Assembly: GCA_021292105.1 (NCBI GenBank)
Contig: CM037872.1
Location: forward strand, 7,799,291-7,863,290
Reading direction: 5' to 3'
Length of the DNA: 64,000 nt
Source of the DNA: Anadara kagoshimensis
Lineage: Eukaryota > Mollusca > Bivalvia > Arcoida > Arcidae
Numbering within the stretch: position 1 is the stretch's first letter; every line of letters starts with the position of its first letter. Position numbers and translations under genes: made by a program. Positions 1-64,000 of this stretch are shown piece after piece. The notes under the pieces were generated by a model. The model did not search any database. It had not been told where the DNA came from and worked only from the letters and a program-made list of their open reading frames with translations.

Positions 1-59
1 ATGAGCGAACGAACAAAAAACCAAAACTTCACAAAAACGATGTAAAAAAAGAGTTAGTA

Positions 60-410
60 TGTTTGACTTGATTTTATTTTACCAACTATTTGGCATCATA
101 TCTAGTTACAGAATGCTTTTAACTTTTTCTCCTCCGCAAAATCTCTGTATTCAGTCCCAATTAGGAATGTCTATAGAATGCTTTAATCTTTGCCAACGAT
201 TACAATTAAATTCAATGAATCGGATTAAAAAAATAAGTCTGTGTAATTACTCCCGGAAATAAATTTGTATTGATCACCCAACTGTGAAATTACTAGAATC
301 CGACACTAAATTTGGTATAAAAATTAATAAAATACATTTTTCATAAAATACAAAAGTGTTATTGAACAATATACACTTGTTGGCAATAGCCATGCGCCTC
401 GTAGGACTTC
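60..410 (+). repeat. Dispersed composite repeat R1, first copy
   Basis: The block running from TCAGT(T/C)CCAATTA through CACCCAACTGTGAAA to GGCAATAGCCATG recurs at 2945-3190 and, split by Transib/RAG-like element 1, at 3838-3855 plus 6656-6900. It is always followed by a SINE-like unit with TTGCCAAAGGT. No coding capacity was recognised. Confidence 0.55.
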
Positions 411-474
411 CATAGCGGAGTACTAGTGTTCTAAACCATAATATGGTACTTTATAATTTTTATAATGATAATGT

Positions 475-706
475 ACAGTATAACCTGTGTATAAAGGCTA
501 CCTCTATATAAGGGTCACCTGCTTATAAATGCCAGTAGAACTGTATATATTTAAATGATATGAATAAAGAACAATTGGGATACAATTCTATTTATTTTAT
601 TCATATTACTTGAACATGTACTAGTATATAAAGGCCACTTGCTTATAAAGGCCACTTTTACCGGTTCCCTTTGGTGGCCTTTATAGACAGGTTTGGCTGT
701 ATATTA
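475..706. mobile_element. MITE-2 (CCTGT...ATAAAGGCC ends)
   Basis: A palindrome-like element. It opens TACAGTATAACCTGTGTATA and closes GGCCTTTATAGACAGG, with an internal ATGAATAAAGA block. The same family is at 12000-12280, 32865-33000 and 59240-59597. Confidence 0.55.
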
Positions 707-1086
707 AAGCGCAACACTTTCTTATTACATTGTCTCTCATCGCCTACGTTAGAATCCGACACAACATATTATAATGTGCATAGTTTGTCAGGTTGCTTGC
801 CAAAGGTCGGTGGGTTTCGACAGGCACTCCGGTTGCCTCCCCACTATCCAAGAATTGGCCATCTCCTCAATATTTAAAAGATGGGGCATAGAACACAATT
901 AATCTACCCCACCTAATAGAACACAAAAAACCAACCCCACTTAACTCCACTCCACCCCATTTACTCAACACACCTCCCCTTTCCTCTACTCCATACCCCC
1001 CTTACTCTACCCCAATTCACATCACTCCGCTTCCTAACCCCAAGCAAGGTGATAGCAATGAGACACGGTATAATATATTACAAACC
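700..1086 (+). repeat. SINE-c-like remnant and CACTCCACCCC-rich stretch
   Basis: 760-900 resembles a SINE-c body (TTGCCAAAGGTCGGTGGG, CACTCCGGTTGCCTCC). 900-1040 is a pyrimidine-rich CCACTCCACCCC stretch also found at 3425-3520 and 7135-7240. No gene is visible. Confidence 0.45.
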
Positions 1087-2722
1087 CTCAAAGAATGATT
1101 CCCAAAACGCCGAGCTATCCGCCTATAGGAATATATACGCAAGAAACTAGGTTACACCCTTTTCAGGCCTCTATATATACCTGTACTACTTCGAGGCCAA
1201 GTCGAATAAATCTCTGTGTAAATATATACGCTGTATACAGTTTTCGTGTGGAAGCTGACTTTACTGGGTAGTTAGCTGTCTATATAATTTAAATGTTTGT
1301 TATTCTGCACCAAAGTGTAGCGCTAAGTACTGTCATTGCCATTATTTTGTTAGCACAAAAACAAAAACTCAGGTGTCACAATGACTTTTTTTGTTTTGCG
1401 TCATAATGCGTATATATTGTGTCTATTGACGGCACGTCAGTGTGATTTCATAGCAGAATACTTTGATTTAGGCCATCATGACGGAATCGGTGATAGAAGG
1501 CATTCAAGAAACTCAAGTTGTTAGAGCCACCCGTGCTTCAGAGAGCATGCTTAACACCTGTGGAGCATTTTTCAGACAAAATAGTGCTGCATGCTAAGAG
1601 TTCATGATAAAGACCAGTTTAAAGCTTTGTCAAGAGCATTCCAAACGGAATGCTTTTAGACTTACTGCCGTGGACTTTACTGATATAACCTTTGTTACAA
1701 GATGCTAGTAGCTACGTCCAGTCAATGTATAAAAGTCATCATCAGAAAGGCCATTTGTATAATCGAAATCAATTTCTCTACTTTAATTATAAAATATTCT
1801 TATTCGACAAACCCCGCAGGTTCATGATATTCAGTCGTGTCCAGCCAGTGACATTCATCACATATGAAACCTACCCCGACTTTTTGTCTACGGCCTTTCT
1901 TCGTGCGACGAATGCACTTAGAAAAGTTTTTGGCATTTTATTAACTAGTACGTGTTCAACATACACGAAACACATGGGAAATGACAAGTGGCCTTAAACT
2001 GAATTGTAACGTCGTTATATTATATGTATGTATTAACCAAATATGCGTGCATGTCTTTCTTTCTGTTAAGTTATTTGTGGCATAAAAATAATATTGCATT
2101 TAAATTCTAACACAAAGTTAGATAAAAAAGAAATAAAGCCGTAAAATATATATTTTATTAAAATAAAATGAGTTGAAAAATAGAATTGTAACTTTGGGAT
2201 TCGAACCAACAACGTAAGACTTACTGGTACCTACGTATACCCACTACACCACGCATGTAATGGTTGACAATAAGGTTTATTAATATCAAGTACGAGTATA
2301 GTACGGTATATTAAGAGGTTATATTGGGGTAACTCTCAAAACATTGATTTTTACAAAATTCATTATTAGCGCATATCTCTCCATTAACCATACTTTGCAT
2401 ATATGACAGTAAAATAATATAGTTTTTATATTCAAAATATCTTTAATGGAGAGGCATGCGCTCTATATGTATTTATTTAAAAACGTGTTGATTTTCACCG
2501 AGTTGTTCCATGTTTGTATAGAGTTCTACGGAGACAAACCTAACGGATTACATGAGTTAAACATATAATGCAATGTTTTACTGAGAATTTTGCCATATAA
2601 ACTTTTACATAATGATAGTAGCTTTAGGTTTTTTTCACTATCAATAATATTCAACATACTTTTAAATTTTGAATCCTATAGGCGGATAGCTCGGCGTTTT
2701 GGGTATCATCCTTTGGACGAAT
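1087..2722. mobile_element. TIR DNA element of about 1.6 kb
   Basis: Inverted ends of about 40 bp: CCCAAAACGCCGAGCTATCC near 1097 and its complement ending near 2704, extending outward to AAAG(A/G)ATGAT. It interrupts the R1 repeat between ACAAACCCTC and GGACGAA. The TSD is unclear. Interior 1478-1597 holds a 39-codon ORF (MTESVIEGIQETQ...) and 1692-1997 a 101-codon ORF, neither recognised. Confidence 0.55.
2190..2265 (-). tRNA. tRNA-like sequence or tRNA pseudogene
   Basis: The minus strand reads GCGTGGTGTAGTGGGTATAC (A-box-like) followed about 35 bases later by GGTTCGAATCCC (B box). The T-stem pairs imperfectly, so this is a pseudogene or SINE head rather than a functional tRNA. Confidence 0.25.
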
Positions 2723-3850
2723 ATTAAAATATAAAAACAAAACCGTAACTATTAATGTGGTTTAAATATCGCAGTACAAAACAAAGATTATAGAAGGGTT
2801 TTAATTTTATTCATAATTTAAGATTCAATTAACAATGTCAGCAAAACGTTTTACTTTTGACGAACATTTAAAGCTAATGACTAAAATCGTGTGGTTTAAA
2901 TGTCACAGCACAAGACAGGAAGCTTTTAACTTTATTCATCCTAGCATTTCTGTAATTCAGTTCCAATTAAGAATGTCTACAAAACATTGTTAATCTCAGA
3001 CAATGATTACAATAAAATTCATTGAGTCGGATTAAAAATATACTCCCGGAAATAAATTTGTTTTGGTCATCCAACTGTGAAAGACCGATACATAAATGGG
3101 AATAAAAATTAATAAAAAAATTTTTAATGGAATATAAAAAGTTTTGTTGAACAATATGTACCCAAGTATACTTCCTGGCAATAGCTATACACCGTGGCGG
3201 AGTTGTCCAAGTCATATTCTACTTTGAATTTTTATAAAATAATGCATTCAAAATTTCTAATCTCACGGATCACAGCGCCTCTCACTGCCTTTGAATTCCA
3301 ACTACTCATAGTAGTTCGAAAAATTTTATCAGTTTGCTTGTCAAAGGTTTGTGGTTTTCAACTCTGGTAGCATCCACCACCCCTAAATTGATATCCTCGA
3401 TATTTAATGGGGATATAAAACGCATTTATTCACTCCACTCTTCATCCCATCCATTCTACTCCACCCCATAACAATCCATTCCCATCCATTCTACTCCATC
3501 CCATAACCATCCACTTTGAGACATTGAGATACGGTAAAATTTATAAAGATTATAAACCCCCGACTTTGGACAAACATTGAAACATAATGACAAAACCGAT
3601 ACGGCTGCGCTGTTTAGTTAGTGGCACCACCCATAATGAGTGTTGTTGTTTATTTTGTTTTAAGTGAAACGAATTAGAACATAAGGTAAAATATTATAAA
3701 GACTATAAAACCCCCGACTTTGGACGAACATTGAAACATAATGACAAAACCGTAACCACTGGTAAAATGTGCTTTAAATGTCACAAAACAAAATAAAGAT
3801 CACTGAAAGCTTTTAACTTTTCTCCTCCGCAAATATCTGCATTCAGTTCC
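2723..3850 (+). repeat. R1 composite repeat, copies 2 and 3, with SINE-c-like unit
   Basis: Contains the R1 block 2945-3190, a SINE-c-like unit 3265-3420, a CCATTCTACTCCA stretch, and two copies of CCCCCGACTTTGGAC-A-CATTGAAACATA (3556-3590 and 3710-3745). No gene seen. Confidence 0.5.
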
Positions 3851-3855
3851 AATTA
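3851..3855. repeat. Target-site duplication AATTA (left)
   Basis: Five bases directly before the CACAGTG terminus, repeated at 6656-6660 directly after the other terminus. Confidence 0.8.
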
Positions 3856-4290
3856 CACAGTGTGGGAACGGAAGTTGAGTCAAACTGTACAGTTGTCGGT
3901 AGCTCTGTTTATCGAAGCGAGGAATGAAAACATTGGAGTCAAACGTAAGTAAAAATATGTAAAATTATTGTTGTTATGAAGTGTTGGGAGATTTTTCATA
4001 GGTACATGGATATCACTATGTTAATCCAATTTTTAATTATCCAACACATTTTGTGAAAAATCAAGCCTAAAACTTGTATTCGTTTGTTGAACATGATAGA
4101 TCACAGCGGAATTTTCATGAATTCAGGATTCATTCTCAATTTTCTCTATATTACTATTCTATTTAATACCATTCTGAAGACAGTTTGCAAGCTATGAATG
4201 TTAAAAACAAATTGTGACTTATTACAGTACTTAGAAGTTTGGAGAAAACTTTAAAACACGATTTTATTGGACTGTGTGGTTTTCTGTTTA

Positions 4291-4338
4291 CTGTACAGGT
4301 AGCTCACATTTTATGAAATTGTACTGTACAGGTAGCTC
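4291..4338 (+). repeat. Subterminal motif CTGTACAGGTAGCTC x2 (left arm)
   Basis: Two copies, at 4291-4305 and 4324-4338. The same two half-motifs (CTGTACAG and GGTAGCTC, five bases apart) lie within the TIR itself, suggesting transposase binding sites. Confidence 0.6.
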
Positions 4339-5622
4339 GCAACTGGCATTCAAATTCAAAGTATAGAAAGTATAAGGAACGCTTTCATTTAATAGAAATG
4401 CATGTATTAATCGATTATTTTTTTTTTAAAAAAAAAACAAGGTTTGATTTTTTGTATTTGGGTTTCAGGGGTATAAACGTAGGGTTGCTATCTAAAATGC
4501 GTGTATCAGGCGTGACATTCATATTCTAAGGTCATCAACGATCTAAATTACATCAAGTCATAAAAAGGACATGGTCAGACAATACTGTTCTATGTAAATT
4601 AAGGATAATATTGTTTATTATGAACAATATACAACTGAATACTATTATGTCTCTAAAATAGTAAAAGGATATAGATATAATCATAGAATGTGAAGAATCA
4701 CGCCTGGGTAACGCAGTTTTAGAAGGCTCTATGACATTATTTGTCTAAATATCACAAAGCCTCAAATTTGTTTAAAACAAAATAAACAACGTTTACGTTC
4801 TAGACTGTTCATTTGGCCATTGATTGGTAAATATCGTTCAGCTTTTATACCTAAACCTGTTTTTCCGCGATGGAACTTGGTATTTTACATCTTTCATAAT
4901 GATGCAACACAGAAAAGGCCATTGTAACTCAGTAATTCTCATGGTCCAGTGATTTTCTTTGATAATATAAAGTTTAACAGGACAATTTTCCTGAAACTTG
5001 ATTTGCAAGTACAACTTATAGATGCTTTATGTATTTCAACACAAAGCAATTCATTGTGACAAATTTTTATGACCCAGTGACTTTTAGATGATTTTTAAAG
5101 TAATAAAACACTTCTTATGAAACCTGATTTTAGGTACAATTTGGGATGCTTTACATATGACAACACAAAGTTGGTCTTTGTGACCTAGTTTTTCATGGTC
5201 ATGTGATTTTGTTAGATAACTTTTATAGTAGTTTGATGATTTTGATCAACATTGATCGCATATCAAGTCAAAGAAATTTATAAAGTTGCAGAGGATGAAT
5301 GTCAAAGTCTTCTACTTGTAACAATAATGTTATCAATTAATGTTATTTATGTTGCCTTGTGCATTTTCCTGAAGGTTGTTGTAAATAGTAAAACATTTAA
5401 CACGTCTGGTTATTAATGTGCAAATGAAAAAAGGTCATAATTACATAGCACTGATCTGTGCAGAAAAAATAACAATTTCCGGAAGTTGTTACACTTTCAT
5501 CTTCATTCAAATACATCCATCATTGCAACTATTAACACTATCAATTATTTTCTAATGTAAACGTTTGCCACCATTGGGGGTGGTGACTTACCCAGCGATT
5601 GAACCCTGCTCAAACGCAATGT

Positions 5623-6012
5623 CTAGTTCCAAAATAGTTTTATATATGAAAATATTAAGGAATTTTTTTCTCTGCTGAAACCTGTTAATCCCTTAATGAT
5701 CGAGTCCAGAACATATACCTCAGTTGATTCGTTTGGTATAAGAATTGTGTTGTCTTTCTCGTATTCCCTCGGGATGATGTGGAAATTTTTAATTCGAATA
5801 TCTCCTTGATTGAGGTCTGTTTTATTAAATTTCAATTCCAAATCCTTGTGAAATATTATACAATGGTCGACAACCTCAGAAAAAATTAATTTTGCTTTAC
5901 TTTTGCAGTATAAACAATGGAATCGTTTCGGTGTTCTTTTAACATTTGAAATTAAGAAAATCCATCGATAGACATGGAAGATACGGAGAGGACACGATAT
6001 TGAGACAGACAA
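5623..6012 (-). pseudogene. Zinc-finger-like ORF remnant inside Transib/RAG-like element 1
   Basis: 129 codons. Residues about 31-90 look like a folded domain: FHCLYC...VVDHCIIFHKD gives C33-x2-C36-x13-H50-x4-H55, followed by LELKFNKTDL, a NFHIIP segment and ESTEVYVLD. The ends (residues 1-25 and after about 115) look non-coding, so this is probably one exon of a longer gene. Possible splice sites are AAAAG before ACACCG and ACAG|GTTT near LTG. A homologous block occurs in the second element (20562-21006). Its molecular function is not known to me; nucleic-acid or protein binding by a C2H2-type finger is inferred. It is not recognisable as RAG1, RAG2 or a transposase. Confidence 0.5.
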
Positions 6013-6138
6013 CCAGACGGATGCACGAACGGGCGAATAGACTGACGGACAGACAGGGTGATTTCTATATACCCCCTGAACTTCGTTTGCGGGGGGTATA
6101 ATAATGCATTAAACCTTGAATTATTTTGTTTTAATTTT

Positions 6139-6209
6139 GAGCTACCTGTACAGAAAAATTACAGATATTTCGAGCTACCTGTACAGTATTTTTCGAGCTA
6201 CCTGTACAG
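6139..6209 (-). repeat. Subterminal motif x3, inverted (right arm)
   Basis: GAGCTACCTGTACAG at 6139-6153, 6172-6186 and 6195-6209, in inverse orientation to the left-arm copies and at almost equal distance (435 and 446 bp) from the two ends. Confidence 0.6.
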
Positions 6210-6655
6210 TAAACAATCTCCAAGGTGCGAAAAAAAATCTTATTTATAACAATAACCATTTAAAGGAGGGTGATGTCATCTTAATATATGTGTAACTTTA
6301 TATTAAAAGTTGTCTTAAGTATTGTTTTTTACACTAGAAAATCCATCACGCTAGAGAATTTACGCATTTTTCGCTGCAAGTCGATGTATTTTATCTAACT
6401 GTCTCGTGTTCAAGTGTTATTATTGTCGAGTGTATAAAGATATAAATGACAACGAATTCTTAAAATGGTAAATAATTTTCATCGTCAAATTTCTCCATTT
6501 AAATTTCTATCCAGATCTTGCATTATATGCTTAATACAAGTTAAAAAGTACCCACCAACCGTTTCGGACATATTGTTTTTATTTCGTCTCTCGCTTCGAT
6601 GAACAGAGCTACCGAAAACTGTACAGTTTGACTCAACTTCCGTTCCCACACTGTG

Positions 6656-6660
6656 AATTA
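6656..6660. repeat. Target-site duplication AATTA (right)
   Basis: Matches 3851-3855. Removing the element and one copy restores the sequence of the paralogous repeat near 2960. Confidence 0.8.
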
Positions 6661-7370
6661 AGAGTGCTAACAGAACATTTTAATCAGTGACAAGGATTAC
6701 AATAAAATTAATGAGTCGGATTTAGAAACAAATTACAACTTTTCAAGTTCTCCAGGAAGTCAATTTGTTTTGGTCACCCAACTGTGAAAACACTGAAATC
6801 CGACACATTAATTCGTAAAAAATAATAATAAAATCTATTTTTCATTTAATATAAAAAGTACTGTTTGACAAAATGTACTCAAGTACTTGTTAGCAATTAC
6901 ATGTACCATTAGCCTTCATAGGATTCCGATGGCCGAGTGGTCTTAGGAGGATCACGCTAAACATACCAGTGTCTCATCTCCTTGGTTCGATCCCACACAA
7001 ATTCTAAGATTACCGATTCGCTTGTCAAAGGTTGGTTGTTTTCAATAGGCCTTCCGGTTGTCCCCACCATCACAGGACTCACGGCCTTGATATAAGTGAA
7101 TTTCTCTTGGCGATGGCAAAAAACACAATTTATTTGCCCTACTCCACTCCCCTACGCCCCAACGCACTGCACTACACTATCTTCAACTCCACTCAACCCA
7201 TTCCATTCCATTCCAATAAACTCTACGCAACTCCATTCCACAAGATAGAAATGAAACACGTGACGATAAAACGGCGGTATATTAGAACCCCTGATTATAA
7301 AACCCCCGACTTTGGACGGACATGGAATTATAATGACTATATTGTAACCTTTGGTGTGGTTTACTAAAAT
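6661..7370 (+). repeat. R1 composite repeat continued, tRNA-like SINE-c unit and CCACTCC stretch
   Basis: Continuation of the R1 copy interrupted by Transib/RAG-like element 1. 6925-7000 looks like a tRNA head (GGCCGAGTGGTCTTAGG... GGTTCGATCCC), leading into a SINE-c body (TTGTCAAAGGTTGG), then pyrimidine-rich DNA and the CCCCGACTTTGGAC block. Confidence 0.5.
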
Positions 7371-7429
7371 ACGACAGGAATCGACAACTCATTACAGACC
7401 CTCAAGCTTGTTAGCTGTATCTTTACAAC

Positions 7430-7770
7430 TTTTCGGTCGTTAGCTATCCAAATCTCGACCACTCGGACAGCCTAACTTCGACTCCTTTTCGTAAGCTCTG
7501 TGTTAAACTTTCGACAGGTCTGTACTGTATTTCTCTGCCTCTAGACAGTCATGCTTCGACTCCTTTTCGTTAGCTCTGTGTTAAACTTTTGGCAGGGCTG
7601 TACTGTATTTCTTTGCCTCTAGACGGCCATGCTTCGACATCTTTTCGTTAGCTCATTGTTAAACTTTCGACAGGTCTGTACTGTATTTCTCTGTCTCTAG
7701 ACGGCCATGCTTCGACTCTTTTTCGTTAGCGCAGTGTTAAACTTTGACAGGTCTGTACTGTAGATAAACC
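7430..7770 (-). repeat. MITE-1 copy with its terminus expanded into about 4 tandem units
   Basis: A MITE-1 arm (CTCGACCACTCGG) is followed by about 80-bp units containing CTTTTCGTTAGCTC..GTGTTAAACTTTCGACAGG and CTGTACTGTATTTCTCTGCC. The same unit forms the array at 27095-28430. Confidence 0.7.
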
Positions 7771-7793
7771 ATTGAATAGAACTCCCAACTTCG

Positions 7794-8036
7794 AACCACC
7801 ATTAATTTGAACCAACATTAGTCTCAAGAACCAACATTAGTTTGAACCAACATTAATTTGAACCAACATTAATTTGAACCAACATTAGTTTGAACCAACA
7901 TTAATTTGAACCAACATTAGTTTGAACCAACATTAATTTGAACCAACATTAGTTTGAACCAACATAAATCCAACATTAGTTTGAACCAACATTAATCCAA
8001 CATTAGTTTGAACCAACGTTAATTTGAACCAACATT
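7794..8036 (+). repeat. 16-bp minisatellite GAACCAACATTAATTT
   Basis: About 15 copies of GAACCAACATTA(A/G)TTT with a few deletions. Confidence 0.9.
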
Positions 8037-8040
8037 GGAT

Positions 8041-8320
8041 TGATAGATTGATTTGTTGAATGTGGTTTTACGTCCAAAGAATATTTCACTTATATCGAGA
8101 CGTCGCTTTTTATAGGTGAGATGACAGAAATTTTTACCTGTGCAGTGCGCTTAGGGGAATGTGCAGGGAAGGTTATTTTATATCCCACGCCTGCGGTGAC
8201 ATGGGGCATAGTTTTTTCAGGACCTCTTGACCTTCAATTCTAAATGCCGAGTGCTTGGCGAAAGAGAAGCCATTATACTTTAAGTCCTCAGATCGAGCTG
8301 AGGTGCTGGCACTATAATAA
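8041..8320 (-). mobile_element. SINE-b copy, divergent
   Basis: Reverse-oriented tail TTATATCGAGACGTCGC...CTATAGG-like, then GTGCAGTGCGCTTA and the body AATGCCGAGTGCTTGGCGAA. The tRNA head is missing or decayed. Confidence 0.6.
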
Positions 8321-8391
8321 AAATGCATAGGCACTTAATGACTGCATAGCTAAATGAATTATTAATTTTTATTTTCTCTCTGATGGAGCAT

Positions 8392-8577
8392 AGACCTGTC
8401 GAAAATTTATCGTTTAACTAACGAAAAAGGAATCCAAGCTCGACTACTAAATGGCCGAGATATGGAAAGCTAGTGCCAGAAAGCTTAAGCCTGTCGAGAT
8501 AAACGACTAACGCGGGGCCCAGATGAGCTGCCGAATCGGCACGAATTGGTTAATTTAGTGACAAATCTGTACTGTAG
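8392..8577. mobile_element. MITE-1 copy
   Basis: Opens GACCTGTCGAAAATTTATCG, has the internal GGCCGAGATATGGA-AGCTAGT, and closes GACAAATCTGTACTGTA. Confidence 0.65.
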
Positions 8578-8616
8578 CTTAAATATTTACTGTATCGCTG
8601 TATACTGTATGATATT

Positions 8617-8862
8617 ATGGCGTAGACAAACAATTTTGACCTGTCTGCTTGACTTTTTATTTCTTTTTTTTTTAGTATGGACGGTTAAATATAAGTATAG
8701 GGAACACAGGTACTTATTTTGTCTGCATAATTGCCATGGAAATACTATATGCACGTTTTGACTGCGAACATAACAATACCCATGCATTTGTTGAACCCTC
8801 CAAAATGAAGATTCCTAATGAAAGGTCAAGCAGACAGGTCAATGTTGTTTGCCTATATGCTA
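8617..8862. mobile_element. Short TIR element (TTGACCTGTCTGCTTGAC)
   Basis: Inverted arms: ACAAACAATTTTGACCTGTC at 8626 and its near complement GACAGGTCAATGTTGTTTGC at 8833. A similar arm lies at 47955. Confidence 0.6.
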
Positions 8863-8906
8863 CAATACAGAAATTTTAACACTAAGATAAAGCAACGACT
8901 AGACGC

Positions 8907-9272
8907 GCGGTGGCCTAATGGATGAGACGCCAGTTTACAAATCCAGGGTCTCTCACCGCTGTGAAGTCGAGTCCCGCTCAGACCACATTTAAGAGAAATT
9001 GAATTTTCCTTGCCGTTGGCCTTTACTGGTTCACCTGGTATCAGTATAATGGACTGTGGGAGCCGCACGCTTGTCCTGACTCTGTGAGATAGCACGTTAA
9101 AGTCGCCCTAAGTGCGCGTTAGTACAAGGCAGACCATACACCACAATCGCACTTCACATGCATACATGAAATTGTTCATAGATTAATCCATAAAGATTAA
9201 TAAAAATAGTTCTCGTCGCGAATAGCTGAAAAATTGCTAATGCGACGTTAAGCAACATTCGACCAACCAACC
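8907..9272 (+). mobile_element. SINE-a (tRNA-derived), nearly full length
   Basis: tRNA-like head with A box TGGCCTAATGGATGAGAC and B box GTGAAGTCGAGTCCC; body CTTGCCGTTGGCCTTTACTG; 3' core AAAAATTGCTAATGCGACGT followed by TTAAGCAACA. Other copies in the window match over the full length. Confidence 0.8.
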
Positions 9273-9289
9273 GAATCAACAGCTCACCT

Positions 9290-9430
9290 CGGTCCCTCGT
9301 TAGCTATATCTCGACAGCTTTTCGGCAGCTGTTATCTATCTCTGGGCAGCTACTCGGTCATCTGCCATGCGCCAGAGACTCCTTTTTGTTAGCTCAGTGT
9401 TAAACTTTCAACAGGCCTATACTGTACATA
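9290..9430. mobile_element. MITE-1 right-end fragment
   Basis: CCTCGTTAGCTATATCTCGA through GTTAAACTTTCAACAGGCCT to CTGTA. Confidence 0.6.
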
Positions 9431-9599
9431 CGGTAGACTTTATTTGAAGATAATGACTTTACCATCTTTTATGTTATCTAATTAAACACATAATGTTCTT
9501 ATTAATACAATGTCTGACTTACTTTTTACGTAATGTCGAAAATATTATGGAGATGATTCAATCAAGAAAAAAACTTTAAAATACACTAAGAAGTAAGGG

Positions 9600-10250
9600 T
9601 AAGTAGGTTGAAGTAATGAGAAACTTATATCGAGACAGCCAGTTCTGGAGTGGAGGGGAGTAGAATGATCTTCTATGTTTTTACGTAATGTTGAAAATAT
9701 TATGAAGATGAGTCAATAAAGAAAAAAACTTTAAAATACACTAGAAACTTGGGAAATCAGGCTAAGTATGTTAAAGTAATAAGTTTATTTACCACTCAAC
9801 ATTCTTGAACTTATATCGAGACAGTCAGTTCTGGAGTGGAGGGAAGTAGAATGATGGTGTATTACGCCCCAATTAAGTTCCTTTCATTAATCAGAAAGTC
9901 AAGATAAGTTGGATGACGACTCTCTAACTTATATCGAGACATTCAATTCTGGATTGGAGAGTAGAATAATGGGGTTTTACACCCAGTCAAGATTATCTAA
10001 CTTATATCGAGACCGTTAGTTCTTGGAGTGGCGGGGAGTAATGAGGTTTTGTTCCAATCAACATTCTTTCAACTATATGAAGATAGTCAGTTCTGGGACA
10101 GTGAAGTAGGGTAAAATAATAGAGTTTTAAGCCCAAGTCAAGATTCTTTAACCTTATATCGAGACAGTCAATTCAGGAATGGAAAAGGAGTAGCATTATG
10201 GTGTTTTACGCCCAAGTTAAGATTCTTTTACTTATATCGAGCCGCAACAC
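9600..10250 (+). repeat. Degenerate tandem repeat, about 75-135-bp units
   Basis: At least six units with CTTATATCGAGACAGTCAGT-TCTGG-GTGG and GTGTTTTACGCCCAAGT. The unit resembles a SINE tail (ATATCGAGAC). No gene seen. Confidence 0.65.
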
Positions 10251-10518
10251 ATACAAAGAGTACTGATAAAATTTTCTCACGTACTAGGGTCTGTCACAAG
10301 TGTAATTCGAACTAAGGCAGTGGAAAAAATGACAAAGAAGTATAACGTGAAAGGGAAACAAAAAACAAAGTCGATAATATGTCCCAAGTTGCAAAATTTA
10401 CTCTTTTTTAACATTTTCACAAATTTGCTATTTGAAACAATTTGGCAAAATTAGTACCCTATGGGAATTTTGACTGCAAGGAATGGAAAGAGTATGTGCG
10501 CAAAAATATTTTTTCAAT

Positions 10519-10980
10519 ATAATAAACATAATCCAATAACAAATCAAAATCCAGCTAAGTACATTAACTTTGAAACTGGCAAATTAGGTAGCACACATGG
10601 ACTTCCGCCACAGGGAAGTGAGGCCTGGTGCTTCGGAAGGGTAAGCACCTCTTGTTTAGCTAGCTACACCCACTACGTGTGTATTCAAAATTGTGTAAAA
10701 GGAATATGGAACCTCGGGGCGTAAAAAAATCCAGGGTAATCCAGTACACAAAGACATCAAACTTATCAACAATACTGTGATGAGGCTACAAAACGTTTTA
10801 GGGCCCTGATAAGCCTAGGCTTGCAATATCCCTGGGTCAACAATTTATTTGTAAACAGCTTGCTTCGTTTTATAAAATTCTCGTAGTGGGAACAAGCTCT
10901 GCCTTGTGAAACAAAATACACCATAAACAGGGGAAGCTGGTATATTGCTGCATATAAAGAGAAAGTTGACAATAGAATAA
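10519..10980 (+). mobile_element. FB1 long-TIR element, 3'-truncated copy
   Basis: Body shared with 46825-47350: CACAGGGAAGTGAGGCCTGG, CCAGGG-AATCC-GTACACA, ATCAACAATACTGTGATGA, GGCTTGCAATATCCCTG. The left TIR is divergent. Confidence 0.65.
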
Positions 10981-11364
10981 TTAAAGCAATCATAATAAAC
11001 TAAATACATACCTAATACATAATGAAATTCCTAGCTATTTATAGATCTCCTGATAAGAAATAAAATCTCCTCAAGTCGCCGTTTTCACAAGTTATAGTCA
11101 AGTTACTTTGGTGCTGTTTTACGGGTCATACTGTTTTAATATATAGTAAACCATCTATACACAAGTTACCATTTTGCTCTTCCTCAAGTTAGCGATTTTT
11201 GGTACTATTTCACAAGTCACCAGTCTGTGTTCAAATCAATCTCCTCAACCCGTGTGAGGCTGATTATAAAACCGGCATCATCACAAAATGCAATAAAAAC
11301 TCTACAAACGAAAACAAAAACAATGTCGCTACTATAACTCGCATGACTAAGGGATAGGCCGTTA

Positions 11365-11602
11365 TAGTGCGTCAAGTTTGACCTGGCCGTTTGACCTTTA
11401 TTTTGAATATTAGATTGGGCCAATAAACTGTGTGATTTAAGCACCAAGGCAGCATGTTTCATTACCACAAACACTCGGTAACCGCTATAACTATCATCTA
11501 TCCTTATATATCAACTTAATATACACCTAGATTACAGAATGAGTATGCCTGTTTGGATATTCAAATTAAAGGTCAAACGGCCAGGCCAAACTTGACGCAC
11601 TA
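11365..11602. mobile_element. 238-bp MITE with about 38-bp TIRs and TA duplication
   Basis: Begins TAGTGCGTCAAGTTTGACCT and ends in the near-perfect complement. TA flanks at 11363-11364 and 11603-11604 fit a Tc1/mariner-type insertion. Confidence 0.75.
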
Positions 11603-11979
11603 TAAAACATCCTGCTAACGTCCTCAGTGTTATGTTTTACTTAATCGTGGCCTAATAAATATGTTCTTAGTGATACGATCGCATATAATTAAAATTTTAC
11701 GTAAGTAAACATGCAACATACAGTAGGTACACAACTGCATCAACAGCGAGTGTCTCGTCAATCCATAGGTCACATAGATACGAAAAAAGTTCAAAATGGA
11801 TCTTATTTTGTTACAGGATCAATCCCTTACTTGATAAACACGAAAGTTTGACTGAATTCTGTGGCATTCATCTACTTGTTTTCACGTGTATTTTGACTGT
11901 ATAGTAATTACTGTATAATGCATTGTTACTATATAACTTCGCTCTTTAATTGGAAAATGATAATAAATAAATGAAGAAA

Positions 11980-11984
<5 letters not shown>

Positions 11985-12010
<26 letters not shown>

Positions 12011-12123
12011 GACAAATAAAATGAATAAAGAGGAATTGTGATACAATTTTACTGGCTTTTAGAAGAAGGTGATCTTTATATAGAGGTTGCCTTTAAGGCA
12101 GGTAATTATTATAATTATTATTA

Positions 12124-12167
<44 letters not shown>

Positions 12168-12293
12168 GTTATTTTTATTATTATTGACAAATAAATGAAT
12201 AAAGAGGAATCGTGATACAATTTTACTGGCTTTTAGAAGAAGGTGGCCTTTATATAGAGGTTGCCTTTAAGGCAGGTTATTATTATAATAAGA

Positions 12294-12336
<43 letters not shown>

Positions 12337-12350
12337 TATTATTATTATTA

Positions 12351-12384
<34 letters not shown>

Positions 12385-12440
12385 TATTATTATTATCATT
12401 ATTGTTATTATCATTATTATTATTATTATTATTATTAATT
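11985..12440 (+). repeat. (ATT)n microsatellite containing two MITE-2 segments
   Basis: Long ATT/TTA runs at 11985-12010, 12100-12185 and 12290-12437. Between the runs is a duplicated block ATGAATAAAGAGGAAT...CTTTAAGGCAGGT derived from MITE-2. Open frames here are homopolymeric Ile/Tyr/Leu artefacts. Confidence 0.85.
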
Positions 12441-13192
12441 CAGCTGTTGCTTAACCCTAAATTGTAGTTATTTTATCATCATAAAAGTATTGTTTAAACC
12501 AAACTCCTCACTGCGTTTGTCAGAGATCTGTGTTATTTCAAATATGCTTATAAAATTAGATAAGTCTGATAAACAATGATTAATGATTTCTATACAACAG
12601 TGTCAATTGTGTGGTGCATTATGATCACATTATAATATAATTACCAATTTAATTTCAAATCTTTTTTGCAACAAACATTTTGATTGGTAATAATTTATCT
12701 GTTATTTAAATTTGTTGCATGTATGAAACAATTGGCCCTTGTTACCCTGGACAACGACATTCGGCAAGCAAACTAACAAACATTCTCCAACTAAATCTGT
12801 CAAGAATGGTATTCGAAACTAGGCAGTAATAAATGCTCTGGTTCATCAGCTTGAGCTTCAAATCACTTTGTCACCTTAACTCGATTAATAAAAAATGTTC
12901 CGGATCTCGGTAACCGGTTTGACTTTTATAATTTGTTTATGATTTCCTTTTGATTGTGTTTCACGTCTGGTGTAGCGGTAGTTTATATTTTTGGTGTTTG
13001 TCGCCTAAATCTGGCACAATGTAATTTATCCAAATGCAAAATATTAATGTATTTGTTATATGTACACATTTTCCTTTTATTACGGTTCATTTTAATATCG
13101 ATTTATTGGTCTAGTGGAGGTACACTTTCTATGTGATTTCCCTCCATGTGTCACACGTGTTTGTGTATTTTAAATTTGTTTTGTTTCTTATC
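12441..13192. other. No recognisable feature
   Basis: AT-rich DNA without supported genes or clear repeats. Confidence 0.4.
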
Positions 13193-13330
13193 AAAATAAA
13201 CATACTAATCCATGTCCGAATCACAATCCAGAAGCAAAGCAAAAACTTTGGAACTGACAAGTCGGGTTAGACACGTGAACCGTTCCACCAGGGAAGTGAG
13301 GTCGGGTGCGCCGGAAGAGTATTATAATTT
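13193..13330 (+). mobile_element. FB1 left-TIR fragment
   Basis: CAAAATAAACATACTAATCC, ATGTCCGAATCACAATCCAG and CCAGGGAAGTGAGGTCGGG match the FB1 TIR. It stops before the FB1 body. Confidence 0.7.
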
Positions 13331-13648
13331 ATCATCATCATCATTCTCGTCATCAATCCATCATTGTCGTCGTTTTCATTTGTCACCTTGCGTCATTTGT
13401 CATGTTTTGAATGAGACTGAGAGCTGAATTGATCACCGCCGCACATGATCATTGTGTACTCTATGCCCTTTGTGATAGTTTTGAATAAAGATGGTTAACT
13501 TTGCTTGATAACCCGAATTTTGTTATAAATTGGGAGGCAGTACAAAAAAATAAAAAATAGTTTAATGAAACATTCCTGTTTACAGTTGACATCTTTCTGT
13601 CAGAAACAGTGTATATGCAAACTTATCACTAAGCTTTACAATGTCAGT

Positions 13649-13857
13649 GTACAGACATGTCAAAAGTTTAACAGGTTTTAAGGCTAACGAAAAGGCACAA
13701 AAACTCGGCTATCGATGTGGATAGCTAGTGGCGAAATAAATGTGGAATAATAGCTAACAGCTGCCAAAAAGCTGTCAATATATAGCTAACGAAGAGCTGC
13801 CATTTCGGCACTAATTTGCTGGCTTTGTGTTGAACTTTCAACAGGTCTATAGTGTAT
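13649..13857. mobile_element. MITE-1 copy, near full length
   Basis: GTACAGACATGTCAAAAGTT to ACTTTCAACAGGTCTATAGT, with central CAGCTGCCAAAAAGCTGTC. Confidence 0.7.
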
Positions 13858-13984
13858 GGGGTATCTTCATCTGACATATGCCCCTATGGTGTTTTCAAAA
13901 ACCATGCATTGTGATAACATCAAGAAGATGTCAAACTGAAGTGTCATGTGATAGCGATTAAAATAAACGAGAAAAGCGCTAGTT

Positions 13985-14210
13985 TGGACAAGGTGTAAAA
14001 TGTGGACTGGAATGGGCTCATGGATTGTATTTTTGGACTAGACTGGACTGGACTCGTGGGTTGGACTTATGGTCTAGACTCGTGGATTGGACTTCAGAAC
14101 TTTTCAAGTCCAAGAGTCCAATCTAAACTAAAAGGGCACTCCAGCCCAAGTTTTACACCAAGGAACCAACCCAGTCCATGAGTCCATATTTTACACTTTG
14201 CTACTGGTAA
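13985..14210. repeat. Imperfect inverted repeat rich in TGGACT
   Basis: The left side reads GTGTAAAATGTGGACTGGAA and the right side CCAGTCCATGAGTCCATATT then TTACAC, giving a hairpin-like element with TGGACTGGACT repeats. Confidence 0.55.
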
Positions 14211-14339
14211 CACGGAGTTACGAATCTTGTATGTCACTGTGGTGGTGATGAAAGTGATGGGTTAAAAATTAAAAACTCGACATAGATTTAGTTTTAGTTA
14301 GTGTCCTCAGTCACGAGTTGGATCGCAGTGCCTCTCACC

Positions 14340-15070
14340 AACTTTTTTATTCCCTCTGAAAAGTAGTTTAGGGGGTATATAGGAATCATCATAATGTCTG
14401 TCTGTCTGTCCGTCTGTCCGTCCGTCTATCCATCCGTCTGTCTGTATATCAGTGAAAAATCGTATCCGGGCCATATCTAATAATTGCTTTGGGCGACTGT
14501 CATAAAACTTCACATGAATAATTTGCTTGGTCAAAAGGTGTGTCATGACCTTGATAACCAAGGTCGTGTCCGGGCCATATCGCATAACTGCTTTGGACGA
14601 CTGCCATAAAACTTCACATGAATAATTTGCTTGGTCAAAAGGTGTGTCATGACCTTGAAAACCAAGGTCGTGTCCGGGCCATATCGCATAACTGCTTTGG
14701 ACGACTGCCATAAAACTTCACATGAATAATTTGCTTGGTCAAAAGGTGTGTCATGACCTTGAAAACCAAGGTCGTGTCCGGGCCATATCGCATAACTGCT
14801 TTGGACGACTGCCATAAAACTTCACATGAATAATTTGCTTGGTCAAAAGGTGTGTCATGACCTTGATAACCAAGGTCGTGTCCGGGCCATATCGCATAAC
14901 TGCTTTGGGCGACTGTCATAAAACTTCACATGAATAATTTGCTTGGTCAAAAGGTGTGTCATGACCTTGAAAACCAAGGTCGTGTCCGGGCCATATCGCA
15001 TAACTGCTTTGGACGACTGCCATAAAACTTCACATGAAATGTCTCATGACCTTGAAAACCAAGGTCATAT
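14340..15070 (+). repeat. 104-bp minisatellite, about 6 units, in a larger element
   Basis: Units carry GTGTCCGGGCCATATCGCAT, TAAAACTTCACATGAATAAT and GGTGTGTCATGACCTTGA with very few differences. Upstream is (GTCT)n and a GGGGGTATATAGGAATCATC block like that near 6060. The period is not a multiple of three; open frames on the minus strand are by-products. Confidence 0.9.
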
Positions 15071-15309
15071 GTGAAAGGTCAAGGTCGCGGGAAAACATTA
15101 AACCGAGGGGTTATTTGGCTCTCAAGAGACAGTTCTGGTTTATTTATTTTTGTTTTGAAAATACATATACAACGGAGAATCAGAAGATAGTATATTAATA
15201 AATTTAGCAGTTCAAAAAGAAACTTAAAATTAATATGATAAGGCATTGAAACAAAATTAATAGGGTTTGACAAATTGGAAAATGAAAAGTATTGGCAATA
15301 TATTTACAG

Positions 15310-15472
15310 TTAACTCCTCGTTAGCTATATCTAAACAGTCGGTTATTACCAATCGTCTTTGGCAGCTTTCTGACCAATACCTATCTATAATATCGGCCAA
15401 TCGGCAGCAGAACACCGACCCCTTTTCGTAAGCTAAGTGTTAAACTTTCGACATTCTGTACAATACATCATA
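15310..15472. mobile_element. MITE-1 fragment
   Basis: TCCTCGTTAGCTATATCTAA through GTTAAACTTTCGACATTCTG. Confidence 0.55.
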
Positions 15473-15774
15473 AGTGGTTAAAACGACCCGACAAAGCTGT
15501 TAGTACTTTATCCCCTTTTTATATATTATATGAGTATTGTATTTATGTGGCAATGAAAATATTCATACAAAATATGTAATGACCTTTTTATACCGAGGAA
15601 AATTACTAGCTAATTATGGAATCATGGCAATCATATAAATTCTTATTAATATTGTGATTCAACGACACATTTTTCATTACGAGTTGACAAATTCCTTAAA
15701 TTGCTCTAGGGTCTACTACTAGCAATTCATACAATGTTAATATACAGAGAGATGAAATTAGGAATTCTTTCGTG

Positions 15775-16245
15775 AACAAAACAAACATATCAATCCATGT
15801 CCAAAAATACAACTCCAAAGCAAATTATAAACTTTGGAGCTGGCAATAAGGTTAAACATGTGAACTTCCACCAGGGAAGTGAGACCGGGTGTTCTAGGAG
15901 GGTAAACACTTCCTGTTTAGCTAGCTTCACCCACCACGTATGTAACCAAAATTGGGAATGACAGGAACATGGAACTATGGGACGTCAAATACATCCAGGG
16001 CAATCCTGGACACAGAGACATCAAACTTATCAACAATAATGTCATTACGACCATAATACTTTTTAGGGCCTTGATAACCCTAGGCTTGCAATCTTTGTGG
16101 CAACATTTTTTGTAATCAGCTTGCTTCGCAGTAGAAAGTTCTCTTAGTGAGAACAAACTCTACCATAGGGTCTCAATTGTGAAACAAATACACCATAAGC
16201 AGGGGAGCGGATATATTGCTTCATAGAATAGAAAAGTTGACAAAA
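15775..16245 (+). mobile_element. FB1 element copy
   Basis: TIR CATATCAATCCATGTCC then body CACCAGGGAAGTGAGACCGG, GGGCAATCCTGGACACAGAG, GCCTTGATAACCCTAGGC, up to GCAGGGGAGCGGATATATTG. The right TIR is absent. Confidence 0.7.
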
Positions 16246-16249
16246 TATT

Positions 16250-16750
16250 GCCAAAACAAAATTATTGAACGTGATAAACAGAAATTTTACAAGCGCCGTG
16301 TGCTAAAATTTTTAATACACACATGTACTTTCTTATTAAAAAATTAAAATAAGCACATAACGCAGTTTTCTATATACATTCTTACGTGTTAAAAAGATGA
16401 AATACGCATAATATGCATGTATTGTTTAAAATACTAAGTAAATTTGCACGTCTCTCACAAAATTCTACCAAGACAATACGTTCTTCAGATTCTTTCACTA
16501 ACTCAATATCAACTTTAAAACAGATTAAAAATTCGAGCACATATATTAATCGTCATTATAGTGTTCGAGTTGATACAAATAGCGCGCACATCAAACTGCA
16601 CAGACAGCCATTGCTTTATTACTAGATCACATGTATTACAAGGGACACAACTCTCATCACCAGTCGCTACCTCGTTATTCTATTATCTCCCTTAGACCAT
16701 ACCGTAGCACATACACTACAGTGATACTACAGTCATGTTCAACTTTGAAA
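16250..16750. other. No recognisable feature
   Basis: AT-rich; a 70-codon ORF at 16413-16625 has no recognisable domain. Confidence 0.4.
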
Positions 16751-16756
16751 CAAGAG

Positions 16757-16980
16757 TACAGTACAGTCCTGTTGAAAGTTTAAGACTTGGCGTACTAAAA
16801 ATTATCGACTCGAACTCATCTGATTATTCGTTAGCTAAATCTCGACACATTTTTGGCAGTTGCTATCTATCTCTCGGTAACTTTTAGACCACTAGCGATT
16901 AATATCTCGCCAATCGACGACCAAGCTTCGGCTCATTTTCGATATGCTAAGTGTTAAACTTTTGACAGGTCGGTATTGTA
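16757..16980. mobile_element. MITE-1 copy
   Basis: CAGTCCTGTTGAAAGTTTAA to TTTTGACAGGTCGGTATTGT. It abuts the next MITE-1. Confidence 0.6.
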
Positions 16981-17071
16981 AAGTACAGTCATGTCACAGA
17001 AAGTTAAACACTAAGCCAACAAATTATTGCCAAATCATTTATCTCGGACCCTCGTTAGCTCAGCTGTTAGA

Positions 17072-17340
17072 GTGCTCGCTTCGTTAGTGGGAAGATTTGA
17101 AAGTGGGTAGTGACTGTTCTTTTTCCAAGCACTCGGTATTACGACAGGAAAGTCGCGGTTCTTTCGGATGGGAACTTAAAATAAATGAGGTCCAGTGTCA
17201 CGGTAGGCTTAAGAACTCTGCTGTATAATGTCATCAGCGAAACGCACAGGCAAAATTTCTGCACCTTCGCCTAAAGCTGGCGACGTCTCGATATAAGTGA
17301 AAAATTCTTGACTGAAACGTTAAACACCAGTACTCAACTC
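17072..17340 (+). mobile_element. SINE-b inside MITE-1
   Basis: GAGTGCTCGCTTCGTTAGTG head, body CACTCGGTATTACGACAGG, tail GCTGGCGACGTCTCGATATA ending ACTCAACTCAAC. Confidence 0.7.
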
Positions 17341-17471
17341 AACTCGTTCATCTCGGACCCTTGTTAGCTGTGTTTTCTACAGCAGCTGCTATCTATCTCT
17401 CGGCGATCTTTCAGCCACATATCGGACATTCGGCAGTCGGCTTTCGACTACGTATACTTTTCCTAAGATCG

Positions 17472-17834
17472 GTAGTGGCCTAATGGAGTCTACAAATCCA
17501 GGGTCTCTCGCCGCTGTGAGTTCGAGACCGCTCAGACCACATGTGGGAGAGTGAACTTTCCTTGCCGTTGGTCTTTACTGGTTCATCCGGTGCCAGTATA
17601 ATGTGACTGGGAGACGGTACGCGTGTCGTCTGCGGCGTACTGACTCAGTGAGCTAGCACCTTAAAGTCGCCCCTGAGTGCGCGCTGATACAAGGCAGACC
17701 ATAAAACACACCTGCACTTCACATGCATACACAAATTTCTTCATAGATTAATCCATAGAGATTAAATAAAAAGTTCTCGTCGCGAAAAGCTGAAAAATTG
17801 CTGGTGCGACGTTAAGCAACACTTAAACAACCAA
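17472..17834 (+). mobile_element. SINE-a with exact 10-bp TSD
   Basis: Head GTAGTGGCCTAATGG..., tail GCTGAAAAATTGCTGGTGCG. Flanked by CCTAAGATCG at 17462-17471 and 17835-17844, the product of target-primed insertion. Confidence 0.8.
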
Positions 17835-18059
17835 CCTAAGATCGATGTTAAACTTTCGACAGGTCGGTATTGTATGGTAAATTACAGATGCACACCAAGG
17901 TATTAACTGTACAAGTGTTTAACACAAAACATATTGTGCATAGTTATTATTGTAATAGTGGTGGTTCAGTTTGTTCATTCAGTTAATGTAATTTATCAAA
18001 TATGAGAAATAAATTATGTATTGATGAAAGAGTTAAGTGATAACATGTGTGAACTATAT

Positions 18060-18220
18060 ATAAAGTGTGGAGGAGGGAGAGAGAGAGAGAAGATTAGGTA
18101 AAAGGATGTGAACTATATGTAAAATGGAGAGATAGAGTGGATTTTGTGAAATCATGTGAACTATATATAGAATTGAGAGAGAGGGGGGGGGATTTGGTGA
18201 TAGCATGTGAATTATATATA

Positions 18221-18279
<59 letters not shown>

Positions 18280-18280
18280 C
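18060..18280 (+). repeat. GA-rich region and (AG)n microsatellite
   Basis: A repeated ATGTGAACTATATATA-GAGAGAGG block, then an uninterrupted AG run at about 18224-18277. Confidence 0.9.
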
Positions 18281-18362
18281 TTACGCTAGATTAGGTTCTA
18301 CATAAAAGGCGTGAACCAGTGGAGTAATGGAAATTAACGTCCGACTTATCATTGTTGTCAGT

Positions 18363-18708
18363 TTTTGAGTTGAGTTGAGTAATGGTGTTTAACGTCCCAG
18401 TCAAGAATATTTCACTTATATCGAGACGTCGCCAGCTATAGGCGAAGGTGCAGAAATTTTGCCTGTGCGTTGCGCTGATGGCATTTTACAGCAGGGTTCT
18501 TTATCGTGCCAAGCCTACCAAGACACGGGACCTCGTTTATTTTAAGTCCCCATTCGAAAGAACCGTGACTTTCATTTCGTAATGCCGAGTGCTTGGCGAA
18601 AGAACAGTCACTACCCACTTTTAAGTCTTGGGTCAGACGCGGCCGGGGTTCAAACCCACGACCTCCCACTTACGGAGCGAGCACTCTACCAACTGAGCTA
18701 CCGCAGTG
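18363..18708 (-). mobile_element. SINE-b, full length
   Basis: Minus strand: GCGGTAGCTCAGTTGGTAGA (A box), GGGTTTGAACCCC-like B box, body CCAAGCACTCGGCATTACG, tail GACGTCTCGATATAAGTGAA. Confidence 0.8.
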
Positions 18709-18887
18709 AATAGCTTGAGGAAACCAACAATCTTTGATAAGCGAACCGAAACACTTTCTCACATCAGAATATCAGTTTCATATGTTATCCAAAGTTCTGT
18801 GTTTTTTTTAGCTCTCATTTAAGACTTTATTGCCACCGAGGTCCCGGAAATGAGACCATAGGGTGTTTGGCTGAATAACAGAAGTCT

Positions 18888-18892
18888 TCCAC
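18888..18892. repeat. Target-site duplication TCCAC (left)
   Basis: Five bases before the CACTGTG terminus, repeated at 21535-21539. Confidence 0.75.
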
Positions 18893-19573
18893 CACTGTGT
18901 TGATTCTACACTGGTCACGAATGTTTGGACCAACTTCCGGTTTAGTTGCGAAGCGGAGACCTGAAAGCGGTACGTTCAACTACGTTGTAAATATTCTGTT
19001 ACTTAGTCTTTATTATACAAAATAGTGAGTGCATATCATCGTTGACATTTCTGCACATGCGAATGAGTTGCTACAACAAGGATTAACGCCCATTTAGTCC
19101 ACAGACGTGCATTCTGTATCACCGTGGTCAACACTGATAGACTTCAGAACGATAAATGTTAATAACATAGATAACTAGTGTTGCTATTCATCTTGTGTAG
19201 TTTGAATATAATATACATTCTGCTGATATCACCCGTTGTCTACACTCTGGGACCTTTTTTAACTGCAAAATTTGATCGAATTTGTGACCTAGTTTACTGT
19301 TTACGATACGTGTTTGGATATAGTCCAGAAGCTGCAACTGTACGGTTGGGATAAATGAAAGTGTACAGTTTGTTCCTCTATGTGCAGCTCATACATCAAA
19401 TTTCGAATCACCAGCGGGTTGATTTCAAATCGCTTTACTGTCAGATTTAGACATATTAAACTTTCGATTCTAATGGGCATTGATAAATGAAATAGATAGG
19501 TTCTATTTAAACGAATTATTACAACTACGACAATTATGTCTGCATCTACTGTCCTGTGAACCGACAACTTACA

Positions 19574-19725
19574 GTTGCCCAGAATGCACCCTAGTACAAG
19601 ACACAAAACCCACAATACACAGCTACACCGATTCACATGCATTACACTGCGTCACATTGACTTTTGTTATCTGTATGAACGTTGTGGTCATTGCAAAAGC
19701 CGGAAAATTGCTGACGCGAAGTAAT
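19574..19725 (+). mobile_element. Old SINE-a 3' fragment
   Basis: CTAGTACAAGACACAAAACC, CACATGCATTACAC and AAAATTGCTGACGCGAAGT match the SINE-a 3' half with heavy divergence. It lies inside Transib/RAG-like element 2. Confidence 0.5.
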
Positions 19726-19984
19726 AATCCATTAAAACTGCACAACTATCACTCATTTACAAGTTACAAGTATAGTATGACAAAATTGTATCAAACTCTC
19801 CAGAATTTCGACACTTTTTCGTCGTACCTCATGGAAACTGAAATTATCATTACTGTATCACTTAACAACATCGGCAAACAACAGAAAAGCAATATTATCC
19901 ATCGGAAATTCATCTCTACTTAGTAGTGTGTTGAAGTTTTGCCAAATGTCAATAATACCATACTTTTTAATGTTATAAGAACAT

Positions 19985-20460
19985 AATCAAAAACAAACAT
20001 ACTAATCCATGTCCGAATCACAATCCAGATGCAAAGTAAAAACTTTGGAACTGACAAGTTAGGTTAGACACGTGAACTTTCACCAGGGAAGTGAGGCCGG
20101 GTGCTCCGGAAGAGTAAGCACCTCCTATTTAGCTAGCTACACCCGCCACATGTTAAAAAATTGTGTGAAAGGAACATGGAACTATGAGACGTCAAATATA
20201 TCCAGGGCAATCCTGGACACAGAAACATCAAACTTATCAACAATACTGTGATGACGGCCATAAAACTTTTTGAGGGCCTTGATAAGCCTATGCTTGCAAT
20301 ATCCCTGAGGCAACAATTTATTTGCAAGCAGCCTACTTCGTTGTACAAAGTCCCCGTAGTGGGAACAAGCTCTACCATAGCGTATTACATTGGGAAACAA
20401 ATACACCATAAGCAGGAAAAGCAGGTATATTGCTGCATAGAAAAGGAAAGTTGACAATAG
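19985..20460 (+). mobile_element. FB1 copy nested in Transib/RAG-like element 2
   Basis: Begins AATCAAAAACAAACATACTA and runs through the FB1 body to ATTGCTGCATAG. It lacks the right TIR. Confidence 0.75.
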
Positions 20461-20561
20461 AAAAATTGAAGTCATCACGTTTGTCATAAAGTTTCAAATG
20501 TAGCCTTTCGTGTGCGTCATAATTCAGGTATAAGTCTAAATGTGAAGCAGAACTTGAGGAA

Positions 20562-21006
20562 TCAGTCGTGTCTTTCATAAGGAACTAGTTTGATTAATGC
20601 CGTTTCATCTTCGTTTTCCTGTTCAAAACTGTCATCAATTTCCATTATATCCAAATCACATTCAATCTGCGTCTCATCTGAACACTGTTTTTCACTATCA
20701 TCCACCCTTTTCACTTTTTTGGCAAGAGGACTGTGGAAAACGTTCGCTTGATTTAAAGAACTTTTTTCCTCATCAGAAATAACACGAATACAAAGATTTC
20801 CCGGGTCATCACTTTTCACTTCAATTCTACTATTCCTAGAAACAGATGATATCGTGAGTTCTGTAGCCTAGTTTTCCGCTTTCTAAATTCAGTTCAAGGC
20901 TTCTAATTTTTAAATAATCGTTTTTGTGGCACTTTGATGGGTGGTCTATTATGGTTTTAAAATTGCTTGCTCCAAAAACGCAGTAATAACAAGTGAATCT
21001 GTCCAT
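20562..21006 (-). pseudogene. Broken zinc-finger-like ORF inside Transib/RAG-like element 2
   Basis: Two overlapping minus-strand frames. 21006-20836 encodes MDRFTCYYCVFGASNFKTI...DHPSKCHKNDYLKIRSLEL...GYRTHDIICF and then stop. The adjacent frame (about 20849-20562) continues NSRIEVKSDDPGNLCIRV...FHSPLAKKVKRVDDSEK with an acidic tail. The first part aligns with element 1's FHCLYC...DHCIIFHKDLELKF...NFHIIP block, so one frameshift near 20840-20850 has split the same domain. The SPLAKKVKR segment looks like a basic patch or nuclear signal. The start and any upstream exon are unknown. Confidence 0.5.
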
Positions 21007-21534
21007 CCTTCAATCTGCAATAAAAAAATATGCACGGGTTTAGAATCCAACCCGTACACAAGAAATGTTTATATATTATCCAAACCGTGCACACATCATT
21101 ATCCAAACCATAACATGGCGTTTTGACTCGGTGTTGATATTTTCCATTTTCTATCATAAAATAGCAAAACGTTAAATGTAGACAAAAGCTAGGTATATGA
21201 GAAAGTTTCGGGAATGATTTAGCAAAGAACCCATACACCTTTTGACACAAAAATACGTATTTATCGTGTTTTTCTTGACTAGGTGCACTTATGGGCCTAA
21301 TGTTGTTACATTTATCTCGGAATATATCCTTTAGTCAAGTTTATCAATTGTCAGAAATGTAAGTACTAAATTAGCTTACCGTCTCAAACATAGATCTATC
21401 CAATTCCAGTACAGAACAATCACCTAATCAGGTAAAAATGCTTCCATGTCTTCTGTTTATGAATATCGAAGCGAGGCGACCTGAAAACGGAAGTTGGTCC
21501 AAACATTCGTGACCGGTGTAGAATCAACACAGTG

Positions 21535-21539
21535 TCCAC
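21535..21539. repeat. Target-site duplication TCCAC (right)
   Basis: Directly follows the inverted heptamer that ends at 21534. Confidence 0.75.
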
Positions 21540-23010
21540 CTTCACTGAAACCACTTAGGTAAGTAAATAGACTCGGAACGCTTGAACAGTGGCATAAGGT
21601 CATTTGAAAGTCAAAATGTATACCAGAGACACAATACCCAATATTAGCAAATCAAAGTGCTTTATTTGGTCAAACGACCACTAACGCGAAAAGCACATAT
21701 TAACCAAGAAACAATTGGTCATTTGAAGTTACATCAAGATATACCAAATTAGTGTCAGGGAAAAAGTATGACTGGAAGTTTACTGGAACACTCCATCATG
21801 ACGTGTATAGCAAACAGCTTTGACCTGTCCGCATGGCCTTTTGTATATAGGAGGGCCCCCAATGTGACAATGTCATAGGCATAGGAGCAGCGGGGGCCGC
21901 CCCCCCCCCCATGTCAGAGAAGGGGGGGGGGGGCAGGCCCCCGCAATATATTGTGTGAAATTTTGTATCATGCTAAAAAAAAACAACAAGAGCTTTAACA
22001 GGAAATGTCCATCTGGTAACCAATCAATTATCAATTTCATCATTATACTTGTAAAAGGGCGTCAAAATTTTCCGGGGTACCCCCATATCCAGTGGCGGAT
22101 TCAGCGGGTGCGTAGGGGGAATACGCACCACCCCCCCCCCCCTTTATGTCGCTAATGATACATATTGTTCAGCTCAGATTGCACCAGAATGCAGGATTTT
22201 TGACCCCCCTAGAAGGTTCGAGCCTTCGACTCTGACATTATACGCCCCCTTTCTAAAATCAGCCTCTGATATCCGTCTCCAGATGAGAGGGGGATTATGG
22301 AACTTGTGTCATACGGTTTTTATATAATCTTGCCTTGATATCACAGTATTTTAAACCTATCAAAACGATGCACAATACATTGAAAATGCGTCTAGACAGG
22401 ACTTAGTTTTGAAAATTTCCGGGGGAGGCCCCCCGGACCCCCACCTATGCGAGGGGTTTAGCACCCCTCTCAGACTCTCCCCGCCTCGTGCCTCTGGCAC
22501 GAGGTCGTACCTGCGGCACGACATAGACATAGCTTCGGTTGCCCCCCCCCCCTAATATTAAAAACCCTCCTACGTCTATGAATGTTAAGATTTGCATTTA
22601 CATAAACAATGGATGTGTCTCATAATGTTGAATAAACACATGTGTTCATTATATACAAATCTACTGGTCCATCATAAATAGTATTGAAATTGAAATTAAA
22701 GGTCAAGCGGTTTGCACATATGCTTACAGGCCACGTGTAGACGTTTAACTCCGACTGTCATTATCATAAAGCAGACTTTGCCACCTCGCTCATCGCCACA
22801 TTTTAAAGTCCCAAAATCCATTTTGTTTATGTTTTTCTCTATTCGCCTCCCCCAATTCATTGCCAAACCCCTTTATAACGCCAAAATTTGACTTAACAAA
22901 TGGTGGAGATGAATCGAGGTTTTACTGTATAGTGTAATATTCTGTAATGATTATATTTGATCATAATTAATACCTTAATTTTGCCATCATCGTTTTAAAA
23001 TAAAACAGTT
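21540..23010. other. Intergenic DNA with poly-G/poly-C runs
   Basis: 21895-21935, 22125-22142, 22425-22445 and 22540-22552 hold C or G runs inside a GGGGGAGGCCCCCCGG-type repeat. A TTGACCTGTCCGCATGGCC arm at 21815 and GGTCAAGCGGTTTGC at 22700 may be the ends of a TIR element. No gene seen. Confidence 0.4.
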
Positions 23011-23012
23011 GA

Positions 23013-23282
23013 GTTTTTAATCTTGTTTAACGTCTCAGTCAAGAATATTTCGCTTATGTCAAGACGTCGAAAGTATAGGCGAAAGTGCAGAAATTTTGCC
23101 TGTGCGTTGCGCTTATGGCGTTACACAGCAGGGTTCTTTATCGTGCCACCCATACTGGGACACGGAAAGTGCCGTGATTTTCATTTCGTAATGTCGAGTG
23201 CTTGGCGAAAGAACAGTCACTACTCTCTTTCAAGTTTTGGGTCAGACCCGTTCGGGGTTCGAACCCACGACCTCCGCAGTGG
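23013..23282 (-). mobile_element. SINE-b copy, head truncated
   Basis: Tail CTTATGTCAAGACGTCGAAA, body AATGTCGAGTGCTTGGCGAA and B-box region GGGGTTCGAACCCACGACCT. The A-box end is missing. Confidence 0.75.
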
Positions 23283-23645
23283 TTGTTATTCGTAATATGT
23301 AGTGTATTGTTCTGTAATGTTCGATTTGAGCACAATTTCCCTTGATCTTGCCAACATCGTTTTAAATAAAATACAGCCACAGTGTGCCCTTCGATCACAC
23401 TTGATCAGATTTATCAGTGAAGCTTCCAACTGCCTGTGTTAATATATCGTTATTTAATTATTATACCATGTGTACACTTTAGAACTAAATAGTAATTATA
23501 TAACAGTGTTCTTAAGATCAAAAGTAAAATTGAAATGTTCCTTATTAAAAACCACCGCTAGTGTTATGTTTGTTTAAAGAATTTGATTAGTGTCGACATT
23601 TGTTCTTCATCAGCATTGATAACAGTATTACGTTTACGTAATCCT

Positions 23646-23648
<3 letters not shown>

Positions 23649-23717
<69 letters not shown>
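23649..23717 (+). repeat. (CA)n(CT)n compound microsatellite
   Basis: Uninterrupted CA repeat followed by CT repeat. Confidence 0.95.
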
Positions 23718-23722
<5 letters not shown>

Positions 23723-23887
23723 TGCTAGTGCGGCGTCAAAATAGTACAAAGTTGAGTACAAGACATTTACCAGATTTAACAGTATAAGTTAAGAAGTGAT
23801 TCTCAAACCTACACTATTTAAAGCTCTTGTATGCATTTTGTATAATATTGAATAAATCTTAAATCAGACCCGTAGCAACAAATTTAA

Positions 23888-25472
23888 ACAAGAGTCCCAT
23901 AGGCTTGATAAGCTCACCTGATAAATAATGGCTAGCTGATAGATTTTAAGACAACATAAATACTGAAACCCCAATGACATTTTTCTTAACATCAAAATGA
24001 TCGTTGTATCAATACCTACAACATTCTAATATACATGCCTATACAAAAAGTTAATAGTTTTCAAGATAATTAACTATTTTAGTAATGTTTCGCATCTGTG
24101 ACCTTGACCTTTGAACCCATGACCTTAATCTATATAACAAAATGATCTAAACATCAATACTTACAACATTCTAATATACATGTCTAGACAAAAAGTTAAT
24201 AGTTTTCAAGATAATTAAGCAATTCAGTATTCTCTTGGCATCTGTAACCTTGATATTTGAACCCATGATCTTAATCTATACATCAAAATGATCAGTACAC
24301 CAATACCTACAATATTATTATATACATGCCTATACAAAAAGTTTATAGTTTTTGAGATAATTTACCATTTCGGGATTGTTTTGCATCAGTGACCTTGACC
24401 TTTGAACCCATGACATTTTTCTATACATCAAGTGATTGTTGTATCAATTCCTAAAACTTTCTTTCTAATATACATGCTTATACAAAAAGTTTATAGTTTT
24501 TAAGATAATTAACCATTTCGATATTGTTTTGCACCTGTGCCTTGAGTTTTGAACCCATGACCTTTTTCTATATATCAAAATGACCGCTGTATCAATGCCT
24601 ACAATATTCTAATATACATGCCTATACAAAAAGTTTATAGTTTTCGAGATAAGTAACCATTTGGGTATTGTTTCGCATCTGTGACCTTGACCTTTGAACC
24701 CATGACCTTTTTTCTATACATCAAAATGATCGTTGTATCAATACCTACAACATTCTATTATACATGCCTGTACAAGAAGGTAATAGTTTTTAGATAATTT
24801 ACCATTTGGGTATTGTTTGGCACCTGTGACTTTGACCGTTGAACCCATGATCTTTTTCTATACAACAAAATGATCGTTGCATCAATACCTACAACATTCT
24901 CTAATATACATGCCTGTTTAAAACGTTTATAGTTTTCCAGATAATAATTAAAATCAGAGGTCAAAAAGTAGGTCATGGCCTTCACAATTGACCTTGACAC
25001 CATTTTGAAGATAATTACAAGAATATGTCAAAACTGAAAACCCATGCCATTATCTGGTCAAATGGTCGATTTATAACAATTTGAAGCTATTTTACGATTT
25101 TTTTTAAAATAAAACGCAAAAACGCGTAACCTATTTTTTGTCAGAATTTTACAAAATGAACAAACTATAGGCTTAAGACCCTAGAGAAGCCAAATATCAC
25201 ATCAGATTTTTCTCCCATCATTGGTTTCAGAGAAGATTTTTCAAGATTTTTGCACCCTAGGTCACTGTGACCTAGTTTTGGTAGCTATGGCAACGCCATG
25301 AACAAGTCTTGCACCGACCCAGACATGCTACTGACCAAGTCTCGTTGAAATCTGCCAAGTACTTTCAGAGGAGAAGTCGAAAATGTGTGTTAACGACGCA
25401 CGCACGCACACACGCACATACACACGCTGCACCATACCATAAGCTCACATGACCTTTGGTCAGGTGAGCTAA
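23888..25472. mobile_element. Pearl/Helentron-like element with about 150-bp tandem core, copy 1
   Basis: Left end ACAAGAGTCCCATAGGCTTG...GCTCACCTGA and right end TCAGGTGAGCTAAAA (short inverted AGCTCACCTGA). The core has about seven degenerate units with GTGACCTTGACCTTTGAACC, TCAAAATGATCGTTG and CATGCCTATACAAAAAG. The unique right part includes AACGCAAAAACGCGTAACCT and CACACGC. The architecture matches bivalve pearl-type elements; no transposase or helicase is present. Confidence 0.65.
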
Positions 25473-25930
25473 AAATGGGAGAAGGGGGAGGCAAATTTAA
25501 AATACACAAAATTATAAAACAAAAGAAAGTAAGGAACACATTAACAGTTTTATGTAGTACAAAGAAAGTGAGGATTTATAAAATAGAATTTTGAACAGAT
25601 AACCACTTTAAACAAATTAAATAAAAAAAATAATCATCTGATGTTTATCTAATAAGTCACTTTTCATTTTTCGGAAACCGTATCGTCAACATAAAATGTA
25701 TTACATTATACTGCGATTTAAGGAGATATTTACTGAATTTTTATTAATATATGTCTAATAAAATAAATGGAATTTTATGGGGCGGGGGGGGGGGGGGGGA
25801 CTGTCTGGCCTCTCTCATTTTCTAACGGGCCCGTAACATGTTTAAATATGGTTTTCTCCTGACGTGTCGCATTTAATATATACTAGTAGTTAACTTACGT
25901 CTATATTAATTCGTTATCAGACGGTAGTGG
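25473..25930. other. No gene; poly-G run
   Basis: AT-rich DNA with a GGCGGGG... homopolymer at about 25780-25799. Confidence 0.4.
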
Positions 25931-26800
25931 CGTCGCGGCCTTACTTCAAAATGCCGGGCATACACATTTTTAAAGCTTTAAACATTGCTTCTCAAATCCA
26001 AGTCGTTATCACGATGGCGCAGTGGCGTTGCGCCCGTTACGTCAAAATGCCGTGCATACACATAAAAATGCAGAGGTTATAAACTTCTTGAAAGTTGCTA
26101 CTAAAATCCAAATCGTTATCACAATGGCAGTGGTATTGCACCCGTTAAATCAAACTGACAGGGTGTACACATGTGGCACAGATATTATAAAATTCTTGAA
26201 CGTTGGTACTAAAATCCAATTCGTATTCACGATGGCGCAGTGGCGTTGCGCCCGTTACGTCATAATACCCGGGCGTACACATGCAGCACAGAGATTATAA
26301 AAGTCTTGAAATGTGCTACTGAAATCAAAGTCGTAATCACCATGGCAATGGCGTTGCGTCCGTTACTTCAAAATGTCGGACCATACACATTTAGCACAGA
26401 GATTATAAAAGTCTTGAAATGTGCTACTAAAATCAAAGTCGTAATCACCATGGCAGTGGCGTTGCGTCCGTTACTTCAAAATGTCGGACCATACACATTT
26501 TACACAGAGATTATAAAAGTATTGAAAGATGTTACTAAAATCCAAGTCGTTATCACCATGGCCGTGGCGTTGCACCCGTTACTTCAAAATGTCGGACCAT
26601 ACTCATTTAACACAGAGAATATAAATGTCTTGCAACTAAAATCAAAGTCGTAATCACCATGGCAATGGCGTTGCATCCGTTACTTCAAAATGTCGGACCG
26701 TACAATTATAAAAGTATCCGGAAAGTTGCAACTAAAATCCAAATCGTTATCACGATGGCAGTGGCATCAATACGTCCGGGCGTACATATCAAACACAGAA
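25930..26800 (+). repeat. 108-bp minisatellite, about 8 units
   Basis: Units contain ATGGC(A/G)-TGGCGTTGCG-CCGTTAC, GTCGGACCATACACATTT and ATTATAAAAGTCTTGAA. The central units match at 108 bp (36 codons), so one frame stays open for over 130 codons; outer units are indel-bearing. No domain is recognised in the frame. Confidence 0.85.
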
Positions 26801-27094
26801 ATTATAAAATACCTATCAAGTGGACATTGGTCATTGTGTTGCGTTGTTAAAGATTGATTGATAAGGTAACGACATTGTACATATATATTCAATATTGCAC
26901 CGCGTAAATCAACAGGAATCATTAAGTAAGGTACTGTCAACTTGTCACAACTTAAGGAGGGTTAATTAACATTGTATAGGCAGTAATTAGCTAATTATCT
27001 ACATTATACAACTCGACATGGATAATTATCTTATTGCACGTCCGCCATCAAGTTTCGTTACCATAACGATGGTAATTAAAATTTCGGAAAATTT

Positions 27095-28430
27095 CAGTAC
27101 AGACCTGTCTAAAGTTTAACACAGAGCTAACGAAAAGGAGTCGAACCATAGCTGTCTAGAGGCAGATAAATACAGTATAGACCTGTCAAAAGTTTAACAT
27201 AAAACTAACAGCTAAGAAGTGAATCACTAGTTCGTCTTGTCCCCTTTGTACAGTACAACCTGTCGAACGTTTAACACAGAGCTAACGAAAAGGAGTCGAA
27301 CCTTGGCTGTCTAGAGAAGCAGAGAAATACAGTACAGACCTGTCTAAAGTTTAACACAGAGCTAACGAAAAGGAGTCGAACCATGGCTGTCTAGAGAAGC
27401 AGAGAAATACAGTACAGACCTGTCGAAAGTTTAACACTCAGCATACGAAAAGGAGTCGGGACTTAGCTTCCGAAAGGCAGAGAAATACAGTACAGGTCTG
27501 TCGAAAGTTTAACATTTAGCTAACGAAAAGGAGTCGAACCATAGCTGTCTAGAGGCAGAGAAATACAGTATAGACCTGTAAAAAGTTTAACATAAAACTA
27601 ACAGCTAAGAAGTGAATCACTAGTTCGTCTTGTCCCCTTTGTACAGTACAACCTGTCGAACGTTTAACACAGAGCTAACGAAAAGGAGTCGAACCTTGGC
27701 TGTCTAGAGAAGCAGAGAAATACAGTACAGACCTGTCTAAAGTTTAACACAGAGCTAACGAAAAGGAGTCGAACCATGGCTGTCTAGAGAAGCAGAGAAA
27801 TACAGTACAGACCTGTCGAAAGTTTAACACTCAGCATACGAAAAGGAGTCGGGACTTAGCTTCCGAAAGGCAGAGAAATACAGTACAGGTCTGTCGAAAG
27901 TTTAACACTCAGCATACGAAAAGGAGTCGGGACTTAGCTTCCGAAAGGCAGAGAAATACAGTACAGGTCTGTCGAAAGTTTAACACTCAGCATACGAAAA
28001 GGAGTCGGGACTTAGCTGCCGAAAGGCAGAGAAATACAGTACAGGTCTGTCGAAAGTTTAACACTTAGCTAACGAAAAGGAGTCGGGACTTAGCTGCCGA
28101 AAGGCAGAAGAATACCGTACATCTGTCGAAAGTTTAACACTCAGCATACGAAAAGGAGTCGGGACTTAGCTGCCGAAAGGCAGAGAAATACAGTACAGAT
28201 CTGTCGAAAGTTTAACACTTAGCTAACGAAAAGGAGTCGGGACTTAGCTACCGAAAGGCAGAAGAATACCGTACATCTGTCGAAAGTTTAACACTCAGCA
28301 TACGAAAAGGAGTCGGGACTTAGCTGCCGAAAGGCAGAGAAATACAGTACAGGTCTGTCGAAAGTTTAACTCTTAGCTAACGAAAAGGAGTCGGAGCTCG
28401 GCTGCCGAGCGACCAAAATATGGATAGCTA
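27095..28430 (+). repeat. About 78-bp minisatellite derived from MITE-1 end, about 16 units
   Basis: Units: CTGTCGAAAGTTTAACAC, AACGAAAAGGAGTCG, then CTTAGCTTCCGAAAGGCAGA or GGCTGTCTAGAGAAGCAGAG, AAATACAGTACAG. A ~393-bp higher-order block (with AACAGCTAAGAAGTGAATCA) occurs twice, at about 27191 and 27584. The right edge runs into a MITE-1 body. Confidence 0.85.
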
Positions 28431-30145
28431 GTTACCAAAAAGCTACAAAGAGATAGATAGCAGCTGCCTAAAAGCTGGTGTGATATACAGTGAAAACTGT
28501 GAAAACCGGATCCTGAGAAAACCAGATTCCTGTGAAAACCAGACAAATTTCCGAGTCCCGATTATTTCCTTCTTATTTTCTTATTAGAAAACCCTCTGTA
28601 AACCGGATCCTGTGAATTCTGAAAACCGGACGGATTTTGCTGTCCGGGTCGTATTAAAGCTATATAATATTACCTGTCCGGACTTCGGATTTACTGAAAG
28701 TTATTGAATTTTTTATTATTTTTTTTCAAATTGTAATTTAAAATGTACAATCATTGTCATAATCTGTCGGCGTCGCCACAATAAACTTATCTGTTATGAC
28801 TGTTGTTGTTTTATGTTTAATTTGTTTAATAAAGATTATTGCAATCGTTAAGAGTATTATTTAATCCACGACTACAATAATAGTAAAATAAACAAGTATT
28901 TCAAGTAATCACCAATATCGAGTATACCTTGCCACCTGTTCAAATGGCATGTACACAAGTCATTACCTATATTGTCAAGACCAGTCAACCGAGATCGAGG
29001 TCAGCTTGTGTTCTGCTCCTATTTTCTAGTTTTCAAAAGGACACCTTTCGGGTATATTTCATCGTATGCAAACAGTCTTCTATCGATATCAAACGGGTAT
29101 AAGTATATTTAGACCAAACAAAATTGAAATAAAACGCGAGAAAATATAACATAGTTTTTATTGCGATTTATTAAATTTCCCCCTGAATATTGCCGATAGG
29201 TTCCTTAATTCTTCAAAAGAAAAATTCCACAACCGAACATAGTGATATACATTTTCTGATTATATTGGATAACAATCGAGACGACAGTATTGGAATGATG
29301 TTACATGAAAAGGAAATCCAGTCACTGATTCCATTGATCGGTTTTTACCGGTCGATAACAGTAGAACAACGTTTCTTTTCTCGGCCATATGGTGTCCTAT
29401 ACTCAACTTCGCCTACTAGCCACTTGACCGGGTGCTTACGTACCCAAGATCGATGTGTATCATGGTTTATTCTTATCAAAATAATAACTTAAAATACAAA
29501 TAACTTACCACTGAAAACTTTATTTAAGTGTATTATTTTATAAGATATACCGATGACACTATTCCGAGTCATCTGCCGATAACACATCTTCTAAGACCTC
29601 AAACGATACAGTTTATTTCAAATAAATAAAAATAGAATACGATACAGTTTATTTCAAATAAATAAAAATAGAATACACATTACTATAAATTATTTATTTT
29701 TTATTTATTAAAACCTCGCTTTAAATATTTTTATTTATTTCGAGCAAATTGTATTATACATGTGCTTATATAGAGGCCTATGTATTCATCCCGTCTCTAT
29801 TGCCACCCCTCCCGGTGGATAAAAATATAATCAAGGGCAATTAACTCTGTTCCAAACCTGGATAAACCGGATCCTGTGAAAACCGGATTATTTTAATGGT
29901 CCGGAGACCATCCGGTTTTCACAGTTTTCACTGTATAAATAACGAGTGGTCGAGATGGCTACCGAATTCGTAAACTCAGTGTTAAACTTTCCCGGCGACG
30001 GGTCTGTACTGTACCTCTCGACAGCTGCAATCCATTTCTCGGCAGTTTTCGGTGACACCTGCTATCGATATCTCAGCCACTCGGCAGCTGGGCTTCGACA
30101 CCATTTTGTTAGCCCATTGTTTTTATTTTGACAGGTCTGTACTGT
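28431..30145. mobile_element. MITE-1 body split by a 1.4-kb TA-flanked element
   Basis: MITE-1 sequence GCAGCTGCCTAAAAGCTGG (left of 28487) resumes at 29936 with AACGAGTGGTCGAGATGGCT and ends TTTTGACAGGTCTGTACTGT. A further MITE-1 left arm is at 30168-30310. Confidence 0.65.
28488..29933. mobile_element. Tc1/mariner-pogo-like non-autonomous element
   Basis: Ends CAGTGAAAACTGTGAAAACC and its inverse, flanked by TA (28486-28487 and 29934-29935). GTGAAAACCGGATCC motifs repeat near both ends. Interior ORFs, including 29190-29492, were not recognised; no DDE domain seen. 29598-29676 holds a 41-bp direct duplication (GATACAGTTTATTTCAAAT...). Confidence 0.7.
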
Positions 30146-30591
30146 ATGTTCGGGTTTTTAGCAACAGTACAGATCTGTCGAAAGTTTAACACTGAGCCAA
30201 CAAAAAGGGAGTCGAAACTCGGCTGGCGAGGTATTGATAGCTGTTGGGCAAAATTTAAAGCGCCGGGAGTTAGGCAGCAACCACCGAAATGCTGACACGA
30301 TATAGCTTTTAGAGGCCGAAATGAAACATTATATATTTAAAATTTTAGCATATTTTATTATGAATTATATATTATACCAGTGATAATTTTGCAGCACTAG
30401 ATGGCCGATTCTGCATACAATTCCGCATTAATACTGTAGTGCTTGGACCAAAATTGTGAAACCAAACTTTTTCAAGATATGGAAAAGATATCCAAAGGAC
30501 CAAAATAATGTATATACACATTGCCTTAAAACCACTGCAAAGGTCAAAGCGTCACATTTCGCTGGTGAAGTATCGATATAAGTGAAACATT

Positions 30592-31230
30592 CTTGGCTTG
30601 AAGGTTAAACCCCATTTAATAAATTAATTTTCATTTTTCAATTTAAATGTCACGCATTGACGGACAATAAAGGAGATGGTTAAATTCCTTTCCTCTAGTT
30701 GAGGCCATGGTGGCCTAATGGATAAGACGTCAGTCTTCAAAGCCAGGGTCTCTTACCACTGTGAGTTCTTGGCTTAAAGGTTAAACCCCATTTAATAAAT
30801 TAATTTTCATTTTTCAATTTAAATGTCACGCATTGACGGACAATAAAGGAGATGGTTAAATTCCTTTCCTCTAGTTGAGGCCATGGTGGCCTAATGGATA
30901 AGACGTCAGTCTTCAAAGCCAGGGTCTCTTACCACTGTGAGTTCTTGGCTTAAAGGTTAAACCCCATTTAATAAATTAATTTTCATTTTCATTTTTCAAT
31001 TTCAGTGGCACGCTTGTCTACAGCGTATTGAATCGGTGAGCTAGCACCCTAAAGTCGCCCTAAGATCGCTCTAGTACAAGACAGACCATACGACACACTC
31101 GCACTTCACATGCATACATGAAATTATTCAAAGATTAATCCATAGTGATTAATAAAATAGTTCTCGTCGCGAATAACTGAACAAATGCTGATGTGACGTT
31201 AAGCAACATTAAACTAACCAACCAACTGAA
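30592..31230 (+). mobile_element. SINE-a with its head region in tandem (176-bp period)
   Basis: The segment from CTTGGCTT(G/A)AAGGTTAAACC to the B-box region of the head (GGCCATGGTGGCCTAATGG) occurs at 30592 and 30768, then a partial third begins at 30944 and runs into a normal SINE-a 3' half ending AATGCTGATGTGACGTTAAG. The two full units are almost identical. Confidence 0.8.
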
Positions 31231-31325
31231 CACTATACACACCCTTGTTTGTTTAGAGTTTGTAGTTTAATCCATTCAATATGTATTTTATCATATACTC
31301 AGTAGTAATAGTATCTACTTGCTTA

Positions 31326-31655
31326 ACCACGGCGGTAGCTCAGTAGGTAGAGTGCTTGCTCCGTCAGTGGGAAGTCGTGGGTTCGAACCCCCACAGGGTC
31401 TGACCCAATACTTTAAATTGGGTAGTGACTGTTCCTTTACAAAGCACTTGGCTTTACGAAATGAAAGTCATGGTTCTTTTGGATGGGAATTTAAAATGTC
31501 ACGGTAGGCTTGCACGCTAAAGAACCCTGCTGTATAATGCCATAAGTGCAACGCACAGGCAAAATTTCTGCATCTTCGCCTATAGCTGGTGACGTCTCGA
31601 TATAAGTGAAACATTCTTGACTGGGATGTTAAACACCATTACTCAACTCAACTTT
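31326..31655 (+). mobile_element. SINE-b, full length
   Basis: GGCGGTAGCTCAGTAGGTAG (A box), GTGGGTTCGAACCCCC (B box), body to GACGTCTCGATATAAGTGAA, ending ACTCAACTCAAC. Confidence 0.85.
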
Positions 31656-32035
31656 CTTCATGCTTATATATGGCTAAAACGATGCTATCCATATCGCCGA
31701 CTGCACATGCCTGGTCTAATAAAAGTCCTACCACTGGTCAGATATCAATGAAAGAAGGATTCATGTCTGTTAAACGTGTATTTGTTCTCCACATTTGAAC
31801 ATGTGATAAACAGAATAAAACATGGTGAATCTATATCACATGCCATACCATACCACGACGAAAAACATCCTTGGGCTAACGTAAGGGGCTTGGTCTGATA
31901 TTGGGGTCTCGGTCCTATATGGCTTATAATAAAAATTTCACCATGTCTTGTACTAGCCATGCCTTTTTGATTGTATTATTCGTTTCCAGATCGTGGTTTT
32001 ACATTGCTTAGACCAACCAACTACTTACTATTCAG
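31656..32035. other. No recognisable feature
   Basis: No supported gene or clear repeat. Confidence 0.4.
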
Positions 32036-32039
32036 CAAT

Positions 32040-32345
32040 AAAAAAACAAACATACCAATCCGTTTTTAAATTACAACCTTAAAGCAAGTAAAACCTCAAA
32101 CTGGCAAATTGAGTTAAACACATGAACGTCAATAAGGGGAGTGAGGCCGGGTGCTCCGGAAGGGTGAAAAACACGTGGCGGATAAATCTAGCTAAATAGG
32201 AGAAACTTAATCTTCCGGTTTATCCGACCTCATTTACCTGGTAGAAGTTCACGTGTTTTACCTAATTTGTCGCAATTTCAAAGTTTTAACTTTGCTTTTG
32301 GATTGTGATTCTTACATTCATAAGTATGTGTGTTTTTTATTTATA
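32040..32345. mobile_element. FB1 collapsed to its two TIRs (foldback)
   Basis: Left TIR AAAAAACAAACATACCAATC...GGAGTGAGGCCGGG followed within about 60 bp by the inverted right TIR (GTAGAAGTTCACGTGTTTTA, TTGGATTGTGATTC, GTATGTGTGTTTTTT). An internal deletion has removed the body. Confidence 0.7.
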
Positions 32346-32544
32346 GAAATTTTGACAAATTATTCATTTAAATCACTCATTTAATCAACAAAACTGTCAA
32401 ATGGCAAAGAAATAGCATCACTTTGACACAGAAATTCAAAATATCTATGCCTCTTTCATAATGCCATGATGTCACTGAGGGACAATCCGCTCATGAAAAA
32501 ATAACAGAAGAGATCTGATCCATGAAAATGCTTGAAACAAAGGA

Positions 32545-32746
32545 CAATGGGGTTCGCCGCTGTACAACGTGATACCTTCTAACGTGCCTGCGAAACGCTT
32601 GTTTCCAATGGACATGGAATCGCACAATATGACGTTTCCCGTAAAAACGACGCTATTCCGGGAATTTGTGACGTATACGTTTTCTAAAATGTCTCGCACA
32701 AACGTTAAGAGGTATTGACCATGTGGTACAGCGGCGAACCCCATTG
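32545..32746. mobile_element. MITE-3 (palindromic, CAATGGGGTTCGCCGCTGTA ends)
   Basis: Inverted ends CAATGGGGTTCGCCGCTGTA and TACAGCGGCGAACCCCATTG. A second copy is at 59338-59526. Open frames inside are not genes. Confidence 0.75.
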
Positions 32747-32864
32747 GACAGATTGACATTGAACTAGATATTGAAGAATCATTAAAATTTCGTGATGTTC
32801 GTTGTTCATCATAATCGTGGACACGTTAAGCCAATAATTTACATGTCAACAATATTGTACAGTC

Positions 32865-33000
32865 AAGTTTAACCTGCCTATAAAAGCCACCCAAGGGGTC
32901 AGTAAGAGTTGTCTTTATGGACAGGTGGCACTAAGAAGCAATTGGGAGGAACTTTTACCGGCATGTGGAAGCAGTTGGCCTTTAAGACAAGTCCCACTGT
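32865..33000. mobile_element. MITE-2 copy, shortened
   Basis: TTAACCTGCCTATAAAAGCC and GGCCTTTAAGACAAGTCCCA face each other. Confidence 0.55.
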
Positions 33001-33101
33001 ATATATTGCCAAGTTTTATTAAAACGTGACGACTTATCAAATAATACATCGCCTTGCGAAATATTTCTTAAGTACCACGAAAACTGGATACCGCAAAATA
33101 A

Positions 33102-33410
33102 TCAAAAACAAACACACTAACCCATGTCCGAATCACAATCCAGAAACAAAGTAAAACATTGGAACTGAAAAGTTAGGTCAAACAAGTGAACTTCCGCCAG
33201 GAAAGTGAGGCTGGGTGCTCCGGAAGGGTAAGCACCTCCTGTTAAGGTAGCTACACCCGTCATGTGTGTACTCAAAATTGTAAAAAAGGTACATGGAATT
33301 CATGATCGGACGTCAAATATATTCAGGGCAATCCTGGACACAGAGACATTAGACTTATCAACAATACTGTGATGACGGCCATAAAACTTTTTGAAGGCCT
33401 TGATTTCACA
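33102..33410 (+). mobile_element. FB1 copy just 3' of C1q gene B
   Basis: AATCAAAAACAAACACACTA to CATAAAACTTTTTGAAGGCC. It ends about 80 bp beyond the gene's stop codon, so it could contribute to the transcript end. Confidence 0.75.
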
Positions 33411-33450
33411 ATAGCAGTAAATAGAAGGCTTGAGTAATCAATTTCATTGC

Positions 33451-33466
33451 TTTATTCAGTTTTATT
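33451..33466 (-). terminator. Poly(A) signals of C1q gene B
   Basis: Two AATAAA hexamers on the minus strand (33451-33456 and 33461-33466), 27-42 bp past the stop. Confidence 0.6.
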
Positions 33467-33492
33467 GAAGTTAATCAATATTAAGAATAATC

Positions 33493-33881
33493 TCAAACAC
33501 GTAAAATAGTCAGATAAGAGTCGGTATACCAGAGACACGACCTGGCACTTTTTATCCATAGTTGGTCGCCTTTTTTAAGTTTTACCAAAAATGCCATTGC
33601 TCCTGAAGGATAATTATAACTGCGGTGATAACCCGTGTACAGCCGAGCAATATTATGATGATTTTTAACGAGATAGGCATGCGCCCAATCACAAGAGATA
33701 GTTGATAACGATACGTCAACTAAATAAGTCCGCGGATGTTCACAGGTAAACACTCCTTTCCTTGTATCATATCCTTTTCCAAATTCTGAGATAACTCTTG
33801 AGAATACTATAGTTGCGTCAGTGGTAAAACTTGGATTGTTGCTTGGTAACCCTCCTGTAAAACCAATCGTTTTTTGTCGTC
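33493..33881 (-). CDS. C1q gene B exon 2: C1q head domain
   Basis: 389 bp: two bases, 128 codons and a stop. It is one residue longer than gene A's head, from a Tyr insertion in the loop GYHRSYNYPSG. About 32 of 128 positions differ from A, concentrated between the conserved strands. The IVFSRVIS, FGKGYDTRKGVFTC, AYLVKNHHNI and YLTILRV strands are retained. Confidence 0.88.
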
Positions 33882-36800
33882 CTGTAAAATAAATGTTATA
33901 CCGCTCATTAGATATTTCTTGAAACATGAATAACGTTCCAGACAATATCACAAAAAACAAGCATTTTAGTCCATGGCTATAATCAAAAACAACATATCTG
34001 TCCATGTCCATAATAAAAAACAAACGTATTAATCCATGTCCATAATAAACAAGAGGCCCATGGGCCTTAACGCTCACCTGAGGCCAAATACATATCTCAT
34101 TCAAATGATCGTTACACCAATACCTACAATGTTCTTATATACAAAAAGTTCATTGTTTTCGAGATAATGAACCTTTTTGGTATTGTTTTGCAACAGTGAC
34201 CTTGACCTTTGGACCCATAACCTTTTTCTAGACATCAAAATGATCATTGTATCAATACCTACAATATTCTTATATACATGTCTATACAAAAGGTTTATAG
34301 TTTTTGAGATAATTAACCATTTTGGTATTCTTTCGCAACTGTGACCTTGACCTTTGAACCAATGGTCTTAATCAATGTATCAAAATGTTCGTTACACCAA
34401 TACCTACAATATTCTAATATACATGTCTATACAAAAGTTTATAGTTTTTGAGATAATTAACCATTTCGGTATTGTTTTGCATCTGTGACCTTGACCTTTG
34501 AACCCATGACCTTTTTCTATACATCAAAATGATTGTTTCATCAATACCAAAAACATTCTAATATACATGTCTATACAAAACGTTTATAGTTTTTTAGATA
34601 ATTAACCATTTAGGTATTCTTCGCAACTGTTACCTTGACCTTTGAACCCATGACCTTTTTCTATACATCAAAATGATTGTTTCATCAATACCAAAAACAT
34701 TCTAATATACATGTCTATACAAAACGTTTATAGTTTTTTAGATAATTAACCATTTAGGTATTCTTCGCAACTGTTACCTTGACCTTTGAACCCATGACCT
34801 TTTTCTATACATCAAAATGATTGTTTCATCAATACCAAAAACATTCTAATATACATGTCTATACAAAACGTTTATAGTTTTTTAGATAATTAACCATTTA
34901 GGTATTCTTCGCAACTGTTACCTTGACCTTTGAACCCATGACCTTATTCTATACATCAAAATGATTGTTACACCAATACTTACAATATTCTAATTTACAT
35001 GTCTATACAAAACGTTTATAGTTATTGAGATAATTAACCAGTTCGGTATTGTTTTGCATGTGTGACCTTGACCTTTGAACCCATGACCTTTTCAATACAT
35101 CAAAATGATTTTTTCATCAATACCAACAACATTCTAATATGCATGTCTATACAAAAAGTTTATAGTTTTTGAGATAATTAACCATTTCGGTATTGTTTGC
35201 TTCTGTGACCTTGACCTTTGAACCCATGACCTTTTTCTAAATATCAAAATAATCGTTTCATTAATACTAACAACATTCTAATATACATGCATATACAAAA
35301 AGTTTATAGTTTTTGAGATAATTAACCATTTTAGTATTCTTTCGCAACTGTGACTTTGACCTTTAAACCTATGACCTTATTCAATATATCAAAGTGTTTG
35401 TTACACTAATCCCTACAATATTCTAATATATATGTCTATACAAAAAGTTTATAGTTAATGAGATAATTAACTATTTCGGTATTGTTTTGCATCTGTGACC
35501 TTGACCTTTGAACCCATAACCTTTTTCTATACATCAAAATGATTGTTTCATCAATACCAAAAACCTTCTAATATACATGTCTATACAAAAAATTTATAGT
35601 TTTTTAGATAATCAACCATTTACAAAAAGTTTATAGTTAATGAGATAATTAACTATTTCGGTATTGTTTTGCATCTGTTACCTTGACTTTTAAACCCATG
35701 ACCTTATTCTATACATCAAAATGATTGTTACACCAATACTTACAATATTCTAATTTACATGTCTATACAAAACGTTTATAGTTATTGAGATAATTAACCA
35801 GTTCGGTATTGTTTTGCATGTGTGACCTTGACCTTTGAACCCATGACCTTTTCAATACATCAAAATGATTGTTTCATCAATACCAACAACATTCTAATAT
35901 GCATGTCCATACAAAATGTTTATAGCTTTTGAGATAATTTATTATTTCGGTATTGTTTTGCATCTGTGACCTTGACCTTTAAACCCATGACCTTTTTCTA
36001 AATATCAAAATGATTTTTTCATAAATACTAACAACATTCTGATATACATGCATACACAAAAAGTTTATAGTTTTTGAGATAATTAACCATTTTAGTTTTC
36101 TTTAGCAACTGTGACTTTGACCTTTGAACCTATGACCTTATTCAATATATCAAAGTGTTTGTTACACTAATCCCTACAATATTCTAATATATATGTCTAT
36201 ACAAAAAGTTTATAGTTAATGAGATAATTAACTATTTCGGTATTGTTTTGCATCTGTGACCTTGACCTTTGAACCGATGACCTTAATCTATACATCAAAA
36301 TAATTGTTGTATCAATACCAACAATTATTTTGATGTATAGATTAAGGTCATCGGTTCAAAGGTCAAGGTACATTCTAATATACATGCCTATACAAAAAGT
36401 TAATAGTTTTTGAGATAATTAACCTTTTCGGTATTGTTATGCATCTGTGACCTTGACCTTTGAACCCATGACTTTTTCTATACATCAAAATAATTGTTGT
36501 ATCAATACCAACAACATTATACATGCCTATACAAGATAATTAACCATTTCGGCATTGTTATGCATCTGTTACCTTGACCTTTGAACCCATGACCTTTTTC
36601 TATACATCAAAATGATTGCTGTATTAATATCTACAACATTCTAATATACATGCCTATATGAAAAGTTTATAGTTTTCCAGATAATAATTAAAATCAGACG
36701 TAAAAGAATTAGGTCATGACCTTCAAAATTGACCTTGATCCCATTTTGAAGGTAATTACAAGAACATGTCAAAACTGAAAACCCCATGTCATTATCTGGT

Positions 36801-37555
36801 CAAATCATCAAGTTTTAACAATTTGAAGCAATTTTACGATTTTTTCAAAATTAAGCGCAAAAACGCGTAACCTGTTTTTTTTTTTTTTTTGTCTAAAATT
36901 CACAAAATAAACAAATTATAGGGGAAGACCCTAGAGAAGCCAAATATCACATCAGATTTTTTCTCCAATCATCGGTTTCAGAGAAGAAGATTTTTTATGA
37001 TTTCTGCACCCCTAGGTCACCTTGACCTAGTTATGGTAGCCATGGCAACGCCACGAACAAATCTGAATTGCACAGGCCCATATATACTTCTCACCAAGTT
37101 TCATTGAAAACTGTTCAGTAGTTTCAGAGAAGTCGAAAATAGGTGTTAACGACGCACACACGCACACACGCACGCACATACACACGCTGCGCTATGCCAT
37201 AAGCTCACATGACCTTTCGGTCAGGTGAGCTAAAACAAACATACCAGTCCATGTCCATAATTAAACACAAACATACGAACCCATGTCCATAATGAAACAC
37301 AAACATACCGGTCCATAATAAAATAAACATACAAGTTTATGCCTATAATCAAAAAACAAATTTATCAACCCATGTCCAAATTATCACAGTCAAATAGATA
37401 GTTGGACTGATAACAGCCAATGGGACGTATGTAAATTTAAATGGACTAACAATAGTAGAAACTAATTTGTATAAGCAAATGTTGAATTTGCAAAACCTAT
37501 GCATTCAACATTAGGACATTTAAATGTTATAACTTAATGTTTGACCTTGAATTGG

Positions 37556-37632
<77 letters not shown>

Positions 37633-38785
37633 CAAACTGGGCGTGGTTAAAGTCACTTTTAAATTTTGATTGGCCAATTCGGATATAAATGACGTCAGTT
37701 TTGACATGTTATTTTGTATAACATTGCAGTTTTGCCGGAACTACCTTCGGTGTTTAGATTTAATGTTGACAATGGGAAAATAATGTAGGTCAACTCTCGG
37801 GAGATAATGGGTAAAATCGTTTAAAAATAAAATAGAAAAAATGAGTAATTTTTTTTTTATCAAAAATATTTAAAAATAATATAAAATAAAAAAATTCAAA
37901 GGATTATTACAAGTTCGCTGCTACTCAAATTCTGAACGATGCTGGGCCTGGGGTAGAACTATGACACATTATGATAATGTCTGGGCATCGAAGTGAGGCT
38001 TCTCTTAGAAGTTATAGCAGGGATTGTTCAACAAATCAAAAACGTAACATACGCTGAGTAAACCGACAACTAGCTACATACCACAAACATCACTTGAACC
38101 ATCCATCGGAAACCACGAAGTACTTCAGGAATCTGCTACATTACATCCTCAAAAGCTTAGTCCTCTCCAATAAGTACAACCAATGGATTTCTACACAATG
38201 CATCATTTAACAACTGCAAGATATCATTTAATCTAGACAACAGCACATCCCCACGTATAAACTGTGCTGCCGATGACAAATTTGAAATTGTTGTGAATTT
38301 GAAACTTTGTTGACGTCACACGTTAATACATTGTATTTTAAAAATCTTCAATGAATTCTTTGTTAATTTTGCTGTGAAAATTAATTGGTATACTGAATCC
38401 ATAAAAACGCTGGTTGTCTTATTTTTTCTCGTTCAAATAATTATTTTACTTTTTCTCGCCTCTCAGCTGCTGACCTATTTGGCGGGTATCCAAGTGTGAC
38501 CGATGTAACCGAGGTAAACAATGTGTATTATTGCGCTAAATTACACAAAGTAGTTCGAAGTTTGATCGTTATTTAAGGTCTTACACATCGACGTTAGGGT
38601 TTGTAATTATAAGGATTGTTTGTCATTTTGTGTAAATTTATTGAAGTATAACATCACGATGACGGAAAACAAATTACGTATAAAATCGCTGCGCTACGCT
38701 ACGCGATTTTATACAATTTGTTTTCCGTCATCGTGATGTTATACTTCAATAAATTTACACAAAATGACAAACAATCCTTAAATAA

Positions 38786-38884
<99 letters not shown>

Positions 38885-39657
38885 GGTCCACCCTATACAT
38901 GGGTAGAGTAAGCATTCGCAGTTGAATATATTTAATGAATAAACTAAAAAAATGGTATATGACATACTACCCATGATTAGACGAAATTTATGCGTGATCC
39001 CTATTACCTAAATTTATCTGTCCATAATGAATATTTAAATCAAAAGTCAAACGAACAAATCAATTTTGCTTGCTTAAAGCAATGAGAACAAATACAATAG
39101 GAATATAAAGCATTGTTCCGATGATGTAAATCAATTTGAGATTAGCAAATCAATCAACTATCATCAAAACCGTTTTAAAATAAACACCAAGGGTTTCAAA
39201 GCTTCCTCAATCGAAAATAATGATGCGATCCTAGCACCCATAGTAACTGTTTCTTCCCACTTATTTTAAAACTTAAATCAGTGAAAAATAACACTTGACC
39301 ACAAACCTGTAAAAATTTAGATTAGGATTTTAAAAATCTTTTCGCTTTACTATACATATTTTCAGAACAGAAGTGGTATTTTCTATATGCCTTACCTCGG
39401 TATTGCTTTATCTTATTCAATAACACTTTGTATGCCGATTTGAAGTTCCGATAAGTCTCAAATATTGTCTTCATCTCTTTGTCTCTTTTCTTGAATTCTT
39501 TCATCATTTCCTTTCTTTCAAATTTTTCTTTCACCAGCAGATCAACAATATCAGAAAGTAAGCCACTGGATCTCTTTGTTGGTTTCATGGCATTGGAAAC
39601 ATAACCAGACAGCATACACCACACCAAAAACAAAGTTGCTAATTTTATGTCAAACAT
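33493..39657 (-). CDS. C1q domain-containing protein, gene B (2 exons)
   Basis: Tandem paralogue of gene A, about 216 aa. Exon 1 (39657-39396) encodes the signal peptide and coiled-coil stem; exon 2 (33881-33493) encodes the C1q head. Junctions: donor CCGAG|GTAAGG, acceptor TTACAG|GA, phase 1, making a Gly codon, exactly as in gene A. The intron (33882-39395, 5514 bp) is nearly eight times longer than A's. It holds a pearl-like tandem-repeat element (34050-37234), TA and GA microsatellites and two long perfect or near-perfect hairpins. By eye the stem is about 87% and the head about 75% identical to A. The normally conserved Gly of the ...PGTYLV segment is Arg here. An upstream in-frame Met at 39699 would add 14 polar residues before the signal peptide; the Met at 39657 is preferred. 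The gene looks intact, but whether such an intron is spliced efficiently is unknown. Confidence 0.85.
34050..37234. mobile_element. Pearl/Helentron-like element, copy 2, in C1q gene B intron
   Basis: Left end ACAAGAGGCCCATGGGCC...GCTCACCTGA; right end TCAGGTGAGCTAAAAC. The core has about 17 units near 144-150 bp (GTGACCTTGACCTTTGAACC, TAGTTTTTGAGATAATTAAC). Four start points (34501, 34645, 34789, 34933) are spaced exactly 144 bp with almost no differences. A 760-bp higher-order block is duplicated (for example 34971/35731 and 35391/36152). Confidence 0.7.
36259..36369. repeat. Perfect 51-bp inverted repeat with 9-base loop
   Basis: Arms 36259-36309 and 36319-36369 are exact complements. The loop is TATCAATAC. 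It is made of array-unit sequence copied in reverse. Confidence 0.9.
37560..37627 (+). repeat. (TA)n microsatellite
   Basis: Uninterrupted TA repeat of about 68 bp. Confidence 0.95.
37630..38610. other. Intron of C1q gene B: no recognisable feature
   Basis: Unique-looking AT-rich sequence between a TA repeat and a long hairpin; no coding exon recognised. Confidence 0.4.
38611..38779. repeat. Near-perfect 77-79-bp hairpin
   Basis: Arms 38611-38689 and 38703-38779 are complementary throughout except for a 2-base insertion (AC) in the left arm. The 13-base loop TGCGCTACGCTAC is GC-rich, in contrast with the AT-rich arms. Confidence 0.9.
38790..38881 (+). repeat. (TA)n(GA)n compound microsatellite
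   Basis: TA run followed by GA run; minus-strand Leu-Ser/Tyr-Ile frames here are artefacts. Confidence 0.95.
39396..39657 (-). CDS. C1q gene B exon 1: signal peptide and coiled-coil stem
   Basis: 262 bp, the same length and phase as gene A exon 1. The signal peptide is identical to A's for its first 23 residues. The stem differs at about 11 positions, mostly conservative and still charged. The GTAAGG donor is conserved. Confidence 0.86.
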
Positions 39658-39900
39658 TTCGTCTGAAGTACTTACTGTTTCGTCACTATCAGTCGACAAA
39701 AGTATAATGCAAATTATCAGTCCTTTCTGTATTATTAGTAATTTCGCAAGATGTTACCTAACAAATAAATAGATAAATAAAATGTCAGATATCGGTTTAA
39801 AGATACATCCGTTATTAAAACGTAAATGATACCTTAAACTGTAATGAAATACCAAAAACACCAGCCGCAGTTTCCCATTTATATTGATAAGGATCAAAAT
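39658..39900 (-). promoter_or_regulatory. Duplicated 5' flank (probable promoter/5'UTR) of C1q gene B
   Basis: Nearly identical to the 240 bp upstream of gene A. Weaker similarity resumes at 40003-40440, which matches 46390-46825. The duplicated block therefore includes upstream control DNA. Confidence 0.45.
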
Positions 39901-40044
39901 TGATGAAATTGGTAAAAAGTAAAAAAAAAAAAAAACCCAAAATATCTGTTAGGAAAATATACTTTAAACATCAAAGGAATGTACTTAAAATGTCATATAA
40001 GAGCATACCAAAGGGATAAGAAACAGACAAATATTGAGTAGTTT

Positions 40045-40180
40045 ACTGGTCCGGAGCACCCAGTCTCACTTCCTTGTGGAAGTTCACGTGTCTAACCTGA
40101 CTTGTCTGTTCCAAAGTTTTTACTTTGCTTCTGGAGTGTGATTCAAACATGGATTAGTATATTTGTATTTGGTTACTGCC
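40045..40180 (-). mobile_element. FB1 TIR fragment upstream of C1q gene B
   Basis: GTCCGGAGCACCCAGTCTCA, AAGTTTTTACTTTGCTTCTG, GGATTAGTATATTTG in reverse orientation. Gene A has its own separate FB1 fragment (46205-46375) at a different point. Confidence 0.65.
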
Positions 40181-40844
40181 AACACAATGATTAACTTGGT
40201 GTCATTTATTGTACTAAATCAAATATTTTTTGTATTATATCAAATATTCTGATAGTTAACAAACTTGTGTCCAGTTATAAGCTATATCAAAGGACATTTA
40301 AACATTTGAATTGGACCTCTAGAACAATAAATACTGAATGATCTTTGAGTTAGTGGTAAATAGGTTATCTCTAGAATGATGTTATTATAGGGACATTCAA
40401 ACATTTGAATTAGACGTCTAGAAAAGAAAATTAACCTTGGTGATTTTGCGTTCTTTCTTTGGACTCCAGGTAACTAAGTTTAATCCGACGCTAAGGTATA
40501 TATTCTTACACTTCATGGATAAATGTAGCTATTTCATTGGATAAGTAATATACCCCTCAGATATGGTTTCCAAAGATCAGTATTTTTACCAATTTTAGTT
40601 GTATCGGTAATTATATTAAAATGCATATTTTTTTAAGATAAGCATTAACTCAAGAAAAATATACCATTTCTACACATAAAACACATACGTGAATGAAACT
40701 ACTTACAAAATAAGAAATGGCGATAAAATGACACATGCCGTTGTTTAAAACTGATTTTTGTTCGACACCCAAATCGAAAAGTTGTTTTGTAGTAACATTT
40801 TAGATACATAAAATATATATTAAATATAGTAAACTTTCCTTTTC

Positions 40845-41640
40845 TATGCCGCAATATACCTGCTTCTCCTGATTATGGGCCACTTCGGTAGCTCAGTTGG
40901 TAGAGTGCTTGCTCCGTAAGGGGGGGGGGGGGGTTGGGTTCGATCCCTGGCCAGGTCTAACCCAAGACTTGGAAGTGATTAGTGCCTGTTCTTTCGCCAA
41001 ACACTCGGCATTACAAAATGAAAGTCACTGTTCTTTCGGATGGTAACTAAAAATAAACGAGGTCCCGTGTCACGGTGGCTTGGAACGCTAAAAACAACCT
41101 GCTGTATAATACCATCAGTGCAACGCACAGGTAAAATGTCTTCACCTTCGACTATAGCTGGCGATATAAGTAGAATATTCTTGACTGGGACGTTCAACAC
41201 CATTACTCAACTCTCCTGATTATGGTGTATTTGTTTCCCAATTAATACGCTATGGAAGAGTTCGTTCTCACTACGAGAACTTTGCACAAGGAATAAATTG
41301 CTAACAAATAAATTGTTAACGCTGGGATATTGCAAGCCTAGGCTTATCATGGTCTTTAAAAATTTTATGGGCGTCATCACAGTATTGTTGATAAGTTTGA
41401 TGTCTCTGTGTCCTGGATTGCCTTTGATAAATTTGATGTCCAATAACTATATGTTCCTATGATTCCACACATGGTGGATGTAGCTAGTTAAACTGAAGTT
41501 GTTTACCCTTCCTTAGCCCCCGGTCTCACTTTCCTAATGCATGTTCACGTGTATAACCTGTCTTATCAGTTTCAAAGTTTTTACATTGCTTCTGGATTGT
41601 GATTCGGACATAAGTATGTTTGTTTTTGATAATATATGTG
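40845..41640 (-). mobile_element. FB1 copy interrupted by SINE-b
   Basis: Reverse FB1: CAATATACCTGCTTCTCCTG, then SINE-b, then TGGTGTATTTGTTTCCCAAT, the body in reverse, and the left TIR ending GTATGTTTGTTTTTGAT. Confidence 0.75.
40879..41211 (+). mobile_element. SINE-b with exact 14-bp TSD inside FB1
   Basis: tRNA-like head TTCGGTAGCTCAGTTGGTAG, B box GGGTTCGATCCC, tail ending CATTACTCAAC. TSD TCTCCTGATTATGG at 40865-40878 and 41212-41225. A poly-G run at 40921-40933 disrupts the head. Confidence 0.85.
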
Positions 41641-42205
41641 TTTGAATGTTTATTTTCCATTATTACGTCTAAATTCTATTTCTTAAAACCTTTTCATAAA
41701 ATTACAGGTCATACACAGAAAAGATTTTATTTATGTTTGAAACATTTCCATTTTTCTCAGTCTTTGAAATTTTGTTATAGCAAATTTAGCTTTTTTTCTG
41801 TATGAATTGTATAAAGGGAATATTTATTTTGTGAGTATTAGTAATTGGCCGTATGACCTATTATTAATGTATTAATCTTCAAACTGTTAGTAAATATTGA
41901 AATTGTCATTGACAAATCATGTTAAGTTATGAAAAACTGACGCCCGGATATAAACTACGGTTTAGAGAAACCCCCAATCCTTCTGGTCTTTCGGGAATTG
42001 ACGTGTACAATGTTTCCAAACACTATTTCCGTGCTATTTTACAACTGTATTTTATGGTGTTATTACCCATTTCTACACGTTCGTGCAAATCGACTGCTTG
42101 TTAATCACACCTTATACAAATATAAATGTGTTCTCTTATCGTTAATAAGTCAACTTGGGTGTACATGATAATTAACTATATTTTTATTGAACGAATAGAA
42201 ATATT
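41641..42205. other. No recognisable feature
   Basis: AT-rich; no supported exon. Confidence 0.4.
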
Positions 42206-42209
42206 TTAG

Positions 42210-42330
42210 AATCAAAAACAAACATACTATTCCATGTCCGAATCACGATCCAGAAGCAAAGAAAACATTTTGGAGATGACAAGTTAGGTTAGACACGTGA
42301 ACTTCTACCAGGGAAGTGAGGCCGGGTGTT
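42210..42330 (+). mobile_element. FB1 left-TIR fragment
   Basis: AATCAAAAACAAACATACTA to CCAGGGAAGTGAGGCCGGGT; truncated there. Confidence 0.7.
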
Positions 42331-42334
42331 GAAA

Positions 42335-42960
42335 AATAAAAAAAAAATTGGTGAATTCAGTTTTTCTTAAACCAAACTTACTTAATTTTGATTATTTTTG
42401 GCTCAGTGATAAAAGAGTTGAGGTGAATGTGATAAGGGACCTTTACACCTAACTTGTATCGAGGTTGGCAGTTCATGGGTGGTGGAGAGAGCCGCAGTGC
42501 CTGGAGAAACCCAGCTACCTTCGATAACTGACATATTTTTTCACACTAGAATCTGGCTCCGAATTCACAATTGTTAACTAAACATTTTCCTTGCATTTAA
42601 TATTGCAAATTTGGACAACAATTTATGGTACAATAAATTTAGAATTAAGTTGTAATAAACTTAGAATTACATGTACCTTTAAAATGGCAGCTCACATTCA
42701 TAAATAACTTAAGAATTAACAAATCTATCGTGCTTTAAAATTTTGCTGATTGAAGGTTAGGAGAAACTTAGTTAAGAAATGATTGTAGAACAAGTGTCTG
42801 TTCCGACTGACGGCGTTCCAAGCTACACGCACTCTTTACATCACTCGGCATTCAACCCCATCCCCCTCTTAGCGAGACCTTTCATTACTTACATAACCTG
42901 ACACTGCACTTAATGACATTCGAGTTGTCTATGGTATATTACCACATCCATTATTATGTT
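42335..42960. other. No gene; possible SINE-like remnant
   Basis: 42440-42540 has ACTTGTATCGAGGTTGGCAG and GGAGAAACCCAGCTACC, resembling a SINE 3' body; otherwise AT-rich. Confidence 0.35.
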
Positions 42961-42964
42961 TTAA

Positions 42965-43265
42965 AATAAAAAACAAACATACAGATCCATATCCGAACCA
43001 CAATCCAGAAGCAAAGTTAAAACTTTAGAACTGACAAGTTAGGTTAAACACGTGAACTTCCACCAGGGAAGTGAGGCCGGGTGCTCCGGAAGGATAGGCA
43101 CTTCCTGTTTAGCTATTTACGCCCACCACGTGTGTAATCAATATTGTGTGAAAGGAATATTGCGCTATTAGACGTCAAAAATATCCAGGGCAATCCTGGA
43201 CACAGAGACATCAAACTTGTCAACAATACTGTGATGACGGCCATAAAACTGTTTTAGGTCCTTGA
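42965..43265 (+). mobile_element. FB1 copy, 3'-truncated
   Basis: AAAAAACAAACATACAGATC to CATAAAACTGTTTTAGGTCC. Confidence 0.7.
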
Positions 43266-43269
43266 ATAG

Positions 43270-43970
43270 AAAATAATAAAAATAATAAAAGCATATATAC
43301 TATATTTTCTGTCCTTAACACTCTATAGATATCAACAAGTTTGGTCAGATCAGTCTTTATTTTAAATTTTAAATTTTTAAATTATGTACTGTATAGTTGC
43401 TTTTATTCACTGGGGATTTAATTTCACTATATTTGCCAATATATGACTTCATTAATTATATTAAACACAAAGTGAATAACTTCACGTAGCATAGACTGAG
43501 ATAATCCGGACAGAAAATTGTAACACTGAACCGCGTTTCCCCTCCCCCCCCCCACAAAATTAAACAACTATACAGTATTTTATTGTCCACGGCTGTAAAA
43601 TAAGGATGATGTTTAAATTGCCTCAGAGAGAACCCAAACTAGACATCGTTTCATGATTAATTTTTGAACATTTGAGCCATCATTTTCACGTGTGTTTCCC
43701 TGTCTCGTTTGGCGGTTTGATTCCTTTATATTTTCTGCCTCTTAGCATGTTGTCTTGCAATTTTATGGAATCTGGGTGACCCAATGTTCTAGAGCGGCGG
43801 AGTGCAGATCACAGTGCCTCTCATTACTTGTGAATGGATTATCCTACTCATTTCACACCTGGTGTCAAGATGTTTTTTCAGTTTGAACCTGGTGTTTTCT
43901 GTAGGCATTAAAGTTTCCTTCAACATACCAGAACTGCCAATATCAATATACTAAAAAAATACCAGTCTAG
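43270..43970. other. No gene; decayed SINE-c-like piece
   Basis: 43795-43890 has CAGATCACAGTGCCTCTCAT, as at 3265; C-run at 43540-43552. Confidence 0.35.
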
Positions 43971-43974
43971 GTTC

Positions 43975-44290
43975 AAACCCAATAAAAACGTTAACATTGT
44001 AAACTAGCAAATTAAATCAAATACGTAAACTGAACTCCCATTAGAGAAATTCACCGGAAAATCCGAAGGGTAAGTCCCTGTTTAGCTAGCTACATCAGTG
44101 TCAATTAAAATTGAGAATGAAAGAATGTTGGAATATTGGACCTCAAAAGTAACCAGAATAATTTTGAATATGAAAGACATTGTACTAATCAAAAATATTG
44201 TGATGACGACGATAAATTTTTTTGAGGGCCTTGATAATCCTAGTCTTACAATATCGCTGTGTCTACCTTTCATTTCTAAGGCTATTTAAG
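43975..44290 (+). mobile_element. Divergent FB1 copy 3' of C1q gene A
   Basis: AAATACGTAAACTGAACTCC, GTTTAGCTAGCTACATCAGT, GAGGGCCTTGATAATCCTAG match FB1 at lower identity. It lies about 230 bp past the gene A stop. Confidence 0.5.
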
Positions 44291-44482
44291 TGAAAGAATC
44301 TTGATTAATCGTAAAATAACGTTTCTCTTTCTTCTGTGTAACGAGTTGTGTTTCATTCTCATCAATTTTGTTTTGTTTCGCTTCTGCAAAGTACGGAATT
44401 ATCAGTATTCGTTTATTTTATTTTATTCATTTAAAGTATTAACGTAAATAAAGATAGCAGTATTGTTTATGCATAATTGTGT

Positions 44483-44488
44483 TTTATT
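44483..44488 (-). terminator. Poly(A) signal of C1q gene A
   Basis: AATAAA on the minus strand, 35 bp beyond the stop codon of C1q gene A. Confidence 0.6.
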
Positions 44489-44522
44489 GAAATAAAGAAG
44501 TACCTGCCAGAACACTGAGTTC

Positions 44523-44908
44523 TCAAACACGTAAAATAGTTAAATAGGAATTAGAATACCAGTGACAGTTTCCGTCACTTTTTATCCATATTTGATCACC
44601 CTTTTTAAGTTTAACCAAAACTGCCGTGGATCCTGATGGGTAATTTTTAGTGTGATAACCTGTATACACCCGAGATATATTATGGTGATTTTTTACAAGA
44701 TATGCACTCGCATCATTACACGAGGATGGTGTTAAAGAAATATCAACTAAATAAGTCCCCGGATGTTCACAGGTAAACACTCCTTTCCTGGTATCATATC
44801 CTTTTCCAAATTTTGAAATAACTCTTGAGAATACTATAGTTGCGCCAGTGTTAAACCTTGGATTATTCTTTTGTAACCCTCCTGTATAACCAATCGTTTT
44901 GTCTTGGC
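44523..44908 (-). CDS. C1q gene A exon 2: C1q head domain
   Basis: 386 bp: two bases completing the split Gly codon, then 127 codons and a stop. It carries the whole C1q jelly-roll domain with the conserved FGKGYD, GVFTC, GTYLV and KKGDQIWIK segments. It is followed by a poly(A) signal 35-40 bp past the stop. Confidence 0.9.
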
Positions 44909-45890
44909 CTAGAATATAAATTATACTTTGTTCATAAATCTCAATAATCAAGGCGATAAAAAATAATACCTAATCAAAACTGCCATCCATAAATTACTAT
45001 ACAAATTTACAATAATCTTAATATTTTTGAGGCAAAATATAAAAATGTTGGAAATTATTATCGAGTTATATTAAAAATGTACTGCAAAATAATCAGCATT
45101 AGCAGAATGCCGCTTTAATTAACCTAATTATGTGATTTGTTCAGTCTGTAATGACCCAGTTTTAAAAATATATAATGATTTATGCACGGCAGTGTATACA
45201 CAGTTACATACAAATTTAAAAACATTGCTGATGATAATAAAACACCAATTGAATAAGTAGAATTAAGGTCAACTATTTTGTTGCTAGATCCGAGATCAAG
45301 AATTGAGTTCCAAGTTCTCCCATAGTGATACTTTGAACCTATGTCTTTTACAAACATAGGTAATGTTAAGTTACATGGCATATTAATGGCAATGTTTAAG
45401 ACTTTTTCAGTGCGTCTTATCTTGAGCGATTTTAGACTGGAAGCATAAGATCTACCGACTGAAGGCTGTGAAAAACATAACATCTTACATTACGGATTTT
45501 CAATTCATTCATCGCGTTGTACCTTGAACATTTTCGAATTTTCAAAAGTAAAAATGTATTCTAATAAGTTCTACTTCGAACATTTTTAGATTGGAAATTT
45601 TAAACAAAACATTTTGTTTATGCCTTACCTTGGTGTTGCTTTATCTTATTCAATAACAATTTGTATTCCGATTTGAAATTCTGATAAGACTCAAGTATTG
45701 TCTTCATCTCTTTGTCTCTTTTCTTGAATTCGTTCATCATTTTCTCTCTTTCAAATCTTTCTTTCACCAGCAGATCAACAATATCGGAAAGTAAGCCACT
45801 GGATCTCTTTGTTGGCTTCATGGCATTGGAAACATAACCAGACAACATACACCACACCAAAAACAAAGTTGCTAATTTTATGTCAAACAT
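44523..45890 (-). CDS. C1q domain-containing protein, gene A (2 exons)
   Basis: Predicted secreted C1q-domain lectin-like protein of about 215 aa. Exon 1 (45890-45629) encodes a hydrophobic signal peptide (about residues 1-23, MFDIKLATLF...) and a charged heptad-like stem (about 30-87), probably a coiled coil for trimerisation. Exon 2 (44908-44523) encodes a complete C1q head with the family core IVFSRVISKFGKGYD, GVFTCEHPGTYLV and the terminal strand YLTILRV. The junction is seen directly: donor CAAG|GTAAGG, acceptor TTCTAG|GC, phase 1, making a Gly codon; the 720-bp intron is 44909-45628. There is no collagen region. Bivalve C1q proteins are a large, expanded family of soluble pattern-recognition molecules, so an immune or agglutinin role is inferred. 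The start is the first Met of the signal peptide, because an in-frame extension seen in gene B is broken here. Confidence 0.88.
45124..45483 (-). other. Unassigned 119-codon open frame in C1q gene A intron
   Basis: An open frame within the 720-bp intron, same strand as the gene. It resembles no family I recognise and lacks a counterpart in gene B. Probably chance; an alternative exon cannot be excluded. Confidence 0.15.
45629..45890 (-). CDS. C1q gene A exon 1: signal peptide and coiled-coil stem
   Basis: 262 bp, 87 codons plus one base. Residues 1-23 form a signal peptide. The stem is rich in K/E/R with Leu, Ile and Met spacing typical of coiled coils (SDIVDLLVKERF to LLLNKIKQ). It ends at a GTAAGG donor. 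It is about 87% identical in protein to exon 1 of gene B. Confidence 0.87.
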
Positions 45891-46135
45891 TTCGTCTGAA
45901 GTACTTACTGTTTCGTCACTTACTATCAGTCGACAAAAGTATAATCCGAATTATCAGTCCTTTCTGTTTTATTAGTAATTTCGCAAGATGTTACCTTACA
46001 AATAAATAGATAAATAAAATGTCAGATATCGGTTTAAGGATACATCCGTAATTAAAACGTAAATGATACCTTAAACTGTAATGAAATACCAAAAACACCA
46101 GCCGCAGTTTCCCATTTATATTGATAAGGATAAAA
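45891..46135 (-). promoter_or_regulatory. Duplicated 5' flank (probable promoter/5'UTR) of C1q gene A
   Basis: About 240 bp immediately upstream of the start codon is nearly identical to 39658-39900 upstream of gene B, including the stretch that reads CACCAGCCGCAG on the plus strand. The similarity continues more weakly to about 46.8 kb. No TATA box can be assigned with confidence. The flank contains GT/AG-like sites, so a 5'UTR intron is possible. Confidence 0.45.
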
Positions 46136-46204
46136 AACAATCAAATTGGTAAAAAGTAAAAATAACAAAATATATGTGTGTGTTAGGAAAATATACTAAT
46201 GTAC

Positions 46205-46375
46205 ATAATCAAAAGCAAACATACTAATCCATGTCCGAATCAAAATCCAGAAGGAACGTAAAAACTTTTGAAAGTGACAAGTTAGGTTAAACACGTGAAC
46301 CTTCATCAGATAAGTGGGACCGGGTGCTTCGGAAGGTTAAGCACCTGCTGTTTAGCTAGGTTCATCCGTTACCTA
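46205..46375 (+). mobile_element. FB1 left-part fragment upstream of C1q gene A
   Basis: AATCAAAAGCAAACATACTA to GCTGTTTAGCTAGGTTC. Confidence 0.65.
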
Positions 46376-46824
46376 GAAATTTCAGTTAAGAGCATACCAA
46401 AAAGAATATGTAACTGACAAACCTAGAGTAGTTTATTGCTAACACAGTTATTAACATTGTGTCATAGATGGTACCAATGGGAACCACTGACTGAAAATAC
46501 TTTTAAGTAGATATTAGGTTGTGTGGTCAAAATACAATTACTGGACACCTGTTTGGCATTTATAATAAATATAAACATCATTGAAACTTGTCAAAGTCTT
46601 TGTTACTTTACAAATTACAAACCGGTCTATAGTTTTCGGCTTTATCTAAAGGTAAATTCAAACATTTGAATTCTACCAATTCAATATACTAGAAAATAAA
46701 ACTAAATTATCTTTGAGTTAATAAATAGTAAATAAGTCATCTCTAGAATTTTATTATAGGGCAATTCTGACATTTGAGATGGACCTGTAGAAAATAAGAC
46801 TGAATGATCTTTGAGTTAGTTGTA

Positions 46825-47350
46825 ATCAAAAACAAACATACTAATCCATGTCTGAATCACAATCCAGAAGCAAAGTAAAAACTTTGGAACTGACAAGTTA
46901 GCTTAGACTAATGAATTTCCACCAGGGAAGTGAGGCCGGGTGCTCCGAAAGGGTAAGCACCTCCTGTTTAGCTAGCTACACCCGTCACGTGTGTAATCAA
47001 AATTGTGTGAAAGGAACATGGAACTATGAGACGTCAAATATATCCAGAGCAATCCTGGACACAGAGACATCAAACTTATCAACAATACTGTGATGACGGC
47101 CATAAAACGTTTTGATGGTCTTGATAAGCTTAGGCTTGCAATATCCCTGAGTCAACAATTTATTTGCAAGCAGCCTACTTCGTTGTACAAAGTCCCCGTA
47201 GTGGGAACAAGCTCTACCATAGCGTATTAATTGGGAAACAAATTGGGCCTCACTTCCCTGGTGGGAGCCTAACCTAACCTGTCAGTTCCAAAGTTTTTAC
47301 TTTGCTTCTGGATTGTGATTCGGAAATGGATTAGTATGTTTGTTTTTGAT
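46825..47350. mobile_element. FB1 reference copy with both TIRs
   Basis: Left TIR starts AATCAAAAACAAACATACTA and right TIR is its inverse ending GTATGTTTGTTTTTGATT. Inverted similarity extends about 110 bp inward to GTGAGGCC. Middle: GGCAATCC-like, ATCAACAATACTGTGATGAC, TCTACCATAGCGTATTAATT. No transposase ORF; TSD unclear. Confidence 0.8.
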
Positions 47351-47509
47351 TCCTACTACATGCAATGTAGGCCCATATAGTTGAGATACAATTCATTGGT
47401 TGTTGATTATTGTGTTTGTGTATTAGACTGATAGAACTGTTTATCTTCATAACTTATAAGTATGGACCCACTGAAAGATTACGCTAATTAATGTGTTTAA
47501 CTAATTTTG

Positions 47510-47770
47510 GTCACTCATTAGAAATATCTTGATAACTTTTCGGTAGCTGCTATCTGTCTCGCATCAGCTTTTCAGCATGCTTCCTTCACTTCAATGTAAC
47601 GTTAAAACCGGAAATTTAAATGCCTGCACTTTTTAATAGGATATAACTTGAAGATCGCAGATAACCCGAAAATGACTATTTAGCTATCCGTATCTCGGTC
47701 ACTCGTCGGGCGAACTGAATTCCTTTTCGTTAGCTCAGTGGTAAACTTTCGTCAGACCTGTTCTGTATAG
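47510..47770. mobile_element. MITE-1 fragments
   Basis: GGTAGCTGCTATCTGTCTCG and TTTCGTTAGCTCAGTGGTAA to GACCTGTTCTGTA, separated by unrelated sequence. Confidence 0.5.
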
Positions 47771-48057
47771 ATGTATAGTGTTGATTGCATCGCATACATT
47801 GCTACAGATCGGTTATCTGCTTTTTAGTGTAGCGCAGAAGTACCCTCCATTGATTTAGTTCCGTTGCAGAACGGTGTAAAATTGGCCGTCTGCTGCCTTT
47901 CTGAAATTGATTTCGCAGTATTAATGTACTGGTCCGTAATTAATATTTTAATTAAAGGTCAAGTGAACAAGTCAATGTTGTTTGGCTAGCTATGTGTAAA
48001 AACTCGATCATTTTGCAGCATGTGTAAGGTTTAGAGTTGAAATTAATAATGTACAGC

Positions 48058-48275
48058 GAAGACCTGTCGAAAGTTTAACACACAGCTTAGGAAAAAGAAT
48101 TAAAGCTAAGCTGCCGTTCGGTTGGGATCATGATGGCTTATGACAAAGAGATCTATAGCAGCTGCCGAAAAGCTACCAAAATACATGTATAGACCACGAA
48201 AGGCTGAGATGAGTTAATGAATCGACACCAATTCGTTAGCTTAGTGTTTAACTTTCGTCAGGCCTCTACTGTATG
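48058..48275. mobile_element. MITE-1 copy, full length
   Basis: GAAGACCTGTCGAAAGTTTA to ACTTTCGTCAGGCCTCTACT, with central CAGCTGCCGAAAAGCT. Confidence 0.7.
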
Positions 48276-48324
48276 TATTTTGATGCACAGATGTCTCACG
48301 ATATCAAAATAATATTCAGAGTAT

Positions 48325-48558
48325 AGACATGTCAAAAGTTTAACACAAATGCTGTCATATTGGTTCCGAAACTGCAACTCATCCATCTTGGCCCTTCATT
48401 AGCAGCTTCGTTGAAAGCTTTTTGTTGTTGCTATAAAGTAACTTTGTAACTATGTTGCTCTGGTAACTATCAGTCACTAGCTATCAATATCTCAACAACT
48501 AATCTTCGACTTTTTTCGACTTAGCTAATTGTTAAACTTTCGACAAGTCTGTTCTGTA
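48325..48558. mobile_element. MITE-1 copy, diverged
   Basis: GACATGTCAAAAGTTTAACA to TTTCGACAAGTCTGTTCTGT. Confidence 0.6.
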
Positions 48559-48559
48559 G

Positions 48560-49015
48560 TTAAATTCGTTTTCTGGGAAATTTTATGCAACAGGTTTTCC
48601 TACTTATCAAGCAATGCTTTATCTTAGTCCGGTGTATACTTTTTAAAGTTTTTAACTGTACGGAATCAAAAATTAAAATTTAAATGATAACCTACACATG
48701 AAGAATACTTGACTGACATTTAAATATTTTTGTTTCATATTTAATACCGTATAATAGAGCTTGCTGATTCATGATTACCGAAACCTTGTTTTTCTATAAT
48801 TGTAGCCACAATTTAGAACAAATTCATTTTTTTGTCTTTCTAGTGGAATCATTTTATTTGATTTTTATCAAATTTTATTTGATCACTACTAAATAATGCC
48901 ACTTAAATGGTTAATTTGTTTAAAATGTTGCTCAAATGAATTATATATTGGTTTTTTTCATACATTTTTGTTTAAAATAAATAAATACAACTTACAACAC
49001 AAAACAACAAACGAT
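48560..49015. other. No recognisable feature
   Basis: AT-rich DNA without supported gene. Confidence 0.4.
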
Positions 49016-49036
49016 AAATAAATAAATAAATAATAA

Positions 49037-49071
<35 letters not shown>

Positions 49072-49075
49072 ATAT
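49016..49075 (+). repeat. (AAAT)n microsatellite
   Basis: ATAAATAAATAAAT run with one interruption. Confidence 0.95.
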
Positions 49076-52000
49076 TAGACATATTGGATATATTTTTATC
49101 AGGTCTTGACAATGTATATTTGTAACTTAATAAAACAATGTCACTATAAAAACTGTTAAATTGTGTACACTGTCGCTACATTTCTTGAGAACAAAAAAAT
49201 AATAGTAACTTGCAAGATGGGAAAAACACACAATCAAACATGTCAAAAACTGGATAGATTGTATAAGAGCCTGGATATTGTACATTATGTCACTCAATAA
49301 AATAATGTCACTATCAAAAAACTGTTAAATTGTGTGCAATGCCGCTACAATCCTTGAGAACAAAAAATAAATGCCACTTACAACATGCAATAACAAACAA
49401 AACACAAACAAGTAAAAAAGAGACATATTGGATAGATTTTTATCAGATCCTGATTTTGTACGTTATGTCACTTAATAAAGCAATGTCACTATAACAGATT
49501 GTTAAATTATGTAAAATGTAGCTTCAATCCTTGTAAACAACAAATAAATGCCACTTACAACATGGAATAACAAACAAAACACAAACCAACAAGTGAAAAA
49601 GGACATATTTGTTAGACTTGTATCGGAACCTGGCATTATATGAATATTATATTTCAGATTGCCGAGGTTGACAATTTGGAAGTGTGACAATATGGACTGT
49701 CACCCTATCAGAAATGTAATATTTATTTTATTATACTGATTAACAATACTTAAGAAAAGCGTTTTCTTTTTAGAAGAAGAATGCGTTGGAATCGCATACG
49801 CAGTTTTCTGTGCATATGGCATTTTTTGTAATATCAACCGCTCAGGTAATGTCACCCTGTGACGTAAGATTTTCTAAAATCCGAGAGTGACATTTAATTT
49901 ACCCAAACGCTTATTGACCAATCAAATTTCGAGAAATTTACAACAGGTGTAATGTTGTGTTACTAAATAAATCAGTGTCACTATAAAATATGATTAAATT
50001 ATGCACAATTTCGCCACAATCCTTGAAAACAACAATTAATACAATTGACAACATTGAATAAAAGATTAAACACAAAGAAACAAGTCAAAAAGAGACATAT
50101 TGGATATATTTTTGTCAGAGCCTGAAAATCAACATCATGTCCCTTAATAAAGCAATGACGCTGTAAAAAGTTGAAAAGTTTACAATGTCGCTACATTTCT
50201 TGAGGAGAATTAATAAATGCCAATTACAACATGAAATACTAGTAACAAACAAAACACAAACAAGTCAAAAGGAGACATATTAAATAGAGTTTTGTCGGAG
50301 CCTGACATTGTACATTGGTAGCAGACCTCAGTCGTGATAAGGCTGGATGTGGGACGGTCAAAATTAGTGCATATGATAAACCCAGAGGTCTTTTTTTAGA
50401 CCATGCTCATTTAAATTTGTTGATAGGTTGTACTTTGCAATATTGCCAAGGTGAGATGTTCGTAGGTTTGCAAAAGTTTAAACCTGAATTGTTTGACTAT
50501 AACACTATATTTCCGGTGTAAGGACTTCCGCCGCACAATGCACGTCCTATGGGAAGACCACATTTTAGATGTAAACATTGCCATGTGCTTATAGCATGTT
50601 TGGCATATTTCCAAACTTTCTGAAGAAATGAATCTCAAAAGCACCTGGATATCATTGACTAGGGAAAAGAGGAATATTGGAGGATTCAGGAAAAATGTGT
50701 GTCATTGTATGTAGTTCGGGGTTCGTTGACCATCTGATTCTATGAAAATGGCATATTTTAAGGTAATATTTTACCATTTTTATGTGGTTGCCATGGAAAC
50801 AAAATGTTTTCCAAAATTGTGAAAATTTGCATTTGGGTCATATATGCAGTATAGAAATAATGTTTTAATTCTTCTGAATTGAGAAAGTATCAACATTCAT
50901 GTTGTTTCTGCAGTAAAATATTGAAATATAAATGCATGGCACTAAATGTGTTGGCTAATTTTGAGTGTCAATTCACAACTGAGGTCTGTAACCATTATGT
51001 CACTTAATAAAACAATGTCACTATTAAAATTGTTAAATTGTGTACAATGTCGCTAAAATCCTTAAAAACAACAAATAAATGCAATTGACAACATGGGATT
51101 AGAAACAAGCAAGTCAAAAAGACAATATATAGATTTTTATAAGACAATGTACATCATGTCACTTTATAAATCAATATTACTTTAATAGATGTTAAAAATT
51201 GTATTGTGTACATTGTCGCTACAATCTTTGAAAACAACAAATAAATACAATTGATAACATTGAATAAAAGATAAGACACAAAAGAACAAGTCAAAAAGAG
51301 ACATATTGGATATATTTTTGTCAGAGCCTGGATATTATAAATTATGTCTGTCAATAAAGCAATGTCACTAAAAACTGTTAAATTGTGTACAATGTTGCTA
51401 TTGTCATCGAGAACAATAAATAAATGCAATATACATGAAAAACAAACAAAACATAGACAAGCAAGAGGCATATTGGATATATTTTTATCAGAGCCTGACA
51501 TTGTAAATTATGTCACTTAACAAAGCAATGTCACTATTACAAATTGTTGAATTGTATACTATGTCACTACAATCCTTGTAAACAATAAATAAATGCAACT
51601 CACAACATGGAACAACAAACAAAATACAAACAAAAAGTCAAAAAAGGACATATTGGGGAGATTTTTATCAGAACCTGACATTGTACATTATGTCACTTAA
51701 TAAAGCAATGTCACTATAACAGATGGTTAAATTGTGTACAATGTCGCTCGATCCTTCAGAACAAAAAATAAATGCAATTTACAACATGGGATTAGAAACA
51801 AGCAAGTCAAAAAGTCGTATTAGATAGATTTTTATAAGACAATGTACATCATATGACTTAATAAATTAATGTTACTATAATAAATGTTAAATTGCATTCA
51901 ACGTCGCTACAATCCTTGAAAACAACAAATAAATGCCACTTACAATATGGAATAACAAATACAACACACAATCAAGTCAAGTCAAAAAGAGACATATTGG

Positions 52001-52310
52001 AGAGATTTTTATCAGAGTCTGACATTATACATTATGTCACTGAAATCAATGTATAATAATTGTTAAATTATGTACAATGCTGTCGCTAAAATACTCTAAA
52101 ACAACTAACAAAATGTAATGCATTTTACAACAAGGAACAAAAACAAAACACAAACACACAAGTCAAACAGTGATATTGGGAAAATTATTGGAAAGTTTTT
52201 TGCATCCTCAGATCCTTACAATGTACATTAATTATTTACCTTAATAAAGCAATATCACTATAAGAAATTGTTAAATTGTGTACAATGTCGCTACAATCCT
52301 TGAAAAAAAA
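49076..52310 (+). repeat. Degenerate satellite of about 165-180-bp units, about 14 units
   Basis: Each unit carries GACATATTGGATA, TTTTTATCAGAGCCTGACAT, ATTATGTCACTTAATAAAGC, GTTAAATTGTGTACAATGTC, GCTACAATCCTTGA and AACAAACAAAACACAAAC in that order. It is interrupted by unrelated DNA at about 49680-49940 and by a TIR element at 50317-50993. Minus-strand ORFs (49502-49690, 51154-51501) are by-products. Confidence 0.85.
50317..50993. mobile_element. PIF/Harbinger-like non-autonomous element in the satellite
   Basis: Ends GGTAGCAGACCTCAGTCGTG and, inverted, GGTTACAGACCTCAGTTGTG (17 of 20 match). 3-bp TSD ATT (50314-50316, 50994-50996). The satellite consensus TACATTATGTCAC is restored by excision. 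GG-starting TIRs with 3-bp TSD fit PIF/Harbinger. No DDE or Myb-like ORF recognised. Confidence 0.75.
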
Positions 52311-52319
52311 AACCAAATC

Positions 52320-53125
52320 AAATGGTGGCACATTGGGAACTATTACACAATCTGGCCTCGATCTAGGTTGGTTTTAATCATTGTCAAGAAGATAAAGCAA
52401 GAAAGATGACATAATGTTTATGCTTTGCGACTTATCTCCCATTGGCTTGAATTCATCCAACTATTAGTTTTCATTAAAAAGAGGATTTTTTTTCAAAAAT
52501 TGAATCTTTATCTTTTTATTGACACGGTGAATGATAGACACGTGACGTTTTGATAAAAAATGAAAATAAAAGATTTAACTTATGCCATAAAAAGATATAA
52601 TGGAAAACATGGACCTGGGTCTAGACTGGACTCTGGACTGGACTCAGATTTGCTATACTATATCTAACATTGATAACTTTGTTTGAAAATGGATACCTCC
52701 ATATCAGCCCTCAATATAATTCTATTACAGCTATCACTGGTAAATGATCATAGTATACTGTATAATTATACTGTCTTCAGGCAATGTCCAAAGTACAGAG
52801 TCAAGTTCAGATTTTCCATTATACCTTTAAAATTTATCTTATCTAAAATTGTTTGAAACAGAGGGGATGTGTGTTTCTTTACTGACAGATATTTACGGAT
52901 TTAGACGTGTTAATAGCCTTGATGATCACGTCTGAAGTTCTTGATTTTTTTTATTTTTAAAAAATACCGATAATTTGAAAGGAAAACGCAAAGCGTGTGG
53001 TTAAAAAGTTTGTTATACAATCAACACTTGACATCTGCGTAAAAACGAAACAAATGTCAAATCTGGTTTTGCTGGCAGACATTTTCAAAATGTCCGAAAC
53101 CAAAAGTGAATCGCAATGAACTAGT
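52320..53125. other. No recognisable feature
   Basis: AT-rich; a TGGACTGGACTC piece at 52627 resembles 14040. No gene. Confidence 0.4.
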
Positions 53126-53127
53126 TT

Positions 53128-53494
53128 CGAGGGCGGGTGGCATAATGGATAAGACGTCAGTCAACAAACACTAGGTCTCTCATCGCTGTGAGTTCGAGTT
53201 CTGCTCAGACCACATGCGAGAAAGTGAATTTTCTTGCCCTTGGCCTTTACTGGTTCGTCCGGTGTCAGTATAATATGACTGGGGGTGGTACGCTTGTCTG
53301 CGGCGTACTGACTCGGTGAGCTAGCGCCTAAAAGTCGCCCTAAGTGTGTGCTGGTACTTGGCAGACCATAAAACATACTCGCTCTTCACATGCATACACG
53401 AACTTGTTCATAGATTAATCCAAACAGGTTAATAAAGTATTTCTCGTCGCGAATAGCTGAAAAATTGCTGATGCCATGTTAAGAAACATTATAT
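53128..53494 (+). mobile_element. SINE-a copy
   Basis: GGTGGCATAATGGATAAGAC head, GAGTTCGAGTTCTGCTCAG B-box region, tail GAAAAATTGCTGATGCCATG. Confidence 0.8.
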
Positions 53495-53549
53495 TCATCA
53501 ACAACAACAGCAATGTACTTGTTTTTTTATTAAGGAATCTTGCAATTTG

Positions 53550-53880
53550 TTATCTGTTTGATGCCTCATTTAGTTAGTAGAATGATCGCTTTGTATGTTG
53601 GAGGACCGGGTTCGAACTCCAGCCGGGTTTGACCAAGACTTAAATAAAGTTAGTGACTGTTAGTGGCACTTGCCATTTATAAATGAAAGTCACAGAGTCA
53701 TTCAGAAGAGACTTAAAACCGATGTTCCGTGTCATGGTAGACCAGGCGCGTTAAAGAAATCTCCCTACACATTGTCCTGGGCGCAACGCAAAGACTAAAT
53801 TTCTTTTACTTCACTTATAGCAGGCTACGTTTCGATATAAGCGATTTTTACTGGCACGTTAAGCCCCATTCTTTCAATCA
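53550..53880 (+). mobile_element. SINE-b copy, diverged
   Basis: TTAGTTAGTAGAATGATCGC head, GGGTTCGAACTCCAGCC B box, GTTTCGATATAAGCG tail. Confidence 0.65.
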
Positions 53881-54119
53881 AACTTGCAACTTGCGTCAAA
53901 ACACAAAGCTTTACTTAAGCCGGTGACACAAAAATCCGTCAATAGGTAATTTCGTGAGACTAGGTGTAACGGAAGGATAAGGTATCTTCTCTTTGCGTTA
54001 TGAAAGTCCATCATGAAATGCGTAATATCAAACAGGACAGACAGACAGACATCATTACATGTTGTTCTTACTTATCGTCCAATTACGGACTTGCGTGGTG
54101 TGCTCTCTACCATGACGTC

Positions 54120-54310
54120 TGGTTGTTGTATTTTTCTTATTTAACGTCGCATCAGCAATTTTTCAGCTATTGGTTACGAAAGCTTATTTATTACTCTCAA
54201 ATGATTTATCTAACACGTTCGTGTATGCCTAAAAATGTGCGAGCGTGTTTTATGGTCCGCCATGTACAAACCGCACACTCACGGCGACTTTATGTTAGCT
54301 CACAGTCAGC
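54120..54310 (-). mobile_element. SINE-a 3' fragment
   Basis: TTAACGTCGCATCAGCAATT, GTGTATGCCTAAAAATGTGC and CACACTCACGGCGACTTTAT are the reversed SINE-a 3' half. Confidence 0.65.
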
Positions 54311-54375
54311 ATGATGCAAACAAGCATACTACTGCCCAAGTCACATTATCATGTTACCGGGTGACTTATACATGA

Positions 54376-54590
54376 GTAAAGACATGTCGTAAGTGCAACA
54401 CTGGGCTAACGAAAAGGTGTCAAAGTTCGGCTGTCGAATGGCCGTGATATGATGGATAGCTAGTTACAGAAAAGCCAACAGTTACGTCAAAGACGTTGAG
54501 ATATAGCTAACGAGAGGCCGTAATGAGCTGTCAATTTGTGGCGCTAAAATGCTAGCTTAGTGTTAGATTTCAACAGGCCTTTACTGAATA
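54376..54590. mobile_element. MITE-1 copy whose right end seeds a minisatellite
   Basis: GACATGTCGTAAGTGCAACA through ATGGCCGTGATATGATGGAT to TTTCAACAGGCCTTTACTGA. Confidence 0.65.
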
Positions 54591-55055
54591 TTGCATGGTT
54601 TGACATATGGGCAATTCTGAAATAGTGTTAGATTTCAACAGGCCTTTACTAAATATTGCATGGTTTGACATATGGGCAATTCTGAAATAGTGTTAGATTT
54701 CAACAGGCCTTTACTAAATATTGCATGGTTTGACATATGGGCAATTCTGAAATAGTGTTAGATTTCAACAGGCCTTTACTGAATATTGCATGTTTTGACA
54801 TATGGGCAATTCTGAAATAGTGTTAGATTTCAACAGGCCTTTACTAAATATTGCATGGTTTGACATATGGGCAATTCTGAAATAGTGTTAAATTTTCAAC
54901 AGACCTTTACTAAGTATTGCATGGTTTGACATATGGACAATTCTGAAATAGTGTTAAATTTTCAACAGACCTTTACTAAATATTGCATGGTTTGACATAT
55001 GGACAAGGACTTTACTGAATATTGCATGGTTTGACATATGGACAATTCTGAAAGA
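54562..55055 (+). repeat. 65-bp minisatellite, about 7 units
   Basis: Units TGTTAGATTTCAACAGGCCT, TTACTAAATATTGCATGGTT, TGACATATGGGCAATTCTGA; the first half is the MITE-1 terminus. Confidence 0.9.
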
Positions 55056-55059
55056 TTAA

Positions 55060-55635
55060 ACTAACAAGTGCATTGCTGGTATAACAGAATCAAATTTTTA
55101 TTTTTTAAATAACAAATTATACTACAAAACAAAATTAAAACATAACATAGTTTATAATTAAACATTTTGAAAGACAATCGGTAATAATTCTACCGGAAAG
55201 ATGATCCGAATGGTTAAACGAACACAATATTGTATCTATGTATTTTAGATCGGTATCTCTGCTGGTAGACTAAGCAACCCACCCCCTACCCTACCCCCCC
55301 CTACCCTACCCTAGGAAATACTTTTGCATTTTCAGAAATATACTAATATCTATATTTGCTGCTAGTTAAAAATGAAATCCTAAAAAAAACTACGGTCTTC
55401 TCCATCATGCAAAGTATTTCCATACCTTAATTTGCTTAAAAAATATTTCGGTCCTTTTGGATATTTTTTCAACCCCTGAAAACTTTTGGTTTCATAATTT
55501 TGGCCCAAGCACTACTGATGATAAATTGTATTCTGAAACTTCTAGTGCTGTTGAATTAACACTGGTATAATTTGTATGCCTATATTATACACTGTGAAAT
55601 TATTTATTTTTGCGGTATCAAATTTTCGTTGTTCT
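55060..55635. other. No gene; short CCCTACCC-rich stretch
   Basis: AT-rich, with CCCTACCCTA repeats at 55276-55312. Too short and GC-skewed to be read as telomeric. Confidence 0.4.
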
Positions 55636-55639
55636 GTAG

Positions 55640-56335
55640 AAAAAACATTTTGTGGGGTGGTAAATTCGTGGTATAAGGGTTAACTTGTAATGAAATAATT
55701 TATTTTCGTGATATTCCATTTTCGTGAATCTTTCGAAAAAACATCTTATGGGGAAGTAAATTCGTGGTATGTGATTTTTCGTTAATTAGCTTGTTACAAA
55801 AATTATTTTCGTAGGATTTCATTTTCGTGATTCTTTCGAAGAACACCGACTTGTGGGGAAGTAAATTCGTGGTTTGTGATTTTCTGTTAAGGGTTAGCTT
55901 GTTGTAAAATAATTTATTTTCGTAGGATTTCATTTTCGTGAAACTTTCGAAAAACACCATCTTGTGGGGAAGTAAATTCGTGGTGATATGTGATTTTCTG
56001 TTAAGGGTTAGCTTGTTATGAAATAATTTATTTTCGTAGGATTCCATTTTCGTGATTCTTTCGAAAAACACCATCTTGTGGGGAAGTAAATTCGTAGTGG
56101 TATGTGATTTTCTGTTAAGTGTTAGCTTGTTATGAAATAATTTTTTTCGTGGGATTCCATTTTCGTAGTTTTTCAAAAAAAACCACCTTATGGGGAAATA
56201 AATCCGTGGTATATGATTTTCCGTTAAGTGTTAGCTTGTTATGAAATAATTTATTCTCGTGGTATTCCATTTTGTGGTTCTTTCGATAATATTAACTTGT
56301 GGGGAAATATTTCGTGGCCATGGTATGTGATTTTT
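55640..56335 (+). repeat. Minisatellite of about 110-117-bp units, about 6 units
   Basis: GTTAGCTTGTTATGAAATAA, TTTATTTTCGTAGGATTCCA, CTTGTGGGGAAGTAAATTCG recur. The minus strand stays open for 158 codons, but units vary in length and carry indels, so a gene is not supported. Confidence 0.85.
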
Positions 56336-57262
56336 GCCGTTAACCCTCTTGCTGACAAACGGACATATGTGTAATCTACCGAATGCCTATCACACGGACA
56401 CATGTGTTCCTTCAATGGAATTGACAACTCTTTGTAAAAAAAGCCTATGAAATACTTAGAATATTTTTGTAAAATAAACAAAGATGCAAAATGTTGACTA
56501 TAGAGATTAAAATCTGCCACAAACTAATGATGTCGTATGACGTCATAACCTATTGTTGGAGGTCGCACTGTGAACTTCAATTTGGCACTGCCAACGCTGT
56601 GTTGAAAATTAATTTGGCAGCAAGAGGGTTAAAGTAGGTTTTGACTTGGAATATTGATAACCGTCTAATAATTTTCTTTTAGTTTATAAAACATATTATT
56701 TCGTTGTCATGCAAAATCGTGGATCAATTTATCCATGAAAACAACGGAATATGGGAAACCACAGAAATTAATGATGTCACAATAATACTGATAATTAAAC
56801 AACAGGCACTTGGATTGCGTTTTTTTTTTAATTTATTATTTTATGATATATTTTGCTTATAAGAATGTAGAGAAAATTAAGATTTATTTTTTATTTTTGA
56901 TGCATTTAGTTCAAAACGTTGTCAGAAATAATAAAATAGCGAAGTATATTGTTGTAGGGTCGATAAAATAATAAATTTAAAAAAAACGCATCCCAAAGTG
57001 CCTGTGAATGAATCCTAAATGCCCTACACTTAGACTGAAAACATAGAATTGACGTATCGCCGGCCATGCTCATTATATTCCGACACTGGCCGCCATCTCG
57101 ATACCAAAGCAGCGTCACGGCAACTAATGGCGTACATGTGTCAGTAACGTCACAGGCCGAGTTTTCATTTTTTTTTTTTTTGGCGTGCATGCCGGTCCTT
57201 TGTCGGAACATTGTGGACTTGGCCGGCGATCCGTCAATTTGCCATTTAAAAGACTACCTGGA
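56336..57262. other. No recognisable feature
   Basis: Low-complexity AT runs; no supported exon. It may include the unseen 3'UTR side of the chitin-binding gene. Confidence 0.35.
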
Positions 57263-57266
57263 AATA

Positions 57267-57409
57267 CAATACGGACCTGTCGAAAGTTTAACACTAAGCT
57301 AACAAAAAAAAAAAAAAAAAAAAGAAGAAGAATATTAAAGCACTCGATTGCTGAGAACTTCGACTCCTATTCGTTAACTCAATGTTAAACTTTCGACAGG
57401 TATGTACTG
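57267..57409. mobile_element. MITE-1 short copy with TA TSD
   Basis: CAATACGGACCTGTCGAAAG to CTTTCGACAGGTATGTACTG, flanked by TA (57265-57266, 57410-57411), with an internal poly-A run. It lies 60 bp past the stop of the chitin-binding gene. Confidence 0.8.
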
Positions 57410-57468
57410 TAGTTGTCATGTGAAGTGTCGCGTAGTTACAGCCTATTGTATTTTCCGTTATGAAAACC

Positions 57469-58454
57469 CTAGTATGAAGCTGTAGTTGTATTTATACCAT
57501 TATAGTGCGTGTTAGTGTCACTAGAATGCATGTGCTCCGTAGTGTGAGTAACATCAACGTCACTAGATTGTGTGTGTTCTGTAGTGTGAGTAACATCCTT
57601 ATCACTAGACTGTATTTGTTCGGTAGTTTGAGTAACATCTGTATCACTAGATTGCGTGTGTTCCGTAGTTTGAGTAACATCAGCGTCACTAGATTGTATT
57701 TGTTCCGTAGTTTGAGTAACATCAGCGTCACTAGATTGCGTCTGTTCCGTAGTTTGAGTATCATCCGCGTCACTAGATTGCGTCTGTTCCGTAGTTTGAG
57801 TAACATCAGCGTCACTAGATTGCGTCTGTTCCGTAGTTTGAGTATCATCCGCGTCACTAGATTGCGTGTGTTCCGTGGTTTGAGTAACATCAGCGTCACT
57901 AGATTGTATTTGTTCCGTGGTGTGAGTAACATCAGCGTCACTAGATTGCGTGTGTTCCGTAGTTTGAGTATCATCCGCGTCACTAGATTGTATTTGTTCG
58001 GTAGTTTGAGTAACATCAGCGTCACTAGATTGCGTGTGTTCCGTAGTTTGAGTAACATCAGCGTCACTAGATTGCGTCTGTTCCGTAGTTTGAGTATCAT
58101 CCGCGTCACTAGATTGCGTGTGTTCCGTAGTTTGAGTAACATCAGCGTCACTAGATTGCGTCTGTTCCGTAGTGTGAGTAACATTAGCGTCACTAGATTG
58201 TATTTGTTCCGTAGTTTGAGTAACATCAGCGTCACTAGATTGCGTGTGTTCTGTAGTGCGAGTAACATCCTTATCACTAGATTGTATTTGTTCCGTAGTG
58301 TGAGTAACATCCGTGTCAATAGATTGCGTGTGTTCTGTACTTTGAGTATCATCTGTGTCACTTGACTGCGTGGTGTGTTCTGGTTGCATGTGTTCCATTG
58401 TCACAGTGACATAAGGTTCATATGCTTCTGTTCTATTCGACGTCTCATCTTCAT
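57469..58454 (-). CDS. Chitin-binding gene, last exon: 20 x 14-residue acidic Thr/Ser repeats
   Basis: 986 bp. After about 35 residues (TSNRTEAYEPYVTVTMEH...) come twenty perfect-length 14-residue units such as TQTTEQIQSSDADV, varying mainly at Q/H/R, H/Q, T/I and V/D. The tail is HYNGINTTTASY and then stop. The 42-bp DNA period keeps other frames and the opposite strand free of stops, so the long ORFs there are shadows. A palindromic MITE begins 60 bp past the stop; no nearby AATAAA was seen. Confidence 0.8.
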
Positions 58455-61400
58455 CTAAAAAAATGTTATTAACTATTGATGTCACTTATACGAAAGCTTG
58501 TTCATGCCACTTTGTAATCTGATTTTTTTTTAAATCGTACCTACGATTTTAAAAATCGTACCTACGAATTAAAAAATTGTACATACGAATAAAAAAAATC
58601 GTACCTACGAATTTTAAAAGTCGTATATACGATTTTAAAAATCGTACCTACGAATTATAAAAAGAATCGTAGCTACGATTTTAAAATTGTACCTGCGATT
58701 TAAGAAAAAAAAATCAGATAACAAAGTGGCACGAACAAGCTTTCGTACACTTATACATTATGCATACGGTGATATAATTAATATCAAATATTTCAAAGTC
58801 TGACCAACCGGGTGTCGAAAGTATGCTAGCATGAACACATGATCAAATTGCCAACCCTGTGCGCTGTCGGTGTTCATTCTTATGGCATAAAGTTCGGCGA
58901 TCCGTTGCCTACGTTGTATTTTGTATACAATTATTGCGAAATATTGAAAGTTAAACCTGCCAGATTTCGCTAGCACGCACACAAACTCAGATGAACCAGG
59001 TGTCACCAGAATGTTAGCATGTACACAGGTTAAACTGCCAACCTTGTAGATTAAACTTAAACAGACCAACCCGATAATTGTTTAAAACCAGACCCGAGGG
59101 ATGATCAATTTCGTTTAGATCAGACAGAATTTTCAGACCAGATCGAGTGAGGATCAATGTTCAGACCCGAACCCTATCTAGGATTAAATTGAAATTTACC
59201 TTACAAACAAATACAGAAATAGGTTATTAAATTATACAGTCAAACCTGTCCATAAAGGTCACGCAAGGGAACCTGTAAAAGTAACTTTTATGGGCAGGGG
59301 GCTCTTATATACAGGTTCAAATAACATGAATAAAGAGCAATGGAGTTCGCAGCCGTATCACGTATAACGTTTGTTGTTGACGTATTGGAAAACGTTAACG
59401 TCCCAAATCTAGGAATAACGCTATTATTACGGGAAACCGTGAACTTATATGCCTCCATAATCAATGGAAATAATTTTTTCCCACAAACGATAGGAGGTAT
59501 CACGTGTTACAGCAGCGAACCCTTGGGATAAAATTTCATTCGCTTTAAAAAGCAAGTGATCTTTATATAGAGGTGGCCTTTAAGACAGGTTTGACAATAC
59601 ATTGTTATTACCATTAAATATTCCGCGAGTTGTAGATGACGGCACACCAGTCGTCACGTGACTGGACAGTACTGCAGCAAGCAAACTTCCGGTCGTATCA
59701 CTGTTAACGGAAGTAACCGATTCTGTAGTTGAAGATAATTCCTGGCTATCGCTTTGTGTCTCGTTGGTGTTTTTGTTGTATTTACTATAACAGAAACAAC
59801 AGAAAAAATGACGTCACATTGATATACAAACTATAGATAGAGGCAATTTATAGCAAACATATCTTACCTGGCAATGTATTACTGTTCAATCCATTCCGAT
59901 TGTGACATTGAATTACGCTTTATTTTCATAGAAAATCAAATAAAGTTGAATAATGTTTGATAAAGTTCACTTATTTGTACCTTGTCGTATGCACAGCATC
60001 AATTATCATAAAGAAAGGAAAATGTTGGCGCCATGGGTATTTTTATGGCGAAAATGGTGATGTTTACACCGGAAGTGATGTCCTTGGTGACGTTTTACGT
60101 CATATACGCAGCAAGATACGGCATTTGCCTGGTTTTTCAACATGTTTAATCCCCAAAACGCCAAAGTTTAACTCTGTGCAGAAATATTCTAGGCTAATCG
60201 CGGATGCGCATACAGATTATCTGTTACGACTAGGTACAAGTAAGAGAAAGACCCTAGTGTGAGAAAGTTTGTCAGTTTACTTGCCGATTGTTATTTCCTC
60301 CGTATACTCCTATTTCCTCCACCAATCCTGAACTGGCCCCAGTTTCACAATCATTCCTTAGCTAAGATTTTTTGCAAATTTTTGTAATCTCTTTTTGGAA
60401 CTACTCTTGAATATTTGTGTCAAAACTAAATGCAAATGTTTTAATCTAGAAATGATCTTAAAAATGATACCTTAAATTTCTAAATATATTGAAAATTAAC
60501 AAAATTATAAAGATTCTTTTGAAATTTTGCAAGATTTAAATTAAGGAAAATCTTAGCTAAAGAATGATTGTGAAACTGGGGCCTGGTCGCTCCTGTGTAA
60601 ATTTTAAAAAAATCTTGACTAGGGGTAAAACCGCATTTTTAGTTTCATTCTTATTAATATTGCAAAATTTTGTTAGAGTTTATAAGCCTTTTCATTTTGA
60701 AGTCTGTGTAAGTTTCTACAGGACATTATTGACATCTGATGTTAATTGACGTCATATTGATGTCAGATACACACGTTATTATCTTACCAATTTGGTCCTG
60801 CAGTTCCACACCGTCCACAGATGGTCTCTGGCTTGGCACAAGCTCTTCTTTTTGGGTCAAATAACTCCGTGCCTAAACATGTCCCAAAAGATTCAAAACG
60901 ACCATTCGTACACCGGAAATAGTTCTTACATCGACCAAACGCGTCGGCATGGTAACCATCACCTTTTATTCTACACATTGTGTTTATTTTGCTGTATTCT
61001 ATTGGTATTCTGGAAAGCGCCTCACACCTTTTAGTAAGGGGAGAGAACCACGTTATAACCGGAACTCTGGGACAAATCTTGATCTTGACAACTCTTTCAT
61101 CTTCACATTCCAAGTAATAAGGCAACAAGTTCTGTCCATCTCTGTAAGGATTTACACCATCCGGCTTACCGATGCATGATGGGTATTTTGAGGCACAAGG
61201 TTGAAGACACTCTTCATCTTTGCACCAATGTTGCCTGTATTGACCTACAAAAACATGTGCACATCAGTAAGAAAGAAAGATGGTTAGTTGGTTGAATGTT
61301 GCTTAACGTGACATCAGCAATTTTTCAGCTATTCACGACGAGAACTATTTTATTCATCTCTATGGATTAATCTATGAACAATTTTGTGTATGCATGTGAA

Positions 61401-62172
61401 GTGCGAGTGTGGTGTATGGTCTGTCTTGTACTAGCACACACTCAGGGCAACTTTAAGGTTCTAGCTTACAAAGTCAGTACGCCGCAGACAAGCGTACCAC
61501 TCCCCAAGTCCATTATACTGATACCAGGTGAATCAGTAAAGTCCAACGGGAAGGAAAATTCACTTTCCCACACGTGGTCCGAGCGAGACTCGAACTCACA
61601 GCGATGAGAGACCCTGGATTTCAAGACGTCTTATCCATTAGGCCACCGCGGCCTCTGTAGGAAAAACGACACACTGAGAAAACAGTAAAACTGAGTCAGA
61701 TTGATTGATTGATTGATTGATTGATGAACGAATGGGGCTTTATGTCCCACTCAAGAGTATTTCACTTATATCGAGACGTCACCAGCTATAGGTGAAGTTG
61801 CAGCATTTTTTACTTTTGCAGTGCGACCAGGACATTTTGATGCGCAGACTTTAACATGCCACGCCTGGCGTGACGTGACCCAGGCCATCAGTTTCCCGGT
61901 CCCTTCCGAAAGCCTTACCCCGTGGCTTTCATTTCTTAATGTAGGTTGCTTAGGGATAGAACAGTTACTATCTTTTTTGTTGTCTTGGTGACACTCGGTC
62001 GCAGTTCGAACCCACGACCTCCCTCTAAGTCAGATATTTATGGTATGTTGGGTTTCTATGTTATCAAATAAAACCCTTTTAGTAAAATTGTCTGATAACA
62101 AGATGTTCTTGAATTCACATATAATATATTTTTCAATGGTCATTTTTCCGTATACTTACTACAGCTCATTTT

Positions 62173-62216
<44 letters not shown>

Positions 62217-62847
62217 TGATCTGAATAAGAATTTCACTCTTGTTCCGGAAACCCCTATGGTTAATTCGAGATGGGGGAATTGTTTTAAACCTCGCGCCTA
62301 TAGGTCACGGTGCTTTTCAGCGCCTAAGTTCTAATTTCACTCGTGAGAGATCTATTGTGAAAAACTTATTAGTTCGCTTGCCGAAATTTGGTGCCTTGTT
62401 TGGGCACTCCGGTTTCATCCACAATACTTAAACTGAGTCATCTCAATATAAGTGAAAAAAATCTTTACTGGGGTGTAAACTCAATTACTTCACATCTTAT
62501 TGTTGCATGCTTCATTTGTTAAACTTTGATTATGGATGATTACAGAAAATACTAAAAACGGCGATAAATGGACAACGGAAATAAGTACCAAAATCACAAC
62601 TTACATTCCCATTTCGGTTCTTTCCGTTTTCCGCATTTCACATTATAATACATCTCGCATTGATCTGTTTCAGTAGAGAATAGTTTGGGATATGGACATT
62701 CATGCATGTTCTGTTCCATATAAAGGGGGATAACTCTGTATATACTAGTACAATCGTAATACATAGCACAGTCTTCAGGATGCGGTATTACTCTTTTCTT
62801 ACTTCCAAAGCACGCATCACTCAGTATTCCTTTTAACTTTGATTCAT
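57469..62847 (-). CDS. Chitin-binding (CBM14/peritrophin-A) mucin-like secreted protein, partial 5' end, 4 exons
   Basis: Four exons (62847-62605, 61244-60788, 59784-59612, 58454-57469) join in phase: GAAT|GTAAGT to TTGTAG|GT (Cys codon), AATTG|GTAAGA to TTATAG|T (Cys), TAATG|GTAATA to TTTTAG|AT (Asp). About 619 codons are visible. Order: CBM14 domain 1, a degenerate domain 2, a canonical domain 3 (C-x14-C-x5-C-x10-C-x12-C-x6-C), a Ser/Thr-rich linker, then twenty 14-residue repeats (type TQTTEHTQSSDADV) and a short tail ending TTTASY. No transmembrane segment follows. CBM14 domains bind chitin; Thr/Ser repeats are likely O-glycosylated and Asp-rich. Shell-matrix, periostracal or gut-lining roles are inferences. 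The first exon enters in phase 1 (needs one base from upstream), so the signal-peptide exon lies beyond 62847, perhaps outside the window. Confidence 0.82.
58491..58745. mobile_element. MITE-4: TIR element with internal palindromic TCGTACCTACGA units
   Basis: 255 bp. Ends CGAAAGCTTGTTCATGCCAC and its near-exact inverse (about 45-bp TIRs), flanked by TA. The interior has about eight TCGTA(C/T)(C/A)TACGA palindromes separated by A/T runs at about 20-bp spacing. It sits in the last intron of the chitin-binding gene. Confidence 0.8.
59240..59597. mobile_element. MITE-2 copy with nested MITE-3
   Basis: CAGTCAAACCTGTCCATAAA to GGCCTTTAAGACAGGTTTGA, with ATGAATAAAGAGC interrupted at 59338 by MITE-3. 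Confidence 0.7.
59338..59526. mobile_element. MITE-3 copy nested in MITE-2
   Basis: CAATGGAGTTCGCAGCCGTA and, inverted, ACAGCAGCGAACCCTTG. It splits the ATGAATAAAGAG...GGGATA block that is continuous at 12015 and 560. Confidence 0.65.
59612..59784 (-). CDS. Chitin-binding gene, Ser/Thr-rich linker exon
   Basis: 173 bp, 57 full codons. It starts KYNKNTNETQSDSQELSS and continues with TTESVTSVNSDTTG, a probable O-glycosylated linker. The exon was found only by matching splice phase: a 2-base overhang upstream is completed by one base here, and a 1-base overhang downstream is completed by two in the repeat exon. Confidence 0.7.
60250..60334 (+). repeat. SINE-c 3' fragment
   Basis: GAGAAAGTTTGTCAGTTTAC and ATTTCCTCCACCAATCC match the SINE-c body. 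Confidence 0.4.
60335..60583. mobile_element. 249-bp MITE with GGCCCCAGTTTCACAATCAT ends
   Basis: Inverted ends GGCCCCAGTTTCACAATCAT and its complement extend about 37 bp with one mismatch; TSD unclear. It lies in an intron of the chitin-binding gene. Confidence 0.7.
60788..61244 (-). CDS. Chitin-binding gene, exon with CBM14 domains 2 and 3
   Basis: 457 bp with 151 full codons. The first half (WCKDEECLQPC... YYLEC ... KICPR ... TKRC) is a CBM14-like domain lacking at least one of the six cysteines. The second half is canonical (CRIKGDGYHADAFGRC, KNYFRC, FDPKRRAC, PETIC). The donor GTAAGA overlaps an in-frame TAA, so intron retention would truncate the protein right after GPNW. Confidence 0.87.
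61275..61655 (-). mobile_element. SINE-a, full length, in chitin-binding gene intron
   Basis: Plus strand reads ACATCAGCAATTTTTCAGCT ... CACTTTCCCACACGTGGTCC ... CTTATCCATTAGGCCACCGC: tail, body and A-box end reversed. Confidence 0.85.
61712..62033 (-). mobile_element. SINE-b, diverged, in chitin-binding gene intron
   Basis: TTTCACTTATATCGAGACGT, CACCAGCTATAGGTGAAG and CGCAGTTCGAACCCACGACC. Preceded by (GATT)n. Confidence 0.7.
62168..62216 (+). repeat. (TTTA)n microsatellite
   Basis: About 12 TTTA units. Confidence 0.95.
62235..62500 (+). mobile_element. SINE-c copy
   Basis: GTTCGCTTGCCGAAATTTGG, GGGCACTCCGGTTTCATCCA, CTCAATATAAGTGAAAAA. Related units are at 760, 3265, 6925 and 63400. The tRNA head is weak. 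Confidence 0.5.
62605..62847 (-). CDS. Chitin-binding gene, exon with CBM14 domain 1
   Basis: 243 bp, phase 1 in and phase 1 out. It encodes ACFGSKKRVIPHPEDC...CGKRKEPKWE. The cysteine spacing C-x13-C-x5-C-x17-C-x12-C-x7-C fits peritrophin-A, and the YYDC aromatic-Cys motif is present. Acceptor TTTTAG, donor GTAAGT. Reading upstream past the acceptor gives low-complexity intron sequence. Confidence 0.83.
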
Positions 62848-62979
62848 CTAAAATTAAAAATGTGTTTTTATCATATGAAATTAAAAAATATTGACAATAA
62901 TTTATGAATTTATTTAATTTAATTAATTGATTGCAGATAACATTCTTCTGAAACACGTTTTCTTTTATTGTTTAAGGAG

Positions 62980-63373
62980 GCCGCGGTGGTTTGAGGTTGG
63001 TTGGTTGTTGAAAGTTGTTTCACGTCGAATCAGCAATTTTTCATCTATTCGCGACGAGAACAATTTCATTACTTTCTATGGATTAATCTATGAACAAGTT
63101 CATGTATGCATGTGAAGTGCGAGAGTGTTGTATGGTTTGCCTTGTACTAGCGCACACTCAGGGCGACATTAAAGTGCTACCTCACAGAGTCAGTCCTCCG
63201 CAGACAAGCATACCACTCCCTCAGTCACAATATACTGACACCGAGTGAACCAGTAAAGACCAACAGCAAGGGAAATTCACTTTCCCACATGTTGTCTGAG
63301 CGGGACTTGAACTCACAGTTGTGAAAGAAACTGGTTTTATAGTCTGACGCCTTATCCATTAGGCCACCGAGAG
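62980..63373 (-). mobile_element. SINE-a, full length, upstream of the first visible chitin-binding exon
   Basis: TCGAATCAGCAATTTTTCAT, TGGATTAATCTATGAACAAG, CTTATCCATTAGGCCACC in reverse orientation. Confidence 0.85.
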
Positions 63374-63379
63374 GTGGAG

Positions 63380-64000
63380 GGGGTGTAAAGCGTGTACATA
63401 CGGGTCACAGCGTCTCTTACCGGCTCATTTCAAATTGCGCTTAGGCAGAGTACGGGTAACGTGTGAAAGTTTGTCAATTAGTGGTTTTCTCTGGGAACTC
63501 TAGTTTCCTCCACCATTCAAGAACTATTCGCTTTTAAGTGAAAGGATCCTTACTGTGGCGTAAAGTAACATCACTTTTCTTCGTTCTTACGTAGTATCAA
63601 ATACACACAGACCCTCGAAAGTATTAGAAAAAACTAACTTTTACATTTACTAGTACTCAAATTTTACCAAAATCCTAAATGGCTGAATGTAAGCATATAT
63701 ATTTCATTACAAAAGACAAAAAGCAGCTGCCGAGACGCTGTCGAGATATACCTTACGAGAATCCGAGATGAGCTTCAATTCGCCACAAAAATTCGTGATC
63801 TTTGTGTTAAACATTCGAAAGGTCTTACTTACATGTATGAAGAATTAAAATAGAACAACAACACCAAGAAGTGTGTATTTATATCGACAAGAATATGGAT
63901 TTAAGACATTGATTTGTATACCCTTTCTACTCTGCTGGCGTCGTAACTTCAATGTTAACAAGTTGCAACACTAGTAGCTTAAATGTGAAAATAGTGACAA
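63380..64000. other. SINE-c-like remnant and MITE-1 fragment; no exon found
   Basis: 63400-63570 matches SINE-c (GGTCACAGCGTCTCTTACC, TTTCCTCCACCATTC). 63722-63830 matches MITE-1 (AGCAGCTGCCGAGACGCTG, GTGTTAAACATTCGAAAGG). I looked for the missing signal-peptide exon of the chitin-binding gene here and saw none with a phase-1 donor. Confidence 0.45.

Follow-up and report, generated by a model that had tools for sequence, protein, structure and literature searches.

The window analysed here is a stretch of 64,000 nucleotides from Anadara kagoshimensis, and all window positions are counted from its start. It contains an inserted element of 2,800 bp (3856-6655), which ends in terminal inverted repeats (TIRs) of 74 bp. 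The left TIR lies at 3856-3929 on the plus strand and the right TIR at 6582-6655 on the minus strand; they are identical at 69 of 74 positions, and each begins with the heptamer CACAGTG. The initial annotation had described TIRs of 66 bp with two mismatches, both starting with CACAGTG and flanked by AATTA on each side. We recovered all of these features: the first 66 bp of the 74-bp repeat differ at two positions, and AATTA stands at 3851-3855 and again at 6656-6660 as a target-site duplication (TSD). The annotation had also placed the empty site in a sister repeat near 2960. The sister copy of the surrounding host repeat (2882-3120, plus strand) has no insertion and carries a single AATTA at 2965-2969. 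When the flanks of the element were joined with one AATTA, they aligned to this copy with a score of 245, compared with 87 for the best of 200 shuffles. As the joined flanks reproduce the sister repeat, the element represents a true insertion with a 5-bp duplication. It is a real, once-active transposon.

Subterminal repeats are present at both sides of the element. Two copies of TACTGTACAGGTAGCTC lie on the left (4285-4342, plus strand) and three copies of GAGCTACCTGTACAG on the right (6132-6215, minus strand), the latter inverted relative to the left set. The motifs CTGTACAG and GGTAGCTC were found by eye within the TIR too, and the subterminal repeats together with these TIR motifs are possible binding sites of the mobilising enzyme. 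Elsewhere in the window there are two reading frames with C1q domains, both on the minus strand (33493-34104, 47.7 bits; 44523-44951, 62.4 bits), and a 42-bp tandem repeat of about 20 copies (57469-58485), which is open in several frames (TTEQTQSSDADV repeats).

We searched the genome, 1.115 Gb in 36 contigs, for other members of the family. The first 26 bases of the TIR had 425 matches with up to three mismatches, and the reversed pattern had none. There were 26 full-length copies with 95.3-98.1% identity to the window element. We examined 41 loci, the window and 40 copies drawn from the top search matches, a source that biases the sample to young copies. Both ends were present in 38 of the 41 loci, the window included. 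Among these 38 two-ended copies, exact TSDs of 5 bp were found in 31, TSDs of 6 bp in four and of 4 bp in one; two had none. By shuffled pairing of the flanks, only 0.93 exact 5-bp TSDs would be expected. Three copies identified later, L073 (2,905 bp), L074 (1,491 bp) and L075 (2,900 bp), each have a 5-bp TSD. The identity of L075 to L073 is 85-87% over long stretches, which indicates that L075 is older. The genome-wide search thus agrees with the duplication length on which the initial annotation relied. The TSDs of the 31 copies are AT-rich, with a GC content of 21% versus 35% in the 200-bp flanks. CACAGTG was present at 34 of 38 ends on one side and 33 of 38 on the other, the rest being CACTGTG (4 and 4) or CATAGTG (1); the older copy L075 has CACAGTA on one side.

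With no more than one mismatch allowed, a sister TIR type, CACAGTGTATGAACGGAA, had 660 genome matches (control, 1). The 100 of these that were listed contain 38 facing pairs, of which 31 have a spacing of 2.7-3.25 kb; in one listed pair, at C1:38292296-38301236, the ends are separated by 8.9 kb. RSS-like ends of this kind occur widely in the genome.

No transposase frame was seen among the frames of at least 110 aa in 14 loci. This supports the proposal of the initial annotation that the element is a non-autonomous DNA transposon with its enzyme encoded elsewhere. Three longer copies (L026, L049 and L055) were considered as autonomous candidates and rejected; they carry other insertions, and the 915-aa frame of L049 has a start that resembles, by eye, a LINE endonuclease. 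L058 was also discarded: it matches the first 373 bp only, lacks the second end and has no frame longer than 108 aa. The copy set looks like a family of deletion derivatives.

Traces of a gene were nevertheless found. L073 has an internal stretch that is absent from the window element, and its minus strand reads as a decayed protein. Using 87 residues of this protein as a genome query, we obtained relatives in long open frames: 1,101 aa on contig C16 (54% identity), 1,345 aa on C1 (47%) and 446 aa on C5 (67%). Parts of two of these loci were taken for comparison: L076 from the C5 locus, and L077 from the C16 locus, which covers 1,062 of the 1,101 residues and does not include the N-terminus. 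The proteins belong to a YqaJ family. Pieces covering residues 1-318 survive in L073 (E 9e-50), and residues 13-318 in L075 (E 8e-45). The window element has an open but diverged relic on the minus strand (5677-5922). It corresponds to the zinc-finger-like N-terminal part of the protein (residues 13-92 in the L076 frame), is identical to that frame at 32 of the 84 positions aligned (E 3e-9), and preserves the HC..C ... H pattern. At E<=1e-3, a YqaJ-family relic was detected in 29 of 41 copies (the 38 two-ended copies plus L073, L074 and L075) and 12 had no match; reversed controls gave 0 of 41. A second YqaJ-family relic lies outside the element, at 19852-19971 of the window on the minus strand (19 of 40 positions identical, E 3e-6, one stop).

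The C5 gene lies beside an end similar to those of the window element. This end, at position 185 of L076, starts with CACAGTGTATGAACGGAACTGTAC and points into the gene. Of its first 16 bases, 14 agree with the window TIR, and an inner stretch of 29 bases, GGTAGCTACTGTTCAGCGAAGCGAGAGAC, aligned to the right TIR of the window with a local score of 46, the best of 2,000 shuffles reaching 25. The position of the gene agrees as well: residue 13 is 731 bp from the end in L076, and in the window element it lies on the fitting strand at a distance of 733 bp from the right TIR end. The distances are longer in L073 (1,118 bp, residue 1) and L075 (1,042 bp, residue 13) because of added repeats. At C5, stops divide the gene into frames of 446 and 816 aa, through either an intron or damage. 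The C5 element was read at one end, and no copy that was read had both TIRs together with an intact gene. As far as can be told from sequence, C5 is the closest gene-bearing relative, with a CACAGTG end homologous to the window TIR. Around eight YqaJ-family matches on C1-C3, no perfect sister TIR occurs within 190 kb. The distance between a weak YqaJ fragment at C12:18141552 (E 0.0018) and a window-type end is 10.7 kb.

The layout of the family protein is a zinc-finger-like N-terminus (judged by eye), a conserved region (FLRFMGGWKNQGQ ... INFAVP ... CVDGKKI ... GDVDLWG), the YqaJ domain and a C-terminal segment with weak similarity to the RNase H domain of the P-element type. The YqaJ domain (PF09588) was recognised at residues 443-594 of L077 with 35.9 bits and in L076 with 23.1 bits, both above the cut-off of 22. 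The lambda-exonuclease family model TIGR03033 of NCBIfam scored 42.1 bits, below its cut-off of 68. Seven other loci align to L077 up to residues 844-1001, beyond the RNase H-like stretch, with 34-44% identity; some of them have stops, and the 1,345-aa frame on C1 has none. The zinc-finger-like N-terminal segment had no Pfam match, and no THAP match was found in the YqaJ proteins read, of which L077 is without its N-terminus. A weak and partial match to PF21787 (TNP-like_RNaseH_N), which we take to be of the P-element/THAP9 type, occurs inside both YqaJ frames (L077 and C5), below the cut-off in each. In L077 it scored 20.1 bits, against a cut-off of 24.6, and covers half of the domain without a recognised first catalytic residue. 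Searches of the PDB with L077 and with the C-terminal part gave weak and implausible matches only. In other bivalves, YqaJ genes are reported as a contracted family in a scallop (PMC10225492) and an expanded one in a deep-sea clam (PMC7826175).

The genome contains 40 PF21787 matches. At two loci on C13, strong matches lie 2.0-2.3 kb upstream of YqaJ-family matches on the same strand, and thus 2 of 40 YqaJ-family matches have a P-type neighbour. In a test of 38 P places, without the two weak internal PF21787 matches, against the 40 YqaJ matches, random placement gave at least two such neighbour pairs in 5 of 20,000 trials. As one of the C13 loci may be a copy of the other, both going back to one event, the P-type neighbourhood is suggestive only. 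Near C5 and C16, no PF21787 match was found except the weak internal ones. Among the matches listed, a P-type RNase H match of identical score recurs at no fewer than 17 places, 15 of 17 being in 790-aa open frames; this set is probably a recently amplified intact family.

We also surveyed the RAG1-family proteins of the genome. The Pfam RAG1 profile had one match (30.8 bits; cut-off 25), in an 832-aa frame, L059. With L059 as the query, about 22 RAG1-family loci were found among the best 60 of 235 candidates scored, short C-terminal matches apart. Two or more of them are probably the same locus assembled twice; the loci on C29 and C13, 99.5-100% identical in the compared flanks, are probably such a case. 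Several loci have open frames of 655-832 aa. Three of the proteins, L059, L062 and L066, have D, D, CxxC, DxLH, HV and E in common, in this order; these residues are presumably catalytic. In the PDB, a profile of these three matched RAG1 over 343 profile positions (E 3e-6) and the RAG1L chain 6b40 (E 1.6e-4), which shows that the genome holds RAG1-family proteins; L062 alone had no match in the PDB. The C-terminal end of L062 has a CxxCxxxGHxxxxC motif like that of RAG1L CTT* (PMC7204232). L062 has three copies identical over the frame and a fourth, on C10, split into two frames; the copies on C9 and C10 were covered by the protein search. The copies on C4 and C8 have about 7.8 kb in common, and the right limit of this segment is without a CAC end. 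The last 72 residues of L059 recur, with 72-76% identity, at 31 or more places among the matches listed; 30 of the 31 listed have no stop, and the open frames are 73-81 aa long (e.g. L063, C17:49561351-49561566).

The initial annotation had assigned the element to Transib or to the RAG-like group, and the ends do recall both. RAG-like (RAGL/ProtoRAG) and Transib elements share with the window family a TIR that begins with CAC in an RSS-type heptamer, as well as the 5-bp TSD. The RSS heptamer is CACAGTG, and ProtoRAG starts with CACTATG (PMC8289069). Non-autonomous RAGL copies are reported from the pearl oyster (PMC7204232), and a mollusc survey reports one Transib element (PMC10294476). The likeness does not extend further into the TIR. 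The 9-mers after spacers of 12 and 23 bp (TTGAGTCAA and TGTACAGTT) match the nonamer ACAAAAACC at 1 and 2 of 9 positions in a comparison made by eye, as expected from the earlier remark that no nonamer is obvious. Protostome RAGL TIRs have the consensus CACTWMCAAACKTYKBB, with TSDs described as invariably 5 bp (PMC7204232). The window TIR has TGG, not AAA, at positions 8-10, and the agreement is limited to CAC and the length of the TSD. In addition, the TSDs of RAG, Transib and ProtoRAG are said to be GC-biased (PMC8289069), whereas those of the window family are AT-rich.

The coding evidence points away from RAG1 as well. A non-autonomous Transib or RAG-like element could be moved by a RAG1-family protein of this genome, with the YqaJ relic being a captured or accessory gene. 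CACAGTG ends with 5-bp TSDs would by themselves fit Transib, and some of the roughly 22 RAG1-family loci with open frames might supply the enzyme. However, we found no relic of the three RAG1-like proteins in any of the 41 copies by tblastn or HMM search (nothing below E 1). The stretches of 8.9, 8.4 and 5.7 kb around L059, L062 and L066, three of the approximately 22 loci, contain no window-type TIR, and these loci were rejected as the source of the element. None of the 22 loci lies within 20 kb of a perfect TIR among the 100 of 425 TIR matches listed, and none of 30 RAG1-like matches is within 10 kb of a YqaJ-family match, the nearest being 73 kb away. No similarity between the YqaJ-family and RAG1-like proteins was detected (best HMM E 0.06 with three sequences; hhalign probability 0.3%), the profiles being shallow, with three rows each. 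The gene that goes with the window-type end is of the YqaJ family, as read in one TIR-bearing relative at one end, and not RAG1-like; as far as sequence can show, this is a relative encoding another kind of enzyme, which the initial annotation had itself named as speaking against its reading. The window element is probably not Transib or RAG-like, and mobilisation by a RAG1-family protein seems improbable. Since the protein encoded by the nearest relative with a gene is unrelated and carries a nuclease domain, the likeness to the antibody system is probably convergence: the RSS heptamer and the 5-bp stagger would resemble those of RAG and Transib without kinship.

In our view, the window element is non-autonomous and arose by deletion within a DNA transposon family whose gene-bearing relatives encode a large YqaJ-domain protein (probability about 0.78). 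In the mechanism that we propose, the encoded YqaJ-family protein, or a P-type transposase partner, would act in trans, binding the TIR together with the CTGTACAG/GGTAGCTC subterminal repeats. The enzyme would then cut at CACAGTG and insert the element into AT-rich targets with a 5-bp stagger. Which protein performs the catalysis bears on the classification. In one tentative version, the family is an undescribed lineage or superfamily of cut-and-paste transposons of eukaryotes, in which a single large enzyme joins the lambda-exonuclease-like YqaJ domain to a P-type RNase H core that is split or degenerate, and the RSS-identical heptamer and 5-bp stagger evolved independently. Another version, also doubtful and not exclusive of the main reading, of which it is a form, makes the family a P-superfamily element with a P/THAP9-type transposase and the YqaJ protein as a second, accessory gene. 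It is favoured by the strong P-type RNase H matches directly upstream of the YqaJ-family matches at the two C13 loci and by the weak P-type match within the YqaJ proteins; subterminal repeats and internally deleted derivatives are further features common to P/THAP9 elements and the window family. The internal transposase sites of P elements have a spacing that has been likened to that of 12/23 RSSs (PMC7776569), and a second ORF encoding YqaJ has a precedent in ISL2EU (PMC4482050). By analogy with ISL2EU, the YqaJ protein could be accessory, with a separate transposase. However, P elements and the zebrafish THAP9 elements have TSDs of 8 bp (PMC7776569), not 5 bp, and no THAP match was seen in the YqaJ proteins read, L077 being covered from beyond its N-terminus. 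PF21787 is missing near C5 and C16 beyond the weak internal matches, and the TIR-linked C5 gene begins about 700 bp from the end, which leaves no room for a preceding transposase.

ISL2EU (PHIS), or another known superfamily with a YqaJ gene, could also be thought of as the home of the window family. A YqaJ second ORF is reported in most ISL2EU candidates (PMC4482050), and a YqaJ-domain protein is likewise encoded here, in the relatives. ISL2EU elements, however, have 2-bp AT TSDs, TIRs that usually start with GG, and a separate DDE/THAP transposase ORF (PMC4482050), compared with 5 bp and CACAGTG in the window family. We therefore regard such an assignment as highly improbable. In a search of the open literature, we found no description of a YqaJ-bearing transposon with these features.

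As a non-autonomous DNA transposon, the element is ordinary. Its interest lies in the likely convergence and in the little-described YqaJ-bearing family to which it belongs. If our reading is right, a perfect RSS heptamer with a 5-bp duplication is not diagnostic of Transib or RAG relatives when only non-autonomous copies are at hand, because a different protein has left its relics in a family that combines the two and is abundant (425 end matches). A YqaJ-bearing group of transposons would also be indicated, one that has long open frames in this genome and an enzyme accessible to direct testing.
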